From Burkholderiales bacterium (GTDB lineage Bacteria > Pseudomonadota > Gammaproteobacteria > Burkholderiales > Casimicrobiaceae), in contig JAICKU010000001.1 of NCBI GenBank assembly GCA_025927765.1, positions 1 to 64,000 on the forward strand: DNA of 64,000 bases. Direction: 5' to 3'. The number at the start of each line of letters is the position of its first letter. Position 1 is the stretch's first letter. Of this stretch, positions 1 to 64,000 are shown piece after piece. The notes beneath the pieces are model-generated. The model was not told where the DNA came from, made no database searches, and was given only the letters and a program-made list of their open reading frames with translations. A program made the position numbers and the translations under genes.

Positions 1-240
1 CCCACTGGCAAACGAATGTATTGGCCGGCTGGGTACTCGGCACCGGATTCCGGTATCTCTCGACCAAGTACAAGACCCCATTTTTCCTTTCGGTTCTGCC
101 TCACGGCTTTGGCCGTAGGAATCCAATCGCGCTGGTAGCGGCCCCTCGAAGCTGGCGATCGTCGCTGGTGAACGGACTGCCGGCTACGCGCGCACTCTCT
201 CAAATGCATCGCCTGTGGACTATCTCATCTGGAGGGAAAA

Positions 241-786
241 GTGGCGCCGAGAGGTATCGTCACCGGATTTGTTCTAGCAATTGTTGTCGCTGCCATCGTC
301 GGCTACCTGTTTGTGCAAAGCGGTGCAATCCCCGCGAATGCCGACGCCAAACCGGGCTTTCTGGAGACATGGGCCGCACGAACTTCGCTGCACGCGACGC
401 TCGCTCGTGACGCCCCCAAGTCGGCCAATCCCATCCCCGACACCGAACAGAATCTCTTGACTGGTGTTCGCTTGTTCGCGCGAAACTGCGCCGTGTGCCA
501 CGGCTCCGCAAAAGGTGATGCCGCGGCTTCGCCCATCGCCAAGGGGCTTTACCAAAAGCCACCACAATTTGCGACCGAAGGCGTCGAGGACGACCCGGAA
601 GGAGTTTCCTTCTGGAAAATCAAGCATGGCATTCGTTTGACGGGCATGCCGTCATTTGCGGGAGCACTGAGCGACAACGAGATCTGGACGATTGCGCTGT
701 TTCTGAAGCACATGGACCACTTACCGCCTGCCGTGCAGTCGGCGTGGCAGAAAGTCCAAAACTGGCCGATTGCTTCAGGGGACTGA
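241..786 (+). CDS. membrane-anchored class I cytochrome c
   Basis: A 181-residue protein with an N-terminal membrane segment (about residues 6-29) and one heme c site, CAVCH, at residues 83-87. Met136 in the stretch LTGMPSF is the likely sixth heme ligand. It is probably a periplasmic electron carrier held by its N-terminal anchor; partner enzymes are not visible because the window begins here. The GTG start is chosen because GGAGGG lies just upstream and the hydrophobic anchor begins right after it. Base composition looks less GC-rich than in genes after 1.2 kb, and the gene sits next to a tRNA, so it may belong to a separate island. The heme-binding assignment is firm; the physiological role is unknown. 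Confidence 0.85.
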   Translation: MAPRGIVTGFVLAIVVAAIVGYLFVQSGAIPANADAKPGFLETWAARTSLHATLARDAPKSANPIPDTEQNLLTGVRLFARNCAVCHGSAKGDAAASPIAKGLYQKPPQFATEGVEDDPEGVSFWKIKHGIRLTGMPSFAGALSDNEIWTIALFLKHMDHLPPAVQSAWQKVQNWPIASGD

Positions 787-1046
787 CCAGCCGTGCCGCC
801 CGGTGCGGTGTCGGGCGACTCCATTCACGGCACCTTGCCAGCATCATTTACGACAGGGTGCCAGACGATGCTCTTCGCCGCGCGCTACGAACGTGGTGAG
901 CAATGTTGTCACCATGTGTTGGCCCCGACGTTCGGCGACGTGTCCGGCAGTCAGGTCCTCGCCGAATTGCTTGGGCGTCTCCGCGCGGGTCGCTCGCAGG
1001 TATGCGAATACCTGGGCGAGCTGTTCGGGCCTTTCGTCGCGCCGAA
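787..1046. other. non-coding stretch between cytochrome gene and tRNA terminator
   Basis: About 260 bases with no convincing gene. Short open frames exist on both strands, but none has a ribosome-binding site, a recognisable motif or codon use typical of the neighbours. No repeat or mobile-element remnant was recognised. Confidence 0.4.
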
Positions 1047-1076
1047 AAACAAAAAGCCCTGATTTCTCAAGGCTTT
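1047..1076 (-). terminator. Rho-independent terminator downstream of tRNA-Ala
   Basis: Read on the minus strand, AAAGCC and GGCTTT form a stem, continued by TGA/TCA with a small bulge around a short loop. A T-rich run follows immediately. It lies 12 bases past the CCA end of the tRNA, as expected for its transcription terminator. Confidence 0.75.
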
Positions 1077-1087
1077 AGTGTATTTCA

Positions 1088-1163
<76 letters not shown>

Positions 1164-1249
1164 AGTCAGGCGTTATTATAGCTCACGGACCCGCGCATCG
1201 TTAACGCCCGGGCCGCGTCAATTCGACCTCCGGGCGGCCGTTCGGGCTC

Positions 1250-1804
1250 ATGGATTCGACTTCGCCGGCGACAGCGGCCTCTCGCGACGCGGCACCCGCC
1301 GCGGAGGATCTCTTCGCGGCGCTCTACGCCGAGCTCCATCGTCTCGCGCATGCGCAACTTCGCGCGAACGCCGGCGTGTCGGTCAGCGCGACGACGCTGC
1401 TGCACGAAGCCTTCCTCAGCATGCGCGAGCGCGATGCGGGCGCGTTTCCCGACCGCGCGCGATTCATCGGTTATGCGGCACGAGCGATGCGAGGACTCGT
1501 CATAGACCATGCGCGCAATCGCCACGCGCAAAAGCGCGGCGCCGCTTTCCACTTCACGGCCCTCGACACGCACGTCGCCGAAGTCGCTGTCGGCGACGAG
1601 GAGGACGTCGTGCGCGTCGCCGACGCGATCGAGAGTCTCGCGCAGCTGGACCCGGCGCTTGCCGAGCTCGTCGACCTCAAGTTCTTCTGCGGCCTGTCGA
1701 TCGCCGAGATCGCCGCGCTTCGCGGTATCTCCGAGCGCACCGTGGGCCGCGACTGGCTGAAGGCACGCATCTATCTGCGCCGCGTCCTTCGCCACGACGG
1801 TTGA
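1250..1804 (+). CDS. ECF-type RNA polymerase sigma factor (sigma-70 X6 / kinase-linked group)
   Basis: A 184-residue ECF sigma factor. The sigma-2 region spans about residues 20-95 and includes the stretch from ARFIGYAARAM to HARNRHAQKR. The sigma-4 helix-turn-helix is at about 130-182, around LSIAEIAALRGISERTV. It would direct RNA polymerase to a small set of promoters. The sequence style matches the ECF group often encoded beside Ser/Thr kinases, and here the stop codon overlaps the kinase start (TGATG), so the two are almost certainly co-translated. No anti-sigma factor is present; the kinase is the obvious candidate regulator, which is inference. The target could include the downstream di-heme gene. 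Confidence 0.9.
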   Translation: MDSTSPATAASRDAAPAAEDLFAALYAELHRLAHAQLRANAGVSVSATTLLHEAFLSMRERDAGAFPDRARFIGYAARAMRGLVIDHARNRHAQKRGAAFHFTALDTHVAEVAVGDEEDVVRVADAIESLAQLDPALAELVDLKFFCGLSIAEIAALRGISERTVGRDWLKARIYLRRVLRHDG

Positions 1805-4551
1805 TGGACGCCGATCGCTGGCTTGCGCTCTGTCCGCTGCTCGATCGTGTGCTCGAGCTCGCGGTCGACGAGCGCACCGCCTGGCTCGAGGCGTTGCGCC
1901 GCGACGCACCCGCAACGGCCGCCGAGATCGAGCAGATGCTGAAGGACGCGGCGGCGCTCGAGCGCGCGGAGTATCTCGAAGCCGGACCGGCGGCGCGGCG
2001 GCAGATGCATCCGGCGTCGAGCGCAGCCGCCGATGAACTCGTCGGCGAGCGCACGTTCGGCCCATACACGCTCGAGCGGCCGCTCGGCCGCGGCGGCATG
2101 GGCGCCGTCTGGCTCGCGCATCGCAGCGACGGGCGCTACGAGGCGAAGGTTGCGGTCAAGCTGCTGAACGCGGCGCTGATCGGCAAGGCGGCCGAGCGGC
2201 GCTTCCGGCGCGAAGGCCAGCTCCTCGCGCGTCTTTCGCATCCGCACATCACGCGCCTCCTCGACGCGGGCGTCGGTGCGGGCGGCCAGCCGTACCTCGT
2301 GCTCGAGGTCGTCGACGGCGAGCGCATCGACGCATATTGCGACGCGCGTCGCCTCACCGTCGACGCGCGCCTGCGTCTCTTCCTCGACGTGCTCGCAGCC
2401 GTCGAGCACGCGCACGCCAACCTGATCGTCCATCGCGACATCAAGCCCGAGAACATTCTCGTCACGGACGACGGCAACGTGAAGCTCCTCGACTTCGGCA
2501 TCGCCAAACTCGTCGAGGACGAGTCCGCACCTACGGCGACACAGCTGACGCGCGAAGGCGGCCGCCTGCTCACGCCGGAGTATGCCGCGCCCGAGCAACT
2601 GACCGGACGGCCGGTAACGGTGGCGACCGACGTGCACGCGCTCGGCGCACTGCTGTATCGGCTCCTCGCCGGGCGGCATCCCGCCGCAGACACGACCCGC
2701 GCACCCGCCGACCTCGTGAAAGCGATCGTGACGACGCCGCCGCCGCGGCTGTCCAGTGTCGTGGCGCCCGTGCGAAGCACGCCGACGCGCGACGTGGTGG
2801 CGATCGCCGCTTGCCGCGGGTCGACCCCCGATCGGTTGAGGCAGCGTTTGCGCGGGGACCTCGACAGCATCGTCGCGAAGGCGCTGGAGAAGGAGCCCGC
2901 GGCGCGTTACGCATCCGTCGCCGCGTTCGCCGACGACATCCGGCGCCATCTGGCCTCGATGCCGGTGCGCGCACGGCCCGATTCGCTGCGCTATCGCGCG
3001 TTCAGCTTCGTCCGGCGCAATCGCATGCCCGTCGCGTTGTCGGCGCTCGCGATCGTCGCGACGCTCGCCGGCCTCGCGGGTACCATCGTGCAGGCGCAAC
3101 GGGCCGCATCGCAACGCGACTTCGCGCTGCGCGAGCTCGCGCGCGCGGCCACGTTCGGCGATTTCAGCGCGTTCCTGCTGTACGGCGCCGCGCCGTCGGG
3201 CAAGGCGTTCACGGCGAGCGACCTGCTGCGTCGCGCCGAGCGCATCGTCGTCCGCGCGGCACCCGACGAAATGCACGCCGACATGCTGGCGGCGATCGGC
3301 AACCAGTACCTCAGCATGGACGACGACGCCGACGGCCTGCGCCTGTTGCGCCAGGTGTACGACGAGTCGCGCACCGCCGCGGACGTTTCGCAGCGCGCAC
3401 GCGCGGCGTGCGGCCTCGCGAAGGTGCTGGCACGCCGCATCGGCAGCCGCGACGCCGCGAACCGCAAGATCGACGAGGCGCTGGCGCTGCTTCCCGATCA
3501 ACCGCAGTTTCGCGTCGATCGCATCGGCTGCCTGCTCGACGCGAGCGAGGCGGCACGCGACATGGGCGAGGTGAACCGCGCTATCGCGCGAGCGGAAGCT
3601 GCGCGCGACCTGGCGCCGAAGCTCGCTTATCCGTCGAAGGCGCTCGCGCTGCGTACGGCGATCGCGCTCGCCGAGTCGTATCGCGTCGCCGGCCAATTCG
3701 CGAAGTCGAACCGTGCGTTCCGGTCGGCGTACGGGACGCTGCAGGCGCTCGGCCGCGACGAAACGCAACAGGCGGGAACGCTGCTCAACGACTGGGGTGT
3801 CGCGCTCGACCAGATGGGCCAGCCGCTGCGGGCGGAAGCGCTGTTGCACCGTGCGATCGACATCAGCCGCGAGGACGCGTCGATCACCGGCGTGTCGCCG
3901 ATGCTGCTCAACAATTACGCGCGCGCGTTGTCCGATCTCGATCGGCTCGACGACGCCGTGCGCTACATCGACCGCGCGTACGCCGAGGCGCAGCGCACCG
4001 ACAACCAGATCGTCATGAACATGGCGACCACGCTGCGCGCCGACGTTCTTCGCAAGCGCGGCGATGTGGACGGCGCTGCGCGGGCGCTCGATGACGTGCT
4101 GCCACGGCTGCGCAAGACGCTGCCCCAGGATCACTACTTCTTTGCGTTGACGACGTCCGAGCGCTCGCTTCTCGCCGCCGCACGACACGACGAAAGTGCC
4201 GCACTCGCGCTCGCGAATCAGGCGGTCGACGAGGCGCATGACCACGCCGGCAATCCGCTGATCGTGCCGATCGTGCTGCTGCGTCGTGCGCGACTCGAAA
4301 TCGATCTCGGCCACGTCGAGGACGCCGAGGCCGACGCGGCGAACGCCGTGGCGCTCGTCGGTCAGGTGGTGGGACCCGACGGACCGTCCAGCGCGCTCGG
4401 CCGCGCGTACCTCACGCTCGCGTCGGCACAGGCTGCCAATGGCGAGCCTCGCGAGGCGAAACGGAGTTTCGCCATCGCTGCCGCACAGTTGCGCGAAACC
4501 CTCGGCAGCGACAACGCCGACACGAAGCTGGCGGCCGCTTCCGCACGCTGA
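1804..4551 (+). CDS. membrane-anchored Ser/Thr protein kinase with TPR-rich C-terminal region
   Basis: A 915-residue PknB-like kinase. The kinase domain covers about residues 86-380. It has the glycine loop GRGGMG (95-100), ATP-binding Lys119 in VAVKL, the catalytic loop HRDIKPEN (210-217) and DFG at 230-232, so all key residues are present. A single membrane segment follows near residues 405-425. The rest, about 490 residues, is helical and alanine/leucine-rich with tetratricopeptide-like periodicity, probably a protein-binding sensor module outside the membrane. The ATG overlaps the sigma factor stop. An alternative TTG one codon earlier would add one residue. The likely role is to relay a signal to the sigma factor encoded upstream; substrates cannot be read from sequence. 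Confidence 0.9.
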   Translation: MDADRWLALCPLLDRVLELAVDERTAWLEALRRDAPATAAEIEQMLKDAAALERAEYLEAGPAARRQMHPASSAAADELVGERTFGPYTLERPLGRGGMGAVWLAHRSDGRYEAKVAVKLLNAALIGKAAERRFRREGQLLARLSHPHITRLLDAGVGAGGQPYLVLEVVDGERIDAYCDARRLTVDARLRLFLDVLAAVEHAHANLIVHRDIKPENILVTDDGNVKLLDFGIAKLVEDESAPTATQLTREGGRLLTPEYAAPEQLTGRPVTVATDVHALGALLYRLLAGRHPAADTTRAPADLVKAIVTTPPPRLSSVVAPVRSTPTRDVVAIAACRGSTPDRLRQRLRGDLDSIVAKALEKEPAARYASVAAFADDIRRHLASMPVRARPDSLRYRAFSFVRRNRMPVALSALAIVATLAGLAGTIVQAQRAASQRDFALRELARAATFGDFSAFLLYGAAPSGKAFTASDLLRRAERIVVRAAPDEMHADMLAAIGNQYLSMDDDADGLRLLRQVYDESRTAADVSQRARAACGLAKVLARRIGSRDAANRKIDEALALLPDQPQFRVDRIGCLLDASEAARDMGEVNRAIARAEAARDLAPKLAYPSKALALRTAIALAESYRVAGQFAKSNRAFRSAYGTLQALGRDETQQAGTLLNDWGVALDQMGQPLRAEALLHRAIDISREDASITGVSPMLLNNYARALSDLDRLDDAVRYIDRAYAEAQRTDNQIVMNMATTLRADVLRKRGDVDGAARALDDVLPRLRKTLPQDHYFFALTTSERSLLAAARHDESAALALANQAVDEAHDHAGNPLIVPIVLLRRARLEIDLGHVEDAEADAANAVALVGQVVGPDGPSSALGRAYLTLASAQAANGEPREAKRSFAIAAAQLRETLGSDNADTKLAAASAR

Positions 4552-4677
4552 TCGCCGGCGCGCCTTGCCGCGCTTGCCCGCGCCGTTCGTCGGACGGCTG
4601 TCCGGTCTACGTGTCCGTTTTCGATCTCGTCGTTGAGGGGCCCGGCCGCCCCGCCACCGACGAGGGAACACGACACC

Positions 4678-6120
4678 ATGCCCTGCCTCCGCCAACGAAA
4701 GCTGGTCGCGCTCGCCATTGCCTCGCTTGCACTGTCGAGCGCACCGAGCAGCGCCGGCGACCGCCACGCACCGCCCGCCTTTCTCGTCTTTCCCGATGCG
4801 ACCGGTGCTGCCGCGACGTATTCGACGAAGGGCGCGATCGACCTCACGAACCCGTTCTTCCAGGTGCTCGGCACGAACGGACGCGCGTGCGTCACCTGTC
4901 ACGCGCCCGAGAGCGGATGGTCGGTGACGCCGCAGTCGCTGCGGCAGCGCTTCGATGCGACGAACGGCATGGATCCGATCTTTCGCCCGGTCGACGGCGC
5001 CGTTTCACCCACCATGGACGTGTCGACGCTCAAGGCCCGGCTCGTCGCGTACGACATGCTGCTGCGCAAGGGCCTGATCCGCATCGGCATCGGCATTCCG
5101 GAGGATGCGCAGTTCGAACTCGTCGCCGTCGACGATCCGTACGGCTATGCGAGTGCGAAGGAGCTGTCGCTCTTCCGCCGCCCGTTGCCCGCGACGAACC
5201 TCGCGTTCCTGAGCACGGTTATGTTCGACGGCCGCGAGACCTTCGCCGACGCGACGTCGCGCGACTGCATTCTCGGCACGTCGACGTGCTTCGCGTCGAT
5301 TCACTTCGACCTCGTCGACCAGGCCAACGGCGCGACGACCGGGCACGCGCAGGCGACGCACCCGCTGACGCCCGCGCAGGCCGATGCGATCGCCGATTTC
5401 GAAAGCAGTCTGTACACCGCGCAGGTGTTCGACCACGACGCCGGCAACCTGATGGCGCGTCAGGCGCAGGGCGGCCCGATGAGCCTGGCGGCAACGGCGT
5501 TCCATTTCGGCATCAACGACGTCGTTTCCGGCGATTACGCAACCGGTGCGCTGTTCGATCCGAACGTGTTCGAGCTCTATGCGTCGTGGAACGAGGCCGG
5601 TCACCACGCGCCCGACCCCGGCGAAGCGGTGGACCGCAGCGACGCGCGCGCGGCGGTCGCGCGCGGCGAAGCGCTGTTCGATTCGAAGCCGATCGCGATC
5701 ACCGGCGTCGGCGGGCTGAACGATGCGCTGAATGCGCCGACGATCAACGGCACGTGCTCGACGTGCCACGACACGCCGAATGCCGGCAGTCATTCGGTGC
5801 CTGTGCCGCTCGACATCGGCATTTCCGATGCATCGCGGCGCACGCCCGACCTGCCGCTGTACACGCTGCGCCACACGACGCCGCCGTTCGAAATCGTGCA
5901 GACGACCGACCCGGGGCGCGCACTCGTCACCGGGCGCTGGCAGGACATCGGCCGCTTCAAGGGCCCGACGCTGCGCGGGCTCGCGACGCATCCGCCGTAT
6001 TTTCACAATGGCTCGGCCGCTGATCTGTCGGCGGTCGTCGACTTCTACGATGCGCGCTTCCACATCGGCTTCACCAGTCAGGAGAAGCACGATCTGATCG
6101 CCTTCCTGCGCAGCTTGTGA
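4678..6120 (+). CDS. secreted di-heme cytochrome c (cytochrome c peroxidase/MauG-like family)
   Basis: A 480-residue protein with a cleavable signal peptide (the first ~25 residues, ending near SSAG) and two heme c motifs: CVTCH in the N-terminal half and CSTCH in the C-terminal half. The C-terminal part has the family pattern GPTLRGLATHPPYFHNG, typical of bacterial di-heme peroxidases and MauG relatives. It should be periplasmic. It is about 100 residues longer than classical CcpA because of extra sequence between the hemes, so the substrate may be something other than hydrogen peroxide. The start at 4678 is preferred over an in-frame ATG at 4633 because it places the signal peptide at the N-terminus. 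It follows the sigma/kinase pair after a 126-base gap and may be their target. Confidence 0.85.
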   Translation: MPCLRQRKLVALAIASLALSSAPSSAGDRHAPPAFLVFPDATGAAATYSTKGAIDLTNPFFQVLGTNGRACVTCHAPESGWSVTPQSLRQRFDATNGMDPIFRPVDGAVSPTMDVSTLKARLVAYDMLLRKGLIRIGIGIPEDAQFELVAVDDPYGYASAKELSLFRRPLPATNLAFLSTVMFDGRETFADATSRDCILGTSTCFASIHFDLVDQANGATTGHAQATHPLTPAQADAIADFESSLYTAQVFDHDAGNLMARQAQGGPMSLAATAFHFGINDVVSGDYATGALFDPNVFELYASWNEAGHHAPDPGEAVDRSDARAAVARGEALFDSKPIAITGVGGLNDALNAPTINGTCSTCHDTPNAGSHSVPVPLDIGISDASRRTPDLPLYTLRHTTPPFEIVQTTDPGRALVTGRWQDIGRFKGPTLRGLATHPPYFHNGSAADLSAVVDFYDARFHIGFTSQEKHDLIAFLRSL

Positions 6121-6145
6121 CGCGCGGCGACCTGCCTGTCGCGCC

Positions 6146-6154
6146 TGCTAGACT
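6146..6154 (+). promoter_or_regulatory. possible extended -10 promoter element of ridA
   Basis: TGC followed by TAGACT forms an extended -10 motif 27 bases before the ridA start, in the only gap between the di-heme gene and ridA. No good -35 box is seen. Confidence 0.35.
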
Positions 6155-6180
6155 TGCGGGCCACGACAGGAGAGTGCGGC

Positions 6181-6627
6181 ATGGTCAAGCAGGTCATCCA
6201 GAGCGCCGACGCGCCCGCCGCGATCGGCCCCTATTCGCAGGCGATTCGCGCCGGCGACACCGTGTACCTGTCGGGGCAGATTCCGCTCGATCCGCAGACG
6301 ATGCAGATCGTCGATGGCGGCATCGAGGCACAGGCGAACCGCGTGTTCGCGAATCTCGACGCCGTGGCGAAAGCGGCAGGCGGCGCGCTGAGTGACATCG
6401 TCAAGCTGACGATCCTGCTCACCGACCTCGCCGAGTTCGCGAAAGTGAACGAAATCATGTCGGCGCATTTCGCAGCGCCGTATCCGGCGCGCGCGACGTA
6501 TCAGGTGGCGGCGCTGCCGCGCGGCGCGAAGATCGAGGTGGAGGCGGTGCTGGTGTTACGCATGGGTGCCGAGGCCGACGCGCAAACCGGATGGCGAGAG
6601 ACGTTCGATCAGACGAAGGGGCAGTAG
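6181..6627 (+). CDS. ridA: RidA family enamine/imine deaminase
   Basis: A 148-residue member of the YjgF/YER057c/UK114 family. The signature region [15 protein letters not shown] lies near the N-terminus, and the conserved Arg of the family is in YPARATYQV. RidA hydrolyses reactive 2-aminoacrylate and related imines made by PLP enzymes, releasing ammonia and a keto acid, and so protects against metabolite damage. The protein is slightly longer than the usual 125-130 residues at the C-terminus. The start at 6181 is supported by the strong ribosome-binding site AGGAGAG at 6169-6175. recG follows 22 bases later, an order common in betaproteobacteria. Confidence 0.92.
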
Positions 6628-6649
6628 CACGAAGGAAGGTGCTGGCGGT

Positions 6650-8743
6650 GTGACGTCGCAGGCGCCCGCCGCCGCGAGGTCGGCGCGCTCGCGCGCGAAG
6701 TCGCCGTCCCGTTCGTCTGCCACCGACAAGCTCGCCCGCATCGGACTCACGCGCGAGGAAGATCTCGTGCTGCACATGCCGCTGCGCTACGAAGACCATA
6801 CCCGCGTCGCACCGCTCGCGCAGGTCAAGGTCGGCGAGACGGTGCAGACCGAAGGCATCGTCGTCAGCGCCGAGATCCAGTACCGGCCGCGCCGTCAGTT
6901 GGTGTGCCTGATTCGCGACGACGCGCGGCAGGCGTCGCTGACGCTGCGCTTCTTCTCGTTCTACCCGAGCCACCAGAAATCGCTCACGCCCGGTGCGCGC
7001 GTGCGCGTGTTCGGCGACGTGCGCGACGGCTACTTCGGCCCGGAGATCGTGCATCCGCAGTTCAAGGTGGTTACCGAGGACACGGCGCTGCCCGATCGGC
7101 TGACGCCGATCTACCCGACGACCGCAGGACTGTCGCAGGATCTGCTGCGCAAGGTGATCGAGCGCGCGATGGCGGCCGATCCGAAGCGTCTGGTCGAGAC
7201 GCTGCCCGAGGACGTGGTTCGCCGGCGCAAGCTGTGGAAGTTCGAGGACGCGGTGCGCTTCCTGCACGCGCCGCCGCCGCGGTTGTCGTCGCTGACGCAG
7301 CGCGCTCTCGACGCGCGCACGCATCCTGCATGGACGCGCCTCAAGTTCGACGAGCTGCTCGCGCAGCAGCTCTCGCTCAAGGCGCATCGCAAGGCGCGTT
7401 CGGCGAGGCGCGCGCCGGTGTTGACCGGGACCGGTGCACTGACGAAGGCGCTGCTCGAGCGCGTGCCGTTCAAGCTCACGCGCGCGCAGGAGCGCGTGTG
7501 GCGCGAGATCGGTCACGACCTTCGGCGCGCCATGCCGATGCAGCGCCTGCTGCAGGGGGACGTCGGCTCGGGCAAGACGATCGTCGCGGCGCTCGCGGCG
7601 CTGCAGGCGATCGAAAGCGGCAAGCAAGTGGCGTTCATGGCGCCGACCGAGATCCTCGCCGAGCAGCACTTCCGCAAGCTGTCGAGCTGGCTCGCCGACG
7701 TGGGCATCGAGATCGCCTGGCTGTCGGGCTCGCTGCCGGCGAAGCAGCGGCGCAAGGCGCAGGAGTTGCTCGCGAGCGGCGAGGCACCGTTCGCCGTCGG
7801 CACGCACGCGCTCTTCCAGGAAGGCGTGACGATGCCGAAGCTCGGGCTCGCGATCGTCGACGAGCAGCATCGCTTCGGCGTCGCGCAGCGGCTCGCACTG
7901 CGCGACAAGGGCCTCGCGGAAGCGCATCAGCTGATGATGAGCGCCACACCCATTCCGCGCACGCTCGCAATGACGTTCTACGCCGACCTCGACGTGTCCG
8001 TGCTCGACGAAATGCCGCCCGGGCGTACGCCGGTTGCGACGCGGCTCGTCAGCGAGAAGCGGCGCACGCAGATCATCGAGTGGGTGGGCAAGGCGTGCCG
8101 CGAAGGCCGCCAGGTGTATTGGGTGTGCCCGCTGATCGAGGAGTCGGAGAAGCTCGAGCTGCAGACCGCGGTGGCATTGCATCAGGAACTGACGCGTGCC
8201 TTTGGCGACGAGATTCGCGTCGGCCTCGTGCATGGACGCATGAAGCCCGACGAGAAGGCGGCGACGATGGACGCGTTCGCGCGGGGCGACATCGGCGTGC
8301 TCGTGGCGACGACGGTGATCGAAGTGGGCGTCGACGTGCCGAACGCGTCGATCATGGTGATCGAGCACGCCGAGCGCTTCGGGCTCGCGCAGCTGCATCA
8401 GCTGCGCGGGCGTGTTGGCCGAGGGTCGACCGAGAGCACGTGCGTGTTGCTGTTCGAGGAGCCGCTCACCGATACCGCGCGCCAGCGCCTGAAGGTGATC
8501 TACGAGACGACCGACGGTTTCGAGATCGCGCGTCAGGACCTGTTGATCCGCGGTCCCGGCGAATTCCTCGGCGCGCGTCAGTCGGGCGTGCCGATGCTGC
8601 GCTTCGCCGACATCGAGCGCGACGTCGAGCTGATCGAGCAGGCGCGCGATGCGGCCGACGCCTTGCTGCAAAGCGATCCCGCCGCCGCCGAGCGCCATCT
8701 CGAGCGCTGGCTCGGTGGCAAGCAGGACTTCATCAAGGCGTAA
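6650..8743 (+). CDS. recG: ATP-dependent DNA helicase RecG
   Basis: A 697-residue superfamily 2 helicase. An N-terminal wedge/OB-fold region (about 30-180) starts with the conserved MPLRYEDHT. The helicase core has Walker A GDVGSGKT, the DEQH box in VDEQHRFG, and the C-terminal motifs MSATPIPRT and LHQLRGRVGRG. RecG remodels stalled replication forks and branch-migrates Holliday junctions. The length is normal for the family. The GTG at 6650 is chosen because GAAGGAAGG precedes it at good spacing; upstream in-frame codons would only run back into ridA. A long repeat element begins right after the stop codon. Confidence 0.96.
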   Translation: MTSQAPAAARSARSRAKSPSRSSATDKLARIGLTREEDLVLHMPLRYEDHTRVAPLAQVKVGETVQTEGIVVSAEIQYRPRRQLVCLIRDDARQASLTLRFFSFYPSHQKSLTPGARVRVFGDVRDGYFGPEIVHPQFKVVTEDTALPDRLTPIYPTTAGLSQDLLRKVIERAMAADPKRLVETLPEDVVRRRKLWKFEDAVRFLHAPPPRLSSLTQRALDARTHPAWTRLKFDELLAQQLSLKAHRKARSARRAPVLTGTGALTKALLERVPFKLTRAQERVWREIGHDLRRAMPMQRLLQGDVGSGKTIVAALAALQAIESGKQVAFMAPTEILAEQHFRKLSSWLADVGIEIAWLSGSLPAKQRRKAQELLASGEAPFAVGTHALFQEGVTMPKLGLAIVDEQHRFGVAQRLALRDKGLAEAHQLMMSATPIPRTLAMTFYADLDVSVLDEMPPGRTPVATRLVSEKRRTQIIEWVGKACREGRQVYWVCPLIEESEKLELQTAVALHQELTRAFGDEIRVGLVHGRMKPDEKAATMDAFARGDIGVLVATTVIEVGVDVPNASIMVIEHAERFGLAQLHQLRGRVGRGSTESTCVLLFEEPLTDTARQRLKVIYETTDGFEIARQDLLIRGPGEFLGARQSGVPMLRFADIERDVELIEQARDAADALLQSDPAAAERHLERWLGGKQDFIKA

Positions 8744-8766
8744 AGGAAAAATCCGCTCAGAGATGG

Positions 8767-8931
8767 AAAATCGGGGTCAGAGATGTATTTTCGGCCGGCG
8801 AATCGCAAGGTCGCCAGTCTCCACGGAAATGCATCTCTGACCCCTGATTTCGCAAGGTCGCCAGTCTCCATGGAAATGCATCTCTGACCCTGATTTCGGA
8901 CCCTGATTTCCGGGCTCGACCCGCATTTTTC
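8767..8931. repeat. palindromic GGGTCAGA-type element, copy R1, with internal tandem duplication
   Basis: The whole recG-CPBP gap is built from this element. The left arm begins AAAATCGGGGTCAGAGATG and the right arm reads GAAATGCATCTCTGACCCC. A 47-48-base unit starting CGCAAGGTCGCCAGTC occurs twice in tandem (8804-8851 and 8851-8897), differing at one substitution and one length change. Two further short GACCC fragments follow. The core resembles RAYT-mobilised REP-type sequences. Confidence 0.85.
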
Positions 8932-8932
8932 G

Positions 8933-9739
8933 TTAGCTCCAGCCGAGCAGCTGCGCGATCGCGAACACCACGTGCACGGTCGCGTGCGACAGCATCGCGG
9001 CCTCGAGGCTCGCTTTCCAGTACAGCCATCCGAACGCGAGGCCCGCGACCGCGTTCAGCAGCAGGATGCGCAGCACGAGGTTGACGGTGAGCGGCGATAT
9101 CACCGTGGCGGCGGGCAGGTGGCCGAGCGCGAACAGCAGCGCCACGATCACGATCGCGGCCACGAACGCGCCGTCGGGCAATGCCGTGTCGGCGGTGTGC
9201 CTGCGTGCGTACAGCCGCGCGCCGATCCATACGACGAACGACATGAGCCCGAAGCGCATCATCACTTCCTCGGCGAGGCCGCCGTAGAGGACGCCGCCGA
9301 CGAGCGTCTGTCCGATCGCCTGCCAGGGCGTCGCGCCCATCGGCTGCAACCGGAAATGGCGGAAGACGGCGATGTCGAGCGCGACGATCACCACGCCCAC
9401 CACGATGCCGGTCGCGATCGCCGGCCGCAGTTGCGACGCGAACGAGGCGCGCAGGTTGATCCGCGACAGGTACGACGTGAAGCCAAGCTTCGGCGCGAGC
9501 GCCGCGCCCACCCCTGCCGCAGCGATCACGAGCAGCGCCGGCTGGATCAGCGCCAGCAGCGCGAACAGCGCGAGCGAATGCGTAGGCGCCCGGCCGAGCC
9601 CCATCAGCGTCTCGAGCGCGGGGAGGATCACGAGCGGCAGGCTGGCGACGCCAACGAGGCCAAGCAGCGCCGGCGGCCAGAAGCGGCGCCAGAAGGAGGC
9701 CGGCGCGCCGTCGCTCGCCGCGGAGTTGCCCTCAATCAT
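8933..9739 (-). CDS. CPBP family intramembrane metalloprotease
   Basis: A 268-residue membrane protein with about seven hydrophobic segments. Three conserved motifs of the CPBP (Abi/Rce1-like) family are visible in order: the EE pair in LAEEVMMRFG, the His in ALGHLPA, and the His in LSHATVHV. These are the catalytic glutamate and metal-ligand residues. Bacterial members cleave substrates inside the membrane or act in peptide maturation or immunity; the substrate here cannot be read. It is transcribed divergently from hemA with a 149-base gap. The 3' end abuts repeat R1. Family assignment is firm; function is open. Confidence 0.88.
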   Translation of the reverse strand: MIEGNSAASDGAPASFWRRFWPPALLGLVGVASLPLVILPALETLMGLGRAPTHSLALFALLALIQPALLVIAAAGVGAALAPKLGFTSYLSRINLRASFASQLRPAIATGIVVGVVIVALDIAVFRHFRLQPMGATPWQAIGQTLVGGVLYGGLAEEVMMRFGLMSFVVWIGARLYARRHTADTALPDGAFVAAIVIVALLFALGHLPAATVISPLTVNLVLRILLLNAVAGLAFGWLYWKASLEAAMLSHATVHVVFAIAQLLGWS

Positions 9740-9784
9740 TGACGCAAATCAACGACTTGGACCACGGCTTTCACCCCGCTCCGG

Positions 9785-9790
9785 TAAAAT
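9785..9790 (+). promoter_or_regulatory. hemA: possible -10 element of the hemA operon
   Basis: TAAAAT lies 98 bases before hemA in an otherwise GC-rich gap. The same TAAAATCGCCC string precedes hemX, the other heme gene with its own leader. No matching -35 box is visible. Confidence 0.35.
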
Positions 9791-9888
9791 CGCCCACGGA
9801 CGGCCGGTTCGCCGCCGATCGCGACCGCTTCCGTGCCGGGTGTGCGCGCACGCAACTCCGCCCGCCCGCAACGGTCGCAACCTCACCC

Positions 9889-11151
9889 ATGTCGCTCTAC
9901 ACGCTGGGCCTCAACCACACGACCGCGCCGCTCGACGTGCGCGCGCGGGTGGCGTTCGCGCCCGACGCGCTGTCGGGGGCGCTGCGCGACCTCACGTCGT
10001 CGCGGGAGGTGAAGGAGGCGGCAATCCTGTCGACGTGCAACCGCACGGAAGTGTACTTCCACGGCGGCGAGCCCGAAGGCGTCGCGCGCTGGCTCGAGAA
10101 GACCCACACGCTGACGCCGGCGACGCTGTCGCCGTACGTGTACACCCTGAACGAGCGCGACGCGGTGTCGCACGCGTTTCGCGTCGCCAGCGGCCTCGAT
10201 TCGATGGTGCTGGGCGAGCCGCAGATCCTCGGCCAGATGAAGCAGGCGGTGCGGGAGGCCGAGGCCGCGGGCTCGCTCGGCCTCGTGCTGAATCGACTGT
10301 TCCAGCGCACGTTCGCCGTTGCGAAGGACGTGCGCACGCAAACCGACATCGGCACGGCGTCGATCTCGATGGCGGCCGCCGCGGTGAAGATCGCCGAGCG
10401 GCTCTTCCCGTCGCTGTCCGAGCAGCAGCTGCTGCTCGTCGGCGCCGGAGAGATGATCGAGCTCGCGGCGACGCATTTCGCGAGCCGCAAGCCCCGCTCG
10501 ATCACGGTCGCGAACCGCACGCTCGAGCGTGGCAGCCAGCTCGCCAACCGCTTCGGCGCCGACGCGATCACGCTGAACGAACTGACCGAGCGCCTTGCGC
10601 AGTTCGACGTGGTCGTCACGTGCACGGCGAGCACGCTTCCGATCATCGGCAAGGGCATGCTCGAGCGCGTCGTGAAGCAGCGCCGGCACGCGCCGGTGCT
10701 GATCGTCGACCTCGGGGTGCCGCGCGACGTGGAGGCCGAGGCGGCCGAGCTCGACGACGTGTTCCTCTACAGCGTCGACGACCTCTCCGACATCGTCAAG
10801 GACAACCTGCAGATCCGCCGCGACGCTGTCGTGCAGGCGGAGCGGATGATCGCCGACCAGGCGTCGCACTTCCTGCGCTGGCTGCAGGGCCGCAGCGTCG
10901 TCCCCACGATCGCGAACGTGTCGTCGCATCACGAGGCGCTGCGCAAGCGCGAGGTCGAGCGCGCACAGCGAATGCTCGCGAACGGCACTGCGCCCGCCGA
11001 CGTCGTCGAGGCGCTGTCGCGCTCGCTCACGAACAAATTCCTGCATCCGTCGCTCGCGGCGCTCAATGCCGCAGGCGAAGCCGAGCGCGCCGAGCTGATC
11101 GCGCTCTTCTCGCGCATCTACGGCTGCGCCGAGCCCCCGGCCGATTCGTAG
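9889..11151 (+). CDS. hemA: glutamyl-tRNA reductase
   Basis: A 420-residue enzyme of the C5 pathway. It reduces glutamyl-tRNA(Glu) with NADPH to glutamate-1-semialdehyde, the first committed step of heme synthesis. Visible features are the N-terminal GLNH, the catalytic Cys50 in STCNRTE, the GEPQILGQ motif, the NADPH-binding stretch VGAGEMIEL, and a C-terminal dimerisation helix. The start at 9889 gives the usual MSLYTLGLNH beginning. The gene heads a hemA-prfA-GNAT-prmC run, but repeat R2 sits between hemA and prfA, so coupling may be weaker than in relatives. The other heme genes hemW, hemC, hemD, hemX and hemY are in the same window. Confidence 0.97.
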   Translation: MSLYTLGLNHTTAPLDVRARVAFAPDALSGALRDLTSSREVKEAAILSTCNRTEVYFHGGEPEGVARWLEKTHTLTPATLSPYVYTLNERDAVSHAFRVASGLDSMVLGEPQILGQMKQAVREAEAAGSLGLVLNRLFQRTFAVAKDVRTQTDIGTASISMAAAAVKIAERLFPSLSEQQLLLVGAGEMIELAATHFASRKPRSITVANRTLERGSQLANRFGADAITLNELTERLAQFDVVVTCTASTLPIIGKGMLERVVKQRRHAPVLIVDLGVPRDVEAEAAELDDVFLYSVDDLSDIVKDNLQIRRDAVVQAERMIADQASHFLRWLQGRSVVPTIANVSSHHEALRKREVERAQRMLANGTAPADVVEALSRSLTNKFLHPSLAALNAAGEAERAELIALFSRIYGCAEPPADS

Positions 11152-11162
11152 CTAAGGATCAC

Positions 11163-11266
11163 CAGAGTAGGGTCAGAGCGTACTTTTCGGCGCCGGCAGC
11201 GGCCATTGCGAGCGCTCGCAGCGAAAAGTCGGGTCTGACCCTACTTTCGTTCGCGACCCTACTTTC
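11163..11266. repeat. palindromic GGGTCAGA-type element, copy R2
   Basis: It fills most of the 141-base hemA-prfA gap. The left arm reads AGTAGGGTCAGAG then ACTTTTCG, and the right arm reads CGAAAAGT then TCTGACCCTACTTTCG. The trailing GACCCTACTTTCG unit is repeated once more. The arms match each other but carry different flanking letters from R1. Confidence 0.85.
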
Positions 11267-11292
11267 GTTCGCCCCCCGATGCCTGTTCGCCC

Positions 11293-12375
11293 ATGAAACT
11301 CTCGCTCCGTACCAAGCTCGACCAGCTCTCCGCGCGCTTGCAGGAGCTCGACGCGCTGCTCGCCTCGGAAGACGCGACGCGCGATCTCGAGCGCTATCGC
11401 GCGCTGTCACGCGAGCGCGCGGAGATCGATCCCGTGGTTACGCGCTACGGCGACTTCGCGCGTGCCGAGGCCGATCTCGCGACCGCGGTCGAGCTTGCGC
11501 ACGATCCGCAGATGCGCGAGTTCGCCGACGAGGAGCGCAAGGCGGCGGAGGGTCGCCTCGAGGCGCTGACGCACGAGCTGCAGGCGATGCTGCTGCCGCG
11601 CGACCCGAGCGACGAGCGCAACGTGTTCCTCGAGGTGCGCGCGGGCACCGGCGGCGACGAATCGGCCCTCTTCGCCGCCGATCTCTTTCGCATGTACGCG
11701 CGCTACGCCGAGCGGCAGGGCTGGCGCGTCGAGATGGTGTCGGAATCGGCGTCGGATCTCGGGGGCTATCGAGAAGCGATCGCGCGCATCGTCGGCCACG
11801 GCGCGTACGCGAAGCTCAAGTTCGAATCGGGCGGGCATCGGGTGCAGCGCGTGCCGGAGACCGAGGCGCAGGGACGCATTCACACGTCCGCATGCACGGT
11901 GGCGGTGCTGCCGGAAGCCGATCCCGTGGCCGACGTCACGATCAATCCAGCCGATCTGCGCATCGACACGTTCCGGTCGTCGGGCGCGGGCGGCCAGCAC
12001 GTCAACAAGACCGACTCGGCAGTGCGGATCACGCACCTGCCCACCGGCATCGTCGTCGAATGCCAGGACGATCGCTCGCAGCATCGCAACCGCGCGCAGG
12101 CGATGTCGGTGCTCGCGTCGCGCCTTGCCGACAAGGAGCGCCGCGAACGCGAGCAGAAGGAAGCCGCGCATCGCAAGAGCCTGATCGGCTCGGGGGACCG
12201 CAGCGAGCGCATCCGCACCTACAATTTTCCGCAGGGCCGCGTCACCGACCACCGCATCAATCTCACCCTGTACCGCATCGAGTCGATCATGCAGGGCGAC
12301 CTCGACGAGATCATCGGCGCGCTCGCGCAGGAGTTCCAGGCGGAGCAGCTCGCCGATCTTGCGACGCAGGCGTAG
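11293..12375 (+). CDS. prfA: peptide chain release factor 1
   Basis: A 360-residue class I release factor that ends translation at UAA and UAG. The stop-recognising tripeptide is PET at 188-190, matching the P-x-T pattern that separates RF1 from RF2. The GGQ motif that triggers hydrolysis of peptidyl-tRNA is at 233-235. The family signature QHRNRAQAM and the C-terminal [14 protein letters not shown] are intact. Its glutamine is the target of the methyltransferase encoded two genes downstream (prmC). Confidence 0.97.
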
Positions 12376-12378
12376 CCG

Positions 12379-12927
12379 ATGCGCGAGCGCGATGCGAAGG
12401 TGTGGCGCCGCACCGCGCGCCTCGTGCTGTCGGAGATCACCGCCGAGCACGGCCACGAGCTCTACGAGCTCGACGCCGATCCTCGCGTGATGCGCTACAT
12501 CGGCACCGGGCACGTGCGTACGCGCGAGGACGTCGACGACGCGATGCGCCGCATTCCGCGCGCGTACGCGCTTTATCCGGGCCTCGGCACGTGGCGCGCG
12601 ACGCGGCGCGACAACGGCGATTTCGTCGGCTGGTTCGCGCTCAAATACGTCCCGGGCACCGTCGAAGTCGAGGTCGGCTATCGGCTGCGGCATGCGGCGT
12701 GGGGCCGCGGGTACGCCACCGAAGGCGCGCGCGAGCTCGTCGACTACGGCTTCGACGAGCTCGGCCTGTTTCGGATTATCGGCATCACGCATCCGGAGAA
12801 CGTCTCGTCGCGGCGCGTGCTCGAGAAGGCGGGGCTCGTCGACGCCGGCGTCGGCTATTACTACGGTCGCTGCGTGCGAGTGCACGAGGCGCTGCGCGAA
12901 CGCGAGTGGCGGCCGCGGTGGCCGTGA
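12379..12927 (+). CDS. GNAT family N-acetyltransferase (RimJ/RimL-like)
   Basis: A 182-residue acetyltransferase of the GNAT_3 type. It begins with TARLVLSEITAEHG, and the acetyl-CoA-binding stretch is around GYRLRHAAWGRGYATEGAREL, which carries the R/Q-x-x-G-x-A pattern as RGYATE. Relatives acetylate ribosomal proteins or small molecules; the substrate here is unknown. It lies 3 bases after prfA, and its stop overlaps the prmC start (GTGA), so it is translated as part of the release-factor operon. In most relatives prfA and prmC are adjacent, which makes this an insertion of an extra gene. Confidence 0.88.
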   Translation: MRERDAKVWRRTARLVLSEITAEHGHELYELDADPRVMRYIGTGHVRTREDVDDAMRRIPRAYALYPGLGTWRATRRDNGDFVGWFALKYVPGTVEVEVGYRLRHAAWGRGYATEGARELVDYGFDELGLFRIIGITHPENVSSRRVLEKAGLVDAGVGYYYGRCVRVHEALREREWRPRWP

Positions 12928-13742
12928 CGGTGCGCGACGCGCTCGCGCGAAGCGGCCTCGCGCCGCTCGACGCGCGGGTGCTCCTCGCGCAGGCGCTCGG
13001 CTTCGATCGTGCGTGGCTCGTCGCGCACGACGCCGATCCGTTGTCAGCGCATCAACAAGCGGCGTTCGAGGCGCTCGCTGCACGCCGGCGTGCCGGCGAG
13101 CCGGTCGCGTACCTCACCGGGAGTCGCGAATTCTGGGGTCTGCCGCTCGCCGTCGATGCCTCGGTGCTGATCCCGCGGCCCGAGACCGAGACACTCGTTG
13201 AACAGGCGTTGAACATGATGCGCCAGAAGCCCCACCCTCGCGTGCTCGACCTCGGCACCGGCAGCGGCGCGATCGCGCTCGCGATCGCGCATGAACGCCC
13301 GGACGCGAGCGTCGAGGCGGTCGACGTCTCGCCGCGTGCGCTCGCGCTCGCGCAGCGCAATGCCGATCGCCTGAAACTTGCGAACCTGTGCTTCATCCAA
13401 TCGGACTGGTACGAAGCACTGCCGCGCGGTCGCCCCTACGACCTGATCGCGAGCAATCCTCCGTACGTACCGGAGGGCAATCCGCATTTGTCCGAAGGCG
13501 ACGTGCGTTTCGAGCCTTCGGCCGCGCTTCGCGCCGGTGTCGACGGCCTCGACGCGCTGCGCGTCGTGATCGGCCACGCGCCCCGGTACCTGGCCGCGGG
13601 GGGCAGGCTGCTCGTCGAGCACGGTTACGACCAGGCCCGGGCGGTGCGCGCGCTGATGGCCGACGCGAAACTCGAGGCCATCACCACGCATTGCGACCTG
13701 GCCGGCCTCGACCGCATATCACTGGCCAACAAATCCGTCTGA
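12924..13742 (+). CDS. prmC: peptide chain release factor glutamine methyltransferase
   Basis: A 272-residue SAM-dependent N5-glutamine methyltransferase that modifies the GGQ glutamine of release factors RF1 and RF2. The N-terminal helical domain contains LLAQALG. The SAM-binding motif is LDLGTGSGAIALA, and the catalytic NPPY is in IASNPPYVPEG. The sequence LIPRPETETLVE is typical. GTG at 12924 is chosen because it overlaps the preceding stop by four bases; GTG codons at 12918 and 12930 are alternatives. Context with prfA supports the call. Confidence 0.95.
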   Translation: MTVRDALARSGLAPLDARVLLAQALGFDRAWLVAHDADPLSAHQQAAFEALAARRRAGEPVAYLTGSREFWGLPLAVDASVLIPRPETETLVEQALNMMRQKPHPRVLDLGTGSGAIALAIAHERPDASVEAVDVSPRALALAQRNADRLKLANLCFIQSDWYEALPRGRPYDLIASNPPYVPEGNPHLSEGDVRFEPSAALRAGVDGLDALRVVIGHAPRYLAAGGRLLVEHGYDQARAVRALMADAKLEAITTHCDLAGLDRISLANKSV

Positions 13743-13744
13743 CG

Positions 13745-13882
13745 ATGAAGTCTTCCGAATTGCCTCCATCCCGCCATGCCCGGCGAGCCGCCCGCGATCT
13801 GCTGCGCGATCCGGCGCTGTGGGCGTGGCTGGCCGTCGCGCTGCTCGCGATCCTGCCGGCGCACTCCGTCCTCGCCGGCTGA
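13745..13882 (+). CDS. small single-span membrane protein, hypothetical
   Basis: A 45-residue frame starting 2 bases after prmC. It has a basic N-terminal half (SRHARRAARDLLRD) and one hydrophobic segment (about residues 26-43, rich in Leu, Ala and Trp). Position and length suggest a translationally linked small membrane protein, but no family is recognised. It could also be chance coding in GC-rich DNA. Confidence 0.4.
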   Translation: MKSSELPPSRHARRAARDLLRDPALWAWLAVALLAILPAHSVLAG

Positions 13883-13886
13883 CGGT

Positions 13887-13892
13887 TACACT
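13887..13892 (+). promoter_or_regulatory. possible -10 element of the subtilase gene
   Basis: TACACT occurs 46 bases before the chosen GTG start of the subtilase, in a short AT-containing spot. There is no clear -35 box. Confidence 0.25.
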
Positions 13893-13937
13893 GCTGCTCC
13901 TGTCCACTGCCCGGCGCTGCCGCGCCCGGAGATCCTC

Positions 13938-15806
13938 GTGCACAACGTCCATCGCTTCCTGATCGCGGTCGCCGTATTGCTGGTCGCCACCGCGGCGCTC
14001 GCTGCCGGCAGGCCGCGCATCGACAAGGCGTCCGACCTGCCGCGGTTCTCGTACCGCCTCGAAGGCAGCGTCGACGACGTGATTCGCGACGACGCGAAGT
14101 TCCGCCAGTTCGCGAACGACGTGCGTCGCGACACCGAGTCGGTGCTCGCGGGCTACGACATCGCCGATCGCGCAACGCTGCGACGGCTCGAAGGCGAGCT
14201 CGCGCAACTCGACTGGCTCGCGGGCAACGACGACAGCGCGCTCGCACGCGCCAACCGCATCCGTGAACTGCAGGACAAACCGGCCGACAAGCTGATGTCG
14301 GGCCTGCAACTGCGCGCGATGATCGCCGCTGCGAAGCAGGCGGGCAATCGCACGTCCGATGCGTACCGGGCCGACGTCGGCCGCGTGCTCGCCGCGGACC
14401 TCGACGCGATGCCGTACGAGGTCGTGCAGAACGAAGTGCGCGAAGCGAAGGCGAGCGCCGAGATCATGAGCGAGGCGCTGACGCTCGGCTACGTGCGCAA
14501 CGTGATCCAGCCGACGGTCGACAAGGCCGGCGGCGTGAGCTCCGATCTCGCGCCCGCGATCGTCAACGCCAAGTATCGCCTCGTCGCGACGTTGCCGCTC
14601 AAGAAGACGCTCGTCGACACGTACGGGGCGTATCTTGGCGCGCACCACGTCGAAAAGCCGGACATCTGGGCCGCGCGCGACGTGATGCTGCCGCCGGGCA
14701 AGGACTATGCGACGGTCAACGTGGGCATCTGGGACAGCGGCGTCGACACGTCGCTCTTCGACCACCGCGTCGTGCTCGACCAGGGCAAGCCCGCGGTGAT
14801 CGCGTTCGACCGCTTCGCCAATCCGGCGAAGGGCACGCTGCAGCCGATTCCCGCGGACCTGCAATCGCGCATTCCGCAGATGAAGGCGCGGCTCAAGGGC
14901 TTCTCGGACCTGCAGTCGAACATCGACAGTCCCGAGGCGTCGGAGGTCAAGCAATACCTGTCGACGCTGAAGCCCGACGAATACAAGAGCGCGGTCGAGG
15001 AGCTCGATCTGGCGGGCAACTGGATGCACGGCACGCACGTCGCAGGCATCACGATGGCAGGCAATCCGTACGCGCGGCTCGTCGTCGGGCGCATCGAGTT
15101 CGACTGGCACCTGCTGCCCGATCCGTGCCCGACGAAGGAGCTTGCGCTTCGCGATGCGAAGAACCAGCAGGCGTACGTCGACTTTTTCAAGCGGCACCGC
15201 GTGCGGGTGGTCAACATGAGCTGGGGCGGATCGGTGAAGGGCGTCGAGGAGGCGCTCGAGCTCTGCAACATCGGCAAGACGCCCGACGAGCGCAAGAAGA
15301 TCGCGCGCGACTATTTCGACATCCAGAAGCACGCGCTCGAGAAGGCGTTCGCGAGCGCGCCCAACATCCTGTTCGTGACGGCGGCGGGCAACAGCAACGA
15401 GAACGCGTCGTTCGTCGAGGACATTCCCGCCGGCATCAAGGCGCCGAACCTGATCACCGTGGGCGCCGTCGACCGCGCCGGCGACGAGGCGTCGTTCACG
15501 AGCTACGGGCCGACGGTGGTCGTCGACGCGAACGGCTACCAGGTCGACAGCGTGATTCCCGGCGGCGAGAAGCTCGCCGAGTCCGGCACGTCGATGGCGT
15601 CGCCGCAAGTCGCGAGTCTCGCGGCGAAGATGCTCGCGGTGAATCCCAAGCTCACACCGCCGCAGCTGATCGCGATCATTCGTGACACCGCCGAGAAGAC
15701 GCCCGACGGACGGCGCAACCTGATCAATCCGAAGAAAGCGGTTGCGGCGGCGGAGACGAAGCGCTCGCCGCAAGCCGCGTTGCCCAGGTTTCCAACGCCG
15801 GCATGA
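13938..15806 (+). CDS. secreted S8 family serine peptidase (subtilase)
   Basis: A 622-residue exported subtilisin-like protease. A signal peptide (about 22 residues, HRFLIAVAVLLV core) precedes a helical N-terminal region of about 230 residues. The catalytic triad is complete: Asp266 in GIWDSGVD, His367 in HGTHVAG and Ser552 in GTSMASP. The Asp-His spacing of about 100 residues is longer than in subtilisin, indicating an insertion. The GTG at 13938 is chosen because it puts the signal peptide at the N-terminus and follows CGGAG. The helical region may act as an intramolecular inhibitor or binding domain. The last 83 bases overlap the convergent Ldh gene. Confidence 0.9.
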   Translation: MHNVHRFLIAVAVLLVATAALAAGRPRIDKASDLPRFSYRLEGSVDDVIRDDAKFRQFANDVRRDTESVLAGYDIADRATLRRLEGELAQLDWLAGNDDSALARANRIRELQDKPADKLMSGLQLRAMIAAAKQAGNRTSDAYRADVGRVLAADLDAMPYEVVQNEVREAKASAEIMSEALTLGYVRNVIQPTVDKAGGVSSDLAPAIVNAKYRLVATLPLKKTLVDTYGAYLGAHHVEKPDIWAARDVMLPPGKDYATVNVGIWDSGVDTSLFDHRVVLDQGKPAVIAFDRFANPAKGTLQPIPADLQSRIPQMKARLKGFSDLQSNIDSPEASEVKQYLSTLKPDEYKSAVEELDLAGNWMHGTHVAGITMAGNPYARLVVGRIEFDWHLLPDPCPTKELALRDAKNQQAYVDFFKRHRVRVVNMSWGGSVKGVEEALELCNIGKTPDERKKIARDYFDIQKHALEKAFASAPNILFVTAAGNSNENASFVEDIPAGIKAPNLITVGAVDRAGDEASFTSYGPTVVVDANGYQVDSVIPGGEKLAESGTSMASPQVASLAAKMLAVNPKLTPPQLIAIIRDTAEKTPDGRRNLINPKKAVAAAETKRSPQAALPRFPTPA

Positions 15807-16854
15807 TGCCGGGATAGAGCGCCACACCCTTCGCCGACTGTTCGCGATAGAGCGCCATCGCGCGCTCGCCGGGCAGGCGCACGCGCGATACACCGCGTCG
15901 CGGCGTCGCGTCGTGGCAGGCGCGCACGAGCCAGTCCATCTGCGCGCGAAACGCGTCGAGGCCGCCGAACGCCGCGGGATCGAGCACCTGCACGAACACG
16001 CTCGCGCCCCAGTTCTGCGGTGCATCCGCGCGGCCGTGGCCAGCGAGCGCAGAGGTCATCGCCTCGATCATCAGCGCGAGCGCGAAGCCCTTGTGGCCGG
16101 CTTCGATGCCGCCCAATGGCAACAGCGTCCCCCGGGGCTCGTCGAAGAGCACCGCTGGATCGCGCGTCGGCGCACCTTGCGCGTCCTGCACCCAGGGGTG
16201 CGGCAGCATCTCGCGCGCGTTGAAGAGGCGCGTCGTCATGCCGTTCGTCGTGTAGCTCGCCGAGATGTCGAGCAGGATCGGATCGGCCGACGTCGGTATG
16301 CCGGCCGCGAGCGGATTGGGCGTGAACACCGGCGTGACCGCGCCGAACGGCGCGACGCTGGCGCCGGAAGGGTCGCTGCAGTACACAAGCCCCATCACCC
16401 CTTGTTCCGCCGCGCGCATCGCGTAGACGGCGAGGCACGCGATGTGATGCGAGCGACGGATCGCGATCGTTCCGGTGCCCTGCGACGACGCGAGTGCGCG
16501 TGCGCGCTCGAGCGCGCGCAGCGTGAGCCACGGTCCCGGCAGGCGATCGGCGTCCCACGTTTCGCAGGCGCCGGCACGCCGGACGATGTCGGGCTCGCCG
16601 GACTTGCGCATCGCGCCGTCGGCGAGTTGCTGCAGGTACGCGGGCAACAGCGCGAGGCCGTGCGTGGTGTGACCCATCAGGTCGGCGTCGACGAGCACGT
16701 CGGCGGTGTCGTGGGCGATGTCGTCGCGCACGCCGGCCGCGGTCAGCAGCGCGGTCGCGAAGCGGCGCAGCGCCTGTGGGTCGTATCGAGGCACGTCGTG
16801 CGGCGGGTTGGATGTGTCATTCGCGCGAATCGTCGCGCCGTTTCCTTGCGTCAT
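15724..16854 (-). CDS. Ldh family (malate/lactate-type) NAD(P)-dependent dehydrogenase
   Basis: A 376-residue member of the malate/L-lactate dehydrogenase family that is unrelated to classical MDH (YiaK/YlbC/ComC type). Family landmarks include DADLMGHTTHG near the N-terminus, IAIRRSHHIACL, and the GHKGFALALMIEAM motif in the second half. These enzymes reduce or oxidise small 2-keto/2-hydroxy acids; the substrate is not predictable. ATG at 16854 is chosen over TTG at 16887 because GGGAAGGAAC lies directly upstream. The 3' end overlaps the subtilase by 83 bases, tail to tail. Confidence 0.9.
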   Translation of the reverse strand: MTQGNGATIRANDTSNPPHDVPRYDPQALRRFATALLTAAGVRDDIAHDTADVLVDADLMGHTTHGLALLPAYLQQLADGAMRKSGEPDIVRRAGACETWDADRLPGPWLTLRALERARALASSQGTGTIAIRRSHHIACLAVYAMRAAEQGVMGLVYCSDPSGASVAPFGAVTPVFTPNPLAAGIPTSADPILLDISASYTTNGMTTRLFNAREMLPHPWVQDAQGAPTRDPAVLFDEPRGTLLPLGGIEAGHKGFALALMIEAMTSALAGHGRADAPQNWGASVFVQVLDPAAFGGLDAFRAQMDWLVRACHDATPRRGVSRVRLPGERAMALYREQSAKGVALYPGIMPALETWATRLAASASSPPPQPLSSD

Positions 16855-16926
16855 GTTCCTTCCCGGGCGAATCTGGCGTTCGCGCAATGTATGCTTTCCG
16901 CGCCCTGATTACGAGCGCCCGGCGCC

Positions 16927-17769
16927 GTGCTGCCCTCGTCGCTTCAGATCAGCATCGTCACGTATCATCCCGACCTGCCGCTCTTCACGCGTACGCTGGA
17001 CGCGCTCGCCACCGCCATCGCGGCCGCGCAGCAGGCGGACGTGCTGAAGACCGTGCACCTCGCGCTGATCGACAACAGCACCGATCGCGGCGTCGCGGAG
17101 CGCGTCATCGAACTCGGGCGCGCGCGTTTCGCCGACACGCCGGTGCACGTGATGTACCTGCACGGGCATGCGAACATCGGCTTCGGGGCCGCGCACAACC
17201 TCGTGCTGCACGGGACCGGAGCCGATTACCACCTGGTGCTGAATCCCGACGCCGAAGTGGCGCCCGATGCGCTCGTCAACGCGTTCCGCTGGCTGGACGC
17301 GCATCCGGACGTGGGCGCGCTCACCCCCACGATCACCGACGGCACGGGCACGCGCCAATCGGCGTGCAAGCGCTATCCGGCAGTGCTCGACCTCGTGCTG
17401 CGCGGCTTCGCGCCCGCGCCGCTGCAGCGCCTCTTCGCGCGGCGGCTCGCGCACTACGAGATGCGCGACGTCGTCGACGTCGATCCGCCACGCGACATCC
17501 TCGGCGTCCCGATGATGTCCGGCGCGTTCCTGATCGCGCGGCGCGACGCGATCGACCGCACCGGCGGCTTCGATCCGCGCTTCTTCCTCTATTTCGAGGA
17601 TTTCGACTGGAGCATGCGGTTGAACGCGATCACGCAGAGCGCGTACGTGCCGAGCGTGGCGGTCGTGCATCACGGCGGCCATGCGGCGCGCAAGGGCTGG
17701 CGCCACGTCGCCTGGTTCGTGACGAGCGCGCTGCGCTTCTACTCGCGGCACGGGTGGAAATGGTTGTGA
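16927..17769 (+). CDS. family 2 glycosyltransferase (rhamnosyltransferase-like)
   Basis: A 280-residue GT-A type glycosyltransferase. It begins ISIVTYHPD, has the nucleotide-binding ANIGFGAAHN, the metal-binding motif LNPDAE (a DXD variant), and the acceptor-side motif GAFLIARRDAI followed by FFLYFEDFDW. These are typical of GT2 enzymes that extend O-antigen or other cell-surface polysaccharides. The start is GTG. The epimerase gene follows 13 bases later, so the pair probably acts in one surface-sugar pathway, although no larger polysaccharide cluster surrounds it. Confidence 0.9.
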   Translation: MLPSSLQISIVTYHPDLPLFTRTLDALATAIAAAQQADVLKTVHLALIDNSTDRGVAERVIELGRARFADTPVHVMYLHGHANIGFGAAHNLVLHGTGADYHLVLNPDAEVAPDALVNAFRWLDAHPDVGALTPTITDGTGTRQSACKRYPAVLDLVLRGFAPAPLQRLFARRLAHYEMRDVVDVDPPRDILGVPMMSGAFLIARRDAIDRTGGFDPRFFLYFEDFDWSMRLNAITQSAYVPSVAVVHHGGHAARKGWRHVAWFVTSALRFYSRHGWKWL

Positions 17770-17782
17770 CGAGTGAAGCGCG

Positions 17783-18730
17783 ATGAGCCGCGGCAAGCGC
17801 TCGCTCGTCGTCGTGACGGGTGCGATCGGGTTCATCGGCCGCGCGTACTGCGCGCGTGCCAAGGCGAACGGCGTCGAGGTGCGAAAGCTCGTGCGCAAGG
17901 CGCAGGCGGCCGGCGACGTCGGCGTCGATCTCGTGCGCGCCACCCCCGACCAACTCGTGCGGGCGCTCGACGGTGCGCGGGCGGTCGTGCATCTGGCCGC
18001 GCGCGTGCACGTGATGAACGAGACGCCGGGTGCGAACACCGAGGCAGCGTACCGCCTCGCGAACGTGGACGCCACCGAGCGGCTCGCGATCGCGGCCGTC
18101 ACCGCGGGCGCGCGCCGATTCGTGTTCGCCAGCACCGTCAAGGTGAACGGCGAAGCCACGTTGCCCGGACGCCCGTTCCGCCCGGGCGACGCGCCAGAGC
18201 CGCACGACGCGTATGCCCGAAGCAAGCTCGCGGCGGAACGTACGCTGGCCCAGGTGTCGAGCGGCACGTCGATGCTCGCGACGAATCTGCGCCTGCCGCT
18301 CGTGTACGGCGCAGGCGCGAAGGGCAATTTCCGGCGCCTGGTCGACGCGGTGGCCGCGCGCCGCGTGCTGCCCGTGGCCGGCATCGACAATCGCCGCTCC
18401 TTCGTCGGCCTCGACAACCTGCTCGATGCGATCGACGCCGTGCTCGCGGCCGAATCGGGCGTGCTCGGCACGCATTTCGTCGCCGATGCGCAGAGCGTGT
18501 CCACGCCCGACCTCGTGCGCGCGATCGCCGACGCGCTCGGCGTGCGCGCGCGACTCGTCGCCATCCCGCCGTCGATGCTGAAGCTCGCCGGCCTGATCTC
18601 GGGACGCGGCGACACGATCGCACGCCTCACCGATTCGCTCGAGGTCGACACGACATCGCTTGCCCGCGCCACGGCGTGGCGCCCGCGCCCGTTCGCGATC
18701 GACGCCGCGACACTCGCCCGCGACTTATAA
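17783..18730 (+). CDS. NAD-dependent sugar epimerase/dehydratase (extended SDR)
   Basis: A 315-residue extended short-chain dehydrogenase. The Rossmann motif reads TGAIGFIGR, close to the usual TGxxGxxG. The catalytic pair is Tyr and Lys in [11 protein letters not shown], and a Ser is in FASTVKVNG. The C-terminal half resembles UDP-hexose 4-epimerases used in O-antigen synthesis (WbpP/GalE-like). With the glycosyltransferase directly upstream, it likely supplies a nucleotide sugar for surface polysaccharide. The exact substrate is not determined. Its stop codon lies inside a perfect TATAAT that may serve rph. Confidence 0.88.
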
Positions 18731-18731
18731 T
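18726..18731 (+). promoter_or_regulatory. rph: perfect TATAAT -10 candidate before rph
   Basis: TATAAT overlaps the stop codon of the epimerase. Such a string is rare in this GC-rich DNA. A transcript starting about seven bases later would have a leader of roughly 28 bases to the expected rph N-terminus. No good -35 box is seen. Confidence 0.45.
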
Positions 18732-18765
18732 TGACGGGCTTCCCGTCACGCTTTTTCCCGCCATC

Positions 18766-19506
18766 ATCGATCCCACGACGACTCCGCCTTCGCGCGCGTG
18801 CGGCCGGCGCGCCGACGCATTGCGCCCGCTGCGCATCACGCGCGCATTCACCAAACACGCCGAAGGCTCGGTGCTGATCGAGGCCGGCGACACGCGCGTG
18901 CTGTGCACGGCGAGCGTCGAGGAGACGGTGCCCGGGTTCCTCAAGGGCAAGGGGCAGGGCTGGGTGACCGCCGAATACGGGATGTTGCCGCGCGCGACGA
19001 ACACGCGCACGCGGCGCGAAGCGGCCGAAGGCCGGCAATCGGGGCGCACGCAGGAGATCCAGCGTCTGATCGGGCGCTCTCTGCGCAGCGTGATCGACCT
19101 CGCGAAGCTCGGCGAGCGTACGGTTCGCATCGACTGCGACGTGCTGCAGGCCGACGGCGGCACGCGCTGCGCGTCGATCACGGGCGCGTACGTGGCGCTC
19201 GTCGACGCGATGCGGTGGCTGCGTGCGCGTGACCTGCTCGTCGCGGATCCCGTGCGCGACGCGGTGGCGGCGGTGTCGGTGGGCGTCGTCGCCGGCGTGC
19301 CGCTGCTCGACCTCGACTACGCCGAGGATTCGCGCTGCGACACGGACATGAACGTCGTCATGACCGGCCGCGGTGGCCTCGTTGAAGTGCAGGGGACCGC
19401 CGAGCGCGAGCCGTTCACGCGTGCGCAGTTCGACGCGCTGCTGTCGCTCGCCGAGCGGGGCAACGTGCAGTTGCAGGACGCCCAGCGAGAGGCGCTCACG
19501 ACGTGA
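18766..19506 (+). CDS. rph: ribonuclease PH (start codon uncertain, possibly AUC)
   Basis: Phosphorolytic 3'-5' exoribonuclease that trims tRNA 3' ends. All conserved blocks are present: [52 protein letters not shown] and DMNVVMTG...VQGTAE. The frame is open far upstream, but there is no ATG, GTG or TTG near the position where relatives start (before the GRRADALRP motif). Candidates are ATC at 18763/18766 (which gives a normal-length protein of 246 residues), GTG at 18676 (30 codons longer and inside the epimerase) and TTG at 18820 (which loses the conserved N-terminus). The stop overlaps the rdgB start (GTGA). Confidence 0.9.
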
Positions 19507-20102
19507 TCGACACGCTCGTGCTGGCGTCGAACAACGCCGGCAAGCTGCGCGAATTCCGCCGGTTGCTCGAGCCGCTCGGCATCGCCGTGGTGCCGCAGGC
19601 GGAACTCGGCATCGCCGAGGCCGACGAACCTCACGTGACGTTCATCGAGAATGCGCTTGCGAAGGCGCGGCATGCGAGTGCGGCGAGCGGGCTGCCGGCG
19701 CTCGCCGACGATTCGGGCGTGTGCGTCGACGCGCTCGGCGGTGCGCCCGGCGTGCACAGCGCGCGCTACGCGGGCGAGCCGAAATCGGATGCGCGCAACA
19801 ACGAAGCGCTCGTCGCGGCGTTGCGCGGCATCGCCGATCGGCGCGCGCACTATTACTGCGTGCGGGTGCTCGTGCGCCGCGCCGACGACCCCGAGCCGAT
19901 CGTTGCCGAAGGCGCGTGGCATGGTCGCATCGTCGATGCGCCGCGCGGCGGCGGCGGCTTCGGCTACGACCCGCATTTCGAGGACGACGCGACGGGGATG
20001 ACGGGCGCCGAGTTGCCGCTCGAGCGCAAGAATGCGCTGTCGCACCGCGGGCAGGCGATGCGGCGGCTGATCGCGCAGCTCGAGGCGATGCGCGCGCGAT
20101 GA
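19503..20102 (+). CDS. rdgB: non-canonical purine NTP pyrophosphatase (RdgB/HAM1 family)
   Basis: A 199-residue enzyme that hydrolyses ITP, dITP and XTP to monophosphates, keeping deaminated purines out of nucleic acids. Conserved motifs are [12 protein letters not shown] at the N-terminus, [25 protein letters not shown] in the middle and GFGYDPHF near the C-terminus, including the catalytic Asp in DDSG. The GTG start overlaps the rph stop by four bases, giving the rph-rdgB pair widespread in proteobacteria. hemW follows 25 bases later. Confidence 0.96.
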
Positions 20103-20127
20103 CGAACATGATTGGGGTGCGCATCGC

Positions 20128-21441
20128 ATGAGCGTCATCGCGACGATCGAGGCGGGGAGCCTTCTGCGGCCGAGCTTCACCGCGCTGCCGCCGCTCGCGC
20201 TGTACGTGCATGTCCCGTGGTGCCTGCGCAAGTGCCCGTACTGCGACTTCAATTCGCACGAGCTTCGCGCAGCCGGCTCCGTGCAGGACGCTCTGCCCGA
20301 GGACGCGTACGTGGACGCGCTGATCGCCGACCTCGAGCGCGCGCTGCCGTCGATCTGGGGACGGATCGTCGGCAGCGTGTTCATCGGCGGCGGTACGCCG
20401 AGCCTGCTGTCGGCCGCCGCGATCGATCGCTTCCTCGGTGCGGTGCGTGCGCGCGTTTCGGTGCGTCCCGATGCCGAGATCACGCTCGAGGCGAATCCCG
20501 GCACGTTCGAGCGCGCGCGCTTCGCGGGTTACTTCGCCGCGGGCGTGAACCGGCTGTCGCTCGGCGTGCAGAGCTTCGACGACCGCTTCCTGAAAGTGCT
20601 CGGCCGCGTGCACGGCGCGGACGAAGCGCGACGCGCGGCGGAATCGGCGCTGATGATCTTCGGCAACGTCAATCTCGATCTCATGTACGCGCTGCCGGGC
20701 CAGATGCCCGACGACGCAGCGCGCGACGTGTCCTCGGCGCTGTCGTTCGCGCCGCCGCATCTTTCGTTCTATCAGTTGACGCTCGAGCCGAACACGCTCT
20801 TCCACCGTCATCCGCCGTCGTTGCCCGATGACGAGACGGCAGCCGACATCGAGGACGAGGTGCAGGCGATGCTCGGACGCGCGGGGTACGGGCATTACGA
20901 GACGTCGGCGCACGCGAAGCCGGGCTGGCAGTGCCGGCACAACGTCAATTACTGGCGCTTCGGCGATTACCTCGGCATCGGCGCAGGCGCGCATTCGAAG
21001 CTGTCGTTTCCCGATCGCGTCATGCGCGAGATCCGATGGAAGCAGCCGAAGCGCTATCTCGAAGCGGTGACGCAGGGCACGCCCGTGCAGGAGAGCGTCG
21101 AAGTGTCGCGAGGGGACCTGCCGTTCGAGTTCATGCTGAATGCGCTGCGCCTCACCGCGGGAGTGCCCGCGTCGCTGTTCGTCGAGCGCACGGGATTGCC
21201 GCTGTCGGTGATCGCGCAGCCGATCGCCGAGGCGACGCGCAAGGGCCTGCTCGACCCGGATCCGGCGCTGCTTGCGCCCACGCTCCTCGGCCGCCGCTTC
21301 CTGAACGACCTGCAGGAGCTCTTCCTGCCCGAAAAGGCAGCGTCACAAAAAGTAGGGTCGGACTCTACTTTTGTGGCGCGCGACTCTGCGCTTTCGCCCG
21401 CTCGCATGCAAGTCGGATCCGACCCTACCTTTCCGCGATGA
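20128..21441 (+). CDS. hemW: HemW, radical SAM heme chaperone (coproporphyrinogen oxidase-like)
   Basis: A 437-residue radical SAM protein. The 4Fe-4S cysteines are C32, C36 and C39 in WCLRKCPYCDF, followed by GGGTPS and the HemN-type C-terminal domain. The CxxxCxxC spacing with CDFNSH identifies HemW, which inserts heme into respiratory proteins, rather than the true oxidase HemN. The normal C-terminus is RRFLNDLQELFLP. After it come about 33 extra residues encoded by repeat R3, containing VGSDSTF and VGSDPTF. The stop codon overlaps the next start (ATGA). The extension is unlikely to be needed for function but should be translated. Confidence 0.95.
   Translation: MSVIATIEAGSLLRPSFTALPPLALYVHVPWCLRKCPYCDFNSHELRAAGSVQDALPEDAYVDALIADLERALPSIWGRIVGSVFIGGGTPSLLSAAAIDRFLGAVRARVSVRPDAEITLEANPGTFERARFAGYFAAGVNRLSLGVQSFDDRFLKVLGRVHGADEARRAAESALMIFGNVNLDLMYALPGQMPDDAARDVSSALSFAPPHLSFYQLTLEPNTLFHRHPPSLPDDETAADIEDEVQAMLGRAGYGHYETSAHAKPGWQCRHNVNYWRFGDYLGIGAGAHSKLSFPDRVMREIRWKQPKRYLEAVTQGTPVQESVEVSRGDLPFEFMLNALRLTAGVPASLFVERTGLPLSVIAQPIAEATRKGLLDPDPALLAPTLLGRRFLNDLQELFLPEKAASQKVGSDSTFVARDSALSPARMQVGSDPTFPR
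21346..21435. repeat. palindromic GGGTCGGA-type element, copy R3, inside hemW
   Basis: The left part AAAAAGTAGGGTCGGACTC continues into TACTTTTG and is itself nearly palindromic. The right part is AAGTCGGATCCGACCCTACC. The whole element lies in the hemW reading frame and codes for the C-terminal extension, including two VGSD peptides. Confidence 0.85.
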
Positions 21442-21608
21442 AGCGCGCGAAGCTCCACCCGGTGCCGAAGCCGCGCAATCCGGTGGCGCGCTCGCCGTTG
21501 ATGCGCAAGGGGGGCGCGCACGGCAAGACGCGCAGCGCCGAACGGCGGCAGGCGAACGTCGCGCTTCGGAAGCTCGTGCGCGATCCGAAGGCATTCGAGG
21601 GATCATGA
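21438..21608 (+). CDS. small basic protein, hypothetical, between hemW and chaC
   Basis: A 56-residue, strongly basic protein (start MKRAKLHPVPKPRNPVARS). It is rich in Lys, Arg and Pro, with no membrane segment or cysteine. Both ends overlap neighbours by ATGA (hemW stop/start and its own stop/chaC start), which indicates real translation coupling. The composition suggests nucleic-acid or ribosome binding, but that is only a guess. No family is confidently recognised. Confidence 0.6.
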   Translation: MKRAKLHPVPKPRNPVARSPLMRKGGAHGKTRSAERRQANVALRKLVRDPKAFEGS

Positions 21609-22444
21609 GCGCGAAGGGCCGCCCCGAGCGCGAATTGCGCCCGCCGGGGGACAGCGCAGCGCGCGAGCCCGACGGGCCGCCCAAAGCGCGAGCACACGAA
21701 CGCGAGGCGCGAGACCCGTCGGTCCGGCCGCAAGCGTGGGGGGGTCGTCCAACGCTTTCTCGACGCGACCTCGAACTCGGACGCATGCGCGAGGTGTACG
21801 TCGAAGCGCTCGCCGAAGGGTACGCGCTGACCGACGAGGAACTGTCGGCGTCGCTCACCGCGACGCTCGCGAAGCGGCCGAAGGATGCCGGCTGGTGGGT
21901 GTTCGGCTACGGGTCGCTGTTGTGGAACCCGATCTTCCCGTTCGCCGAATCGCGCCGCGCACGCGTGCATGGGATGCACCGCCGCTTCTGCCTGTGGTCG
22001 CTCGCGTCGCGCGGTACCCCGAAGGCGCCGGGACTCGTGCTCGGCCTCGATCGCGGCGGCTCCTGCCAGGGCGTCATCTATCGATTGCATGGCGGTTGTG
22101 CGCTCGACGAACTGCACCTGCTTTGGCGTCGCGAGATGGTCACCGGCTCGTACAGCCCACGCTGGCTCGAGGTCGAAAGCGACGGCAAGCGCATCACGGC
22201 GCTCGGCTTCGTGGTACGTCGCGACCATTCGCAATACGCGGGACACCTGTCGATCGACATGCAGGCCGACGTCATCGCGCACGCATGCGGCGCCTTCGGC
22301 TCGTCGGCCGACTATCTCGAGCACACGCGCACCGCGCTCACCGGCTTCGGCATCACCGATCGCTACCTCGATCGGCTCGCGGCATGCGTCGCGGCGAAAG
22401 GCTGCGTCGCGTCGGCGGCGCGCCAAAGCGAAACCGCCCGCTGA
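21605..22444 (+). CDS. ChaC-type gamma-glutamylcyclotransferase
   Basis: A 279-residue protein with an arginine- and proline-rich, probably disordered N-terminus of about 50 residues and then the cyclotransferase fold. The substrate-binding motif YGSL is at 102-105 in WVFGYGSLLWNP, and the catalytic Glu is likely in LLWRREMVTGSY. ChaC enzymes degrade glutathione to 5-oxoproline and Cys-Gly. The gene overlaps the small basic gene by four bases and therefore sits in one translational unit with hemW. The N-terminal extension is longer than in typical ChaC proteins of about 220 residues. Confidence 0.9.
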   Translation: MSAKGRPERELRPPGDSAAREPDGPPKARAHEREARDPSVRPQAWGGRPTLSRRDLELGRMREVYVEALAEGYALTDEELSASLTATLAKRPKDAGWWVFGYGSLLWNPIFPFAESRRARVHGMHRRFCLWSLASRGTPKAPGLVLGLDRGGSCQGVIYRLHGGCALDELHLLWRREMVTGSYSPRWLEVESDGKRITALGFVVRRDHSQYAGHLSIDMQADVIAHACGAFGSSADYLEHTRTALTGFGITDRYLDRLAACVAAKGCVASAARQSETAR

Positions 22445-22451
22445 ACGTCGT

Positions 22452-23297
22452 TCAGCGGAACGCGAGGCATTGCACGCCGGCATCCTCGCCGTGGCGAGCG
22501 CATGCTTCGTCCAGCACGTGCAGCGCGAAATCGTGGAACGCGGTGCTGCCGAAACGTTGCGCTTCGTCGCGCGCGAGGCGTACGTCCTTGCGCAGCAGCC
22601 CGAGCGAAAACGTCGTGGTGGCGTCGCCCGTCATCATCCGCGCGACGTAGCTGTCGAAGAGCCGCCCCGACGCCGTGCCCTCGCGCAGCGCATCGGCGAC
22701 CTGTGCGGCGTCGAAGCCGAACGCGCGCGCCAGCAGGGTGCCGTTGACAAGGCCGAGCAGCGTACCCGCGATCATCGTCTGGTTGACGAGCTTCATCCGG
22801 TAGCCTGCGCCCGTCGCGCCGCACGGAACGAGGCGCGCACAGAACGTCTCGAGCAGCGGGCGAGCGCGCTCGATCACGCCCGCCGCTCCGCCGACGAACG
22901 CCGTCAGCGTTCCCGCGCGAGCGCCGCCGACGCCGCCGGTGACGGGTGCATCGATCACGTGCGCGCCGTGATCGGCTGCGAGCTTCGACGATGCCTCTGC
23001 GGTGCGCGGCGATGCGGTGGTCATGTCGACGAACTCCGCATCGCGTCGCGCGTGCGGCAGCATCCGATCGTGCAGGGCGCGCACGTCGTCGGGACCGCCA
23101 ACGATCGTGACGACGATGTCGGCTTGCCGCGCGAGTGCCTCCGGATCTGCGGCCCATGTCGCGCCTCGCGCGCGGAGCGGCGCGGCGCGCGCGGGATTCC
23201 GCGCCCACACGTGCAGCCGATGGCCGGCCGCGAGCGCGTGCTCCGCCATCGGCAGCCCCATGCGACCGAGACCGATCCAGCCGACGTCCCGCGTCAT
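22452..23297 (-). CDS. 3-hydroxyisobutyrate dehydrogenase-like NAD(P)-dependent reductase
   Basis: A 281-residue beta-hydroxyacid dehydrogenase. It has the dinucleotide motif WIGLGRMGLPMA at the N-terminus, the substrate-binding DAPVTGGVGGA, and the catalytic Lys in GYRMKLVNQ. Family members act on 3-hydroxyisobutyrate, tartronate semialdehyde or similar acids; the substrate is unresolved. It faces chaC tail to tail with a 7-base gap. Repeat R4 lies between its start and the UroD-like gene, so any promoter for this gene would overlap the repeat. Confidence 0.9.
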   Translation of the reverse strand: MTRDVGWIGLGRMGLPMAEHALAAGHRLHVWARNPARAAPLRARGATWAADPEALARQADIVVTIVGGPDDVRALHDRMLPHARRDAEFVDMTTASPRTAEASSKLAADHGAHVIDAPVTGGVGGARAGTLTAFVGGAAGVIERARPLLETFCARLVPCGATGAGYRMKLVNQTMIAGTLLGLVNGTLLARAFGFDAAQVADALREGTASGRLFDSYVARMMTGDATTTFSLGLLRKDVRLARDEAQRFGSTAFHDFALHVLDEACARHGEDAGVQCLAFR

Positions 23298-23341
23298 AGG
23301 GTCACACCTTACATTTCGCGAAAGTAGGGTCTGACCCCGAG
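23298..23341. repeat. degenerate GGGTCTGA-type element, copy R4
   Basis: A shorter, less symmetrical copy: AGGGTCACACC then CGCGAAAGTAGGGTCTGACCCC. The core and the AAAGTAGGGTC string match R2 and R3. It occupies the entire 45-base gap between two minus-strand genes. Confidence 0.65.
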
Positions 23342-23342
23342 A

Positions 23343-24350
23343 TCACGCGATTTCGCGCACGCTTCGTGCGCGCACCGCGCCGACGACGGTCGCGATCGCG
23401 TCGTCCGACACCGAGATCGGCACGACGCATCCCGGCCCCAGCATCAGCCGCCGGCCGTTCGTCTGCTCGATCGCATCGCGCACTTCGCGCTCGATCGCGC
23501 GCAGGTCGGGTTGCATCAGCGTGCCGTGCTCGTCGATGCCGCCGACCACGACGCGCCGAAAGCCCGCGACACCGTCACGCAGGTTCGGCTCGGACGTCCG
23601 GTCGTGCCAGTTCAGCATGTCCGTCGGATATTTCGCGAGGAGATCGAACATGACGTCGTCGCCGTGCGCGTGCAGCATGTTGAGCTTCGCCTTGCCTTTC
23701 ACGGCGGCGAAGATTTCGAGATCGAACGCCATGCCGAAGCGCTCGTATTCGGCCTGCGACAGATGCCGGAACGACGAGAGCTGCGAGGCGAAGAACATGC
23801 CGTGCGCACCGGCGTCGAGCGCATTGAGCGCGAAGCGTATGGTCACGTCGGTGATCACGCGCAGCGCGCGCTCCACCGCGTCGGAATGCTGGCGCAAATC
23901 CGCGAACAGCCGCTCGGTCGCGAGCTTGCGCGCGGTGGTGAGTGGACTGAACACCGTTTGCAGGATCGGCACGCTGCCGCCGAGCGCCTTCGCGGTAGCC
24001 GCGAGCGCGTCGTTCTGTCGCCGATAGTTGCCCTTCTGCACGTCGAGGTCGACGATCGCGAGCCAGTCGTCGGTGCGCGAAACGCGCGGCCGGACCACCT
24101 TGCGGGCCCCGTTGGGAGCGCCGTCGTAGGTGCTGACCGCGCCCCAGTCCTCGACACCGTAGGTGCCCGAGGGCATGAATTTGACGACGTCGAAATCCCA
24201 GCGCCGCTGCCAGTCGATCATGTGGCCCGCGAGCTTGCCGGGGTCCTGGTCGTCGTTCGGGAAGTGCCGCCACAGGGCCACCGGTGGCTGATCGACCGGC
24301 TCGCCGGCGATCGCGGCCTCGATGCGCTGCCAGTGATTCATCGGTTTCAT
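23343..24350 (-). CDS. UroD-superfamily protein (uroporphyrinogen decarboxylase-like / MtaA-like)
   Basis: A 335-residue TIM-barrel protein of the UroD superfamily. It lacks the N-terminal Arg-rich signature of true HemE, so it is probably not a heme enzyme. Instead it resembles the methyltransferase branch (MtaA/CmuA-like). There a zinc site is formed by an H-x-C pair and a later Cys; here the corresponding places read LHAHGD and GPGCVVP, so the first Cys may be replaced by His. Its start overlaps the stop of the fused ATPase gene (ATGA) and AGGAGC precedes it, tying it to the ABC transporter operon. A role in processing the imported compound, perhaps methyl transfer, is inference. Confidence 0.75.
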   Translation of the reverse strand: MKPMNHWQRIEAAIAGEPVDQPPVALWRHFPNDDQDPGKLAGHMIDWQRRWDFDVVKFMPSGTYGVEDWGAVSTYDGAPNGARKVVRPRVSRTDDWLAIVDLDVQKGNYRRQNDALAATAKALGGSVPILQTVFSPLTTARKLATERLFADLRQHSDAVERALRVITDVTIRFALNALDAGAHGMFFASQLSSFRHLSQAEYERFGMAFDLEIFAAVKGKAKLNMLHAHGDDVMFDLLAKYPTDMLNWHDRTSEPNLRDGVAGFRRVVVGGIDEHGTLMQPDLRAIEREVRDAIEQTNGRRLMLGPGCVVPISVSDDAIATVVGAVRARSVREIA

Positions 24351-26020
24351 CAGAGCTCCTGGGAGGCGAGCGCGGGTTCGCGCTTGCCGAGATAGGCATC
24401 CTGCACGGCAGGATCGTGCAGCAGCGCCTGCGCTTCGCGATCGAGCACGATCACGCCGTTGCGAATCACGTAGCCGCGATCCGCGATCGACAGCGCGAGC
24501 GTCGCGTTCTGCTCGACCATGAACACCGACACGCCCTGCGTGCGGATCGTCGCGATCATCTCGAGCACGCGCTCGACGTAGATGGGTGCGAGTCCCATCG
24601 TCGGCTCGTCCATGCAGATCAGTTGCGGGCGGTTCATCAGCGCACGCGCCATCGCGAGCATCTGCTGCTCGCCGCCGCTCATCGTGCCGGCGAGTTGCGC
24701 GCGGCGCTCGCCGAGCCGCGGAAAGATGTTGTACATGCGGTCGAGGTCGAGGCGGATCTCGGCGGCGTCGTGGCGCAGGTACGCGCCCATCCGCAGGTTC
24801 TCCTCGACGCTCATCGCGGGAAACACGCGTCGCGCTTCCGGCACCGAGGCGAGACCCTGCCGGATACGCGCGGACGTCGGCGAGCGCGTCGCGTCGACGC
24901 CGCACACGAACACGCTGCCGGCCGTCGGCTTCACGAGACCGAGGATGGTCTTCATCGTCGTCGACTTGCCCGACGCGTTGCCGCCGAGCAGGCACACGAT
25001 CTCGCCTTCGTCGACATGCAGCGACACCTTCGACAACGCCTGCACGGGACCATAGAACGCGTCCACATCGCGCAGTTCGAGCAGGCGTGCTCGCGGCGCG
25101 GCGCCGCCGGTTGCGGAAGTCGTCGTCGGCGGCGCGGTTCGGGGCTTCGGCGGCGCCTGCGCGTCGATGTCCGGCGCACGCCCGAGATAGGCTTCGATGA
25201 CCGCGGGATTGCGCTGCACGTCGGCGGGCTTGCCTGCGGCGATGATGCGGCCGTTGTCGAGCACGACCACGCGATCCGACAGCGTCATCACGAGGTCGAG
25301 CTTGTGCTCGATCAGAAGCACGGTGAGGCCCTCGCGGCGAATCGCGGCGATCTGCTCGAGCACCTCCTGCGTCTCGGTCGGGTTCATGCCCGCCGTCGGT
25401 TCGTCGAGCAGAAGCAGCCGGGGCCCCAGCGCGAGCGCGCGGCCGATTTCCGTGCGGCGCCGGTTTGCGTACGACAACGAATACGCGTACTGATGACGCC
25501 GCGGCAGCAGGCGCTCGCCGAAGCGGGACAGTTGTTTGTCGACCGCCGCACGCGCGGCGTCTTCCTCGCGCTGCACGCGCCTGGAACGCCCGAGCGCCAC
25601 GCCGGTCTCGGCGACGAGCGCGAGCCAGCGCGCGAGCGGCATGTCGCGCAACGTCGGCAGCGGGCGCTGCACGTCGAGGCGCGTGTGCATGCCGACGAGC
25701 AGGTTCTCCTCGACGGTCATGTTGCCGAACACGCGCCCGTTCTGGAACGTGCGCGCGAGGCCGCGCGTCGCGATGCGATCCGGCGGGAGGCCGGTGATCG
25801 GCTTTCCGTCGAGGATGACCTCGCCGGCGTCGGGCTGCAGCTGTCCGCTCACGAGGTTGAACGTCGTCGTCTTGCCCGAGCCGTTGGGCCCGATGATGCT
25901 GACGATCTGCCCGGGGTCGACGCGAAACGAAACGTCGTCGACGGCGCGCACGCCGCCGAAATGCTTGACGAGGTGGCGGACCTCGAGGAGCGGCTCGCCG
26001 TTGGCGTGTGATGCCGCCAT
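24350..26020 (-). CDS. fused LivG-LivF ATPase of a branched-chain amino-acid-type ABC transporter
   Basis: A 556-residue protein with two complete ABC domains that are normally separate LivG and LivF subunits. Domain 1 (about 10-280) has Walker A GPNGSGKT (44-51), Walker B LLLLDEP and the LivG-type C-terminal VIEAYLG. Domain 2 (about 313-545) has Walker A GGNASGKS, signature MSGGEQQ and Walker B LICMDEP. A linker rich in Pro, Thr and Ala (about 282-312) joins them. The signature of domain 1 reads LSYANRR instead of the usual LSYGQQR, so one composite ATP site may be weak. The start overlaps the permease stop (TAATG) and the stop overlaps the UroD-like start, so all are co-translated. Confidence 0.95.
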   Translation of the reverse strand: MAASHANGEPLLEVRHLVKHFGGVRAVDDVSFRVDPGQIVSIIGPNGSGKTTTFNLVSGQLQPDAGEVILDGKPITGLPPDRIATRGLARTFQNGRVFGNMTVEENLLVGMHTRLDVQRPLPTLRDMPLARWLALVAETGVALGRSRRVQREEDAARAAVDKQLSRFGERLLPRRHQYAYSLSYANRRRTEIGRALALGPRLLLLDEPTAGMNPTETQEVLEQIAAIRREGLTVLLIEHKLDLVMTLSDRVVVLDNGRIIAAGKPADVQRNPAVIEAYLGRAPDIDAQAPPKPRTAPPTTTSATGGAAPRARLLELRDVDAFYGPVQALSKVSLHVDEGEIVCLLGGNASGKSTTMKTILGLVKPTAGSVFVCGVDATRSPTSARIRQGLASVPEARRVFPAMSVEENLRMGAYLRHDAAEIRLDLDRMYNIFPRLGERRAQLAGTMSGGEQQMLAMARALMNRPQLICMDEPTMGLAPIYVERVLEMIATIRTQGVSVFMVEQNATLALSIADRGYVIRNGVIVLDREAQALLHDPAVQDAYLGKREPALASQEL

Positions 26021-27843
26021 TACCGGTAAATCCACAAGCCCTGCGGGCGGTAGCGGATCAGCAGCAGCAGCAACAGCCCGTACGCGAGGATGCGCACGTC
26101 GTGCAGCGGCCGGAACAGTTCCGGACCGCCGACCAGCACGATGGCGCCGAGGATCGTGCCGGCGATGTTCGACATGCCGCCCAGCACCACCATCGTGAGC
26201 GCGAGCACCGAGATGTCGACGCCGAAGATCTCGGGGTTGAGGTACATGTACTGATGCGCGAGCAGGCTGCCGGCCACGCCCGCGACGAACGCGCCGATCG
26301 CGAACGCGAGCGACTTGTACGAAGCGACCGTCACGCCGCTCGCCTGCGCCGCGACCTCGTCTTCGCGTATCGCGCGCCACGCGCGGCCGAGGTGCGAGCG
26401 CTGCAGCGCGCTCACGACGACGATGGCGATCGCGAGCAGCGCCATCGCAAGCCAGTAGTAATCGCGGGGCGTCACGATCACGAACGAGAACACCGACGGC
26501 GGCGGAATGGCGGTGACGCCGAGCGGACCGTTGGTGATCGACGGCAGGTTGAGGATCGCGGCGGTGACGATGGCGCCGAGGCCGAGCGTGACGATCGCCG
26601 CGTAGTGGCCGCGGAGCTTCAGCACCGGCGAGATGAGCACGGCGGCGCAGATGGCACTCAACAATCCTGCGGCGGGTAGCGCGAGCCAGAACGGCCACGC
26701 CTGGTATTTGACGAGCAGCGCCGACGTGTACGCGCCGATCGCGAAGAAGCCGGCCTGGCCGATCGACATCAGGCCCGCGGTGCCCGCGACGAGCGTGAGC
26801 GACACGCCGAGGATCGCGAAGATCGCGACGATCGTCGCGACGCGCAGCACGTACGCATTCGCGACGAGCGGCAGTACGACGAACGCGAAGGCCACGATGG
26901 CCGCCAGCTGCCAGCGCTTCAGCGTCACCGGCCGCCCGCGGCCGAAGAACGTGCCGGTCATCGGTTCGGTGAACCCTGCGTTGGGCGAGCCGAACAGGCC
27001 GCCGGGGCGCAGCCACAGCACGAGCACGAGCACGCCGAACGCGATCATGCCGCGCGTCGAGCCGCCGAACCACGTGACGCCGTAGCTTTCGATCACGCCG
27101 AGCAGCAGGCCCCCGACGACCGCACCCGGCAGGTTGCCCAAGCCCCCGAGCGTCGCGGCGGCGAAGCCTTCGATGCCCGCAGCGAAGCCCATGCTCGGGT
27201 CGACGTTGCGGTAGTACATGCCGACGAGCACGCCGCCGATGCCTGCGAGCGCCGACGAGATCGCGAACGCCAGCGCTTCCAGTCCGCCGGCGTTCACGCC
27301 CATCTGCAGCGCGGCGTCGCGATCCTGCGCCGTCGCGCGCAACGCGCGGCCGAGGCGCGTGTGCGCGAGGAAGAACCACAGCAGCAGCAGGCTCGTGAGC
27401 GTGACGCCGAGCATCGCGAGATCGGTGACGCTGATGCGGATGTCGCCGAGTTGCCACGCGGCGCGCGGCAGGAGGTTGGGAAAGAGCTGCGTCTCGGGCG
27501 TGAAGATCAGTTGCGACGCGCGGTCGAGGATCAGCGCGACGGCGACCGTCGACAACAGCGGCGCAATGCGCGGCGCGCGCGCGAGGGGGCGCACCGCGAC
27601 GCGCTCGATCACGACGCCGAGCAGCGCGGTGCACACGATCACGCCGAGCATCGCCACCGGCAGCGGCCAGTGCAGCACGGCCGCGAAATACCAGCCGAGC
27701 ATCGCGCCGAACGCGAATACCGACCCGTGCGCGAAATTGACGAGGTCGGCGACGCCGAAGATCAGCGACAGGCCGAGTGCGATCAGCGCATAGGCGTTGC
27801 CGTTGATGAGCCCGGTGACGAGCGGGTCGAGCAGCGACGTCAT
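26020..27843 (-). CDS. fused LivH-LivM permease of a branched-chain amino-acid-type ABC transporter
   Basis: A 607-residue inner-membrane protein that joins two permease subunits. Residues 1-290 are LivH-like (GLINGNAYALIALGLSLIFG and FAHGSVFAFGA near the start). Residues 311-607 are LivM-like (SLTLVAGTAGLMSIGQAGFFAIGAYT and the later ALTMVVLGGMSN). About 16 hydrophobic segments are seen in total, with a short polar joint near 285-310. LivH-LivM fusions are known but less common than separate genes. Together with the fused ATPase this makes a transporter of only three proteins including the binding protein. The substrate is a small hydrophobic or amide-type solute; the exact compound is unknown. 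Confidence 0.95.
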   Translation of the reverse strand: MTSLLDPLVTGLINGNAYALIALGLSLIFGVADLVNFAHGSVFAFGAMLGWYFAAVLHWPLPVAMLGVIVCTALLGVVIERVAVRPLARAPRIAPLLSTVAVALILDRASQLIFTPETQLFPNLLPRAAWQLGDIRISVTDLAMLGVTLTSLLLLWFFLAHTRLGRALRATAQDRDAALQMGVNAGGLEALAFAISSALAGIGGVLVGMYYRNVDPSMGFAAGIEGFAAATLGGLGNLPGAVVGGLLLGVIESYGVTWFGGSTRGMIAFGVLVLVLWLRPGGLFGSPNAGFTEPMTGTFFGRGRPVTLKRWQLAAIVAFAFVVLPLVANAYVLRVATIVAIFAILGVSLTLVAGTAGLMSIGQAGFFAIGAYTSALLVKYQAWPFWLALPAAGLLSAICAAVLISPVLKLRGHYAAIVTLGLGAIVTAAILNLPSITNGPLGVTAIPPPSVFSFVIVTPRDYYWLAMALLAIAIVVVSALQRSHLGRAWRAIREDEVAAQASGVTVASYKSLAFAIGAFVAGVAGSLLAHQYMYLNPEIFGVDISVLALTMVVLGGMSNIAGTILGAIVLVGGPELFRPLHDVRILAYGLLLLLLIRYRPQGLWIYR

Positions 27844-27859
27844 CGGGCCTTGTCGCGAA

Positions 27860-29005
27860 TCACGTGTAGTACGTGAATTTCGAGCCCTTGACCGTGATCA
27901 GCGCTTCGTCGTAGTGCGCGACGCGCCGCTCGCCGTCGAACTTGAACGAGCCGAAGAGCAGGCTCGGGATCGTCTCGCCCGACAGGAAGGCCTTGCGGAT
28001 GCCTTCGCGCGTCGGGCCGCCGTGCTCGGTGCCCCACGCGATGATCTTCACCGCGTCGTACGCGCGCGCGCCGTACTGGTCGGGCTTCTCGCCGTAGCGC
28101 TTCTGGTAGTTCGTGACGAACGTCTGGATCGCCGGACGCGGATCGTCGGGGAAGAACAGCACCGACATCACGGTGCCGTCGACCGCGCTGCCGCCGAGGT
28201 CGAGGAACTTGTTCGAATAGCACGACGTGGCGGCGAGGATGCGGCCCTTGAGGCCCACGTCCTGCGCCTGCTGCAGCAACAGCGCGCCGTCGGTGTAGTA
28301 CGAGAACAGCACGAGCACGTCGGGATTGGCCTGCCGCGCCTTGGCGAGGATCGCGTGGAAATCCTTGTCGGTGAGGAGGTAGTTCTCGAGTGCCGCGACC
28401 TTGCCGCCCAGCGCCTTGTACTGCTCGACGAACACCTTCTGGCTCGTGTCGCCCCAGTCCGACGCCTGATAGAACACCGCGGCATTCCTGCCGTTGAGTT
28501 GCTTCGTGGCGATGTTCGCCATCAGCGCCGCGTCCATCTGCATCGTGGGCGCCGTGCTCCACATGTAGTCGCCGCCCTTGGTGAACTTCGGGTCGGAATT
28601 CGTGAGGCCGAACTGCACGAGCTTGCCGCGCTCGTAGATCGGCGAGGCCGCCATCGACGCGGCGCTCGAGAAATCGCCGAGCTCGGCGATGATCTTCGGG
28701 TCGTCGACGAACTTCTGCGCGACCGGCACCGATTGCTTCGGATCCGATTGCGTATCCTGGTAGATGAGCTGGACGGGACGTCCCTTGATGCCGCCGGCCG
28801 CGTTGATCTCGTCGACGGCCATGTCCATGCCCTTTTTCCACACTGCGCCGTACGCGGCGCGGTCGCCGCTGAACGGACCGGACACGCCGTAGACGATCGG
28901 CTCGCCGGCAGCTTGCGCAAAGCGTGGCGCCGACAGCGCGGCGGCGGTGGCAAGGCCGCCGAGCACGACCCTGCGACGGCCGATGGCGATGCGTTCGTGG
29001 CTCAT
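27860..29005 (-). CDS. periplasmic substrate-binding protein of the Liv-type ABC transporter
   Basis: A 381-residue type I periplasmic binding protein (LivJ/amide-binding fold). A twin-arginine-like signal, GRRRVVLGGLA, occupies residues 9-19 with cleavage expected after AQA near residue 32, so it may be exported folded by the Tat system. The mature protein begins EPIVYGVSGPFSGDRA, typical of Peripla_BP_6 proteins. The strong ribosome-binding site AGAGGAGA precedes the start. It lies 16 bases upstream of the permease gene, so it is the first transport gene of the operon. Its start overlaps the stop of the DUF6356 gene. Confidence 0.94.
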   Translation of the reverse strand: MSHERIAIGRRRVVLGGLATAAALSAPRFAQAAGEPIVYGVSGPFSGDRAAYGAVWKKGMDMAVDEINAAGGIKGRPVQLIYQDTQSDPKQSVPVAQKFVDDPKIIAELGDFSSAASMAASPIYERGKLVQFGLTNSDPKFTKGGDYMWSTAPTMQMDAALMANIATKQLNGRNAAVFYQASDWGDTSQKVFVEQYKALGGKVAALENYLLTDKDFHAILAKARQANPDVLVLFSYYTDGALLLQQAQDVGLKGRILAATSCYSNKFLDLGGSAVDGTVMSVLFFPDDPRPAIQTFVTNYQKRYGEKPDQYGARAYDAVKIIAWGTEHGGPTREGIRKAFLSGETIPSLLFGSFKFDGERRVAHYDEALITVKGSKFTYYT

Positions 29006-29334
29006 GATGCGGTTCTCCTCTGGGTCGAAGCCGGGGGCTGGTGCGATGCGGGGTGCACATTATCGCTTTCGCCGCCGGTCCGGGAGGCGTTGCGCTTGCG
29101 ATCGACGACCATGCGCTCGTGCAGGCGCGCGATCGTCCGGCTCGCGGTCGTGACGCACAGGAACGGAAGGAGCGCGTGCAACAGGCAGGCGACGCCGCCG
29201 ACGACCATCGCCGCCGAAAAGGACGTTGCGGTGCGGAAATGCTCGCCGTAGGTTTCTCCGACACTTGCCGGATGCTCGGTAAACAGTGCTGCGATCTTCA
29301 CGGGATCCTCCACGATGTCGACCGTATCGATCAT
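29002..29334 (-). CDS. DUF6356-like small membrane protein heading the transporter operon
   Basis: A 110-residue protein. Residues 14-25 (IAALFTEHPASV) and the segment HALLPFLCVTTASRTIARLHERM match my recollection of the DUF6356 family. One or two hydrophobic segments lie at about 35-60. Its function is unknown. ATG at 29334 is preferred; an in-frame ATG at 29409 would add 25 residues that look unlike the family. The stop overlaps the binding-protein start (ATGA), so it is the first gene of the Liv operon. The C-terminal 35 residues are polar and probably disordered. Confidence 0.7.
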   Translation of the reverse strand: MIDTVDIVEDPVKIAALFTEHPASVGETYGEHFRTATSFSAAMVVGGVACLLHALLPFLCVTTASRTIARLHERMVVDRKRNASRTGGESDNVHPASHQPPASTQRRTAS

Positions 29335-29362
29335 AGGGAAGCGTGCGATCAACTTTGTGTGG

Positions 29363-29399
29363 TTTTTTGTCGCAAGGGCGCGCCTGCATCGAGAAAAAA
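29363..29399. promoter_or_regulatory. AT-rich divergent control region with imperfect inverted repeat
   Basis: TTTTTTGTCG (29363-29372) and CGAGAAAAAA (29390-29399) form a 9-of-10 inverted repeat. It lies in the 101-base gap between the DUF6356/Liv operon and the divergent Lrp/AsnC gene. The tracts are striking in this GC-rich genome. Binding by the adjacent regulator is a reasonable guess. Confidence 0.4.
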
Positions 29400-29435
29400 T
29401 TGCGTGCACAGCGCCAGTGATGAAAAAATGATCGA

Positions 29436-29897
29436 ATGAACGCCGTGGACCGCCGAATCGTCGACCTGCTGCAGCAGGATGCGACGCAGTCGATCGCCGA
29501 CATCGCCGAGCGCGTGCACCTGTCGACGGCGGCCTGCTGGCGGCGCGTGCAGAAGCTGAAGGACGACGGCGTGATCCGCCGCCACGTCGCGCTGTGCGAC
29601 CCCCACAAGCTGAACGTCGGCGTGACGGTGTTCGTGATGGTGCGCACGAGCCAGCACAACCCGGCGTGGCTCGAGCGCTTCGCGAGCGGCGTGTCTCAGA
29701 TCGCCGAGGTGGTGGAGTTCTACCGGATGAGCGGCGAGATCGACTACATGCTGCGCGTGGTCGTGCCCGACATCCAGGGCTACGACCGCGTGTACAAGAA
29801 GCTGATCGGGATCGCCGAGCTCGCCGACGTGAGTTCGAGCTTCGCGATGGAGCAGATCAAGTACACGACGGCGCTGCCGCTCGACTACGCCGAATGA
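29436..29897 (+). CDS. Lrp/AsnC family transcriptional regulator
   Basis: A 153-residue regulator. The N-terminal helix-turn-helix is at about 5-55 (IVDLLQQDATQSIADIAERV, then LSTAACWRRVQKL). The ligand-binding RAM domain is at about 65-145, with VEFYRMSGEIDYML. These proteins form octamers and respond to amino acids. Because it is divergent from the Liv-type operon across an AT-rich gap, it probably controls that operon and itself according to the imported solute. Repeat R5 begins about six bases after its stop codon. Confidence 0.93.
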   Translation: MNAVDRRIVDLLQQDATQSIADIAERVHLSTAACWRRVQKLKDDGVIRRHVALCDPHKLNVGVTVFVMVRTSQHNPAWLERFASGVSQIAEVVEFYRMSGEIDYMLRVVVPDIQGYDRVYKKLIGIAELADVSSSFAMEQIKYTTALPLDYAE

Positions 29898-29902
29898 CGG
29901 GC

Positions 29903-29991
29903 CAGGAAATGCGGAAATGCGGGTCAGAGATGGATTTCGCTGCGCGAAATCCATCTCTGACCCGCATTTCCGTGCCGACCCGCATTTCCTG
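29903..29991. repeat. palindromic GGGTCAGA-type element, copy R5, perfect 28-bp hairpin
   Basis: The arms at 29913-29940 and 29944-29971 are exact inverted complements over 28 bases around a 3-base loop. The left arm begins GGAAATGCGGGTCAGAGATG. A further outer pair, CAGGAAATGCGG and CCGCATTTCCTG, nests around it. It fills the convergent gap between the Lrp gene and the pteridine reductase gene and could also act as a bidirectional terminator. Confidence 0.95.
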
Positions 29992-29997
29992 ACCGTG

Positions 29998-30735
29998 TCA
30001 CATCGCGATATGCCGGCCGCCGTCGACGTTCAGCGTTTCCCCGGTGACGTAGGGCGCGTCGGCGAGCAGGTACAGCACCGCCTTGGCGACGTCGTCGGGC
30101 GAGCCTTCGCGGCGCAGCGGCGTGTGCGAGATGATGCGCTGGCGCGCGAGCTCGTCGAACACTTCCTCGTCGGGCCACAGGATCGGCCCCGGCGCTACCG
30201 CGTTGACACGCACGTCGGGTGCCAACTCGCGCGCGAGCGAACGCGTGAGGCCGACGAGGCCCGCCTTCGCGATGGAATAGACGACGTAGCTCTTGAGCGG
30301 ACGCTCGGCGTGGATGTCGGTGATGTTGACGATGGCGCCCTGCGTCTTGCGCAGCGCGGGGGTCGCGGCCTGCGACAGAAAGAGCGGCGCTTCGAGGTTG
30401 GTGCCGATCAGGTTGTTCCAGTCGTCGACGCCGATGTTGCCGATCGTCGTGGGATAGAACGTCGACGCGTTGTTGACGAGGCCATCCAAACGTCCGAAGG
30501 TTTGCACCGTCTGCTCGACGATCGAGGGCAGCTTGCCGACGTCGAGGAGATCGGCCTGGATCAACGCGACGGACTTGGCGCGAACGTGATTGAGTTCCGC
30601 CTGCAGCAGCCGCGCTTCGCCGGCCGACGCGCGGAAGTGCAGCATGATCGACGCGCCCGCGCGATGGAGCCGCCGGCATATCGTGGCGCCCACGCGCTTG
30701 GCGCCGCCGGTGATCAGTACGACCTTGCCTTCCAA
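29998..30735 (-). CDS. SDR family pteridine/dihydromonapterin reductase
   Basis: A 245-residue classical SDR. The cofactor motif GGAKRVGATICRRLH, with Arg after the glycine region, is typical of NADPH-dependent pteridine reductases (PTR1/FolM type). LVNNAS, the catalytic Tyr and Lys in VYSIAKAG, and VAPGPILWPD follow. It reduces dihydropteridines or dihydrofolate. The TTG start at 30735 gives the normal N-terminus MEGKVVLITGG; an upstream ATG at 30798 would add 21 atypical residues. It is divergent from the MidA gene, an arrangement I recall from other betaproteobacteria. Confidence 0.88.
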   Translation of the reverse strand: MEGKVVLITGGAKRVGATICRRLHRAGASIMLHFRASAGEARLLQAELNHVRAKSVALIQADLLDVGKLPSIVEQTVQTFGRLDGLVNNASTFYPTTIGNIGVDDWNNLIGTNLEAPLFLSQAATPALRKTQGAIVNITDIHAERPLKSYVVYSIAKAGLVGLTRSLARELAPDVRVNAVAPGPILWPDEEVFDELARQRIISHTPLRREGSPDDVAKAVLYLLADAPYVTGETLNVDGGRHIAM

Positions 30736-30836
30736 GCCGCGCCCTGCCTGCCAATGAGTCCGAGGCAATCTAGCACAGTCGCACAGGACGTGCTGCATGC
30801 GGAGCCGCGGCGCCACGCCCGACGCGGCCCCAGGAC

Positions 30837-31991
30837 ATGATGGCGCCGGAATTGCCGCTTCCCGATGACGATGCCCGTGCGCAGAGCGCACGCGTCGCCG
30901 CATACGTCCATGCCGAGATCGCGCGCGCCGGTGGCTTCATCCCGTTCGCGCAGTACATGGAACTCGTGCTGTACGCGCCCGGCCTCGGTTATTACGTGGG
31001 CGGCGCCACGAAGCTCGGCGACGCCGGCGACTTCGTCACCGCGCCGGAGTTGACGCCGCTCTACGGCGCGGCGCTCGCGCAGCAGCTCGATGCCGTGCTC
31101 GCCGGATCGGGCGAACGCACGATCCTCGAACTTGGCGCCGGCAGCGGCGCGCTCGCGGCGTCGCTGTTGAACGCGCTGGCCGCCCGGGGGCGCCTGCCCT
31201 TGCGCTACCTGATCCTCGAGCCAAGTCCGCAGCTTCGTGCGCGGCAGCAGGCGACGCTCGAAGCGCGTGCCACCGCGGTGGGCGCGCGCATCGAATGGCT
31301 CGACCGGCTGCCCGACACGATCGACGGTGCCGTCGTGATGAACGAGGTGCTCGACGCGATTCCGCCGCACGTCGTCGTGCGACGAAGCGGCGCATGGTTC
31401 GAGCGCGGCGTCAGCGTCGTCCACGAGCGATTCGCGTGGGCCGAGCGCCCGCTCGACGATGCGCACGTGAAGGCGCTGGCGAGCACGCGCTTCCCGGAAG
31501 CGGACGACTACACGAGCGAAGTGAATCCCGCAGCCGAAGCACTCGTCGCCACGCTCGGCCGGCGACTGAACGCAGGCGCACTCCTGATCGTCGATTACGG
31601 CTTCCCGCGCCGCGAGTACTTTCACGCGCAACGAACACGCGGCACGCTCGTCGGCCATTATCGTCACCACGTGCACGACGATCCGTTCCTGTGGCCGGGA
31701 CTGTCCGACCTCACCGCGCACATCGATTTCACCGCGATCGCGGAAGCCGGCGAACGCGCGGGCTTGCACGTTGCCGGCTTCGCCACGAAAGCGTCGTTCC
31801 TGCTCGGTTGCGGCATCCTCGATCGGCTGCGCGACGTCGGCCCGCCGGACTCCGCCGATTACATTCGCGCCGCGGCTGCGGTGCAGAAACTCGTGTCACC
31901 CGCCGAGATGGGCGAACTCTTCAAGGTGCTGCTGCTCGCGCGCGGCGACGTGCCGTTCCTCGCTGTCGCCGACATGACACATCGGCTGTAG
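30837..31991 (+). CDS. SAM-dependent methyltransferase of the MidA/NDUFAF7 family
   Basis: A 384-residue class I methyltransferase (formerly DUF185). Landmarks are FIPFAQYMELVLYAPGLGYY near the N-terminus, the SAM loop ILELGAGSGALA, VVMNEVLDAIP, and LIVDYGFPRREYFH. The mitochondrial relative NDUFAF7 methylates an arginine of complex I, so a role in respiratory complex assembly is possible here. It is divergent from the pteridine reductase gene and ends 7 bases from the convergent cupredoxin gene. Confidence 0.92.
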   Translation: MMAPELPLPDDDARAQSARVAAYVHAEIARAGGFIPFAQYMELVLYAPGLGYYVGGATKLGDAGDFVTAPELTPLYGAALAQQLDAVLAGSGERTILELGAGSGALAASLLNALAARGRLPLRYLILEPSPQLRARQQATLEARATAVGARIEWLDRLPDTIDGAVVMNEVLDAIPPHVVVRRSGAWFERGVSVVHERFAWAERPLDDAHVKALASTRFPEADDYTSEVNPAAEALVATLGRRLNAGALLIVDYGFPRREYFHAQRTRGTLVGHYRHHVHDDPFLWPGLSDLTAHIDFTAIAEAGERAGLHVAGFATKASFLLGCGILDRLRDVGPPDSADYIRAAAAVQKLVSPAEMGELFKVLLLARGDVPFLAVADMTHRL

Positions 31992-31998
31992 CCGCCGA

Positions 31999-32397
31999 TC
32001 ACTCGACGACGACTGTGCCCTTCATGATCGTGTGGAACGTGCAGAGGTAGTCGAAGCGGCCTGGCTTCCTCGCCACCCAGCGATAGGTCGCCCCGGCCGC
32101 GATGCTGCCCGAATCGAAGCCGCCGGACGTCGACGTCGCGGTGTGCGGCACGGGATCGTCGTTGCGCCACTCGATCGTGTCGCCGGCCTTGACCGTCACG
32201 ACCGGCGGCTTGAACGCGAAGCCGTCGATCGTGACGACGTGGGTCTGCGAGCGCGGCCGCGACGATTGGGCAGCGGAAGCCTGCGGCACAAACAGAGGAT
32301 CGGAACCCACTTTCGTTGGGAAGGCCGCAACGGAACCGGGGTCCGACCCAAGCGCCAGCGCGAGCGCCAGCACCCAGGCGATGCGCCCGCGTGTCAC
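31999..32397 (-). CDS. secreted cupredoxin (plastocyanin/amicyanin-like) with repeat-derived leader
   Basis: A 132-residue exported protein. The C-terminal 85 residues are a cupredoxin domain with the copper ligands visible: His in PVPHTATS, then Cys, His and Met in CTFHTIMKG. It should carry electrons or bind copper in the periplasm. The N-terminus has a hydrophobic signal (AWVLALALALG), but between it and the mature domain are about 27 residues encoded by repeat R6 (GSDPGSV and VGSDPLF). Start is GTG. It lies one base after the DUF4142 stop, in an operon with an ECF sigma factor. Confidence 0.88.
   Translation of the reverse strand: MTRGRIAWVLALALALGSDPGSVAAFPTKVGSDPLFVPQASAAQSSRPRSQTHVVTIDGFAFKPPVVTVKAGDTIEWRNDDPVPHTATSTSGGFDSGSIAAGATYRWVARKPGRFDYLCTFHTIMKGTVVVE
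32294..32349. repeat. GGGTCGGA-type element, copy R6, inside the cupredoxin leader
   Basis: Read in the gene direction it starts GGGTCGGACCCCGGTTCCG and ends CGAAAGTGGGTTCCGATCC. The two halves show the same core and the CGAAAGT string of the other copies, although pairing is imperfect. It is translated in frame into the GSDP-type peptides of the leader. Confidence 0.65.
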
Positions 32398-32398
32398 C

Positions 32399-32920
32399 TC
32401 ACTTCCCGTATTCCGACTGCAGTTTCTTCGCGTGATCGAGGTGCGCGACGAACGCCGGCCGCACCTTGACGAGCAGCGCCTTGAGTTCTGCGTTGTGCGC
32501 GCTCGGGATCAGCGTGTTGTCCATCGCGTCGATCACCTGCTGGTGATAGACGACTTCGTGGTCGATGTACGCCTTGTCGAAGGCGTCGCCCTTCAGCGTC
32601 TTCAGGTGCGCGACGTTTTCCTGCCCGCCCTTCTTGAGACTTTCGGCCGTCGGGTTGTCCTCGGGCTTCACGCCGAGCTTCTTCACGAGGTCCTTGGCCG
32701 ATTTGTTCACGCCCGTGTGGTCGGTGACCATCATCTTGCCGAACGCTTTCACGTCCTTGTGCGTCGCCTTCGACTCGGCGAGCTTGCCCGCGTCGATGTC
32801 GACCTGGTTCGCGGTGACGACGATCGCGGCGATCTGCGCGTCGTTGGGGCCGCCCTGCGCGTGGGCAGCGATCGAGGCGGCAAAAAAGGCGGCCGCCAGC
32901 GCCAGAGGCACTGTCTTCAT
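32399..32920 (-). CDS. DUF4142 (ferritin-like) secreted protein
   Basis: A 173-residue exported protein. A signal peptide (KTVPLALAAAFFAASIAAHA) is followed by a helical DUF4142 domain with the recurrent pattern AGKLAESKATHKDVKAFGKMMVTDH. It carries further histidines in YIDHEVVYHQQVIDAM. The fold is predicted to be a ferritin-like four-helix bundle; the function is unknown, and a stress or metal role is assumed from context. AGGAGATCACC precedes the start. It sits between the sigma factor (47 bases upstream) and the cupredoxin. Confidence 0.9.
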   Translation of the reverse strand: MKTVPLALAAAFFAASIAAHAQGGPNDAQIAAIVVTANQVDIDAGKLAESKATHKDVKAFGKMMVTDHTGVNKSAKDLVKKLGVKPEDNPTAESLKKGGQENVAHLKTLKGDAFDKAYIDHEVVYHQQVIDAMDNTLIPSAHNAELKALLVKVRPAFVAHLDHAKKLQSEYGK

Positions 32921-32967
32921 GGTGATCTCCTATGCGAGTGGGAACTGCGGTTCGACTTACGTGGATG

Positions 32968-33669
32968 TCAGCCGCTTGGATGCATGGCACCGATGCGCAC
33001 GAGCACGTGCGCGACGATGCGGTCGCAGCGTTCGCCGTCGAAGCCGAACACGTCCTGCGTGGCGACGTCGAGTTCTTCGGCGAGCGCCTCGCGTAATCGT
33101 GCCTTGGCCCGGAACAGCCGGCTTCGCACGGTCGGCTCCGGAATGCCGAGCGCGACGGCCGTTTCCTCGACCGTCAGGTCCTCGACTTCACGCAGCATGA
33201 AGACGGTGCGGTAGCCGTCGGGCAGTTCGTCGATCTTGCGTTCGATCAGCCGCCGCAACTCGTCGCGCAGCATCGTCTTCTCCGGCATGGGCGCGAGCGA
33301 CTCGGGCACGAAATTGGTCTCGTCGCGCTCCTCGGGGGGATCGTCGAAGAGCACGACGACCTGCTCGCGCCGGGACCGCCGCAGCGCCTGCAGCGCCTGG
33401 TTCACGACGATCCGGGTGAGCCAGGTGGAAAGCTGCGCGTCGCCGCGAAACTCGGCCAGGTGATGGAACGCTGCGATGTAGCCCTCCTGCACGGCGTCCT
33501 CGGCCGCCGCGTCGTCCTTGAGGATGGCGCGGGCGGTCCGGTAGAGGCGGCGGTTGTAGCGCCGCATCAAAACGGCGAAGGCGGCGGTGTCGCCCTGTTG
33601 AACGGCGAAGACGAGCGTGGCGTCGTCGGCGCTTTCGAGCGGCTTGGTGCGCGCGGTCATGGCAGGCAT
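32968..33669 (-). CDS. ECF RNA polymerase sigma factor (RpoE-like)
   Basis: A 233-residue ECF sigma factor. The sigma-2 region is about 18-95 (LMRRYNRRLYRTARAILKDDAAAEDAVQEGYIAAF). The sigma-4 helix-turn-helix is about 155-205 (LPDGYRTVFMLREVEDLTVEETAVALGIPEPTVRSRL). An acidic linker lies between. It likely controls the DUF4142-cupredoxin genes downstream in the same operon. No membrane anti-sigma factor is next to it, unlike most RpoE-type systems. The first ATG at 33669 is used; a second ATG at 33660 is possible. Repeat R7 lies upstream. Confidence 0.92.
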   Translation of the reverse strand: MPAMTARTKPLESADDATLVFAVQQGDTAAFAVLMRRYNRRLYRTARAILKDDAAAEDAVQEGYIAAFHHLAEFRGDAQLSTWLTRIVVNQALQALRRSRREQVVVLFDDPPEERDETNFVPESLAPMPEKTMLRDELRRLIERKIDELPDGYRTVFMLREVEDLTVEETAVALGIPEPTVRSRLFRAKARLREALAEELDVATQDVFGFDGERCDRIVAHVLVRIGAMHPSG

Positions 33670-33699
33670 CTTCTATACGCTGCCCATTCGATGCAAGTT

Positions 33700-33715
33700 G
33701 GAACGACGGCGTTCC
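33700..33715. promoter_or_regulatory. small palindrome upstream of the ECF sigma gene
   Basis: GGAACG and CGTTCC are exact inverted complements separated by ACGG, 31 bases upstream of the sigma factor start. GGAAC resembles the -35 box used by RpoE-type sigma factors, so it may be part of an autoregulated promoter. Confidence 0.3.
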
Positions 33716-33721
33716 CGGCGA

Positions 33722-33836
33722 GAAATTGGGGTCAGGAGATCAGGGTCAGACTCCAATTGCCGGTCGTGTCGCGAGGCGCGGTCATTGGACCCCGACCCCA
33801 ATTTCCGGCCGAAAATGAGGGTACGACCCGGCTCTT
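33722..33836. repeat. palindromic GGGGTCAG-type element, copy R7
   Basis: The left arm has GAAATTGGGGTCAGG and AGGGTCAGACTCCAATTG. The right arm has CATTGGACCCC and GACCCCAATTTCCGGCC. A third partial unit, AAAATGAGGGTACGACCC, runs up to the stop codon of the antiporter gene. The arms match one another in the ATTGGGGTC string, which is absent from other copies. Confidence 0.85.
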
Positions 33837-35177
33837 TCAGACGAAGAAGAGGACCGTCAGCAGCGCGTAGATCGGCATCAGCACGAGCAGCGCCCAGCCG
33901 AGGTAGGCGAAGAAGCTCGGCATTTTCACGCCGCGCGACTCGGCGATCGACTTCACCATGAAGTTCGGCGCGTTGCCGATGTACGTGTTGGCGCCCATGA
34001 ACACGGCGCCCGCCGATAGCGCGACGAGCGTGGTCGCGAGCGGCCCGGTGAGCGTCGCGGCATCGCCGCCTGCGAGGTTGAAGAACACGAGATAGGTGGG
34101 CGCGTTGTCGAGGAACGACGACAGCGCCCCGGTCATCCAGAAGTAGAGCGCGTCGTGCGGCTTGCCGTCGGGGCCGGTGACGAGCGCGACGAGCGGCGCG
34201 AACACGCCCTCGTGGCCCGCCCGGAGGATCGCGATCGCCGGCGCGATCGTCACGAAGATGCCCGCGAAGAGCTTCGCCACCTCGACGATCGGCGCGAAGC
34301 TGAAGTGGTTCGCCTGGCGCACCCGCGACGATGTCCATTTCCACGACGCCCACGCGATCGCGAGCAGACCCGCGTCGCGCGCGACGTTCTGCAACTCGAC
34401 CGTCGTGCCGTGCACGTCAATCACGAGGTCCGGCTTCCAGAAGCCCGACATCAGCACGAGTGCGACGATGGCGCCAAGGAGGAGCGCGTTGATCTTGCCT
34501 TCGATGTACAGCGGCCGGTCGGGGGTCGGATCGACCCCCGCCGGACGCGCCTCTTCTCCCCTCCAGAGCCAGCGATCGACGACGAAGAACAGCGCGAGCA
34601 GGAGTGCGCTCGCGGTCAGCGTAGGCAACAGCATCGCCTTCGTCGTCCAGAAGAAATCGACACCCTTCAGGAAGCCCAGGAAGAGCGGCGGATCGCCGAG
34701 CGGCGTCAGCGCACCGCCGACGTTGGCGACGAGAAAGATGAAGAACACGACGACGTGCGCGCGATGGCGCCGGTTGTCGTTCGCGCGCAATACCGGGCGG
34801 ATCAGCAGCATCGCCGCGCCGGTGGTGCCCATCACGCTCGCGAGCACCGTGCCGAGCGCGAGCAGTTTCGTGTTGGTGCCGGGCGAGCCGTGCAGGTTGC
34901 CACCGATATGCAATCCCCCGGACACGGTGAAGAGCGCGAGCAGCAGCACGATGAACGGAATGTATTCGACGAGCAGCGTGTGCACGAGCGCGTCGACGGC
35001 GACGGCCGGCCCGAACTGCAGCGCGAACGGCACGAGGAAGACCGCGACCCAGAACGCGGTCGTCTTGCCGAAGTGGTGATGCCAGAAGCCCGGGGCGGTG
35101 ACCGGAATGAGCGCGATCGACAGCAGGATGCCGGCGAACGGGACCACCCAGAGCGGCGACAGCGCGGCGCCGTTCAT
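33837..35177 (-). CDS. sodium:proton antiporter, NhaD/ion-transporter superfamily
   Basis: A 446-residue membrane protein with about 11-12 hydrophobic segments. It resembles the NhaD-like/CitMHS ion-transporter group, with GTTGAAMLLIRP, the helix-breaking NVGGALTPLGDPPLFLG and FLDNAPTYLVFFN, all typical of that group. It would exchange sodium for protons or move an organic anion. The start at 35177 gives a hydrophobic N-terminus. It lies 10 bases after the universal stress protein gene and so is probably co-transcribed with it. The gene ends at repeat R7. Confidence 0.88.
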   Translation of the reverse strand: MNGAALSPLWVVPFAGILLSIALIPVTAPGFWHHHFGKTTAFWVAVFLVPFALQFGPAVAVDALVHTLLVEYIPFIVLLLALFTVSGGLHIGGNLHGSPGTNTKLLALGTVLASVMGTTGAAMLLIRPVLRANDNRRHRAHVVVFFIFLVANVGGALTPLGDPPLFLGFLKGVDFFWTTKAMLLPTLTASALLLALFFVVDRWLWRGEEARPAGVDPTPDRPLYIEGKINALLLGAIVALVLMSGFWKPDLVIDVHGTTVELQNVARDAGLLAIAWASWKWTSSRVRQANHFSFAPIVEVAKLFAGIFVTIAPAIAILRAGHEGVFAPLVALVTGPDGKPHDALYFWMTGALSSFLDNAPTYLVFFNLAGGDAATLTGPLATTLVALSAGAVFMGANTYIGNAPNFMVKSIAESRGVKMPSFFAYLGWALLVLMPIYALLTVLFFV

Positions 35178-35187
35178 CGCGCCGGAA

Positions 35188-35598
35188 TCAGGAGATCGTG
35201 ACGAGCGGGCGCGCCATCGCCTGCGCGACGAGACGCCGGCGCAGGTTGCGCGAGAGATCGTGCTCGGCCGCGCCGAGCAGCACTTCGTCGACGTCGCGGC
35301 GCGCACCTTCGCGCTTCAGGATGTCGCGAAGCTTGCCGAACGCGACGTTCGAGCGATGCGCAATGCCGGCCGCGTCGAGGCGCGCTTCGAGCGCGCGCAG
35401 CCAGCCTTCGGCGGCGGCGCGCGACTGCGCCTTCGCACGCTCGGGCGACACGAACACTTCCACCTTGCCGGACGTCAGCGGATCGACGATCGCGAGCAGT
35501 TCGACGGTCAGGCGCGGGCCGCGTCGTTGCGACACGAGGCGCGCGACGGCACGCTCGCCGCTCGCGAGGTTCGAGAAGGGGACGAGGACGCGTGGCAT
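35188..35598 (-). CDS. universal stress protein (UspA-like) domain protein
   Basis: A 136-residue single-domain UspA-like protein. It begins MPRVLVPFSNLASGERAVA, and the C-terminal half has VDEVLLGAAEHD and PLVTIS. The usual ATP-binding G-2x-G-9x-G(S/T) motif is not evident, so it may not bind ATP. Pairing with the antiporter suggests a regulatory or stability role in ion stress. The ATG at 35598 fits the family N-terminus better than the upstream in-frame start at 35631. Confidence 0.75.
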   Translation of the reverse strand: MPRVLVPFSNLASGERAVARLVSQRRGPRLTVELLAIVDPLTSGKVEVFVSPERAKAQSRAAAEGWLRALEARLDAAGIAHRSNVAFGKLRDILKREGARRDVDEVLLGAAEHDLSRNLRRRLVAQAMARPLVTIS

Positions 35599-35831
35599 TT
35601 CGTCCCCGAGATTAGGACGGCGCCCGGCCACGCATAAGCCGGGAGCGCCGTAGGGGAAGCCCTTAGCATCGCGTCATCCCGCCCGCCCGCACATGCCGAC
35701 GCCGAGCGTGCCGAAGCCTTCCGCAATCCAGCCCTTCGCGTCATTTCGTGGCGTACCGCCCTCGACGTCGCGTAGCGATGCTTCGCGCCGCCGCGGCCGT
35801 TGTAGAGGCGGAAGAGCGACCCTGCTTCTGT

Positions 35832-36458
35832 TCAGCGCCCGAGTCCCATCTCGAGCGCGAGCCGGATCAGGTCCGGCAGCCGGTCGACGCCGAGCTTGTC
35901 CATGATCCGCGCCTTGTACACCTCGACGGTGCGCGGGCTGATCGCGAGCAGCACGGCGATCTCGCGGTTGTGTTGACCTGCGAGCACGTGGTCGAGCACT
36001 TCGCGTTCGCGGGGCGTGAGCCGCGCGAGGCTCTGCGAGAAGCGGGTCTGACGCTCGGACCGTGTTCGCCGCTCGGCGCTCGTCGCGCTTGCCGCACGAA
36101 TGGCCTTCAACAGCACTTCGTCGTCGAACGGCTTCTCGATGAAGTCGAACGCGCCTGCCTTCAGTGCGGCGCGCGTCGTCGCGACGTCGCCGTGCGCGGT
36201 GACGACGACGATCGGGTAGTCGAGTTGGCGGCGTGCGAGCTCGGCCTGCACGTCCAGTCCCGACGAACCGCTCATCTGCAGGTCGAGCAGCACGCAATCG
36301 ACGTCCTGCGTGCCCGACCACACGAGGAATTCGTCGCCGGAGGCGAACGCGCGCACCGCGAAGCCATGCAGCCGCAGCAGCAGTGCGAGCGAGTCGCGCA
36401 CGGCGGCGTCGTCGTCGACGATCGCGACGAAGGGTGGGCGCAGCACCGTGGCGTTCAT
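35832..36458 (-). CDS. FixJ/LuxR-type response regulator
   Basis: A 208-residue two-domain regulator. The receiver domain (about 8-125) has the acidic pair in IVDDDAAVR, phosphoacceptor Asp59 in CVLLDLQM and the conserved Lys in FIEKPFDDE. The LuxR-type DNA-binding domain (about 140-205) contains LTPREREVLDHVLAG and SPRTVEVYKARIMDKLG. It begins 10 bases after the histidine kinase gene, its evident partner. Target genes are unknown. Confidence 0.93.
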   Translation of the reverse strand: MNATVLRPPFVAIVDDDAAVRDSLALLLRLHGFAVRAFASGDEFLVWSGTQDVDCVLLDLQMSGSSGLDVQAELARRQLDYPIVVVTAHGDVATTRAALKAGAFDFIEKPFDDEVLLKAIRAASATSAERRTRSERQTRFSQSLARLTPREREVLDHVLAGQHNREIAVLLAISPRTVEVYKARIMDKLGVDRLPDLIRLALEMGLGR

Positions 36459-36468
36459 CGGAACGCAC

Positions 36469-38031
36469 TCACGATGCGGTCGGCAGCGTGAAGCAGAACG
36501 CGCTGCCGGGGGTGCGCGCTTCGTGCCACAGCCGGCCCCCGTGCGCGTCGACGATCGACTTGCTGATCGCGAGCCCCAGGCCCATGCCGGTGGCCTTCGT
36601 GGTGACGAACGGATCGAAGAGGCTGGCGGCAATGTCGGAGGCCACGCCGCTGCCATTGTCGGCGACGCAGATGCGCACGAAGTCGCTGCCGTCCTTCGCA
36701 ACGTCGATGCGTACCCGCCGCTCGCCGCTCGTCGTCTTCAGGGCATCGATCGCGTTGGCAAGCAGGTTGTGCAGCACCGCCTCGACCTGCACGCGATCGA
36801 CGAGCACGTCGGGCACGCCATCGGTCGTCGCCGCGACCGCGACGCGATGCTCGGCCGCGCGCTCGCGCAGCGTTGCCGATGCTTCGTCGACCAGCCGCGA
36901 CGGTGCGATCGGTTCGATCCGCGTCGAGCCCGAGCGAAAGAAATCGCGCAGGCGCCGCACCACGCTGGCGGCGCGGTTCGCTTCGGCGATCACCTTGTCC
37001 ATCGTCAGGGCAAGCTCGTCGCCGGTGCCTTTGCGCGTGAGCATCAACTGGCACGCCCGCAGATAGGTGCCGATGGCCGACAACGGCTGGTTGAGCTCGT
37101 GCGCAAGCGACGAGGCGAGCTCGCTCGCGGCAGCGAGGCGGAGACTGCGGTCGAGTGCCGCCTGCTTCGTGCGCAATTCGCGCTCGATCGTGCGCCGCTC
37201 GGACACCGCCGCCCCGAGCAGCAACCCGGTCACGGCGATCGCGAGCATCAGGAACTGGAATTCGAGCGTGCCGCTGCGCCCGAGGCCGGTGACGACGATC
37301 GCGGCGATCAGCCCGAGCTGCATCGCGAGCGTGGCGAACACCGCACCGTCGAAGCCGTGCCGCATCGCGATCCAAACGATCGGCAGGAACAGCACGTAGA
37401 AGAGCGTGGGCGCGTCTCCGAGGCCTGCGCCGAACACGAGCCACAGCGCGAGCGCGATCGCGGTCAGTTCGGCGAGCGTTTCGAACGACGGCCGCCGGCG
37501 CATCGTGCCTCGCCGCGTGACGACGAGAACCGCCGGCGCGGTGACGACGATGCCGATCAGATCGCCGATCCAGAACTGCAGCACGCCTTCGCGGAATTCG
37601 CCCGGCGGCAGCACACCCGTGCCGGCGAAGAGCGCGACGGACGCGAGCGCGATCAGCGCACACGCGATGGCTGACGTCGTGATGAACGCGGCCACATCGC
37701 GCAACGACCGCAGGTCGACGTCGATGCGCAGCACGCGCGACAGCACTGCCGCCACCGCCGTGTACGACAGGGCGAGCAGCAGCGACGCGGCAACGAGCAC
37801 GGCAATCGGCGCGGGCGCGCCGCGTACCAGGAACTCGGCAGCGAGCGCCGCGACGAAGAGCCACGGCGCGTGCTGCAATCCGTAGCGCAGCAGGAACGCG
37901 AGCGACAGTCCCGGCGGCGGATTCCACGGCGTGATGCCGAAGGCGCCGACCGGATGGATGAAACTCACCCAGTCGAGCGCGACGTACGCCGCGACGTACG
38001 CGGCAACGACGACCGGCGTGGGCGCGCTCAT
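36469..38031 (-). CDS. MASE1-domain membrane histidine kinase
   Basis: A 520-residue sensor kinase. The N-terminal 280 residues form a MASE1 membrane sensor with about eight hydrophobic segments (MASE1-type FLLRYG and FWIGDLIGIVVTAPAVLV). A coiled dimerisation region leads to His311 in SLAHELNQPLSAI, the phosphorylation site of the FixL/DctB style. The ATPase domain (410-518) has the N box LLANAIDAL, G1 DNGSG and G2 GLGLAISKSI. It pairs with the FixJ-like regulator just downstream. GGAGG precedes the ATG at 38031. The MASE1 ligand is unknown. Confidence 0.92.
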   Translation of the reverse strand: MSAPTPVVVAAYVAAYVALDWVSFIHPVGAFGITPWNPPPGLSLAFLLRYGLQHAPWLFVAALAAEFLVRGAPAPIAVLVAASLLLALSYTAVAAVLSRVLRIDVDLRSLRDVAAFITTSAIACALIALASVALFAGTGVLPPGEFREGVLQFWIGDLIGIVVTAPAVLVVTRRGTMRRRPSFETLAELTAIALALWLVFGAGLGDAPTLFYVLFLPIVWIAMRHGFDGAVFATLAMQLGLIAAIVVTGLGRSGTLEFQFLMLAIAVTGLLLGAAVSERRTIERELRTKQAALDRSLRLAAASELASSLAHELNQPLSAIGTYLRACQLMLTRKGTGDELALTMDKVIAEANRAASVVRRLRDFFRSGSTRIEPIAPSRLVDEASATLRERAAEHRVAVAATTDGVPDVLVDRVQVEAVLHNLLANAIDALKTTSGERRVRIDVAKDGSDFVRICVADNGSGVASDIAASLFDPFVTTKATGMGLGLAISKSIVDAHGGRLWHEARTPGSAFCFTLPTAS

Positions 38032-38092
38032 CGGCCTGCCCTCCGCGCTTCGCACTTCGGCGCTTGGTCGCGCGTAGCCACGCCGGGCGCGC

Positions 38093-41000
38093 TCACGTCG
38101 ACTCTTGTTTCGTGCGGCCTGCGAGCGCGTTGGCGAGAAACGTCGACAGGGCGTCGAGGTCGAGCGGCTTCGTGAAGTGAAGGTCGAAGCCGGCGTCCTT
38201 CGCGCGTCGCTTGTCCTCGCTCTGCCCCCAGCCGGTGACCGCGATGAGCAGCATGTCGCGTCCCCACGGTTGCGCGCGGATCTCGCGGGCGACCTCGTAG
38301 CCGTTCAGCCGCGGCATGCCGATGTCGAGCAGCGCGACGTGCGGGCGAAATGCATCGGCCTCCGCGAGCGCCTGCTCGCCGTCGTGCGCGACGCGAATCT
38401 GGTGGCCGTCGAGCGACAGCAGCGTCGCAAGGCTCGAAGCCGCATCACGGTTGTCGTCGGCGACGAGGATGTGCGCCGGCATCCTTGCGTGCGTTGCTTC
38501 GCGATCGACGTCGTCGTCCGGGGCCGGCGCCGTGCTGTTCGTGTCGACGGGCAAATGCGCGGTGAAGCGCGCACCGGTGCCCGGGCCGGCGCTGTACGCC
38601 TCGATACTGCCGCCGTGCAATTCGACGAGCCCCTTGACGAGTGCGAGGCCGATGCCGAGTCCGCCCTCCGCGCGATCGAGCGAGCCCTTCATCTGCGAGA
38701 ACATCTCGAACACACGCGGCAAGAGCGCCGGCTCGATGCCGATGCCGCTGTCCTGCACGTGAACGGCGATGCCGCCCGGTTCGAGCGCCGCGCCGAGCTC
38801 GATCGTGCTGCCCGGCTCCGAATATTTCGCGGCGTTCGTCAAGAGATTGGCGAGCACCTGCGCAAGGCGCAGCGGATCGGCGTCGAGCCAAACCGGATCC
38901 GCCGGCAGCGCGCGCGACACGATCTGGCGCCGCTCGTCGAGCAGCGGCTGTGCAGTTTCCAGCGCCATGTCGACGACCGACGCCAGCGCCACGCGCTCGC
39001 GCCGCAGCTCGAGCTTGCCGCGCGTGATGCGCGAAACGTCGAGCAGGTCGTCGAGCAGCACGCCCATGTGGCGCACCTGGCGCTCGATCACTTCATGGCT
39101 CCACGCGCGCTGCGCCTCGCTCGCGTCGGCGGAGCGCGCAATCCGCGCAGCCTGCCGGATGGGGGCCAGCGGGTTGCGCAGCTCGTGCGCGAGCGTCGCG
39201 ACGAATTCGTCCTTGCGTCGATCCGCCTCGCGCAGCGCGTCGGATGCCTCGATCAGCTCGGTGATGTCGGGACTGCTGCCCACGGCGCCGAGGAACTCGC
39301 CGTCGTCGGAGAACCGCGGCGCGCCGATCGACTGCACCCAGCGCCACGCGCCGTCGCTGCGGCGCACGCGCGCCATCACGCTGAACGAACGGCGCTCGCT
39401 GAGTGCGCTGGCGATCTCGCCCGCGTAGCCCTCGAGGTCGTCGGGATGCACGTGTTCCATCCACGCGATCGTCTCATTCGTGTTGGCGTCGGCGCCGAAG
39501 AATTCGCGGCACGCGCGATTGACGAAGATGAGCTCGCCCTGCGGGTCGAGCACCCACACGAAGAGCGGCGAGCTGTCCGCCATGGTGCGAAAGCGCTCCT
39601 CGCTTTCGCGAAGCTGCGCTTCCGCTCGCGCCCGCGCAAGCTCCGCCCATGTGCGTTCAGCAGCTTCGCGCAGCAGCGCGATCTCGTCGTCATGCCACGG
39701 GCGCGGTCCGCTCATCGTGACCCAGAGCGCCGCGGGGCTGCGCCCCGACGTGACGCGCGGCGCCGTCAGCACCGCGCCGGCGTCCTCGGCGAGCCACGCG
39801 GCGGCCTTCGGGTGCCGGCGCGTGTCCTCGATGAGGATCGGCAGGCCGGCTTCGCGCGCGTCGCGCTCGCCGAAGCGATCGATCGGAAAGCGTGCGCCTT
39901 CGTGACGCCCGGTTTTACCGTCGGCCCGCCATTCACTCACCACGCGAAACGTCGCGCGGTCGCGTTCGACTTCGAGATAGCCGGCGGTGGTGGTGCGAAG
40001 CTCGCGGCCGATCAGCGCGACCGCGGTGTCCGCGACCTGCTCCGGTGTATGCGCGGCGCGCAGCGCGTCGGCGAACTCGAGCAGAAAGCGGCGTCGCGCT
40101 TCGCCGGCGCGCGTGGCCTGCACGTACTGGCGGCGCACGCGCGCCATCGCGAGGGTGTTCGCGACGCGTGCGTGCAGTTCGCGCGCCGAGAATGGCTTGA
40201 CGAGATAGTCGTCGGCGCCCGCGTCGATGCCTTCGATCCACGCCTCCTCGCCGGCGCGCGCGGAGAGCAGCACCACCGGGAGTTCGCGCGTGCGCTCGTC
40301 GTCACGGATCGCACGCAGCAGCGCGAAGCCGTCGAGCCGCGGCATCATCGCGTCGGACAACACGAGGTCCGGCAGTTCGCGGGTGATCGTCTCGAGTGCC
40401 TCGACGCCGTCAGCCGCGGCGACCACGCGAAAGCGCGCCGCGAGCAGGCGGCTCACGTAGTCGCGCATGTCGGCGTTGTCGTCGACGACGAGGACCGTTG
40501 GCGCGTCCGGCGGCAGCGGCGTATGCTGCGGCGGCTCGTGCAGCGTCGTCTCCCACGTGCGCGCTTCCTCGACGTACGCATCGGTGTGGCGCCGCCGCGT
40601 GTCGGCAATGCGGTCGTGCACGACGCGGTCGGGAGGCAGATGCGCGAAGCCGCGCGGGATCGTGACGGTGAACGTGGTGCCGACGTCGACGGTGCTCGCG
40701 ACCGCCACGCCGCCGCCGTGCAGCTTCGCGAACGCGTGGACGAGTGCGAGGCCGATGCCCGAGCCTTCGTGGGTGCGCGCCCGTGCGTTCGGCACGCGGT
40801 AGAAGCGCTCGAACACCTGCGGCAACGATTCTTCCGGGATGCCCACGCCGGTATCTTCGACGATGAGGCGCAATGCGTCGTCGTCCGCGACGACGCGAAT
40901 CGCGATGCGTCCGCGCAACGTGTGCTTCAGCGCATTCGACAGCAGGTTGAAGACGATCTTTTCCCACATTTCGCGGTCGACGTACGCGCCGGCGATGCTG

Positions 41001-42418
41001 GCGCAGTCGACATCGAACGCGAGGCCCGCACGCTCGATCGACGAGCGGAACACGCTCGCGAGATCGGCGGTGAGCGCGCCGAGGTCCGCTTCTGCATAAC
41101 GTGCCTGCAGCCGCCCCGATTCGAGCCGCGAAAAGTCGAGCAGCGAATTGACGAGCTTCAACAGGCGCAGGCTGTTGCGGTGGACGACGTCGAGCTCGCC
41201 TTTCACGTTGTCGTCGAGCTTCGCGCGGTCGAGCACGTCCTCCAGCGGGCCGATCATCAGCGTGAGCGGCGTGCGGAACTCGTGGCTCACGTTCGAGAAG
41301 AACGCCGTCTTCGCGCGGTCGAGGTCGGCCAGCGCTTCCGCGCGCCGGCGCTCTTCGGTGTAGCTTCGCGCGTTCGCGAGCGCCGACGCGATCTGCGCGG
41401 CGACGAGCTCGAGAAAGCGCCGGTACGCGTCGTCGAGCGGGCGATAGCGATTGAGGCCGGCGATCAGTACGCCCGCCGCACGGGCGTGTCCGCGCTGCGC
41501 GATCGGCAGAAGCATTGCGGCCCGCGGCGGCTCGCGCCAGACGCCGCGGGGCAGCGGTGCCGGTGGTGCAGCGAGCTCGACGACGCGCGCTTCGCCGGTC
41601 GCGAGCACGTCGGCGATCGGCCAGCAGGCGTCGTCGCGGGGCAAGTCTGCGGGCGCGAGCGGATGCGCAGCGTCGAAGCCCGCGCGAAGTGCACAGCGGG
41701 CGCTATCGTCGCCGACGAGGTAGACGAGCCCGCAGGGAAGATCGGGCAGGCCCGCGGCGAAGTGGTGCCCGAGTGCTGCGAAGACTTCGGATTCCGATTG
41801 CGTGGCCGCGAGGTCGGTACCGATGGAGCTCAAGAGGCCGATTCGCCGCTCGGAGATCTGGCGATCGGTGTCCTCGGTCACGACGCACAGCATGCCCGCG
41901 ATGCGCCCGTCGTCGTCGTAGACCGGACTGTACGAAAAGGTGTGGTACGTCTCCTCGGGGTAGCCGCTGCGCTCGAGGAAGAGTTGCAGCCCCTGGTCCC
42001 ACGTGGCCTCACCGGTCGCGAATACGTGCTCGATGCGCGGGCCGATGTCGGGCCAGATCTCGGCCCAGACCCGATCCGAGCGGGCGCCGAGCGCCCAGTC
42101 GCGCTTGATGCCGAGCGTCGGCAGGTAGGCGTCGTTGCAGAAGAACGTGAGCTCGGGTCCCCAGAGCATCCACATCGCGTAGCGCGAATCGAGCAGGATG
42201 CGGACCGTGGTCTTGAGGCTCTGAGGCCAGTGCTCCGGCCGACCGAGCGGCGTGGCCGACCAGTCGAACGCGCGCATCCGCGCGCCCATGTCGCCCCCGC
42301 GGTCGAGAAAGCGCAGGTCGGCGGACGCCGAGCGCACAGCGGTGGTGGCGGTCGGTCGCGGGGGTGCCGCGTTCGATGCCGGATGGCCGCTGACCGGGGA
42401 GGAGGGGAAGTGTTCCAT
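38093..42418 (-). CDS. giant hybrid histidine kinase with two kinase cores and two receivers
   Basis: A 1441-residue soluble hybrid sensor. Domains in order: PAS-like (35-190), GAF (195-350), HisKA with His379 in SHEFRTP, ATPase (480-590), receiver with Asp689 in LVLSDAMMP, GAF (780-925), PAS (940-1055), second HisKA with His1078 in AHELRNP, second ATPase (1180-1290) and final receiver with Asp1365 in ALLDIGMP. All phosphotransfer residues are intact, so an internal relay is plausible. There is no membrane segment, so the signal is cytosolic. It is divergent from a lone receiver gene and 61 bases from the MASE1 kinase. The start is the ATG at 42418; a much longer frame continues upstream but lacks kinase-like sequence. 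Confidence 0.93.
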   Translation of the reverse strand: MEHFPSSPVSGHPASNAAPPRPTATTAVRSASADLRFLDRGGDMGARMRAFDWSATPLGRPEHWPQSLKTTVRILLDSRYAMWMLWGPELTFFCNDAYLPTLGIKRDWALGARSDRVWAEIWPDIGPRIEHVFATGEATWDQGLQLFLERSGYPEETYHTFSYSPVYDDDGRIAGMLCVVTEDTDRQISERRIGLLSSIGTDLAATQSESEVFAALGHHFAAGLPDLPCGLVYLVGDDSARCALRAGFDAAHPLAPADLPRDDACWPIADVLATGEARVVELAAPPAPLPRGVWREPPRAAMLLPIAQRGHARAAGVLIAGLNRYRPLDDAYRRFLELVAAQIASALANARSYTEERRRAEALADLDRAKTAFFSNVSHEFRTPLTLMIGPLEDVLDRAKLDDNVKGELDVVHRNSLRLLKLVNSLLDFSRLESGRLQARYAEADLGALTADLASVFRSSIERAGLAFDVDCASIAGAYVDREMWEKIVFNLLSNALKHTLRGRIAIRVVADDDALRLIVEDTGVGIPEESLPQVFERFYRVPNARARTHEGSGIGLALVHAFAKLHGGGVAVASTVDVGTTFTVTIPRGFAHLPPDRVVHDRIADTRRRHTDAYVEEARTWETTLHEPPQHTPLPPDAPTVLVVDDNADMRDYVSRLLAARFRVVAAADGVEALETITRELPDLVLSDAMMPRLDGFALLRAIRDDERTRELPVVLLSARAGEEAWIEGIDAGADDYLVKPFSARELHARVANTLAMARVRRQYVQATRAGEARRRFLLEFADALRAAHTPEQVADTAVALIGRELRTTTAGYLEVERDRATFRVVSEWRADGKTGRHEGARFPIDRFGERDAREAGLPILIEDTRRHPKAAAWLAEDAGAVLTAPRVTSGRSPAALWVTMSGPRPWHDDEIALLREAAERTWAELARARAEAQLRESEERFRTMADSSPLFVWVLDPQGELIFVNRACREFFGADANTNETIAWMEHVHPDDLEGYAGEIASALSERRSFSVMARVRRSDGAWRWVQSIGAPRFSDDGEFLGAVGSSPDITELIEASDALREADRRKDEFVATLAHELRNPLAPIRQAARIARSADASEAQRAWSHEVIERQVRHMGVLLDDLLDVSRITRGKLELRRERVALASVVDMALETAQPLLDERRQIVSRALPADPVWLDADPLRLAQVLANLLTNAAKYSEPGSTIELGAALEPGGIAVHVQDSGIGIEPALLPRVFEMFSQMKGSLDRAEGGLGIGLALVKGLVELHGGSIEAYSAGPGTGARFTAHLPVDTNSTAPAPDDDVDREATHARMPAHILVADDNRDAASSLATLLSLDGHQIRVAHDGEQALAEADAFRPHVALLDIGMPRLNGYEVAREIRAQPWGRDMLLIAVTGWGQSEDKRRAKDAGFDLHFTKPLDLDALSTFLANALAGRTKQEST

Positions 42419-42643
42419 GCCGTGGTGGTCCCGAAGCGCGGACGCCCGGGGCCGGGGAGCAATGTTAGCGGCTCCGCGATGGCCGAGACGACGCGTCGCG
42501 TAAACGGCACATGCATGAGCGCTTGTAGTCACCGAAGCGCGTGCGCGTCCTACGCGCCCGTCGCGCGGTGGCCGCTTCAACTCGCCTTGCGTTTGCGGCA
42601 AAGTCGACCCGTACCTTCGCTCACTATTCATGCCTTCCACACG

Positions 42644-43009
42644 ATGAAAATCTTGATAGCGGACGACGACATCGATGCAGCCGACTCCCTGGCCGTCCTG
42701 GTGCGCGTGGTCCTCGACGCCGACGTCTGCGTCTTCTACGACGCTGAAAGCGCGCTCGCCAGCGCCGGAGACTATCGGCCCGACGCCGTGGTCCTCGATA
42801 TCAACATGCCGGGCATGGACGGCTTTCAAACGGCGCGCAGGCTCAAGAAGGACCGCCGCCTGGAGCGCAAGCCATTCATTGCGCACACGGCCGCCGCCGA
42901 CGATCCATTGGTCAGGAAAATTGCACGCCGCGTCGGGTTCAAGCACGTGATATCGAAGGGTGATGCCGATTCCGTGACGACCCTGATCGACCTCCTCGCG
43001 GAAGTCTAG
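42644..43009 (+). CDS. single-domain response regulator (CheY-like receiver)
   Basis: A 121-residue stand-alone receiver. The acidic pocket is in LIADDDIDAADSL, the phosphoacceptor is Asp52 in VVLDINMPGMDG, and the conserved Lys is near the end in VISKGDAD. It has no output domain. Divergent orientation from the giant hybrid kinase suggests it exchanges phosphoryl groups with it; no Hpt protein is seen in the window. The 225-base gap to the hybrid gene must hold both promoters. Confidence 0.9.
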   Translation: MKILIADDDIDAADSLAVLVRVVLDADVCVFYDAESALASAGDYRPDAVVLDINMPGMDGFQTARRLKKDRRLERKPFIAHTAAADDPLVRKIARRVGFKHVISKGDADSVTTLIDLLAEV

Positions 43010-43213
43010 GGGCTGCCCGTCGAGTCGCGCAGGTCTTGCCCGGCGACGAGCCTTCAATGCCGCGCGGCCGTCATGCGATCAGCGTCGCGGTGTGCCATCG
43101 GCGCCCGCTGACAGTTCTGCAAGCGCTCCGCCGGTCGTTCAGTACTTGACTGGCTGCCGAGCGTAACGTCACGCTCCAAGCGGCGAGCCGAGAAACGGCG
43201 TCAAAGGAACCCT

Positions 43214-43399
43214 ATGCGCAGAATCGTTTGCATCGTGTTGACGCTCTTGCTGGCGGGCTGCGTCCCTATCGGTGCGCGCGTGCAGAACATGCTGGCTACC
43301 GGCGGTTTTGCTGGGTCGCTGCGCTCGGTGATGCTGGCCTCGCCGGTACCCGGCGCTCCGGCGCATGCGTCGCATGATGCGAGTGCGTCTGTCGCTTGA
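43214..43399 (+). CDS. putative small lipoprotein
   Basis: A 61-residue frame with a clear lipoprotein signal (RRIVCIVLTLLLAGC) and lipobox LLAGC, so Cys15 or 16 would carry lipid. AAAGGAACCC precedes the ATG at good spacing. The mature part is short, neutral and alanine/serine-rich with no known motif. It overlaps the 3' end of the broken DUF4124 gene on the opposite strand, so only one of the two may be functional. Confidence 0.5.
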   Translation: MRRIVCIVLTLLLAGCVPIGARVQNMLATGGFAGSLRSVMLASPVPGAPAHASHDASASVA

Positions 43400-43656
43400 C
43401 TCGAGGCGCTGCGACGAAGGCGTTCCCTGGAGCGTAGTCGTAGGAACCGGCATCGCTCGCCGTCGGCATACCTTCCGCAGCTCGCGCCATCGCGAACTGC
43501 GCGTTCAGCTGCTGACGCCGAAACTCGGCTTGGTCTTCTGCGACGCGGCGCGACACGCCCGCCCGCTTGCGTGCACTTGTAGACCTGCCCTGACGCCGAA
43601 GAAGTCCACGCGACAGCGCCAACCGCCATTGCCGTAAGTACCACCGTTCGCAGCAT
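43296..43656 (-). pseudogene. frameshifted DUF4124-like secreted protein gene
   Basis: The N-terminal part from 43656 has a signal peptide and the DUF4124-type beginning GQVYKCTQAGG. About 33 residues in, near 43565, this frame turns into arginine-rich text. Another frame then carries a protein-like continuation (VAEDQAEFRRQQLNAQFAMARAAEG, then GSYDYAPGNAFVAAP) to a stop at 43296. A change of one or two bases at about 43565 would restore one protein of about 120 residues. It is either a real frameshift mutation or a sequencing error; no homopolymer run is present there. Confidence 0.55.
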
Positions 43657-43893
43657 CGCTCCCCCTTGTCGTTCTCGATCGCCGCTCGAGTACGGCTGGC
43701 TGCCGCGACTTTAGCGCGCTCCCTGGCTTCGTTCAACGGACGTCCGGTCGAGGCATCCTTCAGGGGTTGAAGTATTCCGCACGCGCATCGACTTTGCGCT
43801 ACAAAATCCGCTGTGCGGTTGACGAATGTCCGTCATGGATGCACTTTTTCCTGCACACCGGCCTGTCGTGCCGATTCCGTGGAAGAAGAACCG

Positions 43894-44874
43894 TTGACAG
43901 AACAATCAGTTGGAGAGTGGCGTTTCTGCGTCGCGCCGATGATGGACTGGACCGACCGGCATTGCCGGTTCTTCTTCCGGTCGATGTCGCGGCGCGCGCG
44001 CCTCTACACCGAGATGATCACCGCGCCGGCGCTCGTGCACGGCGACGTCGACCGTCATCTCGCGTTCGATCCGGCCGAGCATCCGGTTGCGCTGCAGTTG
44101 GGCGGCAGCGACACGCGCGAACTTGCGCACGCGGCACGGCTGGGTGAGCGCTACGGCTACGACGAGATCAACCTGAACTGCGGCTGCCCGTCGCAACGCG
44201 TGCAGACCGGAAGCTTCGGCGCATGCCTGATGGCGGAGCCCGCACTCGTCGCCGAGTGCGTGCGTGCGATGCGCGATGCGGTGTCGCTGCCGGTGACGGT
44301 GAAGCACCGCATCGGCCTCGACGCGAACGAGGATTACGGCTTCGTGCGCGATTTCGTCGGCACGATCGCGCAAGCGGGATGCGACGTGTTCATCGTGCAC
44401 GCACGCAACGCCGTGCTGAAGGGCCTGTCGCCGAAGGAGAACCGGGAGATCCCGCCGCTGCGCTACGAGGTCGTGCGCCGGTTGAAGCTCGATTTTCCGG
44501 ATCTCGTGTTCGTGCTGAACGGCGGGCTCGTCGATCTCGACGCGATCGAGCGCGAGCTCGCGTTCGTCGACGGCGTGATGATCGGCCGCGCCGCTTATCA
44601 CGATCCCTGGCTGCTTTCCGGCGTCGACGCGCGCCTCTTCGGCGAAGCAGCGCCCGTCGCGACGCGCGAGGCGGCGATCGCCGCACTCGTGGCCTACGCG
44701 GAGCGCGAACTCGCGGCCGGCACGCCGCTGCGCGCCATTGCGCGGCACGTGCTCGGCCTTTATCACGGCATGGCCGGGGGGCGGCGGTTTCGCCGCATCC
44801 TGTCCGATGCCGCGCGGCTGCACGACGCGGACGTGTCGCTGTTGACGGAGGCCGCCGCAGGGACGGGCTTGTAA
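43894..44874 (+). CDS. dusA: tRNA-dihydrouridine(20/20a) synthase
   Basis: A 326-residue flavin enzyme that reduces uridine in the tRNA D loop. Conserved features are APMMDWTDRHCRFFFR at the N-terminus, the catalytic Cys in NLNCGCPS, KHRIGLDAN, VHARNAVLKGLSPKENR and GVMIGRAAYHDPW. The DusA subfamily is indicated by LKGLSPKENREIPPL. The TTG at 43894 is selected because GGAAGAAGAA precedes it and it gives the normal N-terminus; an upstream in-frame start at 43813 would add 27 unrelated residues. Confidence 0.94.
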   Translation: MTEQSVGEWRFCVAPMMDWTDRHCRFFFRSMSRRARLYTEMITAPALVHGDVDRHLAFDPAEHPVALQLGGSDTRELAHAARLGERYGYDEINLNCGCPSQRVQTGSFGACLMAEPALVAECVRAMRDAVSLPVTVKHRIGLDANEDYGFVRDFVGTIAQAGCDVFIVHARNAVLKGLSPKENREIPPLRYEVVRRLKLDFPDLVFVLNGGLVDLDAIERELAFVDGVMIGRAAYHDPWLLSGVDARLFGEAAPVATREAAIAALVAYAERELAAGTPLRAIARHVLGLYHGMAGGRRFRRILSDAARLHDADVSLLTEAAAGTGL

Positions 44875-44991
44875 CTATTTCAACGTTTTGTCGCCATTGA
44901 ACTACTCGATTTGCGGGCGCATCCAACCAGATGCCGGCTGCGAGGCGCGCGGACGCGTTTGGCCGCTGCAACATCGAGGAGTGAAACAACA

Positions 44992-46758
44992 ATGGCCGAT
45001 ACCGTCAGCGATTTCCTGGTCTCCCGCCTCGCTGAATGGGGCATCCACAGGATCTTCGGTTTCCCGGGTGACGGCATCAACGGCATCCTGGGCGCCCTCA
45101 ACCGGGCGCAGGACAAGATCGACTTCATTCAGGTCCGCCACGAGGAGATGGCGGCGTTCATGGCCTGCGCGCACGCGAAGTTCACGGGCGAAGTGGGCGT
45201 GTGCCTCGCGACGTCGGGGCCGGGTGCGATTCATCTTTTGAACGGCCTGTACGACGCCAAGCTCGATCATCAGCCCGTCGTGGCGATCGTCGGGCAATCG
45301 GCGCGCACGGCGCTCGGCGGCAGCTACCAGCAGGAAGTCGACCTGACGACGCTCTTCAAGGACGTCGCGAAAGAGTACGTCGAGGTCGTGATGGTGCCGT
45401 CGGCAATGCGTCACACGATCGACCGCGCCATTCGCATTGCGCGCGCGCAGCGCTCGGTGACGTGCGTGATCGTGCCCAACGACCTGCAGGAACTCGAATA
45501 CGAGAAGCCGCGGCGCGCGCACAACACCATTCATTCCGGCGTCGGCCATGCGATCCCGCGGCCCATTCCGCTCGAGCACGAGCTGCAGCGCGCGGCGGAC
45601 GTGCTGAACGCCGGCGAAAAGGTGGCGATGCTCGTCGGGGCCGGTGCCTTGCACGCCACGCGGGAAGTGATCGACGTGGCCGAAGTGCTCGGCGCGGGCA
45701 TTGCAAAGGCGCTGCTCGGCAAGGCCGCGGTGCCCGACGCATTGCCGTTCGTGACCGGCTCGATCGGTCTCCTCGGCACCAAGCCGTCGTACACGATGAT
45801 GAACGACTGCGACACGCTGCTGATGGTCGGCTCGAACTTCCCGTACTCGGAATTCCTGCCCGAGGAAGGGCAGGCGCGCGGCGTTCAGATCGACATCGAC
45901 GCGCGCCTCGTATCGATCCGCTATCCGATGGAAGTCAACCTCGTCGGCGACAGCGTGTCGACGCTGCGCCTGTTGCTGCCGCTGTTGAAGCGCAAGCAGG
46001 ATCGCAGCTGGCGGCAGAAGATCGAGAGCGAGGTCGCCGACTGGTGGAAGACGCTCGAGGAGCGCGCGATGGACGACGCGCATCCGATCAATCCGCAGCG
46101 CGTGTTCTGGGAGCTGTCGCCGCGCATTCCCGACGGGGCGATCCTGACGTGCGACTCGGGTTCGTCGGCCAACTGGTACGCGCGCGATCTCAAGATCCGC
46201 GAAGGCATGATGGCGTCGCTGTCGGGCGGGCTCGCGACGATGGGCCCTGGCGTCCCGTATGCCATCGCCGCGAAGTTCGCGCATCCGGATCGCCCGGTCA
46301 TCGCGATGGTGGGCGACGGCGCGTTCCAGATGAACGGCATGAACGAGGTGCTGACGATCGGCAAGTACTGGAAGCGCTGGTCCGATCCGCGGCTCGTGAT
46401 CATGGTGCTGAACAACCGCGACCTCAATCAGGTGACGTGGGAGCAGCGCGTGATGGACGGCGATCCCAAGTTCGAGGCATCGCAGGAGATCCCCGATTAT
46501 CCGTACGCGCGCTATGCCGAGGGCGCCGGGTTGCGTGGCATTTGCGTCGACCATCCCGATGCGATCGGTCCCGCGTGGGACGAGGCGCTGTCGAGCGACC
46601 GCCCGACGATCCTCGACATCTACACCGATCCCGACGTGCCGCCGCTGCCGCCGCACATCTCGTTCAAGCAGGCGCGTCAGTTCATCGAATCGCTTGCGAA
46701 GGGAGATCCCGATCGCGCGGGCGTGATCCGCGAGACGGTCAAGGAATTTTTCGCGTGA
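44992..46758 (+). CDS. thiamine diphosphate-requiring enzyme (pyruvate oxidase/dehydrogenase-like)
   Basis: A 588-residue ThDP enzyme of the acetolactate synthase/PoxB superfamily. Its three domains are an N-terminal PYR domain with the catalytic Glu at 51 or 52 in RHEEMAAF, a central domain (GEKVAMLVGAGAL), and a C-terminal PP domain with GDGAFQMNGMNE and, about 30 residues on, NN, which bind ThDP and magnesium. It probably decarboxylates a 2-keto acid; sequence does not separate oxidase, dehydrogenase and decarboxylase. AGGAG lies before the ATG. It is followed 16 bases later by an enolase-superfamily gene, which suggests a shared sugar-acid or hydroxy-acid route. Confidence 0.9.
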   Translation: MADTVSDFLVSRLAEWGIHRIFGFPGDGINGILGALNRAQDKIDFIQVRHEEMAAFMACAHAKFTGEVGVCLATSGPGAIHLLNGLYDAKLDHQPVVAIVGQSARTALGGSYQQEVDLTTLFKDVAKEYVEVVMVPSAMRHTIDRAIRIARAQRSVTCVIVPNDLQELEYEKPRRAHNTIHSGVGHAIPRPIPLEHELQRAADVLNAGEKVAMLVGAGALHATREVIDVAEVLGAGIAKALLGKAAVPDALPFVTGSIGLLGTKPSYTMMNDCDTLLMVGSNFPYSEFLPEEGQARGVQIDIDARLVSIRYPMEVNLVGDSVSTLRLLLPLLKRKQDRSWRQKIESEVADWWKTLEERAMDDAHPINPQRVFWELSPRIPDGAILTCDSGSSANWYARDLKIREGMMASLSGGLATMGPGVPYAIAAKFAHPDRPVIAMVGDGAFQMNGMNEVLTIGKYWKRWSDPRLVIMVLNNRDLNQVTWEQRVMDGDPKFEASQEIPDYPYARYAEGAGLRGICVDHPDAIGPAWDEALSSDRPTILDIYTDPDVPPLPPHISFKQARQFIESLAKGDPDRAGVIRETVKEFFA

Positions 46759-46774
46759 GAGCGCGGGGGCTCGG

Positions 46775-47890
46775 ATGCGCCCGCGGCGCGCGGCGATGAA
46801 GCGCGACGTCGTGCCGATCGAGCGGATCGACGTTTCCGCCTACACGATCCCGACCGACGCGCCGGAATCCGACGGAACGCTCGCGTGGTCGTCGACGACG
46901 ATGGTGCTCGTCAGCGCCACGGCGGGCAATCGCACGGGTATCGGCTACAGCTACGCCAATCGCGCGACGGCGGTGCTCGTGCACGACACGCTCGTGAACG
47001 AAGTGCAGGGCCGCGACGCCCTCGACGTGGCCGGCGCGTGGACGGCGATGATCGCGTCGATCCGCAATCTCGGGCGACCGGGCATTTCGTCGATGGCGGT
47101 GGCCGCCGTCGACAACGCGCTGTGGGATCTCAAGTGCAAGCTGCTCGACGTGCCGCTCGTCGCGCTGCTCGGCGCCGGCCGAGCGTCGATCCCTGTCTAC
47201 GGCAGCGGCGGCTTCACGTCGTACACGCTGGAGCGATTGCAAAAGCAGCTCGGCGACTGGGCGCGCGACGGCATCCGCATGGTGAAGATGAAGATCGGGC
47301 GCGAGTCCGATGCCGACATCGCACGCGTGCGTGCGGCGCGCGAGGCGATCGGCCCGAAAACGGCGCTCTTCGTCGACGCGAACGGTGCGTACAGCCGCAA
47401 GCAGGCACTGGGCTTCGCGCAGGCGTTCGTCGAACTCGGCGTGACGTGGTTCGAGGAGCCGGTGCCGAGCGACGACCTCGAAGGATTGCGGTTGATCCGC
47501 GACCAGGGGCCGCCGTGGATGGACATCACCGCCGGCGAGTACGGCTACGACGTCGTGTACTTCCGGCGCATGTGCGAGGCGGGTGCGGTCGACGTGCTGC
47601 AGGCCGACGCCACGCGCTGCGCAGGCGTCACGGGCTTCCTGCGCGCCGCGGATGTGGCGATGTCGTTCCACCTGCCGCTGTCGAGTCACTGCGCGCCGTC
47701 GATCCACGCGCATCCATGCTGCGCGGTGGGCGCGCGCCACCTCGAATGGTTCCACGATCACGTGCGCATCGAGCACATGCTGTTCGACGGTGCGCTCGAT
47801 CCGGTCGACGGTGCGCTGCATCCCGCGCTCGACCGACCGGGCTTCGGCCTCACGTTCAAGCGCGCCGACGCGGAGCGTTACGCGGTATGA
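46775..47890 (+). CDS. enolase-superfamily enzyme (mandelate racemase/muconate cyclase type)
   Basis: A 371-residue enzyme of the MR/MLE branch. The catalytic base motif KMK is in MVKMKIGRESD. The metal ligands are Asp in FVDANGAY, Glu in WFEEPVPSDD and Glu in ITAGEYGYD. The second-side His is in LSSHCAPS. All catalytic positions are present. Such enzymes dehydrate or racemise sugar acids and related hydroxy acids. The stop overlaps the start of the FAD oxidase gene (ATGA). ATG codons at 46775 and 46796 are both possible; the first is used. Confidence 0.9.
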   Translation: MRPRRAAMKRDVVPIERIDVSAYTIPTDAPESDGTLAWSSTTMVLVSATAGNRTGIGYSYANRATAVLVHDTLVNEVQGRDALDVAGAWTAMIASIRNLGRPGISSMAVAAVDNALWDLKCKLLDVPLVALLGAGRASIPVYGSGGFTSYTLERLQKQLGDWARDGIRMVKMKIGRESDADIARVRAAREAIGPKTALFVDANGAYSRKQALGFAQAFVELGVTWFEEPVPSDDLEGLRLIRDQGPPWMDITAGEYGYDVVYFRRMCEAGAVDVLQADATRCAGVTGFLRAADVAMSFHLPLSSHCAPSIHAHPCCAVGARHLEWFHDHVRIEHMLFDGALDPVDGALHPALDRPGFGLTFKRADAERYAV

Positions 47891-50823
47891 CCGACGACTT
47901 TTCCGCACTCGAGCGCGAGCTCGCCGCCAGCGTCGACGGCGAAGTCCGCTTCGACCTCGGCACCCGCGCGCTCTACGCGACCGACGGCTCGAACTATCGG
48001 CAGGTGCCGATCGGCGTCGTCATTCCGCACACGGTCGATGCGGTGATCGCGACGGTGGCCGCGGCGCGCAAGCACGGCGCGCCGATCCTGCCGCGCGGCT
48101 GCGGCACGAGTCTTTGCGGCCAGTGCTGCAACGTCGCGGTCGTGATCGACTTCTCGAAGTACCTGAACCGCATCCTCGAGCTCGATCCCGTCGGCAAGAC
48201 CGCGTACGTCGAGCCGGGTTGCGTGCTCGATACGCTGCGCAACGCCGCCGAGCACTACCACCTCACGTTCGCGCCCGATCCGTCGACGCACAGCCACAAC
48301 ACCCTCGGCGGCATGATCGGCAACAACTCGTGCGGCGTGCATTCGGTGATGGGCGGCAAGACCGTCGACAACGTGTACGAGCTCGACGTGCTCACCTACG
48401 AAGGCCTGCGCTTCACCGCGAAGCGGCTCGGCGACGACGAATGCGAAAGAGCGATCGCGCGCGACGACGAGCTCGGCCGCATCTACCGGTCGCTTCGGGC
48501 GCTGCGCGATCGCTACGCCGACGAGATTCGCGCGCGCTTTCCGCGCATCCCGCGCTGCGTGTCGGGTTATGGATTGCCGCACCTTCTGCCCGAGCACGGC
48601 TTCGACGTAGCACGTGCGCTCGTCGGCACCGAAGGCACGTGCGTCGTCGTGCTGGGCGCGAAGCTTCGCCTCGTCGACAGCCCGCCGGGGCGCTCGCTGC
48701 TCATCCTCGGCTATCCCGACGTGTACAGCGCGGGCGACCACGTCACCGACCTCATGCGCTTCGGCCCGATCGGCCTCGAAGGGATCGACGACAAGCTGAT
48801 CAGCGACATGAAGGCGATCCACCTGCATCCCGAGGACGTGCAGTTGCTGCCGAAGGGCGGCGGTTGGCTGCTCGTCGAGTTCGGCGGCAAGGACCGCGCG
48901 GAATCCGATGCGAAGGCGCGCGCGTGCATGGAGGCGATCGCCAAGGTCGACCACCCGCCGACGATGAAGCTGTTCGACGATCCCGCGAAGGAGCAGATGA
49001 TCTGGACGGTACGTGCGGCGGGCCTCGGCGCCACCGCGCACGTGCCCAACAAGAAGATCACGTGGGAAGGCTGGGAAGACGCGGCGGTGCCGCCCGCGCA
49101 GCTTGGCGAGTACCTGCGCGACTTCCGCAAGCTCCTCGACAGCTACGACTACGCGGGCGACCTGTACGGCCACTTCGGTCAGGGCTGCGTGCATACGCGC
49201 ATCGACTTCGACCTCGAGTCGCACGACGGCATCGAGAAGTTTCACCGCTTCCTGAACGACGCGTCGACGCTCGTCGTGCGCTACGGCGGATCGCTGTCGG
49301 GCGAGCACGGCGACGGCCAGTCGAAAGCCGAGTTCCTGCCGAAGATGTTCGGCTCGCGTCTCGTGCAGGCGTTCGGCGAGTTCAAGGCCATCTTCGACCC
49401 GAACGGCAAGATGAATCCCGGGAAGGTCGTCGACCCGTACCTGCCCACCGAGAACCTGCGCATCGGCGAGACATACAACCCCGCGCAGCCGCAAACGTAT
49501 TTCCAGTATCCGAAGGACGGCGGCATCTTCAGCCGTGCAGTGTTGCGCTGCGTGGGCGTGGGCAACTGCCGGCAGCACCACCACCAGACGATGTGCCCGA
49601 GTTACCGCGTGACGATGGAGGAGAAGCACTCGACACGCGGGCGTTCGCGCATGCTGTTCGAGATGCTGCGCGGAACGACGCTGAAGGACGGCTTCAGGAG
49701 CGACGCCGTGCGCGAGGCGCTCGACCTCTGCCTTGCATGCAAGGGCTGCAAGGGCGATTGTCCCGTGCACGTCGACATGGCGACGTACAAGGCCGAATTC
49801 CTGGCGCACTACTACCAGGGTCGGCTGCGGCCGCGCTCGGCGTATCTCTTCAGCCACATCGATCGCTGGGCGCGGTTGGCGTCGCTCGCGCCGCGCCTCG
49901 TCAATGGGCTGTCGCAGGCGAACCTGACCGCGAATCTCGGCAAGCGGATCGCCGGCATTGCGCCGATGCGCCGGCTGCCGCGCTTCGCGGCGGCCACGTT
50001 CCAGGAGCGCTTCGCCAAACGCAAGCCGATCGACCGCGACGGCGCGCCGCGGGTGACGCTGTGGCCGGATACGTTCAACAACTACTTCCATCCCGACACG
50101 GCGATGGCCGCCGTCGACGTGCTGGAGGCCGCGGGTTTCGCGGTCGAGGTACCGGCGCAGCACGTGTGCTGCGGCCGGCCGCTGTACGACTCCGGCATGC
50201 TGAAGGAAGCGCGGCGCTACCTGACACGCATCCTCGCGCGCTTCGAGCGCGACATCGATGCCGGCCGGCATTTCGTCATGCTCGAGCCGGCGTGCGCGTC
50301 GGTGTTCCGCGACGAATTGATGAATCTCTTCCCCGGCAACGAGCTCGCGAAGCGGCTGTGCTCGCAGACGTGCCTGCTCGGGGAGTTCTTGCAGAACGAG
50401 GCGACCCGCTTCGCGCCGCCGCCGCTGCCGGCGCGCGCGATCGTGCACGGCCATTGCCACCAGAAGGCGCTCATGGGCATGGACGCCGACCTCGCGGTGC
50501 TTTCGAAGATCGGCGTGCGTTACGAGCGGCTCGACTCGGGCTGCTGCGGCATGGCGGGCTCGTTCGGCTTCGAGCGCGACAAGGCGGCCGTGTCCGTCGC
50601 CATTGGCGAGCTCGTGCTGCTGCCCGCCGTGCGTACCGCGCCGTCCGATTGCCTCGTGATCGCCGACGGCTACAGTTGCCGCGAGCAGATCGCGCAATGC
50701 ACCGATCGTCACGCGGTGCATCTCGCCGACGTGCTGAAAATGGCACTCGCCGGCGAGCGGGCCGAGGAAGCGGCCGCGGCGGTGGAGCGTCACGCCGAAG
50801 TCGAGTACGAACTGTCGCATTGA
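47887..50823 (+). CDS. large FAD-linked oxidoreductase with Fe-S and CCG domains (YdiJ/D-2-hydroxyacid dehydrogenase-like)
   Basis: A 978-residue flavoprotein. The N-terminal half (about 1-520) is a VAO-type FAD domain with RGCGTSLCGQC, FAPDPSTHSHNTLGGMIGNNSCG, and SGEHGDGQ from the FAD-oxidase C domain. A ferredoxin-like segment (about 550-640) has CVGVGNCRQH...MCPSY and CLACKGCKGDCP. The C-terminal part has two CCG-type blocks, HVCCGRPLYDSG and SGCCGMAGSFGFE. This is the architecture of YdiJ-type D-2-hydroxyglutarate/D-lactate dehydrogenases, which pass electrons to the respiratory chain. The four-base overlap with the enolase-type gene ties it to that pathway. The exact hydroxy acid is not predictable. 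Confidence 0.93.
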   Translation: MTDDFSALERELAASVDGEVRFDLGTRALYATDGSNYRQVPIGVVIPHTVDAVIATVAAARKHGAPILPRGCGTSLCGQCCNVAVVIDFSKYLNRILELDPVGKTAYVEPGCVLDTLRNAAEHYHLTFAPDPSTHSHNTLGGMIGNNSCGVHSVMGGKTVDNVYELDVLTYEGLRFTAKRLGDDECERAIARDDELGRIYRSLRALRDRYADEIRARFPRIPRCVSGYGLPHLLPEHGFDVARALVGTEGTCVVVLGAKLRLVDSPPGRSLLILGYPDVYSAGDHVTDLMRFGPIGLEGIDDKLISDMKAIHLHPEDVQLLPKGGGWLLVEFGGKDRAESDAKARACMEAIAKVDHPPTMKLFDDPAKEQMIWTVRAAGLGATAHVPNKKITWEGWEDAAVPPAQLGEYLRDFRKLLDSYDYAGDLYGHFGQGCVHTRIDFDLESHDGIEKFHRFLNDASTLVVRYGGSLSGEHGDGQSKAEFLPKMFGSRLVQAFGEFKAIFDPNGKMNPGKVVDPYLPTENLRIGETYNPAQPQTYFQYPKDGGIFSRAVLRCVGVGNCRQHHHQTMCPSYRVTMEEKHSTRGRSRMLFEMLRGTTLKDGFRSDAVREALDLCLACKGCKGDCPVHVDMATYKAEFLAHYYQGRLRPRSAYLFSHIDRWARLASLAPRLVNGLSQANLTANLGKRIAGIAPMRRLPRFAAATFQERFAKRKPIDRDGAPRVTLWPDTFNNYFHPDTAMAAVDVLEAAGFAVEVPAQHVCCGRPLYDSGMLKEARRYLTRILARFERDIDAGRHFVMLEPACASVFRDELMNLFPGNELAKRLCSQTCLLGEFLQNEATRFAPPPLPARAIVHGHCHQKALMGMDADLAVLSKIGVRYERLDSGCCGMAGSFGFERDKAAVSVAIGELVLLPAVRTAPSDCLVIADGYSCREQIAQCTDRHAVHLADVLKMALAGERAEEAAAAVERHAEVEYELSH

Positions 50824-50833
50824 ACGCGGAACG

Positions 50834-51286
50834 ATGCGGGCGAAGATCATCGACGAAATGGCGCCGCGCACGTGGGCGCTCGTGTTCGATACGGGGGACG
50901 AGGTGATCGGACCGCTCACGCAATTCGCGACGCTGCATCAACTCGCCGCGGCGCGCTTCACGGCGATCGGCGCCTTCTCGCAGGCGACGCTCGGCTATTT
51001 CGACTGGCAGAAGAAGGACTACGACAGGATCCCGATCGGCGAGCAGGTGGAGGTACTGTCGCTCGTCGGCGATGTCGCGCTCGACGGCGGGCAGCCGAAG
51101 ATCCACGCGCACGTCGTCGTCGGCAAGCGCGACGGCAGCGCGCATGGCGGGCATCTGCTCGATGCGCGCGTGCGGCCCACGCTCGAGGTGATGCTGGTCG
51201 AGTCGCCGGCGCGGCTTTCGCGCGTGTTCGATCGGGTCAGCGGCCTCGCGCTGATCGAGATCGATCCTGCGCACGTCCAACGTTAG
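50834..51286 (+). CDS. PPC (DUF296) domain protein
   Basis: A 150-residue protein with a single PPC/DUF296 domain (plants and prokaryotes conserved). Landmarks are WALVFDTGDEVIGPL, RFTAIGAFSQATLGYFDW, VEVLSLVGDVAL and HAHVVVGKRDGSAHGGHLLDA. The histidine pair in the latter could bind metal. Plant relatives carry AT-hook DNA-binding parts, which are missing here, so DNA binding is not supported. It starts 10 bases after the FAD oxidase and is followed by an SDR after 9 bases, consistent with one operon. Confidence 0.88.
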   Translation: MRAKIIDEMAPRTWALVFDTGDEVIGPLTQFATLHQLAAARFTAIGAFSQATLGYFDWQKKDYDRIPIGEQVEVLSLVGDVALDGGQPKIHAHVVVGKRDGSAHGGHLLDARVRPTLEVMLVESPARLSRVFDRVSGLALIEIDPAHVQR

Positions 51287-51295
51287 GGAGGGCAC

Positions 51296-52330
51296 ATGAA
51301 CACGATCGCAGGCGCCCGGCAGCGGCGACCGGCGTGGCGGCGGCGAAGCGAGATTGTCGTGGTGACGGGCGCGAGCGCCGGCGTCGGCCGAGCCACCGTG
51401 CGCGAGTTCGCGCGCCGGGGCGCGAGGCTCGGCCTCATTTCGCGCGACGCCGACGCCTTGCAGGAGACGTGTCGCGAAGTCGAATCGCTCGGCGGACAGG
51501 CGGTGATGGGTGTGGCCGACGTGTCGCAGGCGAGCGAGGTCGAAAGCGCCGCGGCAATGATCGAGGACCGTCTCGGCCCGATCGACATCTGGGTCAACAA
51601 CGCGATGGTCACCGTGGTGTCGCCGGTGGCCGAGCTCGCCCCCGACGAGGTGCGGCGCGTCACCGAAGTGACGTATCTCGGCACCGTCAACGGCACGCTC
51701 GCCGCACTGAAACGCATGCGGCCGCGCAATCGCGGCGCGATCGTGCAGGTGGGCTCGGCGCTCGCGTACCGCGCGATCCCGCTACAGGCCGCGTACTGCG
51801 GCGCGAAGTTCGCGATCCGCGGCTTCACCGATGCGCTGCGAAGCGAACTGATGCACGACAAGAGCCGCATCCACGTGACCATGGTGCAGATGCCGGCGCT
51901 CAACACGCCGCAGTTCCAGTGGTGCCGCACGCGCATGCCGTGGCAGCCGCAGCCGGTGCCGCCGGTGTTCCAGCCCGAGGTCGCTGCGCGCGCCATCTAC
52001 TATGCGGCGCATCACCGCCGGCGCGAGATCCTCGTCGGCCTGCCGACGCTGCGCGCCGTGTGGATCAACAAGTTCATTCCCGGCCTCCTCGACCGCTACC
52101 TCGCGCATTTCGGCTACTCGTCGCAGGAATCGCGGCTGCCCGTGTCGCCCGATCGCGAGGACAACCTCTTCAATCCCGTGCATGGCGATTTCGCGGCGCA
52201 CGGCCGCTTCGACCGCATCGCCCGCCCCACCAGCGCGGCGCTTTGGCTGACGACGCACCGCGTGCCGATGATGCTGGCGCTCGCGGGTCTTGCGAGCGCG
52301 GCCTTCGCCGCACGCCGCAAACCAGGGTAA
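51296..52330 (+). CDS. SDR family oxidoreductase with C-terminal membrane segment
   Basis: A 344-residue short-chain dehydrogenase. The nucleotide motif TGASAGVGRATV is near residue 25, the active-site NNAMVTVV follows, and catalytic Tyr and Lys are in AAYCGAKFA. It is about 90 residues longer than a minimal SDR. The extra C-terminal part ends in a hydrophobic stretch (about 315-335, MMLALAGLASAAFAA) that could anchor it to the membrane. AGGGAGG gives a very strong ribosome-binding site. The substrate is unknown. Repeat R8 begins just after the stop codon. Confidence 0.9.
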   Translation: MNTIAGARQRRPAWRRRSEIVVVTGASAGVGRATVREFARRGARLGLISRDADALQETCREVESLGGQAVMGVADVSQASEVESAAAMIEDRLGPIDIWVNNAMVTVVSPVAELAPDEVRRVTEVTYLGTVNGTLAALKRMRPRNRGAIVQVGSALAYRAIPLQAAYCGAKFAIRGFTDALRSELMHDKSRIHVTMVQMPALNTPQFQWCRTRMPWQPQPVPPVFQPEVAARAIYYAAHHRRREILVGLPTLRAVWINKFIPGLLDRYLAHFGYSSQESRLPVSPDREDNLFNPVHGDFAAHGRFDRIARPTSAALWLTTHRVPMMLALAGLASAAFAARRKPG

Positions 52331-52336
52331 GACTCC

Positions 52337-52394
52337 GGAGTTTTGGGCCGGACTCCAAATGCGGTACCGTATTTCGAGTCCGACCCAAAACTCC
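52337..52394. repeat. palindromic element, copy R8, 29-bp arms
   Basis: The arms 52337-52365 and 52366-52394 meet at a central GGTACC and pair at 26 of 29 positions. The left arm begins GGAGTTTTGGGCCGGACTC. The core GGGNCGGA matches the family, but the outer letters are unique to this copy. It lies between the SDR and hemC. Confidence 0.9.
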
Positions 52395-52434
52395 CCGAAG
52401 CAGGGCCTGCCCCCACTTTCGCCGGCCGTCTTTT

Positions 52435-52443
52435 TGCTACACT
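52435..52443 (+). promoter_or_regulatory. hemC: extended -10 element of the hemC operon
   Basis: TGC followed by TACACT, after a run of five T bases, lies 69 bases before hemC. It forms an extended -10 motif, which can work without a good -35 box. Confidence 0.45.
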
Positions 52444-52512
52444 GCCCCGGCCCCGTCGTGATTCGCTCCATGTGACCTCGATCGCTTTACCCGGCGCGCG
52501 CCGTCGCCCGAC

Positions 52513-53451
52513 GTGACTCTCGCCGCGCCGCGCCGCCTCACGATCGCCACCCGCGAATCCGCGCTCGCCCTCTGGCAGGCCGAACACGTGCGCGGGCGCC
52601 TCACCTCCCGCTATCGCGGCACGAGCGTCGAACTGCTCGGCATCACCACGCAGGGCGACCGCATCCTCGACCGCCCGCTCGCGTCGATCGGCGGCAAGGG
52701 CCTGTTCATCAAGGAGCTCGAAAGCGCGCTGCGCGACGGCCGCGCCGACATCGCGGTCCATTCGCTGAAGGACGTTCCGATGGAGCTGCCCGACGGCTTC
52801 GCGCTCGCCGCCATCTGCGCGCGCGAGGATCCGCGCGACGCGTTCGTGTCGACGCGCTACGGGTCGCTCGCCGCACTCCACGACGACGCCGTCGTGGGCA
52901 CGTCGAGCCTGCGGCGCGAAGCGCAACTGCGCGAGCGCCGGCCGTCGCTTCGCATCGAGTCCCTGCGCGGCAACGTGCACACGCGACTCGCGAAGCTGGA
53001 CGAAGGCCGCTACGACGCGATCATCCTCGCCGCCGCCGGCCTGAAGCGGCTGGGCTTGAGCACGCGCATCCGCGAGTTGCTGGATCCCGACGCGAGCCTG
53101 CCGGCACCAGGACAGGGCGCGCTCGCGATCGAATGCCGCAGCGATCGGTTCGACGTGATCCACGCCGTCGCGCCGCTCGGCGATGTCGGGACCACGCTCG
53201 CCACCACGGCCGAGCGCGCGTTCTCGCGCGGCCTCGGCGGCAGTTGCCACACGCCGCTCGCCGCATTCGCGCAGTGGGAGGAGGGCCGGCTGTGGTTGCG
53301 CGGCCTCGTCGCCGCGCCGAATGGACGCGAGGTGCTGCGCGGCGAAACCGAAGGCGCGACCGACGACGCCGACGAAGCGCGTGCGCTCGGCGCAGCACTC
53401 GCGGACGAGTTCCTGCGCCGCGGCGCGCATCGCATCATTGCCGGTTCATGA
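52513..53451 (+). CDS. hemC: porphobilinogen deaminase (hydroxymethylbilane synthase)
   Basis: A 312-residue enzyme that joins four porphobilinogen units into hydroxymethylbilane. Conserved parts are [12 protein letters not shown] at the N-terminus, [18 protein letters not shown], the catalytic Asp87 in HSLKDVP, and VGTSSLRR. The dipyrromethane cofactor is attached to Cys245 in [10 protein letters not shown]. Start is GTG. hemD follows after 40 bases, the usual order. The cofactor cysteine and the catalytic Asp are both intact. Confidence 0.97.
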
Positions 53452-53491
53452 GGCTGCGGATCCCCAGCTAAGACGCGCGGAGGCGAGTCCG

Positions 53492-54316
53492 ATGACCACC
53501 GACATCCATTCGCTGTCGCCGCCGCCGCGTGCGCCGGGTCCGCTCGACGGCATCGGTGTGATCGTGACGAGGCCGTTGCGCGCGGCCGCCGCCTTCGCGC
53601 CGAAGATCGCAGCGCTCGGCGGGCGTCCGCTCGTGTGGCCCGCGATCGTGATCCTGCCGCCCGACGACGGCACGCAGCTCGCGCAGGTGCACGCGAACCT
53701 CGAGGCGTACGACATCGCGATCTTCGTGTCGCCGAACGCCGTCGAATACGGCGCGCGGCTCGACGGTCCGTGGCCCGCGCACGTGCGCGCCTTCGCGCCC
53801 GGTGCCGGCACCGCGGAAGCGCTCGCGGCGCTCGGCATCGGCGAGGTGCGCATGCCCGAGACGACCTGGGACAGCGAGGGCCTGCTCGAGCTGCCCGACC
53901 TCGGCGACGTCGCGGGCAAGCGCATCGTGATCTTCCGCGGCGAAGGCGGCCGCGAGTTCCTCGGCAATGCGCTCCGCGCGCGCGGCGCCATCGTCGATCA
54001 CGTGCCATGCTATCGCCGCGTCGCGCCGCAAACGGGCGCCGACGGATTGCTCGAGGTGCTGCGCGACGCGCGTGCGCATGCGCTCACGCTGACGTCCGCG
54101 GAAGGGCTCGTCAATCTGATGAACGCCGTCGGCCTCGAGGGCCGCGCGTACCTGACCGCGCTGCCCGCGTTCTGCGCGCATCCGCGCATCGCCGAGCGGG
54201 CGCGCGAATACGGCTTGCCGGCGGTGGAGACCGCGGGCGGGGACGCGGGCCTTCTCGCGGGTCTCCTCGACTGGTTCGTGCCGAAGAACCGCGCATCCGG
54301 CAACGGCCGTTCGTAA
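53492..54316 (+). CDS. hemD: uroporphyrinogen-III synthase
   Basis: A 274-residue HemD that cyclises hydroxymethylbilane with inversion of ring D to uroporphyrinogen III. Recognisable family features are VIVTRPLRAAAAFAPKIAALGG at the start, IFVSPNAVEYGARL, VIFRGEGGREFLGNALRARGA and LTSAEGLVNLMNAVG. Sequence conservation in this family is low, so position after hemC is important support. GGAGG lies before the ATG. In relatives hemX follows directly; here a 2-hydroxyacid dehydrogenase gene begins 21 bases later. Confidence 0.92.
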   Translation: MTTDIHSLSPPPRAPGPLDGIGVIVTRPLRAAAAFAPKIAALGGRPLVWPAIVILPPDDGTQLAQVHANLEAYDIAIFVSPNAVEYGARLDGPWPAHVRAFAPGAGTAEALAALGIGEVRMPETTWDSEGLLELPDLGDVAGKRIVIFRGEGGREFLGNALRARGAIVDHVPCYRRVAPQTGADGLLEVLRDARAHALTLTSAEGLVNLMNAVGLEGRAYLTALPAFCAHPRIAERAREYGLPAVETAGGDAGLLAGLLDWFVPKNRASGNGRS

Positions 54317-54337
54317 CCGTCATCCGAAAGAGGTCAC

Positions 54338-55285
54338 ATGAAGGACGTCGACATCCTCATCACCGCGCCGCTGCCGTCGTTTTTGCGCGAGCCGCTCGAA
54401 GCCGACTATCGTTGCCACGACTACGCGGCGGCGAGCGACAAGGAGGCGCTGCTGCGCGATGTCGCGCCGCGCATCCGCGGATTGGTGCAAGGCGGTGGAA
54501 CGGTCACGCCGACGACGCTGCTCGACGCACTGCCGGCGCTCGAGATCATTTCGGTGTTCGGCGTCGGTTACGACGGCGTGCCGACCGGCTACTGCCGCGA
54601 GCGCGACATCAAGGTGACGAACACGCCCGACGTGCTCACCGACGACGTCGCCGACGTCGCCGTCGCGCTCATCCTCATGACCAGCCGCGACTTCATCGGC
54701 GCGAACCGCTTCGTGCGCGAAGGCCATTGGACGCGGCGCTCGCCGGCGCTGACGGCGAAGCTCTCCGGGCGCTCGGTGGGCATCGTGGGGCTCGGGCGCA
54801 TCGGCAAGGCCATCGCGCAGCGCGTCGAGGCGATGGGCATGAACGTCGCGTACACGGGCCGCAAGCCGCAAGACGTCGCGTACCGCTACGTACCCGACCT
54901 CGCGACGCTCGCCGGCGACGTCGACTTCCTCGTGATCGCGTGCCCCGGCGGCGAAGCGACGCGGCGCCTCATCGACGCCCGCATCCTCGCCGCACTCGGC
55001 AAGAAAGGCACGCTGATCAACATCGCACGCGGCTCGATCATCGACGAGACCGCGCTCGTCGAGGCCCTCGCGAACGGCACGATCCGCGGCGCGGGCCTCG
55101 ACGTGTTCGAGAACGAGCCGCACGTGCCGCAGGCGCTGCTCGCGATGGATCATGTGGTGCTGCTGCCGCACGTCGGCAGCGCCACGCGCGAGACGCGCCA
55201 GGCGATGGGCGATCTTTGCAAGGCGAACCTCGACGCGTGGTTCGACGAGCACCGCACGTTGACGCTGGTGCCCGAGCTCGGCTGA
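54338..55285 (+). CDS. D-isomer-specific 2-hydroxyacid dehydrogenase (hydroxypyruvate/glyoxylate reductase-like)
   Basis: A 315-residue NAD(P)-dependent dehydrogenase. The Rossmann motif is VGIVGLGRIGKAIA. The catalytic residues are Arg in IARGSIIDE, Glu in FENEPHVP and His in LPHVGSATRET. It reduces a 2-keto acid such as hydroxypyruvate, glyoxylate or phenylpyruvate; the precise substrate is open. It is inserted in the heme operon between hemD and hemX and points the same way, so it could be read from the hemC promoter. Confidence 0.92.
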   Translation: MKDVDILITAPLPSFLREPLEADYRCHDYAAASDKEALLRDVAPRIRGLVQGGGTVTPTTLLDALPALEIISVFGVGYDGVPTGYCRERDIKVTNTPDVLTDDVADVAVALILMTSRDFIGANRFVREGHWTRRSPALTAKLSGRSVGIVGLGRIGKAIAQRVEAMGMNVAYTGRKPQDVAYRYVPDLATLAGDVDFLVIACPGGEATRRLIDARILAALGKKGTLINIARGSIIDETALVEALANGTIRGAGLDVFENEPHVPQALLAMDHVVLLPHVGSATRETRQAMGDLCKANLDAWFDEHRTLTLVPELG

Positions 55286-55291
55286 GCGGAA

Positions 55292-56197
55292 TCAGCGCCG
55301 CCGCGCGGCGGCGTTGCGCCTCGGATCGAACAGCACGGTGAAGAGCGCGGCCAGCACCAGCCCGAGCGCGACCCATTCCTGCAGGCCGGGACGCTCGCCG
55401 AGCAGGATCATGCCGGAGATCACGCCGACGATCGGCACCGGCAGCGACGACAACGACGACACCGCGACGGGCATCGTGCGCGCCATCATGAACCACGCGA
55501 GGTTGGCGAGCGTGCCCGCGAGGAAGATGTTGTAGACGACCGAAAACCAGCCGCGGGCAGACAGCTGCGCGAACTCGGCGACGAGCGGCTGCGGATCGAA
55601 GAACGGCGCCGCGATCGCGAGCGGGATCCAGCCCAGCAGCAGCATCCAGCCGGACAGCGCGTTCTGCGGGATGGTCGGCCGCCATTTGCGCAGGAGCACC
55701 GTGCCGTACGCCCACGAGATGGCGGCGATGATGATCAGCAGCGCGCCGTACGGCGCACGGCGCACCGCGACGATCTGCTCGCCGAGCAGCACCGCCATGC
55801 CCGCGGCACCGAGCACGAGGCCGACGAGCTTGCGCGGCGACACGGTCTCGTGCAGCACCAGCGCGGCGATGCCCGTTGCCCAGACGGGCATCGTGTAGGC
55901 GAGGATCGCGCTCCTGCCCGCGGGCAGCTGTTGCACGCCGAACAGCACGAAGCCGTTCCACAGCGCGATGTTGAAGAACGAGAGCGCGAGCAGGCGTGGC
56001 CAGAATTCGCGCGGAATGAGGATGTCATCGCCGCGGAGCTTCGCGACGAGCAGCATGACGAGCGCGGCGAACGGCAGCGTGACGGTACGAAACGTGAGCG
56101 GCGCGAGCTCGGCGACGCCCATCTTCAGCACGGGCCAGTTGCAGCCCCAGACGAGCGCGACGACGAGGATCGCCGCCGCGGCGCGAACGCCTTTCAC
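55292..56197 (-). CDS. EamA/DMT family transporter
   Basis: A 301-residue membrane protein with ten predicted hydrophobic segments in two EamA repeats (first FNIALWNGFVLFG, second NIFLAGTLANLAWF). These carriers export amino acids or other metabolites. The GTG at 56197 starts the family-like N-terminus (RAAAAILVVALVWGCNWPV); an upstream in-frame start at 56308 would add 37 charged residues. It faces the dehydrogenase tail to tail with a 6-base gap. Its own start is divergent from hemX with a 159-base gap. Conceivably it moves a compound made or used by the neighbouring dehydrogenase. Confidence 0.88.
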   Translation of the reverse strand: MKGVRAAAAILVVALVWGCNWPVLKMGVAELAPLTFRTVTLPFAALVMLLVAKLRGDDILIPREFWPRLLALSFFNIALWNGFVLFGVQQLPAGRSAILAYTMPVWATGIAALVLHETVSPRKLVGLVLGAAGMAVLLGEQIVAVRRAPYGALLIIIAAISWAYGTVLLRKWRPTIPQNALSGWMLLLGWIPLAIAAPFFDPQPLVAEFAQLSARGWFSVVYNIFLAGTLANLAWFMMARTMPVAVSSLSSLPVPIVGVISGMILLGERPGLQEWVALGLVLAALFTVLFDPRRNAAARRR

Positions 56198-56334
56198 ATG
56201 CCGACAGCCATGGCAGTCACGACGACGATGCGCGCGCTCAAGAGACCTCGACGAAGAGACAGGGGCCCGCGACCGGCGCGGAGCGGACATTGTATGTGAC
56301 GGGCGCATGCGAGCGTGGGCACGAATGATGCGAC

Positions 56335-56343
56335 TGATAAAAT
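56335..56343 (+). promoter_or_regulatory. hemX: extended -10 element of hemX-hemY
   Basis: TGA followed by TAAAAT ends 13 bases before the hemX ATG, in the gap divergent to the EamA gene. The transcript would have a very short leader (about 6-7 bases). The following letters, CGCCC, repeat those after the hemA -10 candidate. Confidence 0.45.
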
Positions 56344-56356
56344 CGCCCGCCCGATC

Positions 56357-57448
56357 ATGGTGACCTACGACGCCGACGCGAAGCAGCCGACGAGCGCGCC
56401 CCCGACGGCGGACTCACCGCCGCCCGCGCGCGGCGGGTCGCGTGCGACGCCGGCGATGCCGGCGCTGTGGATTCTCGTGCTGCTGGCGATCGCCGCCGGT
56501 GTGTACGCCTGGTACACGCAGAGTCGCGACACGCAGGCGCTGCGTGGCGACATCGCGCAGCGGCTCACGGCTGCCGATGCGCAGGTGGCGCAGGCGCGCG
56601 CGCGCGAATCGGACCTTGCGAACGAGCTGCGCGACGCGCAGGCGAAGCTCGCGCTGCTCGACGCGCGCGTCGCGGAATTCCAGTCGCAGCAGGCGGCGCT
56701 CGAGGCGCTCTACCGCGATCTCGCGCCGTCGCGCGACGAGCTCGCGCTCTCCGAAGTCGAGCAGATCCTCGTGCTCGCGAGCCAGCAGCTTTCGCTCGGT
56801 GGCAACGTGCAGGCGGCGCTCGCCGGCCTGCAGGTGGCCGATGCCAAGCTCGCGCGCCTCGACCGGCCGCAGCTCGGGCCGCTGCGCCGTGCGCTCGCCC
56901 GCGACATGGACAAGCTGAAGGCGGTGCCGTATGTCGACGTCGCGGGCATCTCGATCAAGCTCGACCAGATCATCGACAACCTCGACGCGCTGCCGCTCGC
57001 CAAGGACGAGCGCGTCGCCGCCCCCCCCGACTCGGCGGAGCCGGCGGACGAGTCGCCGTGGCAGAAGTTCTGGCATGCGGCGTGGAACGACCTGCGCAGC
57101 GTGATCCGGATCGAAGTGTCCGACCGTCCGGCGGCGCCGCTCGTCACGCCCGAGCAATCGTTCTTCCTGCGCGAGAACCTGCGCCTGCGCCTGCTCTCCG
57201 CGCGCCTCGCGCTGCTCGCGCACGACGAGCGCTCGTTCAAGGCCGATCTCGCCGCTGCGCGCTCGTGGATGACGCAGTACTTCGACCGGCGCAACGGGCA
57301 CGTGCAGTCGGCGCTCGCGACGATGTCGCAGCTTTCGTCGATCGCGATGCCGACCGAAATTCCCGACCTCACCGCGAGCCTCGACGCGGTCCGCGCGCTC
57401 AAGGCCTCGATCGAGCGCGCGCAGGCGTCGGGCACGCCGGGTCGATGA
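56357..57448 (+). CDS. hemX: HemX-family membrane protein (uroporphyrinogen-III C-methyltransferase-like)
   Basis: A 363-residue inner-membrane protein with a proline-rich cytosolic start, one membrane segment (about 34-50, ALWILVLLAIAAGVYAWY) and a coiled-coil region (about 60-115), then a helical periplasmic domain ending RSWMTQYFDRRNGHV. This matches proteobacterial HemX, which is often annotated as a methyltransferase but lacks the SAM-binding domain. Its job in heme synthesis is unclear. The stop overlaps the hemY start (ATGA). It has its own promoter candidate because it is separated from hemD by two unrelated genes. Confidence 0.9.
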   Translation: MVTYDADAKQPTSAPPTADSPPPARGGSRATPAMPALWILVLLAIAAGVYAWYTQSRDTQALRGDIAQRLTAADAQVAQARARESDLANELRDAQAKLALLDARVAEFQSQQAALEALYRDLAPSRDELALSEVEQILVLASQQLSLGGNVQAALAGLQVADAKLARLDRPQLGPLRRALARDMDKLKAVPYVDVAGISIKLDQIIDNLDALPLAKDERVAAPPDSAEPADESPWQKFWHAAWNDLRSVIRIEVSDRPAAPLVTPEQSFFLRENLRLRLLSARLALLAHDERSFKADLAAARSWMTQYFDRRNGHVQSALATMSQLSSIAMPTEIPDLTASLDAVRALKASIERAQASGTPGR

Positions 57449-58674
57449 CCGTTCGCGCGCTGATCGCGTTCATCCTCGTCGCCGCCGCGGCGGTGACGCT
57501 CGCGCTGCTGTTCCGCCTCAACACCGGCTACGTGCTGTTCGTGGCGCCGCCCTATCGCGTCGAGCTGTCGCAGAACGCGTTCATCCTCCTCCTGATCCTC
57601 GCCTTCCTCGCGCTGTACGCGCTCATTCGCGCCGGTGTGCGGCTCGCGCGGCTGCCCGAGGAAGTGCGCGAAGGACGCAAGCGCCGGCAGCTCGAGCGCT
57701 TTCGCAGCAAGCAGGACGCGGCGATCGTCGCGCTGCTCGAGGGCCGCCACGGCAAGGCGCGCCAGTTCGCGCAGGAAGCCCTCGCGGTGCCGCAGGCCAC
57801 ACCCGTCGCCGCGCTCGTCGGTGCGCGTGCCGCGCTGGAGACGCGCGACTTCGCCTCGGCGGCGGCGATGCTCGAGCGGCCCGATACGCATGCAACGAAT
57901 CTCGCCGTGCCGCGCTTGATGCTCGAAGCCGAGCTCGCGCTCGAGCGCGGGCAGCCGGCGGAAGCGCTCGCGCGCCTCGCGGAGTTGCGCCGGGAAGCCG
58001 GACTGCATACCGCGGCGCAGCGTCTCGAGCTGCGCGCGTTGACGGCCGCCGGGCGGCCCGCGGACATTCCGTCGCTCGTCGACCAGCTCGTCAAGCGCAA
58101 GGTGTACGACGCGAAGCAGGGCGAGCTTTTGCGCGGCAGCGCGCACGCGGAAGCGCTCGCCGGATTCGCGCACGATGCGTCGGGATTGAAAAGCTACTGG
58201 GCGCGCGTGCCCGAGAGCGACCGCCAGCAGCCGAAGGTCGCGCGCGCGGCGGCGCGAAGCTTCCTGTCGGCGGGCGCCGATCGCGAAGCGGCCGACATCC
58301 TCGCACGTAGCCTCGAGCGCAACTGGGATCCGGCGAACGTGCTGCTCTATGCGGAGTGCCGCCCACCGGATGCCAAGCGCCAGCTCGAAACCGCAGAGCG
58401 CTGGCTCGTCACGTACAACCAGGACGCGACGCTGCTCTACGCGCTCGGGCGGCTATGCGAGCGTAGCGAGCTGTGGGGCAAGGCGCAGACGTACCTCGAG
58501 GCGAGCCTCGCGCTCGACAATCATTGGCGCGCGCACGTCGCGCTCGGCGAGCTGCTGACGAAGCTCGGGCGCAACGACGAGGCGCAGGCGCATCTCGCGG
58601 CGGCGCTGCGGCTGGCGCTGGCGGAGCTCGAGCGGCCCGCTACTTCGGCAATTCCGTTTCCGCCGCATACGTGA
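57445..58674 (+). CDS. hemY: HemY-type membrane protein with TPR region
   Basis: A 409-residue protein of the proteobacterial HemY family, which is not the Gram-positive protoporphyrinogen oxidase of that name. Two membrane segments lie in the first 70 residues, separated by the conserved GYVLFVAPPYRVELSQN. The rest, about 330 residues, is tetratricopeptide-like, with repeated helix pairs (LARLAELRREAGLHT, then LETAERWLVTYNQDATLLYALGRL). It is believed to act as a membrane scaffold for late heme synthesis. The last 35 bases overlap the convergent reductase gene. Confidence 0.92.
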   Translation: MTVRALIAFILVAAAAVTLALLFRLNTGYVLFVAPPYRVELSQNAFILLLILAFLALYALIRAGVRLARLPEEVREGRKRRQLERFRSKQDAAIVALLEGRHGKARQFAQEALAVPQATPVAALVGARAALETRDFASAAAMLERPDTHATNLAVPRLMLEAELALERGQPAEALARLAELRREAGLHTAAQRLELRALTAAGRPADIPSLVDQLVKRKVYDAKQGELLRGSAHAEALAGFAHDASGLKSYWARVPESDRQQPKVARAAARSFLSAGADREAADILARSLERNWDPANVLLYAECRPPDAKRQLETAERWLVTYNQDATLLYALGRLCERSELWGKAQTYLEASLALDNHWRAHVALGELLTKLGRNDEAQAHLAAALRLALAELERPATSAIPFPPHT

Positions 58675-59671
58675 AGCTGTCGGCGAAGAACTCGTCCTCC
58701 GGCAGCCCGCGCAGCCTCGTGAAGTCACGCTTCGCCGCGTCGATCATCGCCGGCGCCCCGCACGCGTAGACCTGATAGCCCGACAGGTCCTTGAAGTCAT
58801 CCATCACTGCACGATGCACGAAGCCCGTGCGGCCGGGCCAATGGTCTTCGGGTGATGGTTCGGAGAGCACCGGAATGAACGTGAAGTTCGCGTTCTCCTG
58901 CTGCCACCTGCCCGGCACCTCGGGCATGTAGAGATCGCGTTTCGCGCGCGCCCCCCAGTACAGCACGATCTCGCGCGGGATCTTGTGGAAGAGCATGTGC
59001 TCGATGAGCGCCTTGATCGGCGCGAAGCCCGTGCCCCCGGCGACGAAGATCACCGGCTTGTCGCTGGACTCGCGCAGGTAGAACGTGCCGAGCGGGCCTT
59101 CGAAGCGCAGGATCTCGCGCCCCTTGAAGGTGTTGAAGAGCTGATCGGTGAAAAAGCCGCCGGGCGTGTGGCGGATGTGCAGCTCGAGCAGTTCGTCCGC
59201 ATGCGGCGGCGTGGCGATCGAGAAGCTGCGCCGGTGGCCGTCCTTCAGCACGAAGTCGAGGTACTGGCCGGCGAGATACTGCAACCGCTCGTTGACCGGC
59301 AGCTTGAGCTTGACCACCGCGACGTCCGACGCGCGCTTGTCGATCGACTCGATGCGGCAGGGCAGCCGCTTGACCTCGATGTCGCCGGCCTTGCGCACCT
59401 CGCGCACTTCGATCACGAGATCGGTCTTCGGCTTCGCCACGCAGAAGAGCGCCAGGCCGCGGCGCTTCTCGTCGTCGGTGAGCGTCGAAGGCTGGTGCGC
59501 GCCGAAATCGACCTCGCCTTCGAGGATGCGTCCCTTGCACGTGCCGCACGCGCCGTTGCGGCAGCCGTACGGAATCATCAGCTCGGCGCGCATCGCGGCC
59601 GCCAGGACGGTGTCGCCGTCCTCGGCGGTGAACGTGTGGTCGCTCGGGCGTATGCTAATCTCGGCCGTCAT
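58640..59671 (-). CDS. 2Fe-2S ferredoxin-flavin oxidoreductase (CDP-6-deoxy-glucoseen reductase-like)
   Basis: A 343-residue electron-transfer protein. The N-terminal ferredoxin domain binds a 2Fe-2S cluster through C37, C42, C45 and C77 (CRNGACGTCKG ... FCVAK). The FAD-binding domain contains RSFSIAT, and the NAD domain has GGTGFAPIKALIEH and a terminal CGAPAMIDAA. The family covers phenol hydroxylase reductases and CDP-6-deoxy-delta-3,4-glucoseen reductase. Betaproteobacteria usually carry one copy near ubiA and its neighbours; the electron acceptor is unknown. Its ATG overlaps by two bases, on the opposite strand, the ATG of the epimerase gene. Confidence 0.93.
   Translation of the reverse strand: MTAEISIRPSDHTFTAEDGDTVLAAAMRAELMIPYGCRNGACGTCKGRILEGEVDFGAHQPSTLTDDEKRRGLALFCVAKPKTDLVIEVREVRKAGDIEVKRLPCRIESIDKRASDVAVVKLKLPVNERLQYLAGQYLDFVLKDGHRRSFSIATPPHADELLELHIRHTPGGFFTDQLFNTFKGREILRFEGPLGTFYLRESSDKPVIFVAGGTGFAPIKALIEHMLFHKIPREIVLYWGARAKRDLYMPEVPGRWQQENANFTFIPVLSEPSPEDHWPGRTGFVHRAVMDDFKDLSGYQVYACGAPAMIDAAKRDFTRLRGLPEDEFFADSFTYAAETELPK
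59653..59661 (+). promoter_or_regulatory. extended -10 element giving a near-leaderless epimerase mRNA
   Basis: TGC followed by TAATCT ends 8 bases before the epimerase ATG. Transcription would start at or 1-3 bases before the ATG. The motif lies within the first codons of the divergent reductase gene. Confidence 0.4.
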
Positions 59672-60578
59672 GGTGCAGCGGGTATTGCTCGTGGGATGCG
59701 GCGATATCGCGTTGCGCGTCGCGGACCTGCTGCGCGAGCGCGTGCGCCTGATGGGGCTGACGCGCAATCGCGACGACGTGCGGAAGCTGCGGCAGCGTGG
59801 CGTGGTTCCGATCGCAGGCGATCTCGACGATCGCCATACGCTCGCGCGGCTCGACGTGGGCGCATTCGCCGTCGTGCATTGCGCGCCGCCACCGTCAAAA
59901 GGTCGGGACGATCCGCGCATACGCAACCTGCTCGCGGCGCTGTCGAGCGCGCGGATTATACCTCGGCGCTTCGTCTACCTTTCGACGTCGGGCGTGTATG
60001 GCGATTGCGCAGGCGCGCGCGTGACCGAGACGCGGCCGGTGCGCCCGCACACGCCGCGTGCGCACCGGCGCCTCGCGGCCGAGCGGCGCCTGCGAAGCTG
60101 GGCAACGCAGCATCGCGTCGCGCTGTCGATCCTGCGCGTGCCCGGAATCTATGCGCCTACGCGCCTGCCGCTCGAGCGCCTGCGGCACGGCACGCCCGCA
60201 CTCGTGCCCGACGAGGACGTGTTCACCAACCACGTGCATGCCGACGACCTCGCGCGGGCGATCGTCGCGGCGCTGTATCGCGCGAAGCCCAATCGCACGT
60301 ACAACGTGTGCGACGACAGCGAGATGAAGATGGGCGCATGGTTCGACGTCGTCGCCGACGCATTTCACCTGCCGCGTCCGCCGCGCGTATCGTGGGACGA
60401 CGCCGAGCGCGTGATCGCACCCGTGCTGCTGTCGTTCATGAGCGAATCGCGGCGGCTTGCCAACGATCGCATGAAGCGCGAGCTGCGCCTCACGCTCCGT
60501 CATCCGACGCCGCACGACGTGCTTGCGCAGACGGCGCCGCGCGACCTCGGCCGCCAGCTCGCGTTGCCCATCGTCTGA
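59670..60578 (+). CDS. NAD(P)-binding atypical/extended SDR (epimerase-like)
   Basis: A 302-residue protein with a Rossmann start, RVLLVGCGDIALRVADLL, and a later FVYLSTSGVYGDCAG region like that of sugar epimerases. The usual catalytic Tyr-x-x-x-Lys is not in its normal place, where HRRLAAERRLR occurs instead, so enzyme activity is doubtful. It may be a redox sensor or cofactor-binding protein. The ATG shares two bases with the opposite-strand reductase start. A GTG at 59673 is the next in-frame choice. ubiA begins 4 bases after it. Confidence 0.85.
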   Translation: MVQRVLLVGCGDIALRVADLLRERVRLMGLTRNRDDVRKLRQRGVVPIAGDLDDRHTLARLDVGAFAVVHCAPPPSKGRDDPRIRNLLAALSSARIIPRRFVYLSTSGVYGDCAGARVTETRPVRPHTPRAHRRLAAERRLRSWATQHRVALSILRVPGIYAPTRLPLERLRHGTPALVPDEDVFTNHVHADDLARAIVAALYRAKPNRTYNVCDDSEMKMGAWFDVVADAFHLPRPPRVSWDDAERVIAPVLLSFMSESRRLANDRMKRELRLTLRHPTPHDVLAQTAPRDLGRQLALPIV

Positions 60579-60582
60579 CGTG

Positions 60583-61491
60583 ATGGAAGCGAGCGTTCCG
60601 CGCAAGCTCACGTTCTTCGAGCGACTCGACGCCTACGAGCGCCTGATGCGGCTCGACAAGCCGATCGGCACGCTGCTGCTGCTGTGGCCGACGCTTTGCG
60701 CGTTGTGGTTCGCCGCCGGCGGACGACCGCGCGGCTCGCTCGTGCTGATCTTCGTCGTGGGCACGCTCGTCACGCGCTCGGCCGGTTGTGCGATCAACGA
60801 TTTCGCCGACCGCGATTTCGACGGCCACGTTGCGCGCACCGCGAAACGGCCGCTCGCGACGCGCGAGATCGCGCCATGGGAAGCGCTCGTCGTCGCGGCG
60901 GTCGGCGCGTTCCTCGCGTTCCTGCTCGTGCTGTTCACCAACCGCACGACGATGCTGTGGTCGATTCCCGCGCTCGCCATCGCGGTTGCGTATCCGTTCG
61001 TCAAGCGCATGTTCGCGCTGCCGCAGGCGTTCCTCGGCGTCGCGTTCTCGTTCGGCATTCCGATGGCGTATGCCGCGGTGCAAAACCACGTGCCCGCGAT
61101 CGCGTGGGCGTACCTGCTGATCAACCTGTTCTGGGTCGTGGCCTACGACACCGAGTACGCGATGGTCGATCGCGCCGACGACGCGAAGATCGGCATTCGC
61201 ACGTCGGCGCTGACGTTCGGGCGCGCCGACATCCTCGCCGTAGGCCTCTGCTATCTCGTCCATCTGATCGGCATGGCGTGGCTTGGCCGCGTCTACGCGC
61301 AGGGTGGCGTGTATTTCGCGGCGCTCGTCGTCGCTGGCGCGCTCGCCGCGTGGCACCTGTGGATCATTCGCACCCGCGATCCCGCGGCGTGCTTTCGCGC
61401 ATTCCTCGGCAACCACTGGCTCGGCATGACGGTGTTTGTGGGCATCGTCGTCGACGATGCGCTCTCCGGCCGCTGGCCCGTGCGTTGGTGA
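60583..61491 (+). CDS. ubiA: 4-hydroxybenzoate octaprenyltransferase
   Basis: A 302-residue membrane enzyme that attaches the polyprenyl tail to 4-hydroxybenzoate in ubiquinone synthesis. The two metal-binding aspartate motifs are NDFADRDFD (72-80) and DTEYAMVDRADD in the second half. About eight or nine hydrophobic segments are visible, starting with RLDKPIGTLLLLWPTLCAL. Both motifs are complete. The stop overlaps the start of the glycosylase gene (GTGA). Confidence 0.96.
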   Translation: MEASVPRKLTFFERLDAYERLMRLDKPIGTLLLLWPTLCALWFAAGGRPRGSLVLIFVVGTLVTRSAGCAINDFADRDFDGHVARTAKRPLATREIAPWEALVVAAVGAFLAFLLVLFTNRTTMLWSIPALAIAVAYPFVKRMFALPQAFLGVAFSFGIPMAYAAVQNHVPAIAWAYLLINLFWVVAYDTEYAMVDRADDAKIGIRTSALTFGRADILAVGLCYLVHLIGMAWLGRVYAQGGVYFAALVVAGALAAWHLWIIRTRDPAACFRAFLGNHWLGMTVFVGIVVDDALSGRWPVRW

Positions 61492-61976
61492 GCGCGGCGC
61501 AGCTGCGCGGCCTCGCACCCGTCATCGCGCCCGATGCGCGCGTGCTGATCCTCGGCAGCTTTCCCTCCGAAGCGTCGCTGGCCGCGAAGCAGTACTACGC
61601 GCATCCACGCAATCATTTCTGGCCGATCCTCGGGTCGGTGCTCGACGAGCCGCTCGCCGAGCTCCCGTACGCCGCACGGCTCGAACGCGTGAAGGCGCAC
61701 CGCGTGGCGATCTGGGATACGATCGTCGCGTGCGAGCGCGCGGGAAGCCTCGATGCCTCGATCCGCAAGGCCGAGCGCGGCGAAGTGCGGCGCGTGCATC
61801 GCGTGGCGCGGCAACTCGTCGCGGTGTGCTTCAACGGCCAGACGGCGGCGCGTGCACGGCCCGTGTGGACCGAAGCGGGCTACGAAACGCTCGTGATGCC
61901 GTCGACGAGTCCTGCATATACGTTGCCCGTCGAGCGCAAGCTCGCGGCGTGGCAGGCGTTGCGCTCGTTTCTGTGA
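61488..61976 (+). CDS. uracil/hypoxanthine DNA glycosylase, family 6 (DNA-deoxyinosine glycosylase)
   Basis: A 162-residue repair enzyme of the UDG superfamily. Motif 1 is LILGSFPSEASLAAKQYYAHPRNHFWPIL, the hallmark of hypoxanthine-DNA glycosylases (positions 21-49). A later VCFNGQTAA and motif 2-like MPSTSPAYT are present. It removes deaminated bases, mainly hypoxanthine, from DNA. GTG at 61488 overlaps the ubiA stop by four bases. With rdgB elsewhere in the window, this cell covers deaminated purines both in the nucleotide pool and in DNA. Confidence 0.9.
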   Translation: MSAAQLRGLAPVIAPDARVLILGSFPSEASLAAKQYYAHPRNHFWPILGSVLDEPLAELPYAARLERVKAHRVAIWDTIVACERAGSLDASIRKAERGEVRRVHRVARQLVAVCFNGQTAARARPVWTEAGYETLVMPSTSPAYTLPVERKLAAWQALRSFL

Positions 61977-61986
61977 AGGGACATCG

Positions 61987-62772
61987 ATGGACCTGGGATT
62001 GACGGATCGGATCGTCGTGGTGACCGGCGCGAGCAAGGGCATCGGGTTCGCGTGCGCGGACGCGTTCGCGCGGCAAGGCGCGCGCGTCGCGCTGGTTTCG
62101 CGCAGCCGCGCGAACCTCGACGGGGCGCTCGCGAAGATGCGCCATTTCACGCATCGTCCGCTGGCGTTCGCAGCCGATCTCAGCGATGCGCCACAGGCGC
62201 TCGCGATGGTCGACGCGGTCGAGTCGCAGGTCGGACCGATCGACGTGCTCGTGAACTCGGCGGGTGCTGCGAAGCGTTCGCCGCCGGCCGAGCTTTCGGC
62301 GAAGGCGTGGCACGACGCCATGGACGCCAAATTCTTCAGCTACATCCATCCGCTCGACGCGATCGTCAAGCGCATGGGCGCACGCGGCCACGGCGCGATC
62401 GTCAACATCATCGGACAGGGCGGCAAGGTCGCGAATCCCGTGCATCTGCCCGGCGGCGCGGCGAATGCGGCGCTGATGCTGGCGACCGCAGGGTTGGCGG
62501 CAGCGTATGGGCCGAACGGCGTGCGCGTGAACGCGATCAATCCCGGGGGCACGCTCACCGGTCGCGTGCAGGAAGGGCTTGCTGCGGAGGCGAGGATGAC
62601 GGGCATGACGCCCGACGACCTGCTCGAGCGGCAGCAGGCGCGCATTCCGCTGCGCAGGCTCGGCACGCCGGAAGAGGTGGCGGAGCTTGCGCTCTTCCTC
62701 GCGTCGCCGCGCGCGAGCTACATCACCGGGGCGATCGTGCCGATGGACGGCGGCGCCGCCGCCGTCATCTGA
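61987..62772 (+). CDS. SDR family oxidoreductase
   Basis: A 261-residue classical SDR. The cofactor motif is VVTGASKGIGFACADAF and the active-site region LVNSAGAAK. The usual Tyr-x-x-x-Lys is not evident; around the expected place the text reads GGKVANPVHLPGGAANAALM, so the Tyr may be replaced, as happens in some SDRs of aldehyde or hydroxy-acid pathways. The C-terminus ends with the family GAIVPMDGGAA. The substrate is unknown. Its stop codon lies inside the R9 palindrome. Confidence 0.85.
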   Translation: MDLGLTDRIVVVTGASKGIGFACADAFARQGARVALVSRSRANLDGALAKMRHFTHRPLAFAADLSDAPQALAMVDAVESQVGPIDVLVNSAGAAKRSPPAELSAKAWHDAMDAKFFSYIHPLDAIVKRMGARGHGAIVNIIGQGGKVANPVHLPGGAANAALMLATAGLAAAYGPNGVRVNAINPGGTLTGRVQEGLAAEARMTGMTPDDLLERQQARIPLRRLGTPEEVAELALFLASPRASYITGAIVPMDGGAAAVI

Positions 62773-62799
62773 AAAGCAGGGTCGGACCCTGCTTTTCAG
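62769..62799. repeat. minimal palindromic element, copy R9, perfect 15-bp arms
   Basis: CTGAAAAGCAGGGTC and GACCCTGCTTTTCAG flank a single G, a perfect 31-base palindrome. The stop codons of the SDR (plus strand) and the small lipoprotein (minus strand) both lie inside it. It could also serve as a bidirectional terminator because each arm ends in a short T or A tract. Confidence 0.9.
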
Positions 62800-63035
62800 T
62801 TGCCGGGCTTCTTGCCGAGCACGCTGCCCATCGGCCGGTTGACCGGATTCACGATGTCGCCGCCGCTGTGCACTTCGATGTTCTCCGCCGCGTAGTCCTT
62901 CACGGCGATGTTGCTGCCCGTGCGGTAGAACTTCTGCTCGCGAACCTCGGACGTCTTGTCGGGTGGCAATGGCGCGCATCCGATGCACACGACGAGCGAC
63001 GAAACGATTGCGAGCGGGAAGCCGGGCGCTTTCAT
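62796..63035 (-). CDS. small lipoprotein of the FYRTGSNI family, paralog 1
   Basis: A 79-residue lipoprotein with lipobox VCIGC (Cys20). The mature part contains KFYRTGSNIAVKDYAAENIEV and DIVNPVNRPMGS. A second gene at 63646-63909 codes for the same pattern, so this is a local paralog pair. GGGAAC is upstream of the ATG. The conserved Asn-Pro-Val-Asn-Arg-Pro end suggests a small surface or periplasmic structural role, but no function is known. Confidence 0.7.
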   Translation of the reverse strand: MKAPGFPLAIVSSLVVCIGCAPLPPDKTSEVREQKFYRTGSNIAVKDYAAENIEVHSGGDIVNPVNRPMGSVLGKKPGN

Positions 63036-63086
63036 GTTGTTGTTCCCTGGGACGGTGAGCGGTGAGGTTGCAGGAAGGGCCGCGCA

Positions 63087-63395
63087 TCACTCCTGCGGCA
63101 GCAGCCGGGCGAAATCATAATAGTAGTAGTTGTAGATCATCCGGGTCCGATTGACGTAGCGACGCAGTATCGTGGGGCCCTCCGCCGCCGCTTGCCGGAC
63201 GCCGGACTGCAGCGGAGGAAACGCCTCGCGCTGCACGGGGGACGTGTTCGATGCCAGGGGTGCCGACGCTTGCGCCACCACGGCAGGGGCTTCGCGAGCG
63301 GGGGGCGCGACCTCCGCATCCCCGGCATAACACGACGTGCCAACGCACGCGAAGACCAGCGCCGCGACGGCAAATGTTGCGTTGTGGCAGTTCAT
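63087..63395 (-). CDS. small secreted protein with Tyr-rich C-terminus, hypothetical
   Basis: A 102-residue exported protein. The signal peptide (NCHNATFAVAALVFACVGTSCYA) probably ends near residue 24. The mature part is Ala/Pro-rich, then ends with RYVNRTRMIYNYYYYDFARLLPQE. The run of four tyrosines is notable. GAGGAGA precedes the ATG at 63395, which is better than the upstream in-frame start at 63515. It lies between the two paralogous lipoproteins on the same strand. No family is recognised. Confidence 0.65.
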   Translation of the reverse strand: MNCHNATFAVAALVFACVGTSCYAGDAEVAPPAREAPAVVAQASAPLASNTSPVQREAFPPLQSGVRQAAAEGPTILRRYVNRTRMIYNYYYYDFARLLPQE

Positions 63396-63608
63396 GATGT
63401 CTCCTCGGGTGAATCGTTTTCGCGGCGCCTCGTTGACGCGCACGACGGTCGGCGATGGCGCAGCATGGATCGCACGATCGTCGGGGTACCGAGTCCCATC
63501 GCCGAACGGCGACACGCCGCTGTTATGCGCGCAGCGGCGTGCCGCAACAATCCGCAGGATCGGTTAGGGCGAGCGGGTTAAGTCGCTCGCGTGATGACGC
63601 GCGAGTTT

Positions 63609-63626
63609 CGGCGCCGAAAGGCGCCG
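63609..63626 (-). terminator. GAAA-loop hairpin downstream of lipoprotein paralog 2
   Basis: CGGCGCC and GGCGCCG form a strong 7-bp stem closed by a GAAA loop, 20 bases past the stop codon of the gene at 63646. There is no T-run after it, so termination is possible but not clear. A second weaker hairpin, GCGAGCG/CGCTCGC, lies about 30 bases further on. Confidence 0.3.
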
Positions 63627-63645
63627 CGTGTCGTCGCGGTTCGAA

Positions 63646-63909
63646 TCAGCCGCCGGGCCGGTTGAGCAGCGGCGCGCCGTTCAGCGGCCGATTGACGGGA
63701 TTGACGATGTCGGGAGGTGCGACGTCGATGTTGGCCGCGCCGTAGTCCTTGACCGGGATGTTGCTTCCGGTGCGATAGAAACGCGGCGAATACGAATCGG
63801 CGTCGGCGGTCGTTTCCGGCGCGGCGCAGCCGCCGCAGCCGGCAATGACTGCGACGGCAACGATCGACGCGCGGGTTCGTTGCACGAAACTGCGGCTGGA
63901 GTCGCTCAT
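63646..63909 (-). CDS. small lipoprotein of the FYRTGSNI family, paralog 2
   Basis: An 87-residue protein with a lipoprotein-type signal ending VIAGCGGCAAP; Cys25 or Cys28 would be lipidated. The mature part has RFYRTGSNIPVKDYGAANIDV and DIVNPVNRPLNG, nearly the same as paralog 1, and ends in NRPGG. The ribosome-binding site GGGAGGA precedes the ATG. The two genes flank the Tyr-rich secreted protein gene. Confidence 0.7.
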   Translation of the reverse strand: MSDSSRSFVQRTRASIVAVAVIAGCGGCAAPETTADADSYSPRFYRTGSNIPVKDYGAANIDVAPPDIVNPVNRPLNGAPLLNRPGG

Positions 63910-64000
63910 GGCCGAATCCTCCCGCGACGATCATCCGCCGATCGGCGCCGGGGCGCAATGCAGCTCATCGCGAACCGCGGTGCCGTTCGGGTTAGCCCGT

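Follow-up and report, generated by a model that had tools for sequence, protein, structure and literature searches.

A GTAG-type palindromic repeat doublet that appears to be inserted in frame within the signal peptide of an amicyanin-like cupredoxin

REPINs are inverted doublets of REP sequences that fold into hairpins and carry a GTAG tetranucleotide (PMC3116915, PMC8266576), and the available text of the first of these papers places them in extragenic space. In a 2013 report (PMC3733652, available portions), GTAG palindromic repeats, often dimers, are described as lying wholly within genes in several species, the intragenic dimers encoding 20-30 residues; the ends of GTAG REPs often provide TAG stops to neighbouring genes. 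Rickettsia palindromic elements (RPEs), 100-150 bp elements of Rickettsia and Wolbachia (PMC3767692), are inserted in many unrelated genes with the reading frame preserved, according to the accessible text of PMC3767692 and PMC10969869.

Here we describe R6, in which two degenerate units of a palindromic repeat (consensus AAAGTAGGGTCNGACCCTACTTT) form an inverted doublet, and whose frame is open through the leader of a cupredoxin in a window of 64,000 nucleotides (the whole stretch of DNA analysed) from a Burkholderiales bacterium. Judged from the sequence, a mobile palindrome appears to have been inserted in frame into the export signal of this protein, adding about 20 residues. The R6 family resembles the intragenic REPs of PMC3733652, as described in its available text, in its GTAG, its dimers, its gene-internal copies and its TAG stops; it differs in repeat sequence and organism, in having a copy within a secretion signal, and in that its internal copies share one frame. 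With REPINs and RAYTs it shares the inverted, hairpin-forming doublet seen in R6, the family GTAG and, in the relative G006, a RAYT gene flanked on either side by palindromes of the family; unlike the extragenic REPINs of PMC3116915, in the text available, R6 sits within coding sequence, and its own GTAG is gone. Like RPEs, the family inserts in frame in unrelated genes, six of them with internal copies, but R6 is a doublet of about 60 nt in a Burkholderiales host, and we therefore reject RPE membership: it works alike without being a member. Since intragenic REPs and REP-supplied TAG stops were reported in 2013 (PMC3733652, available portions), R6 belongs to a known kind, to which it adds a further case; frame bias and signal-peptide position are possible extras. 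The available text of six papers (PMC3733652, PMC10969869, PMC8266576, PMC3767692, PMC3116915, PMC12306157) yielded no report of a REP frame preference or of a signal peptide that carries a REP, although the REP-encoded residues listed in the supplement of PMC3733652 may include cases of either.

The features of the locus are as follows.

31999-32397, minus strand: amicyanin-like cupredoxin gene, 132 aa, leader holding the R6 insert
32399-32920, minus strand: DUF4142 gene (PF13628, 3.7e-42), upstream of the cupredoxin gene
32350-32397, minus strand: putative n- and h-region of the signal peptide, MTRGRIAWVLALALAL, from hydropathy in 9-residue windows
32290-32349, minus strand: putative R6 insert, 60 nt, residues 17-36 (GSDPGSVAAFPTKVGSDPLF), from the codon map, doublet alignment and homologs
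about 32290-32352, minus strand: R6 as a DNA doublet, aligned with other doublets of the family
32338-32349, minus strand: core of REP unit 1, GGGTCGGACCCC, read GSDP
32290-32313, minus strand: REP unit 2, AAAGTGGGTTCCGATCCTCTGTTT, read KVGSDPLF, GTAG changed to GTGG
32268-32289, minus strand: presumed original c-region and cleavage site, VPQASA/AQ (cut after ASA), excluding the first base of the next codon region

The cupredoxin matches PF13473 (Cupredoxin_1, 1.1e-11) and PF00127 (Copper-bind, 1.4e-8), and its best matches in the PDB are a copper nitrite reductase domain and amicyanins. The amicyanin model TIGR02657 (NCBIfam) gives 5.7e-12, yet its 45.8 bits fall below the cut-off of 110.2; we accordingly dropped the name amicyanin and use "amicyanin-like" only. 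Residues H85, C119, H122 and M125, which we take to be the likely copper ligands, are shared with the homolog L047 in the alignment. A predicted fold (two-sequence input, low overall confidence, mean pLDDT 66) has strands spanning residues 52-131, with residues 13-34 among the stretches of pLDDT below 50. By its Pfam matches, the four shared residues and the predicted strands, the copper domain is intact. The start codon is GTG, one base past the TGA of the DUF4142 gene, beyond which lies a sigma-70 family gene.

The first 50 residues, MTRGRIAWVLALALALGSDPGSVAAFPTKVGSDPLFVPQASAAQSSRPRS, contain both GSDPGSV and VGSDPLF, as the initial annotation had noted in placing an in-frame repeat in this leader, but the span it gave (32283-32397) was too wide for the two units as located here. 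The leader reads MTRGRIAWVLALALAL-GSDPGSVAAFPTKVGSDPLF-VPQASAAQ. Once residues 17-36 are removed, what remains resembles an ordinary signal peptide with a hydrophobic stretch at about residues 6-17 by hydropathy, and the insert would thus sit between the hydrophobic core and the presumed original cleavage site, inside the signal peptide, and not exactly at the signal/mature junction as had been supposed. Signal peptidase I cleavage follows a small-residue rule, and GSVAA within the insert, which presumably fits that rule, is a candidate second cleavage motif. A search for an empty site at the DNA level found none, the leader of the closest homolog that shares the gene layout (L020/L047) being unalignable; with no relative found that combines the same leader and an empty site, we infer the boundaries of R6.

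At the DNA level R6 is strongly diverged. Unit 1 keeps little beyond its core, and the family GTAG is replaced by GTGG and CTTG. Used as a DNA query against its own genome, R6 found only itself, and a generic repeat search of the window returned mainly weak GC-rich matches, with R6 absent from the families listed; it was picked up instead with targeted patterns. The two units share a codon phase and lie 42 nt apart. Doublets of GGNTCNGANCC in frame on one strand, spaced 20-70 nt apart, gave two counts in the window, both of them R6, which is counted once per strand because it is palindromic; 60 simulated windows with the dinucleotide frequencies of the window gave a mean of 0.033. Single cores number 12, against 2.33 expected in the same kind of simulation. 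As single-stranded DNA R6 folds with z = -2.94, and 2 of 200 shuffles fold equally well. These figures bear on the proposal that the GSDP peptides of the leader arose by chance, unrelated to the repeat. Such an origin would suit the codon choice of R6, the most diverged among the KxGSDP sites listed, but the doublet count, the hairpin score, the match of the AAA and TTT flanks of unit 2 to other doublets of the family, and the finding of a similar leader in none of 14 aligned homologs make it extremely improbable.

The GSDP insert is absent from all 14 aligned cupredoxin homologs, as opposed to the same leader recurring in repeat-free orthologs, the outcome named beforehand as fatal to the repeat interpretation. 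For 11 of the 14, the genomes belong to our 61-genome search and contain no family site at one mismatch or fewer; the other three genomes lie outside that search. Five further genes with internal copies tell a similar story. In HrpA, eight repeat-encoded residues are missing in 9/9 aligned homologs; in RlmD the repeat lies in a loop and its GSDP is missing in 9/9; in a TPR-cyclase protein it lies in a linker and is missing in 6/6; in a DUF2891 protein it is missing in 7/7; and in an asparaginase it stands just before the last helix and is missing in 6/6 aligned, distant homologs (34-37% identity). The alignments used the loci that each search gave, from 9 of 26 matching genomes for HrpA, 9 of 29 for RlmD, 6 of 10 for the cyclase, 7 of 14 for DUF2891, 6 of 8 for asparaginase and 14 of 25 for the cupredoxin, the bacterium's own genome excluded. 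HrpA, RlmD and HemW are named by NCBIfam models above their cut-offs. Linker or loop length also varies among repeat-free homologs of RlmD, the cyclase and the cupredoxin.

The wider family is abundant in the genome of the bacterium, a 4.0 Mb draft in 148 contigs. GTAGGGTCNGACCCTAC occurs there at 97 sites with two mismatches or fewer (reversed control, 2) and at 28 with one or none (reversed control, 1). The genome-wide search for VGSDP-type peptides suggested at the outset finds 65 sites coding for K[VATIM]GSDP with any codons, and none in the reversed control. Among 60 relatives, four, all of the same genus, have sites at one mismatch or fewer (G001, 1; G002, 2; G006, 5; G009, 17). We classified at least 131 unique palindromes at two mismatches or fewer, 51 of them exact. 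Among the matches listed, the 131 divide into 87 intergenic, 21 over a gene end and 23 in a predicted gene, and the exact ones into 31, 12 and 8, predicted genes being those of a purpose-written codon-usage gene finder, not a published program. Eight of the 51 exact copies end one or both neighbouring genes with their own TAG, and in three more cases a TGA within a variant palindrome does so. TAG ends 84 of 250 predicted genes near REPs of this genome (counted with redundancy) but 7 of 51 in the window, an excess expected if palindromes supply stops. GTAG is present in the family consensus, with GCAG and TGAG as variants. As a high-copy short palindrome with a family GTAG, and with R6 as an inverted doublet able to form a hairpin, the family fits a GTAG-type REP/REPIN best. 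In 12 stretches with KxGSDP sites, examined for codon-diverged copies in genes, all 12 sites lay outside predicted genes. The window also holds a second, related palindrome family with core GGGTCAGAGATG (8766-8896 and 29912-29972) and more palindromic repeats that belong to the same family or to related ones, for the most part intergenic, at 11161-11250, 23305-23342, 33716-33811, 52337-52394 and 62762-62806, the last a nearly perfect palindrome.

What moved these repeats? Genes matching Y1_Tnp (PF01797) number two in this genome, and 22 of 41 genomes searched, this one included, have a match. In the relative G006 a Y1_Tnp gene (locus L122) has GGGTCCGACCC palindromes as doublets on both sides. 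Around the two Y1_Tnp/RAYT genes of the bacterium itself stand inverted copies of palindromes that are related to the family yet distinct from it, GGGTCAGAGATG and GGGTCAGAGCG, the GGGTCAGAGATG copies flanking one of the two genes (L082, G000:C111). Mobilisation of the R6 family by a RAYT transposase is therefore an inference. The C-terminus of the L122 RAYT gene (560-1324, minus strand) reads through a family palindrome as RQGPTLF, in a phase other than that of GSDP.

Copies also extend the ends of genes. The copy that the initial annotation had placed in hemW is confirmed, and its peptides form a C-terminal extension of HemW, whose HemN_C domain ends at residue 391 of 437.

21348-21432, plus strand: R3 doublet, sister of R6, C-terminal tail of HemW, read VGSDSTF and VGSDPTF

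In the relatives G009 and G006 we saw no internal gene copies, and gene-end copies occur in all three phases: L162 and L163 in phase 0, L122 in phase 1, and L126, L150 (twice) and L155 in the GSDP phase. L126 (G009, 149-1081, minus strand) is a TruB gene by NCBIfam whose predicted start region, with an uncertain start codon, reads KVGSDPT; REPs in truB of other species are mentioned in the available text of PMC3733652.

Unrelated proteins thus share a peptide through the same repeat read in the same frame, as had been proposed: the cupredoxin, HemW, the five other genes with internal copies and several terminal cases. The proposal that they do so only because of this holds as regards the repeat, but may understate the matter, since the shared frame itself seems favoured. 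In each of the six genes with an internal copy the palindrome is read as GSDP, its central base falling at the third position of a codon. The 25-nt units of exact intergenic copies are free of stops at similar rates in the three phases, in 45, 39 and 43 of 62 strand-copies. Six of six internal copies in the GSDP frame, where about 0.35 is expected, corresponds to p of about 0.002, a post hoc and small figure that refers to the matches listed; leaving out the cupredoxin it is five of five, about 0.005. Of the 23 palindromes inside predicted genes (two mismatches or fewer), 17 in 14 genes were kept and six with two mismatches (L007, L015, L112 and window positions 5960, 36043 and 57115) were taken as chance because each of ten mononucleotide shuffles of the window yields 3-8 matches of this kind; five of these six are in phase 1 and would count against the frame rule if any were real. 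With terminal cases included, 12 of the 14 genes are in the GSDP phase and two (L088, L091) in phase 1. The statistic covers the six internal-copy genes, the N-terminal cases L073, L088 and L092 being set aside because their starts are uncertain and the C-terminal cases HemW, L077, L090, L091 and L117 because constraint there is weaker. On these sequences the GSDP frame seems favoured over other open frames. L091 (315-1616, plus strand) is a CCA-adding enzyme whose C-terminal tail runs through a GAGGGTC palindrome variant in phase 1, reading KEGQTL.

We consider it highly probable that R6 is a REP doublet inserted in frame in the cupredoxin signal peptide, translated and close to neutral. A non-autonomous doublet, REPIN-like and of the GTAG class, would have entered between the hydrophobic core and the original cleavage region with a net gain of a multiple of three nucleotides, and would be translated as part of the preprotein. 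Most likely the protein is still secreted, since its hydrophobic core is intact and cleavage could occur at the REP-encoded GSVAA or at the old ASAA. The extra peptide would be trimmed, or kept as a flexible tail outside the copper domain, leaving the insert close to neutral, and R6 is most likely a near-neutral passenger. Gene-internal copies would survive best in the GSDP frame, probably because this is a short polar turn, the other frames giving RVRP-like or QGxTLL-like peptides.

An insert that harms the leader, in a gene heading for loss or unexpressed, would be in keeping with some 20 extra residues between core and old cleavage site, an unusual spacing for a signal peptide; we judge this quite improbable in view of the open frame, the retained copper ligands, the alternative cleavage motif that the insert offers and the scoring of the ORF as coding, though weakly (17, codon-usage gene finder). 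R6 might instead be domesticated, supplying a working signal-peptidase site (GSVA/A or GSVAA/F) and a linker, and being maintained now by selection on the protein. In unit 2 the third positions of GTG, GGT, GAT and TTT differ from the consensus while the residues are unchanged, no other of the 65 KxGSDP sites combines GGT with GAT, two further core changes in R6 are none or synonymous (CCC), and GSVAA fits the cleavage rule. Yet the pattern is post hoc and covers few sites, the next codon (CTG for ACT) altered its residue, the flanks of unit 1 are altered too, and a palindrome that decays almost neutrally within coding sequence could give a like pattern, so that we regard domestication as rather unlikely.

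Beside the passenger reading, a doubtful extension would be that the repeat donates peptides in frame, that filtering at the level of the protein keeps those insertions inside genes which read KxGSDPxF, and that in the cupredoxin the signal-peptidase site has been replaced by the repeat. KxGSDPxF would then be a polar turn tolerated in loops, in linkers and even in a signal peptide; if this is true, a mobile palindrome has rebuilt a secretion signal.

With R6 and its sister copies, a group of proteins that carry REPs, and whose homologs show the insert-free state, joins a phenomenon known best from Rickettsia. The cupredoxin offers a simple test of how far a signal peptide tolerates added residues between core and cleavage site, and, should a complete count bear out the frame bias, the family would be a measurable case of mobile DNA being filtered at the level of the protein.
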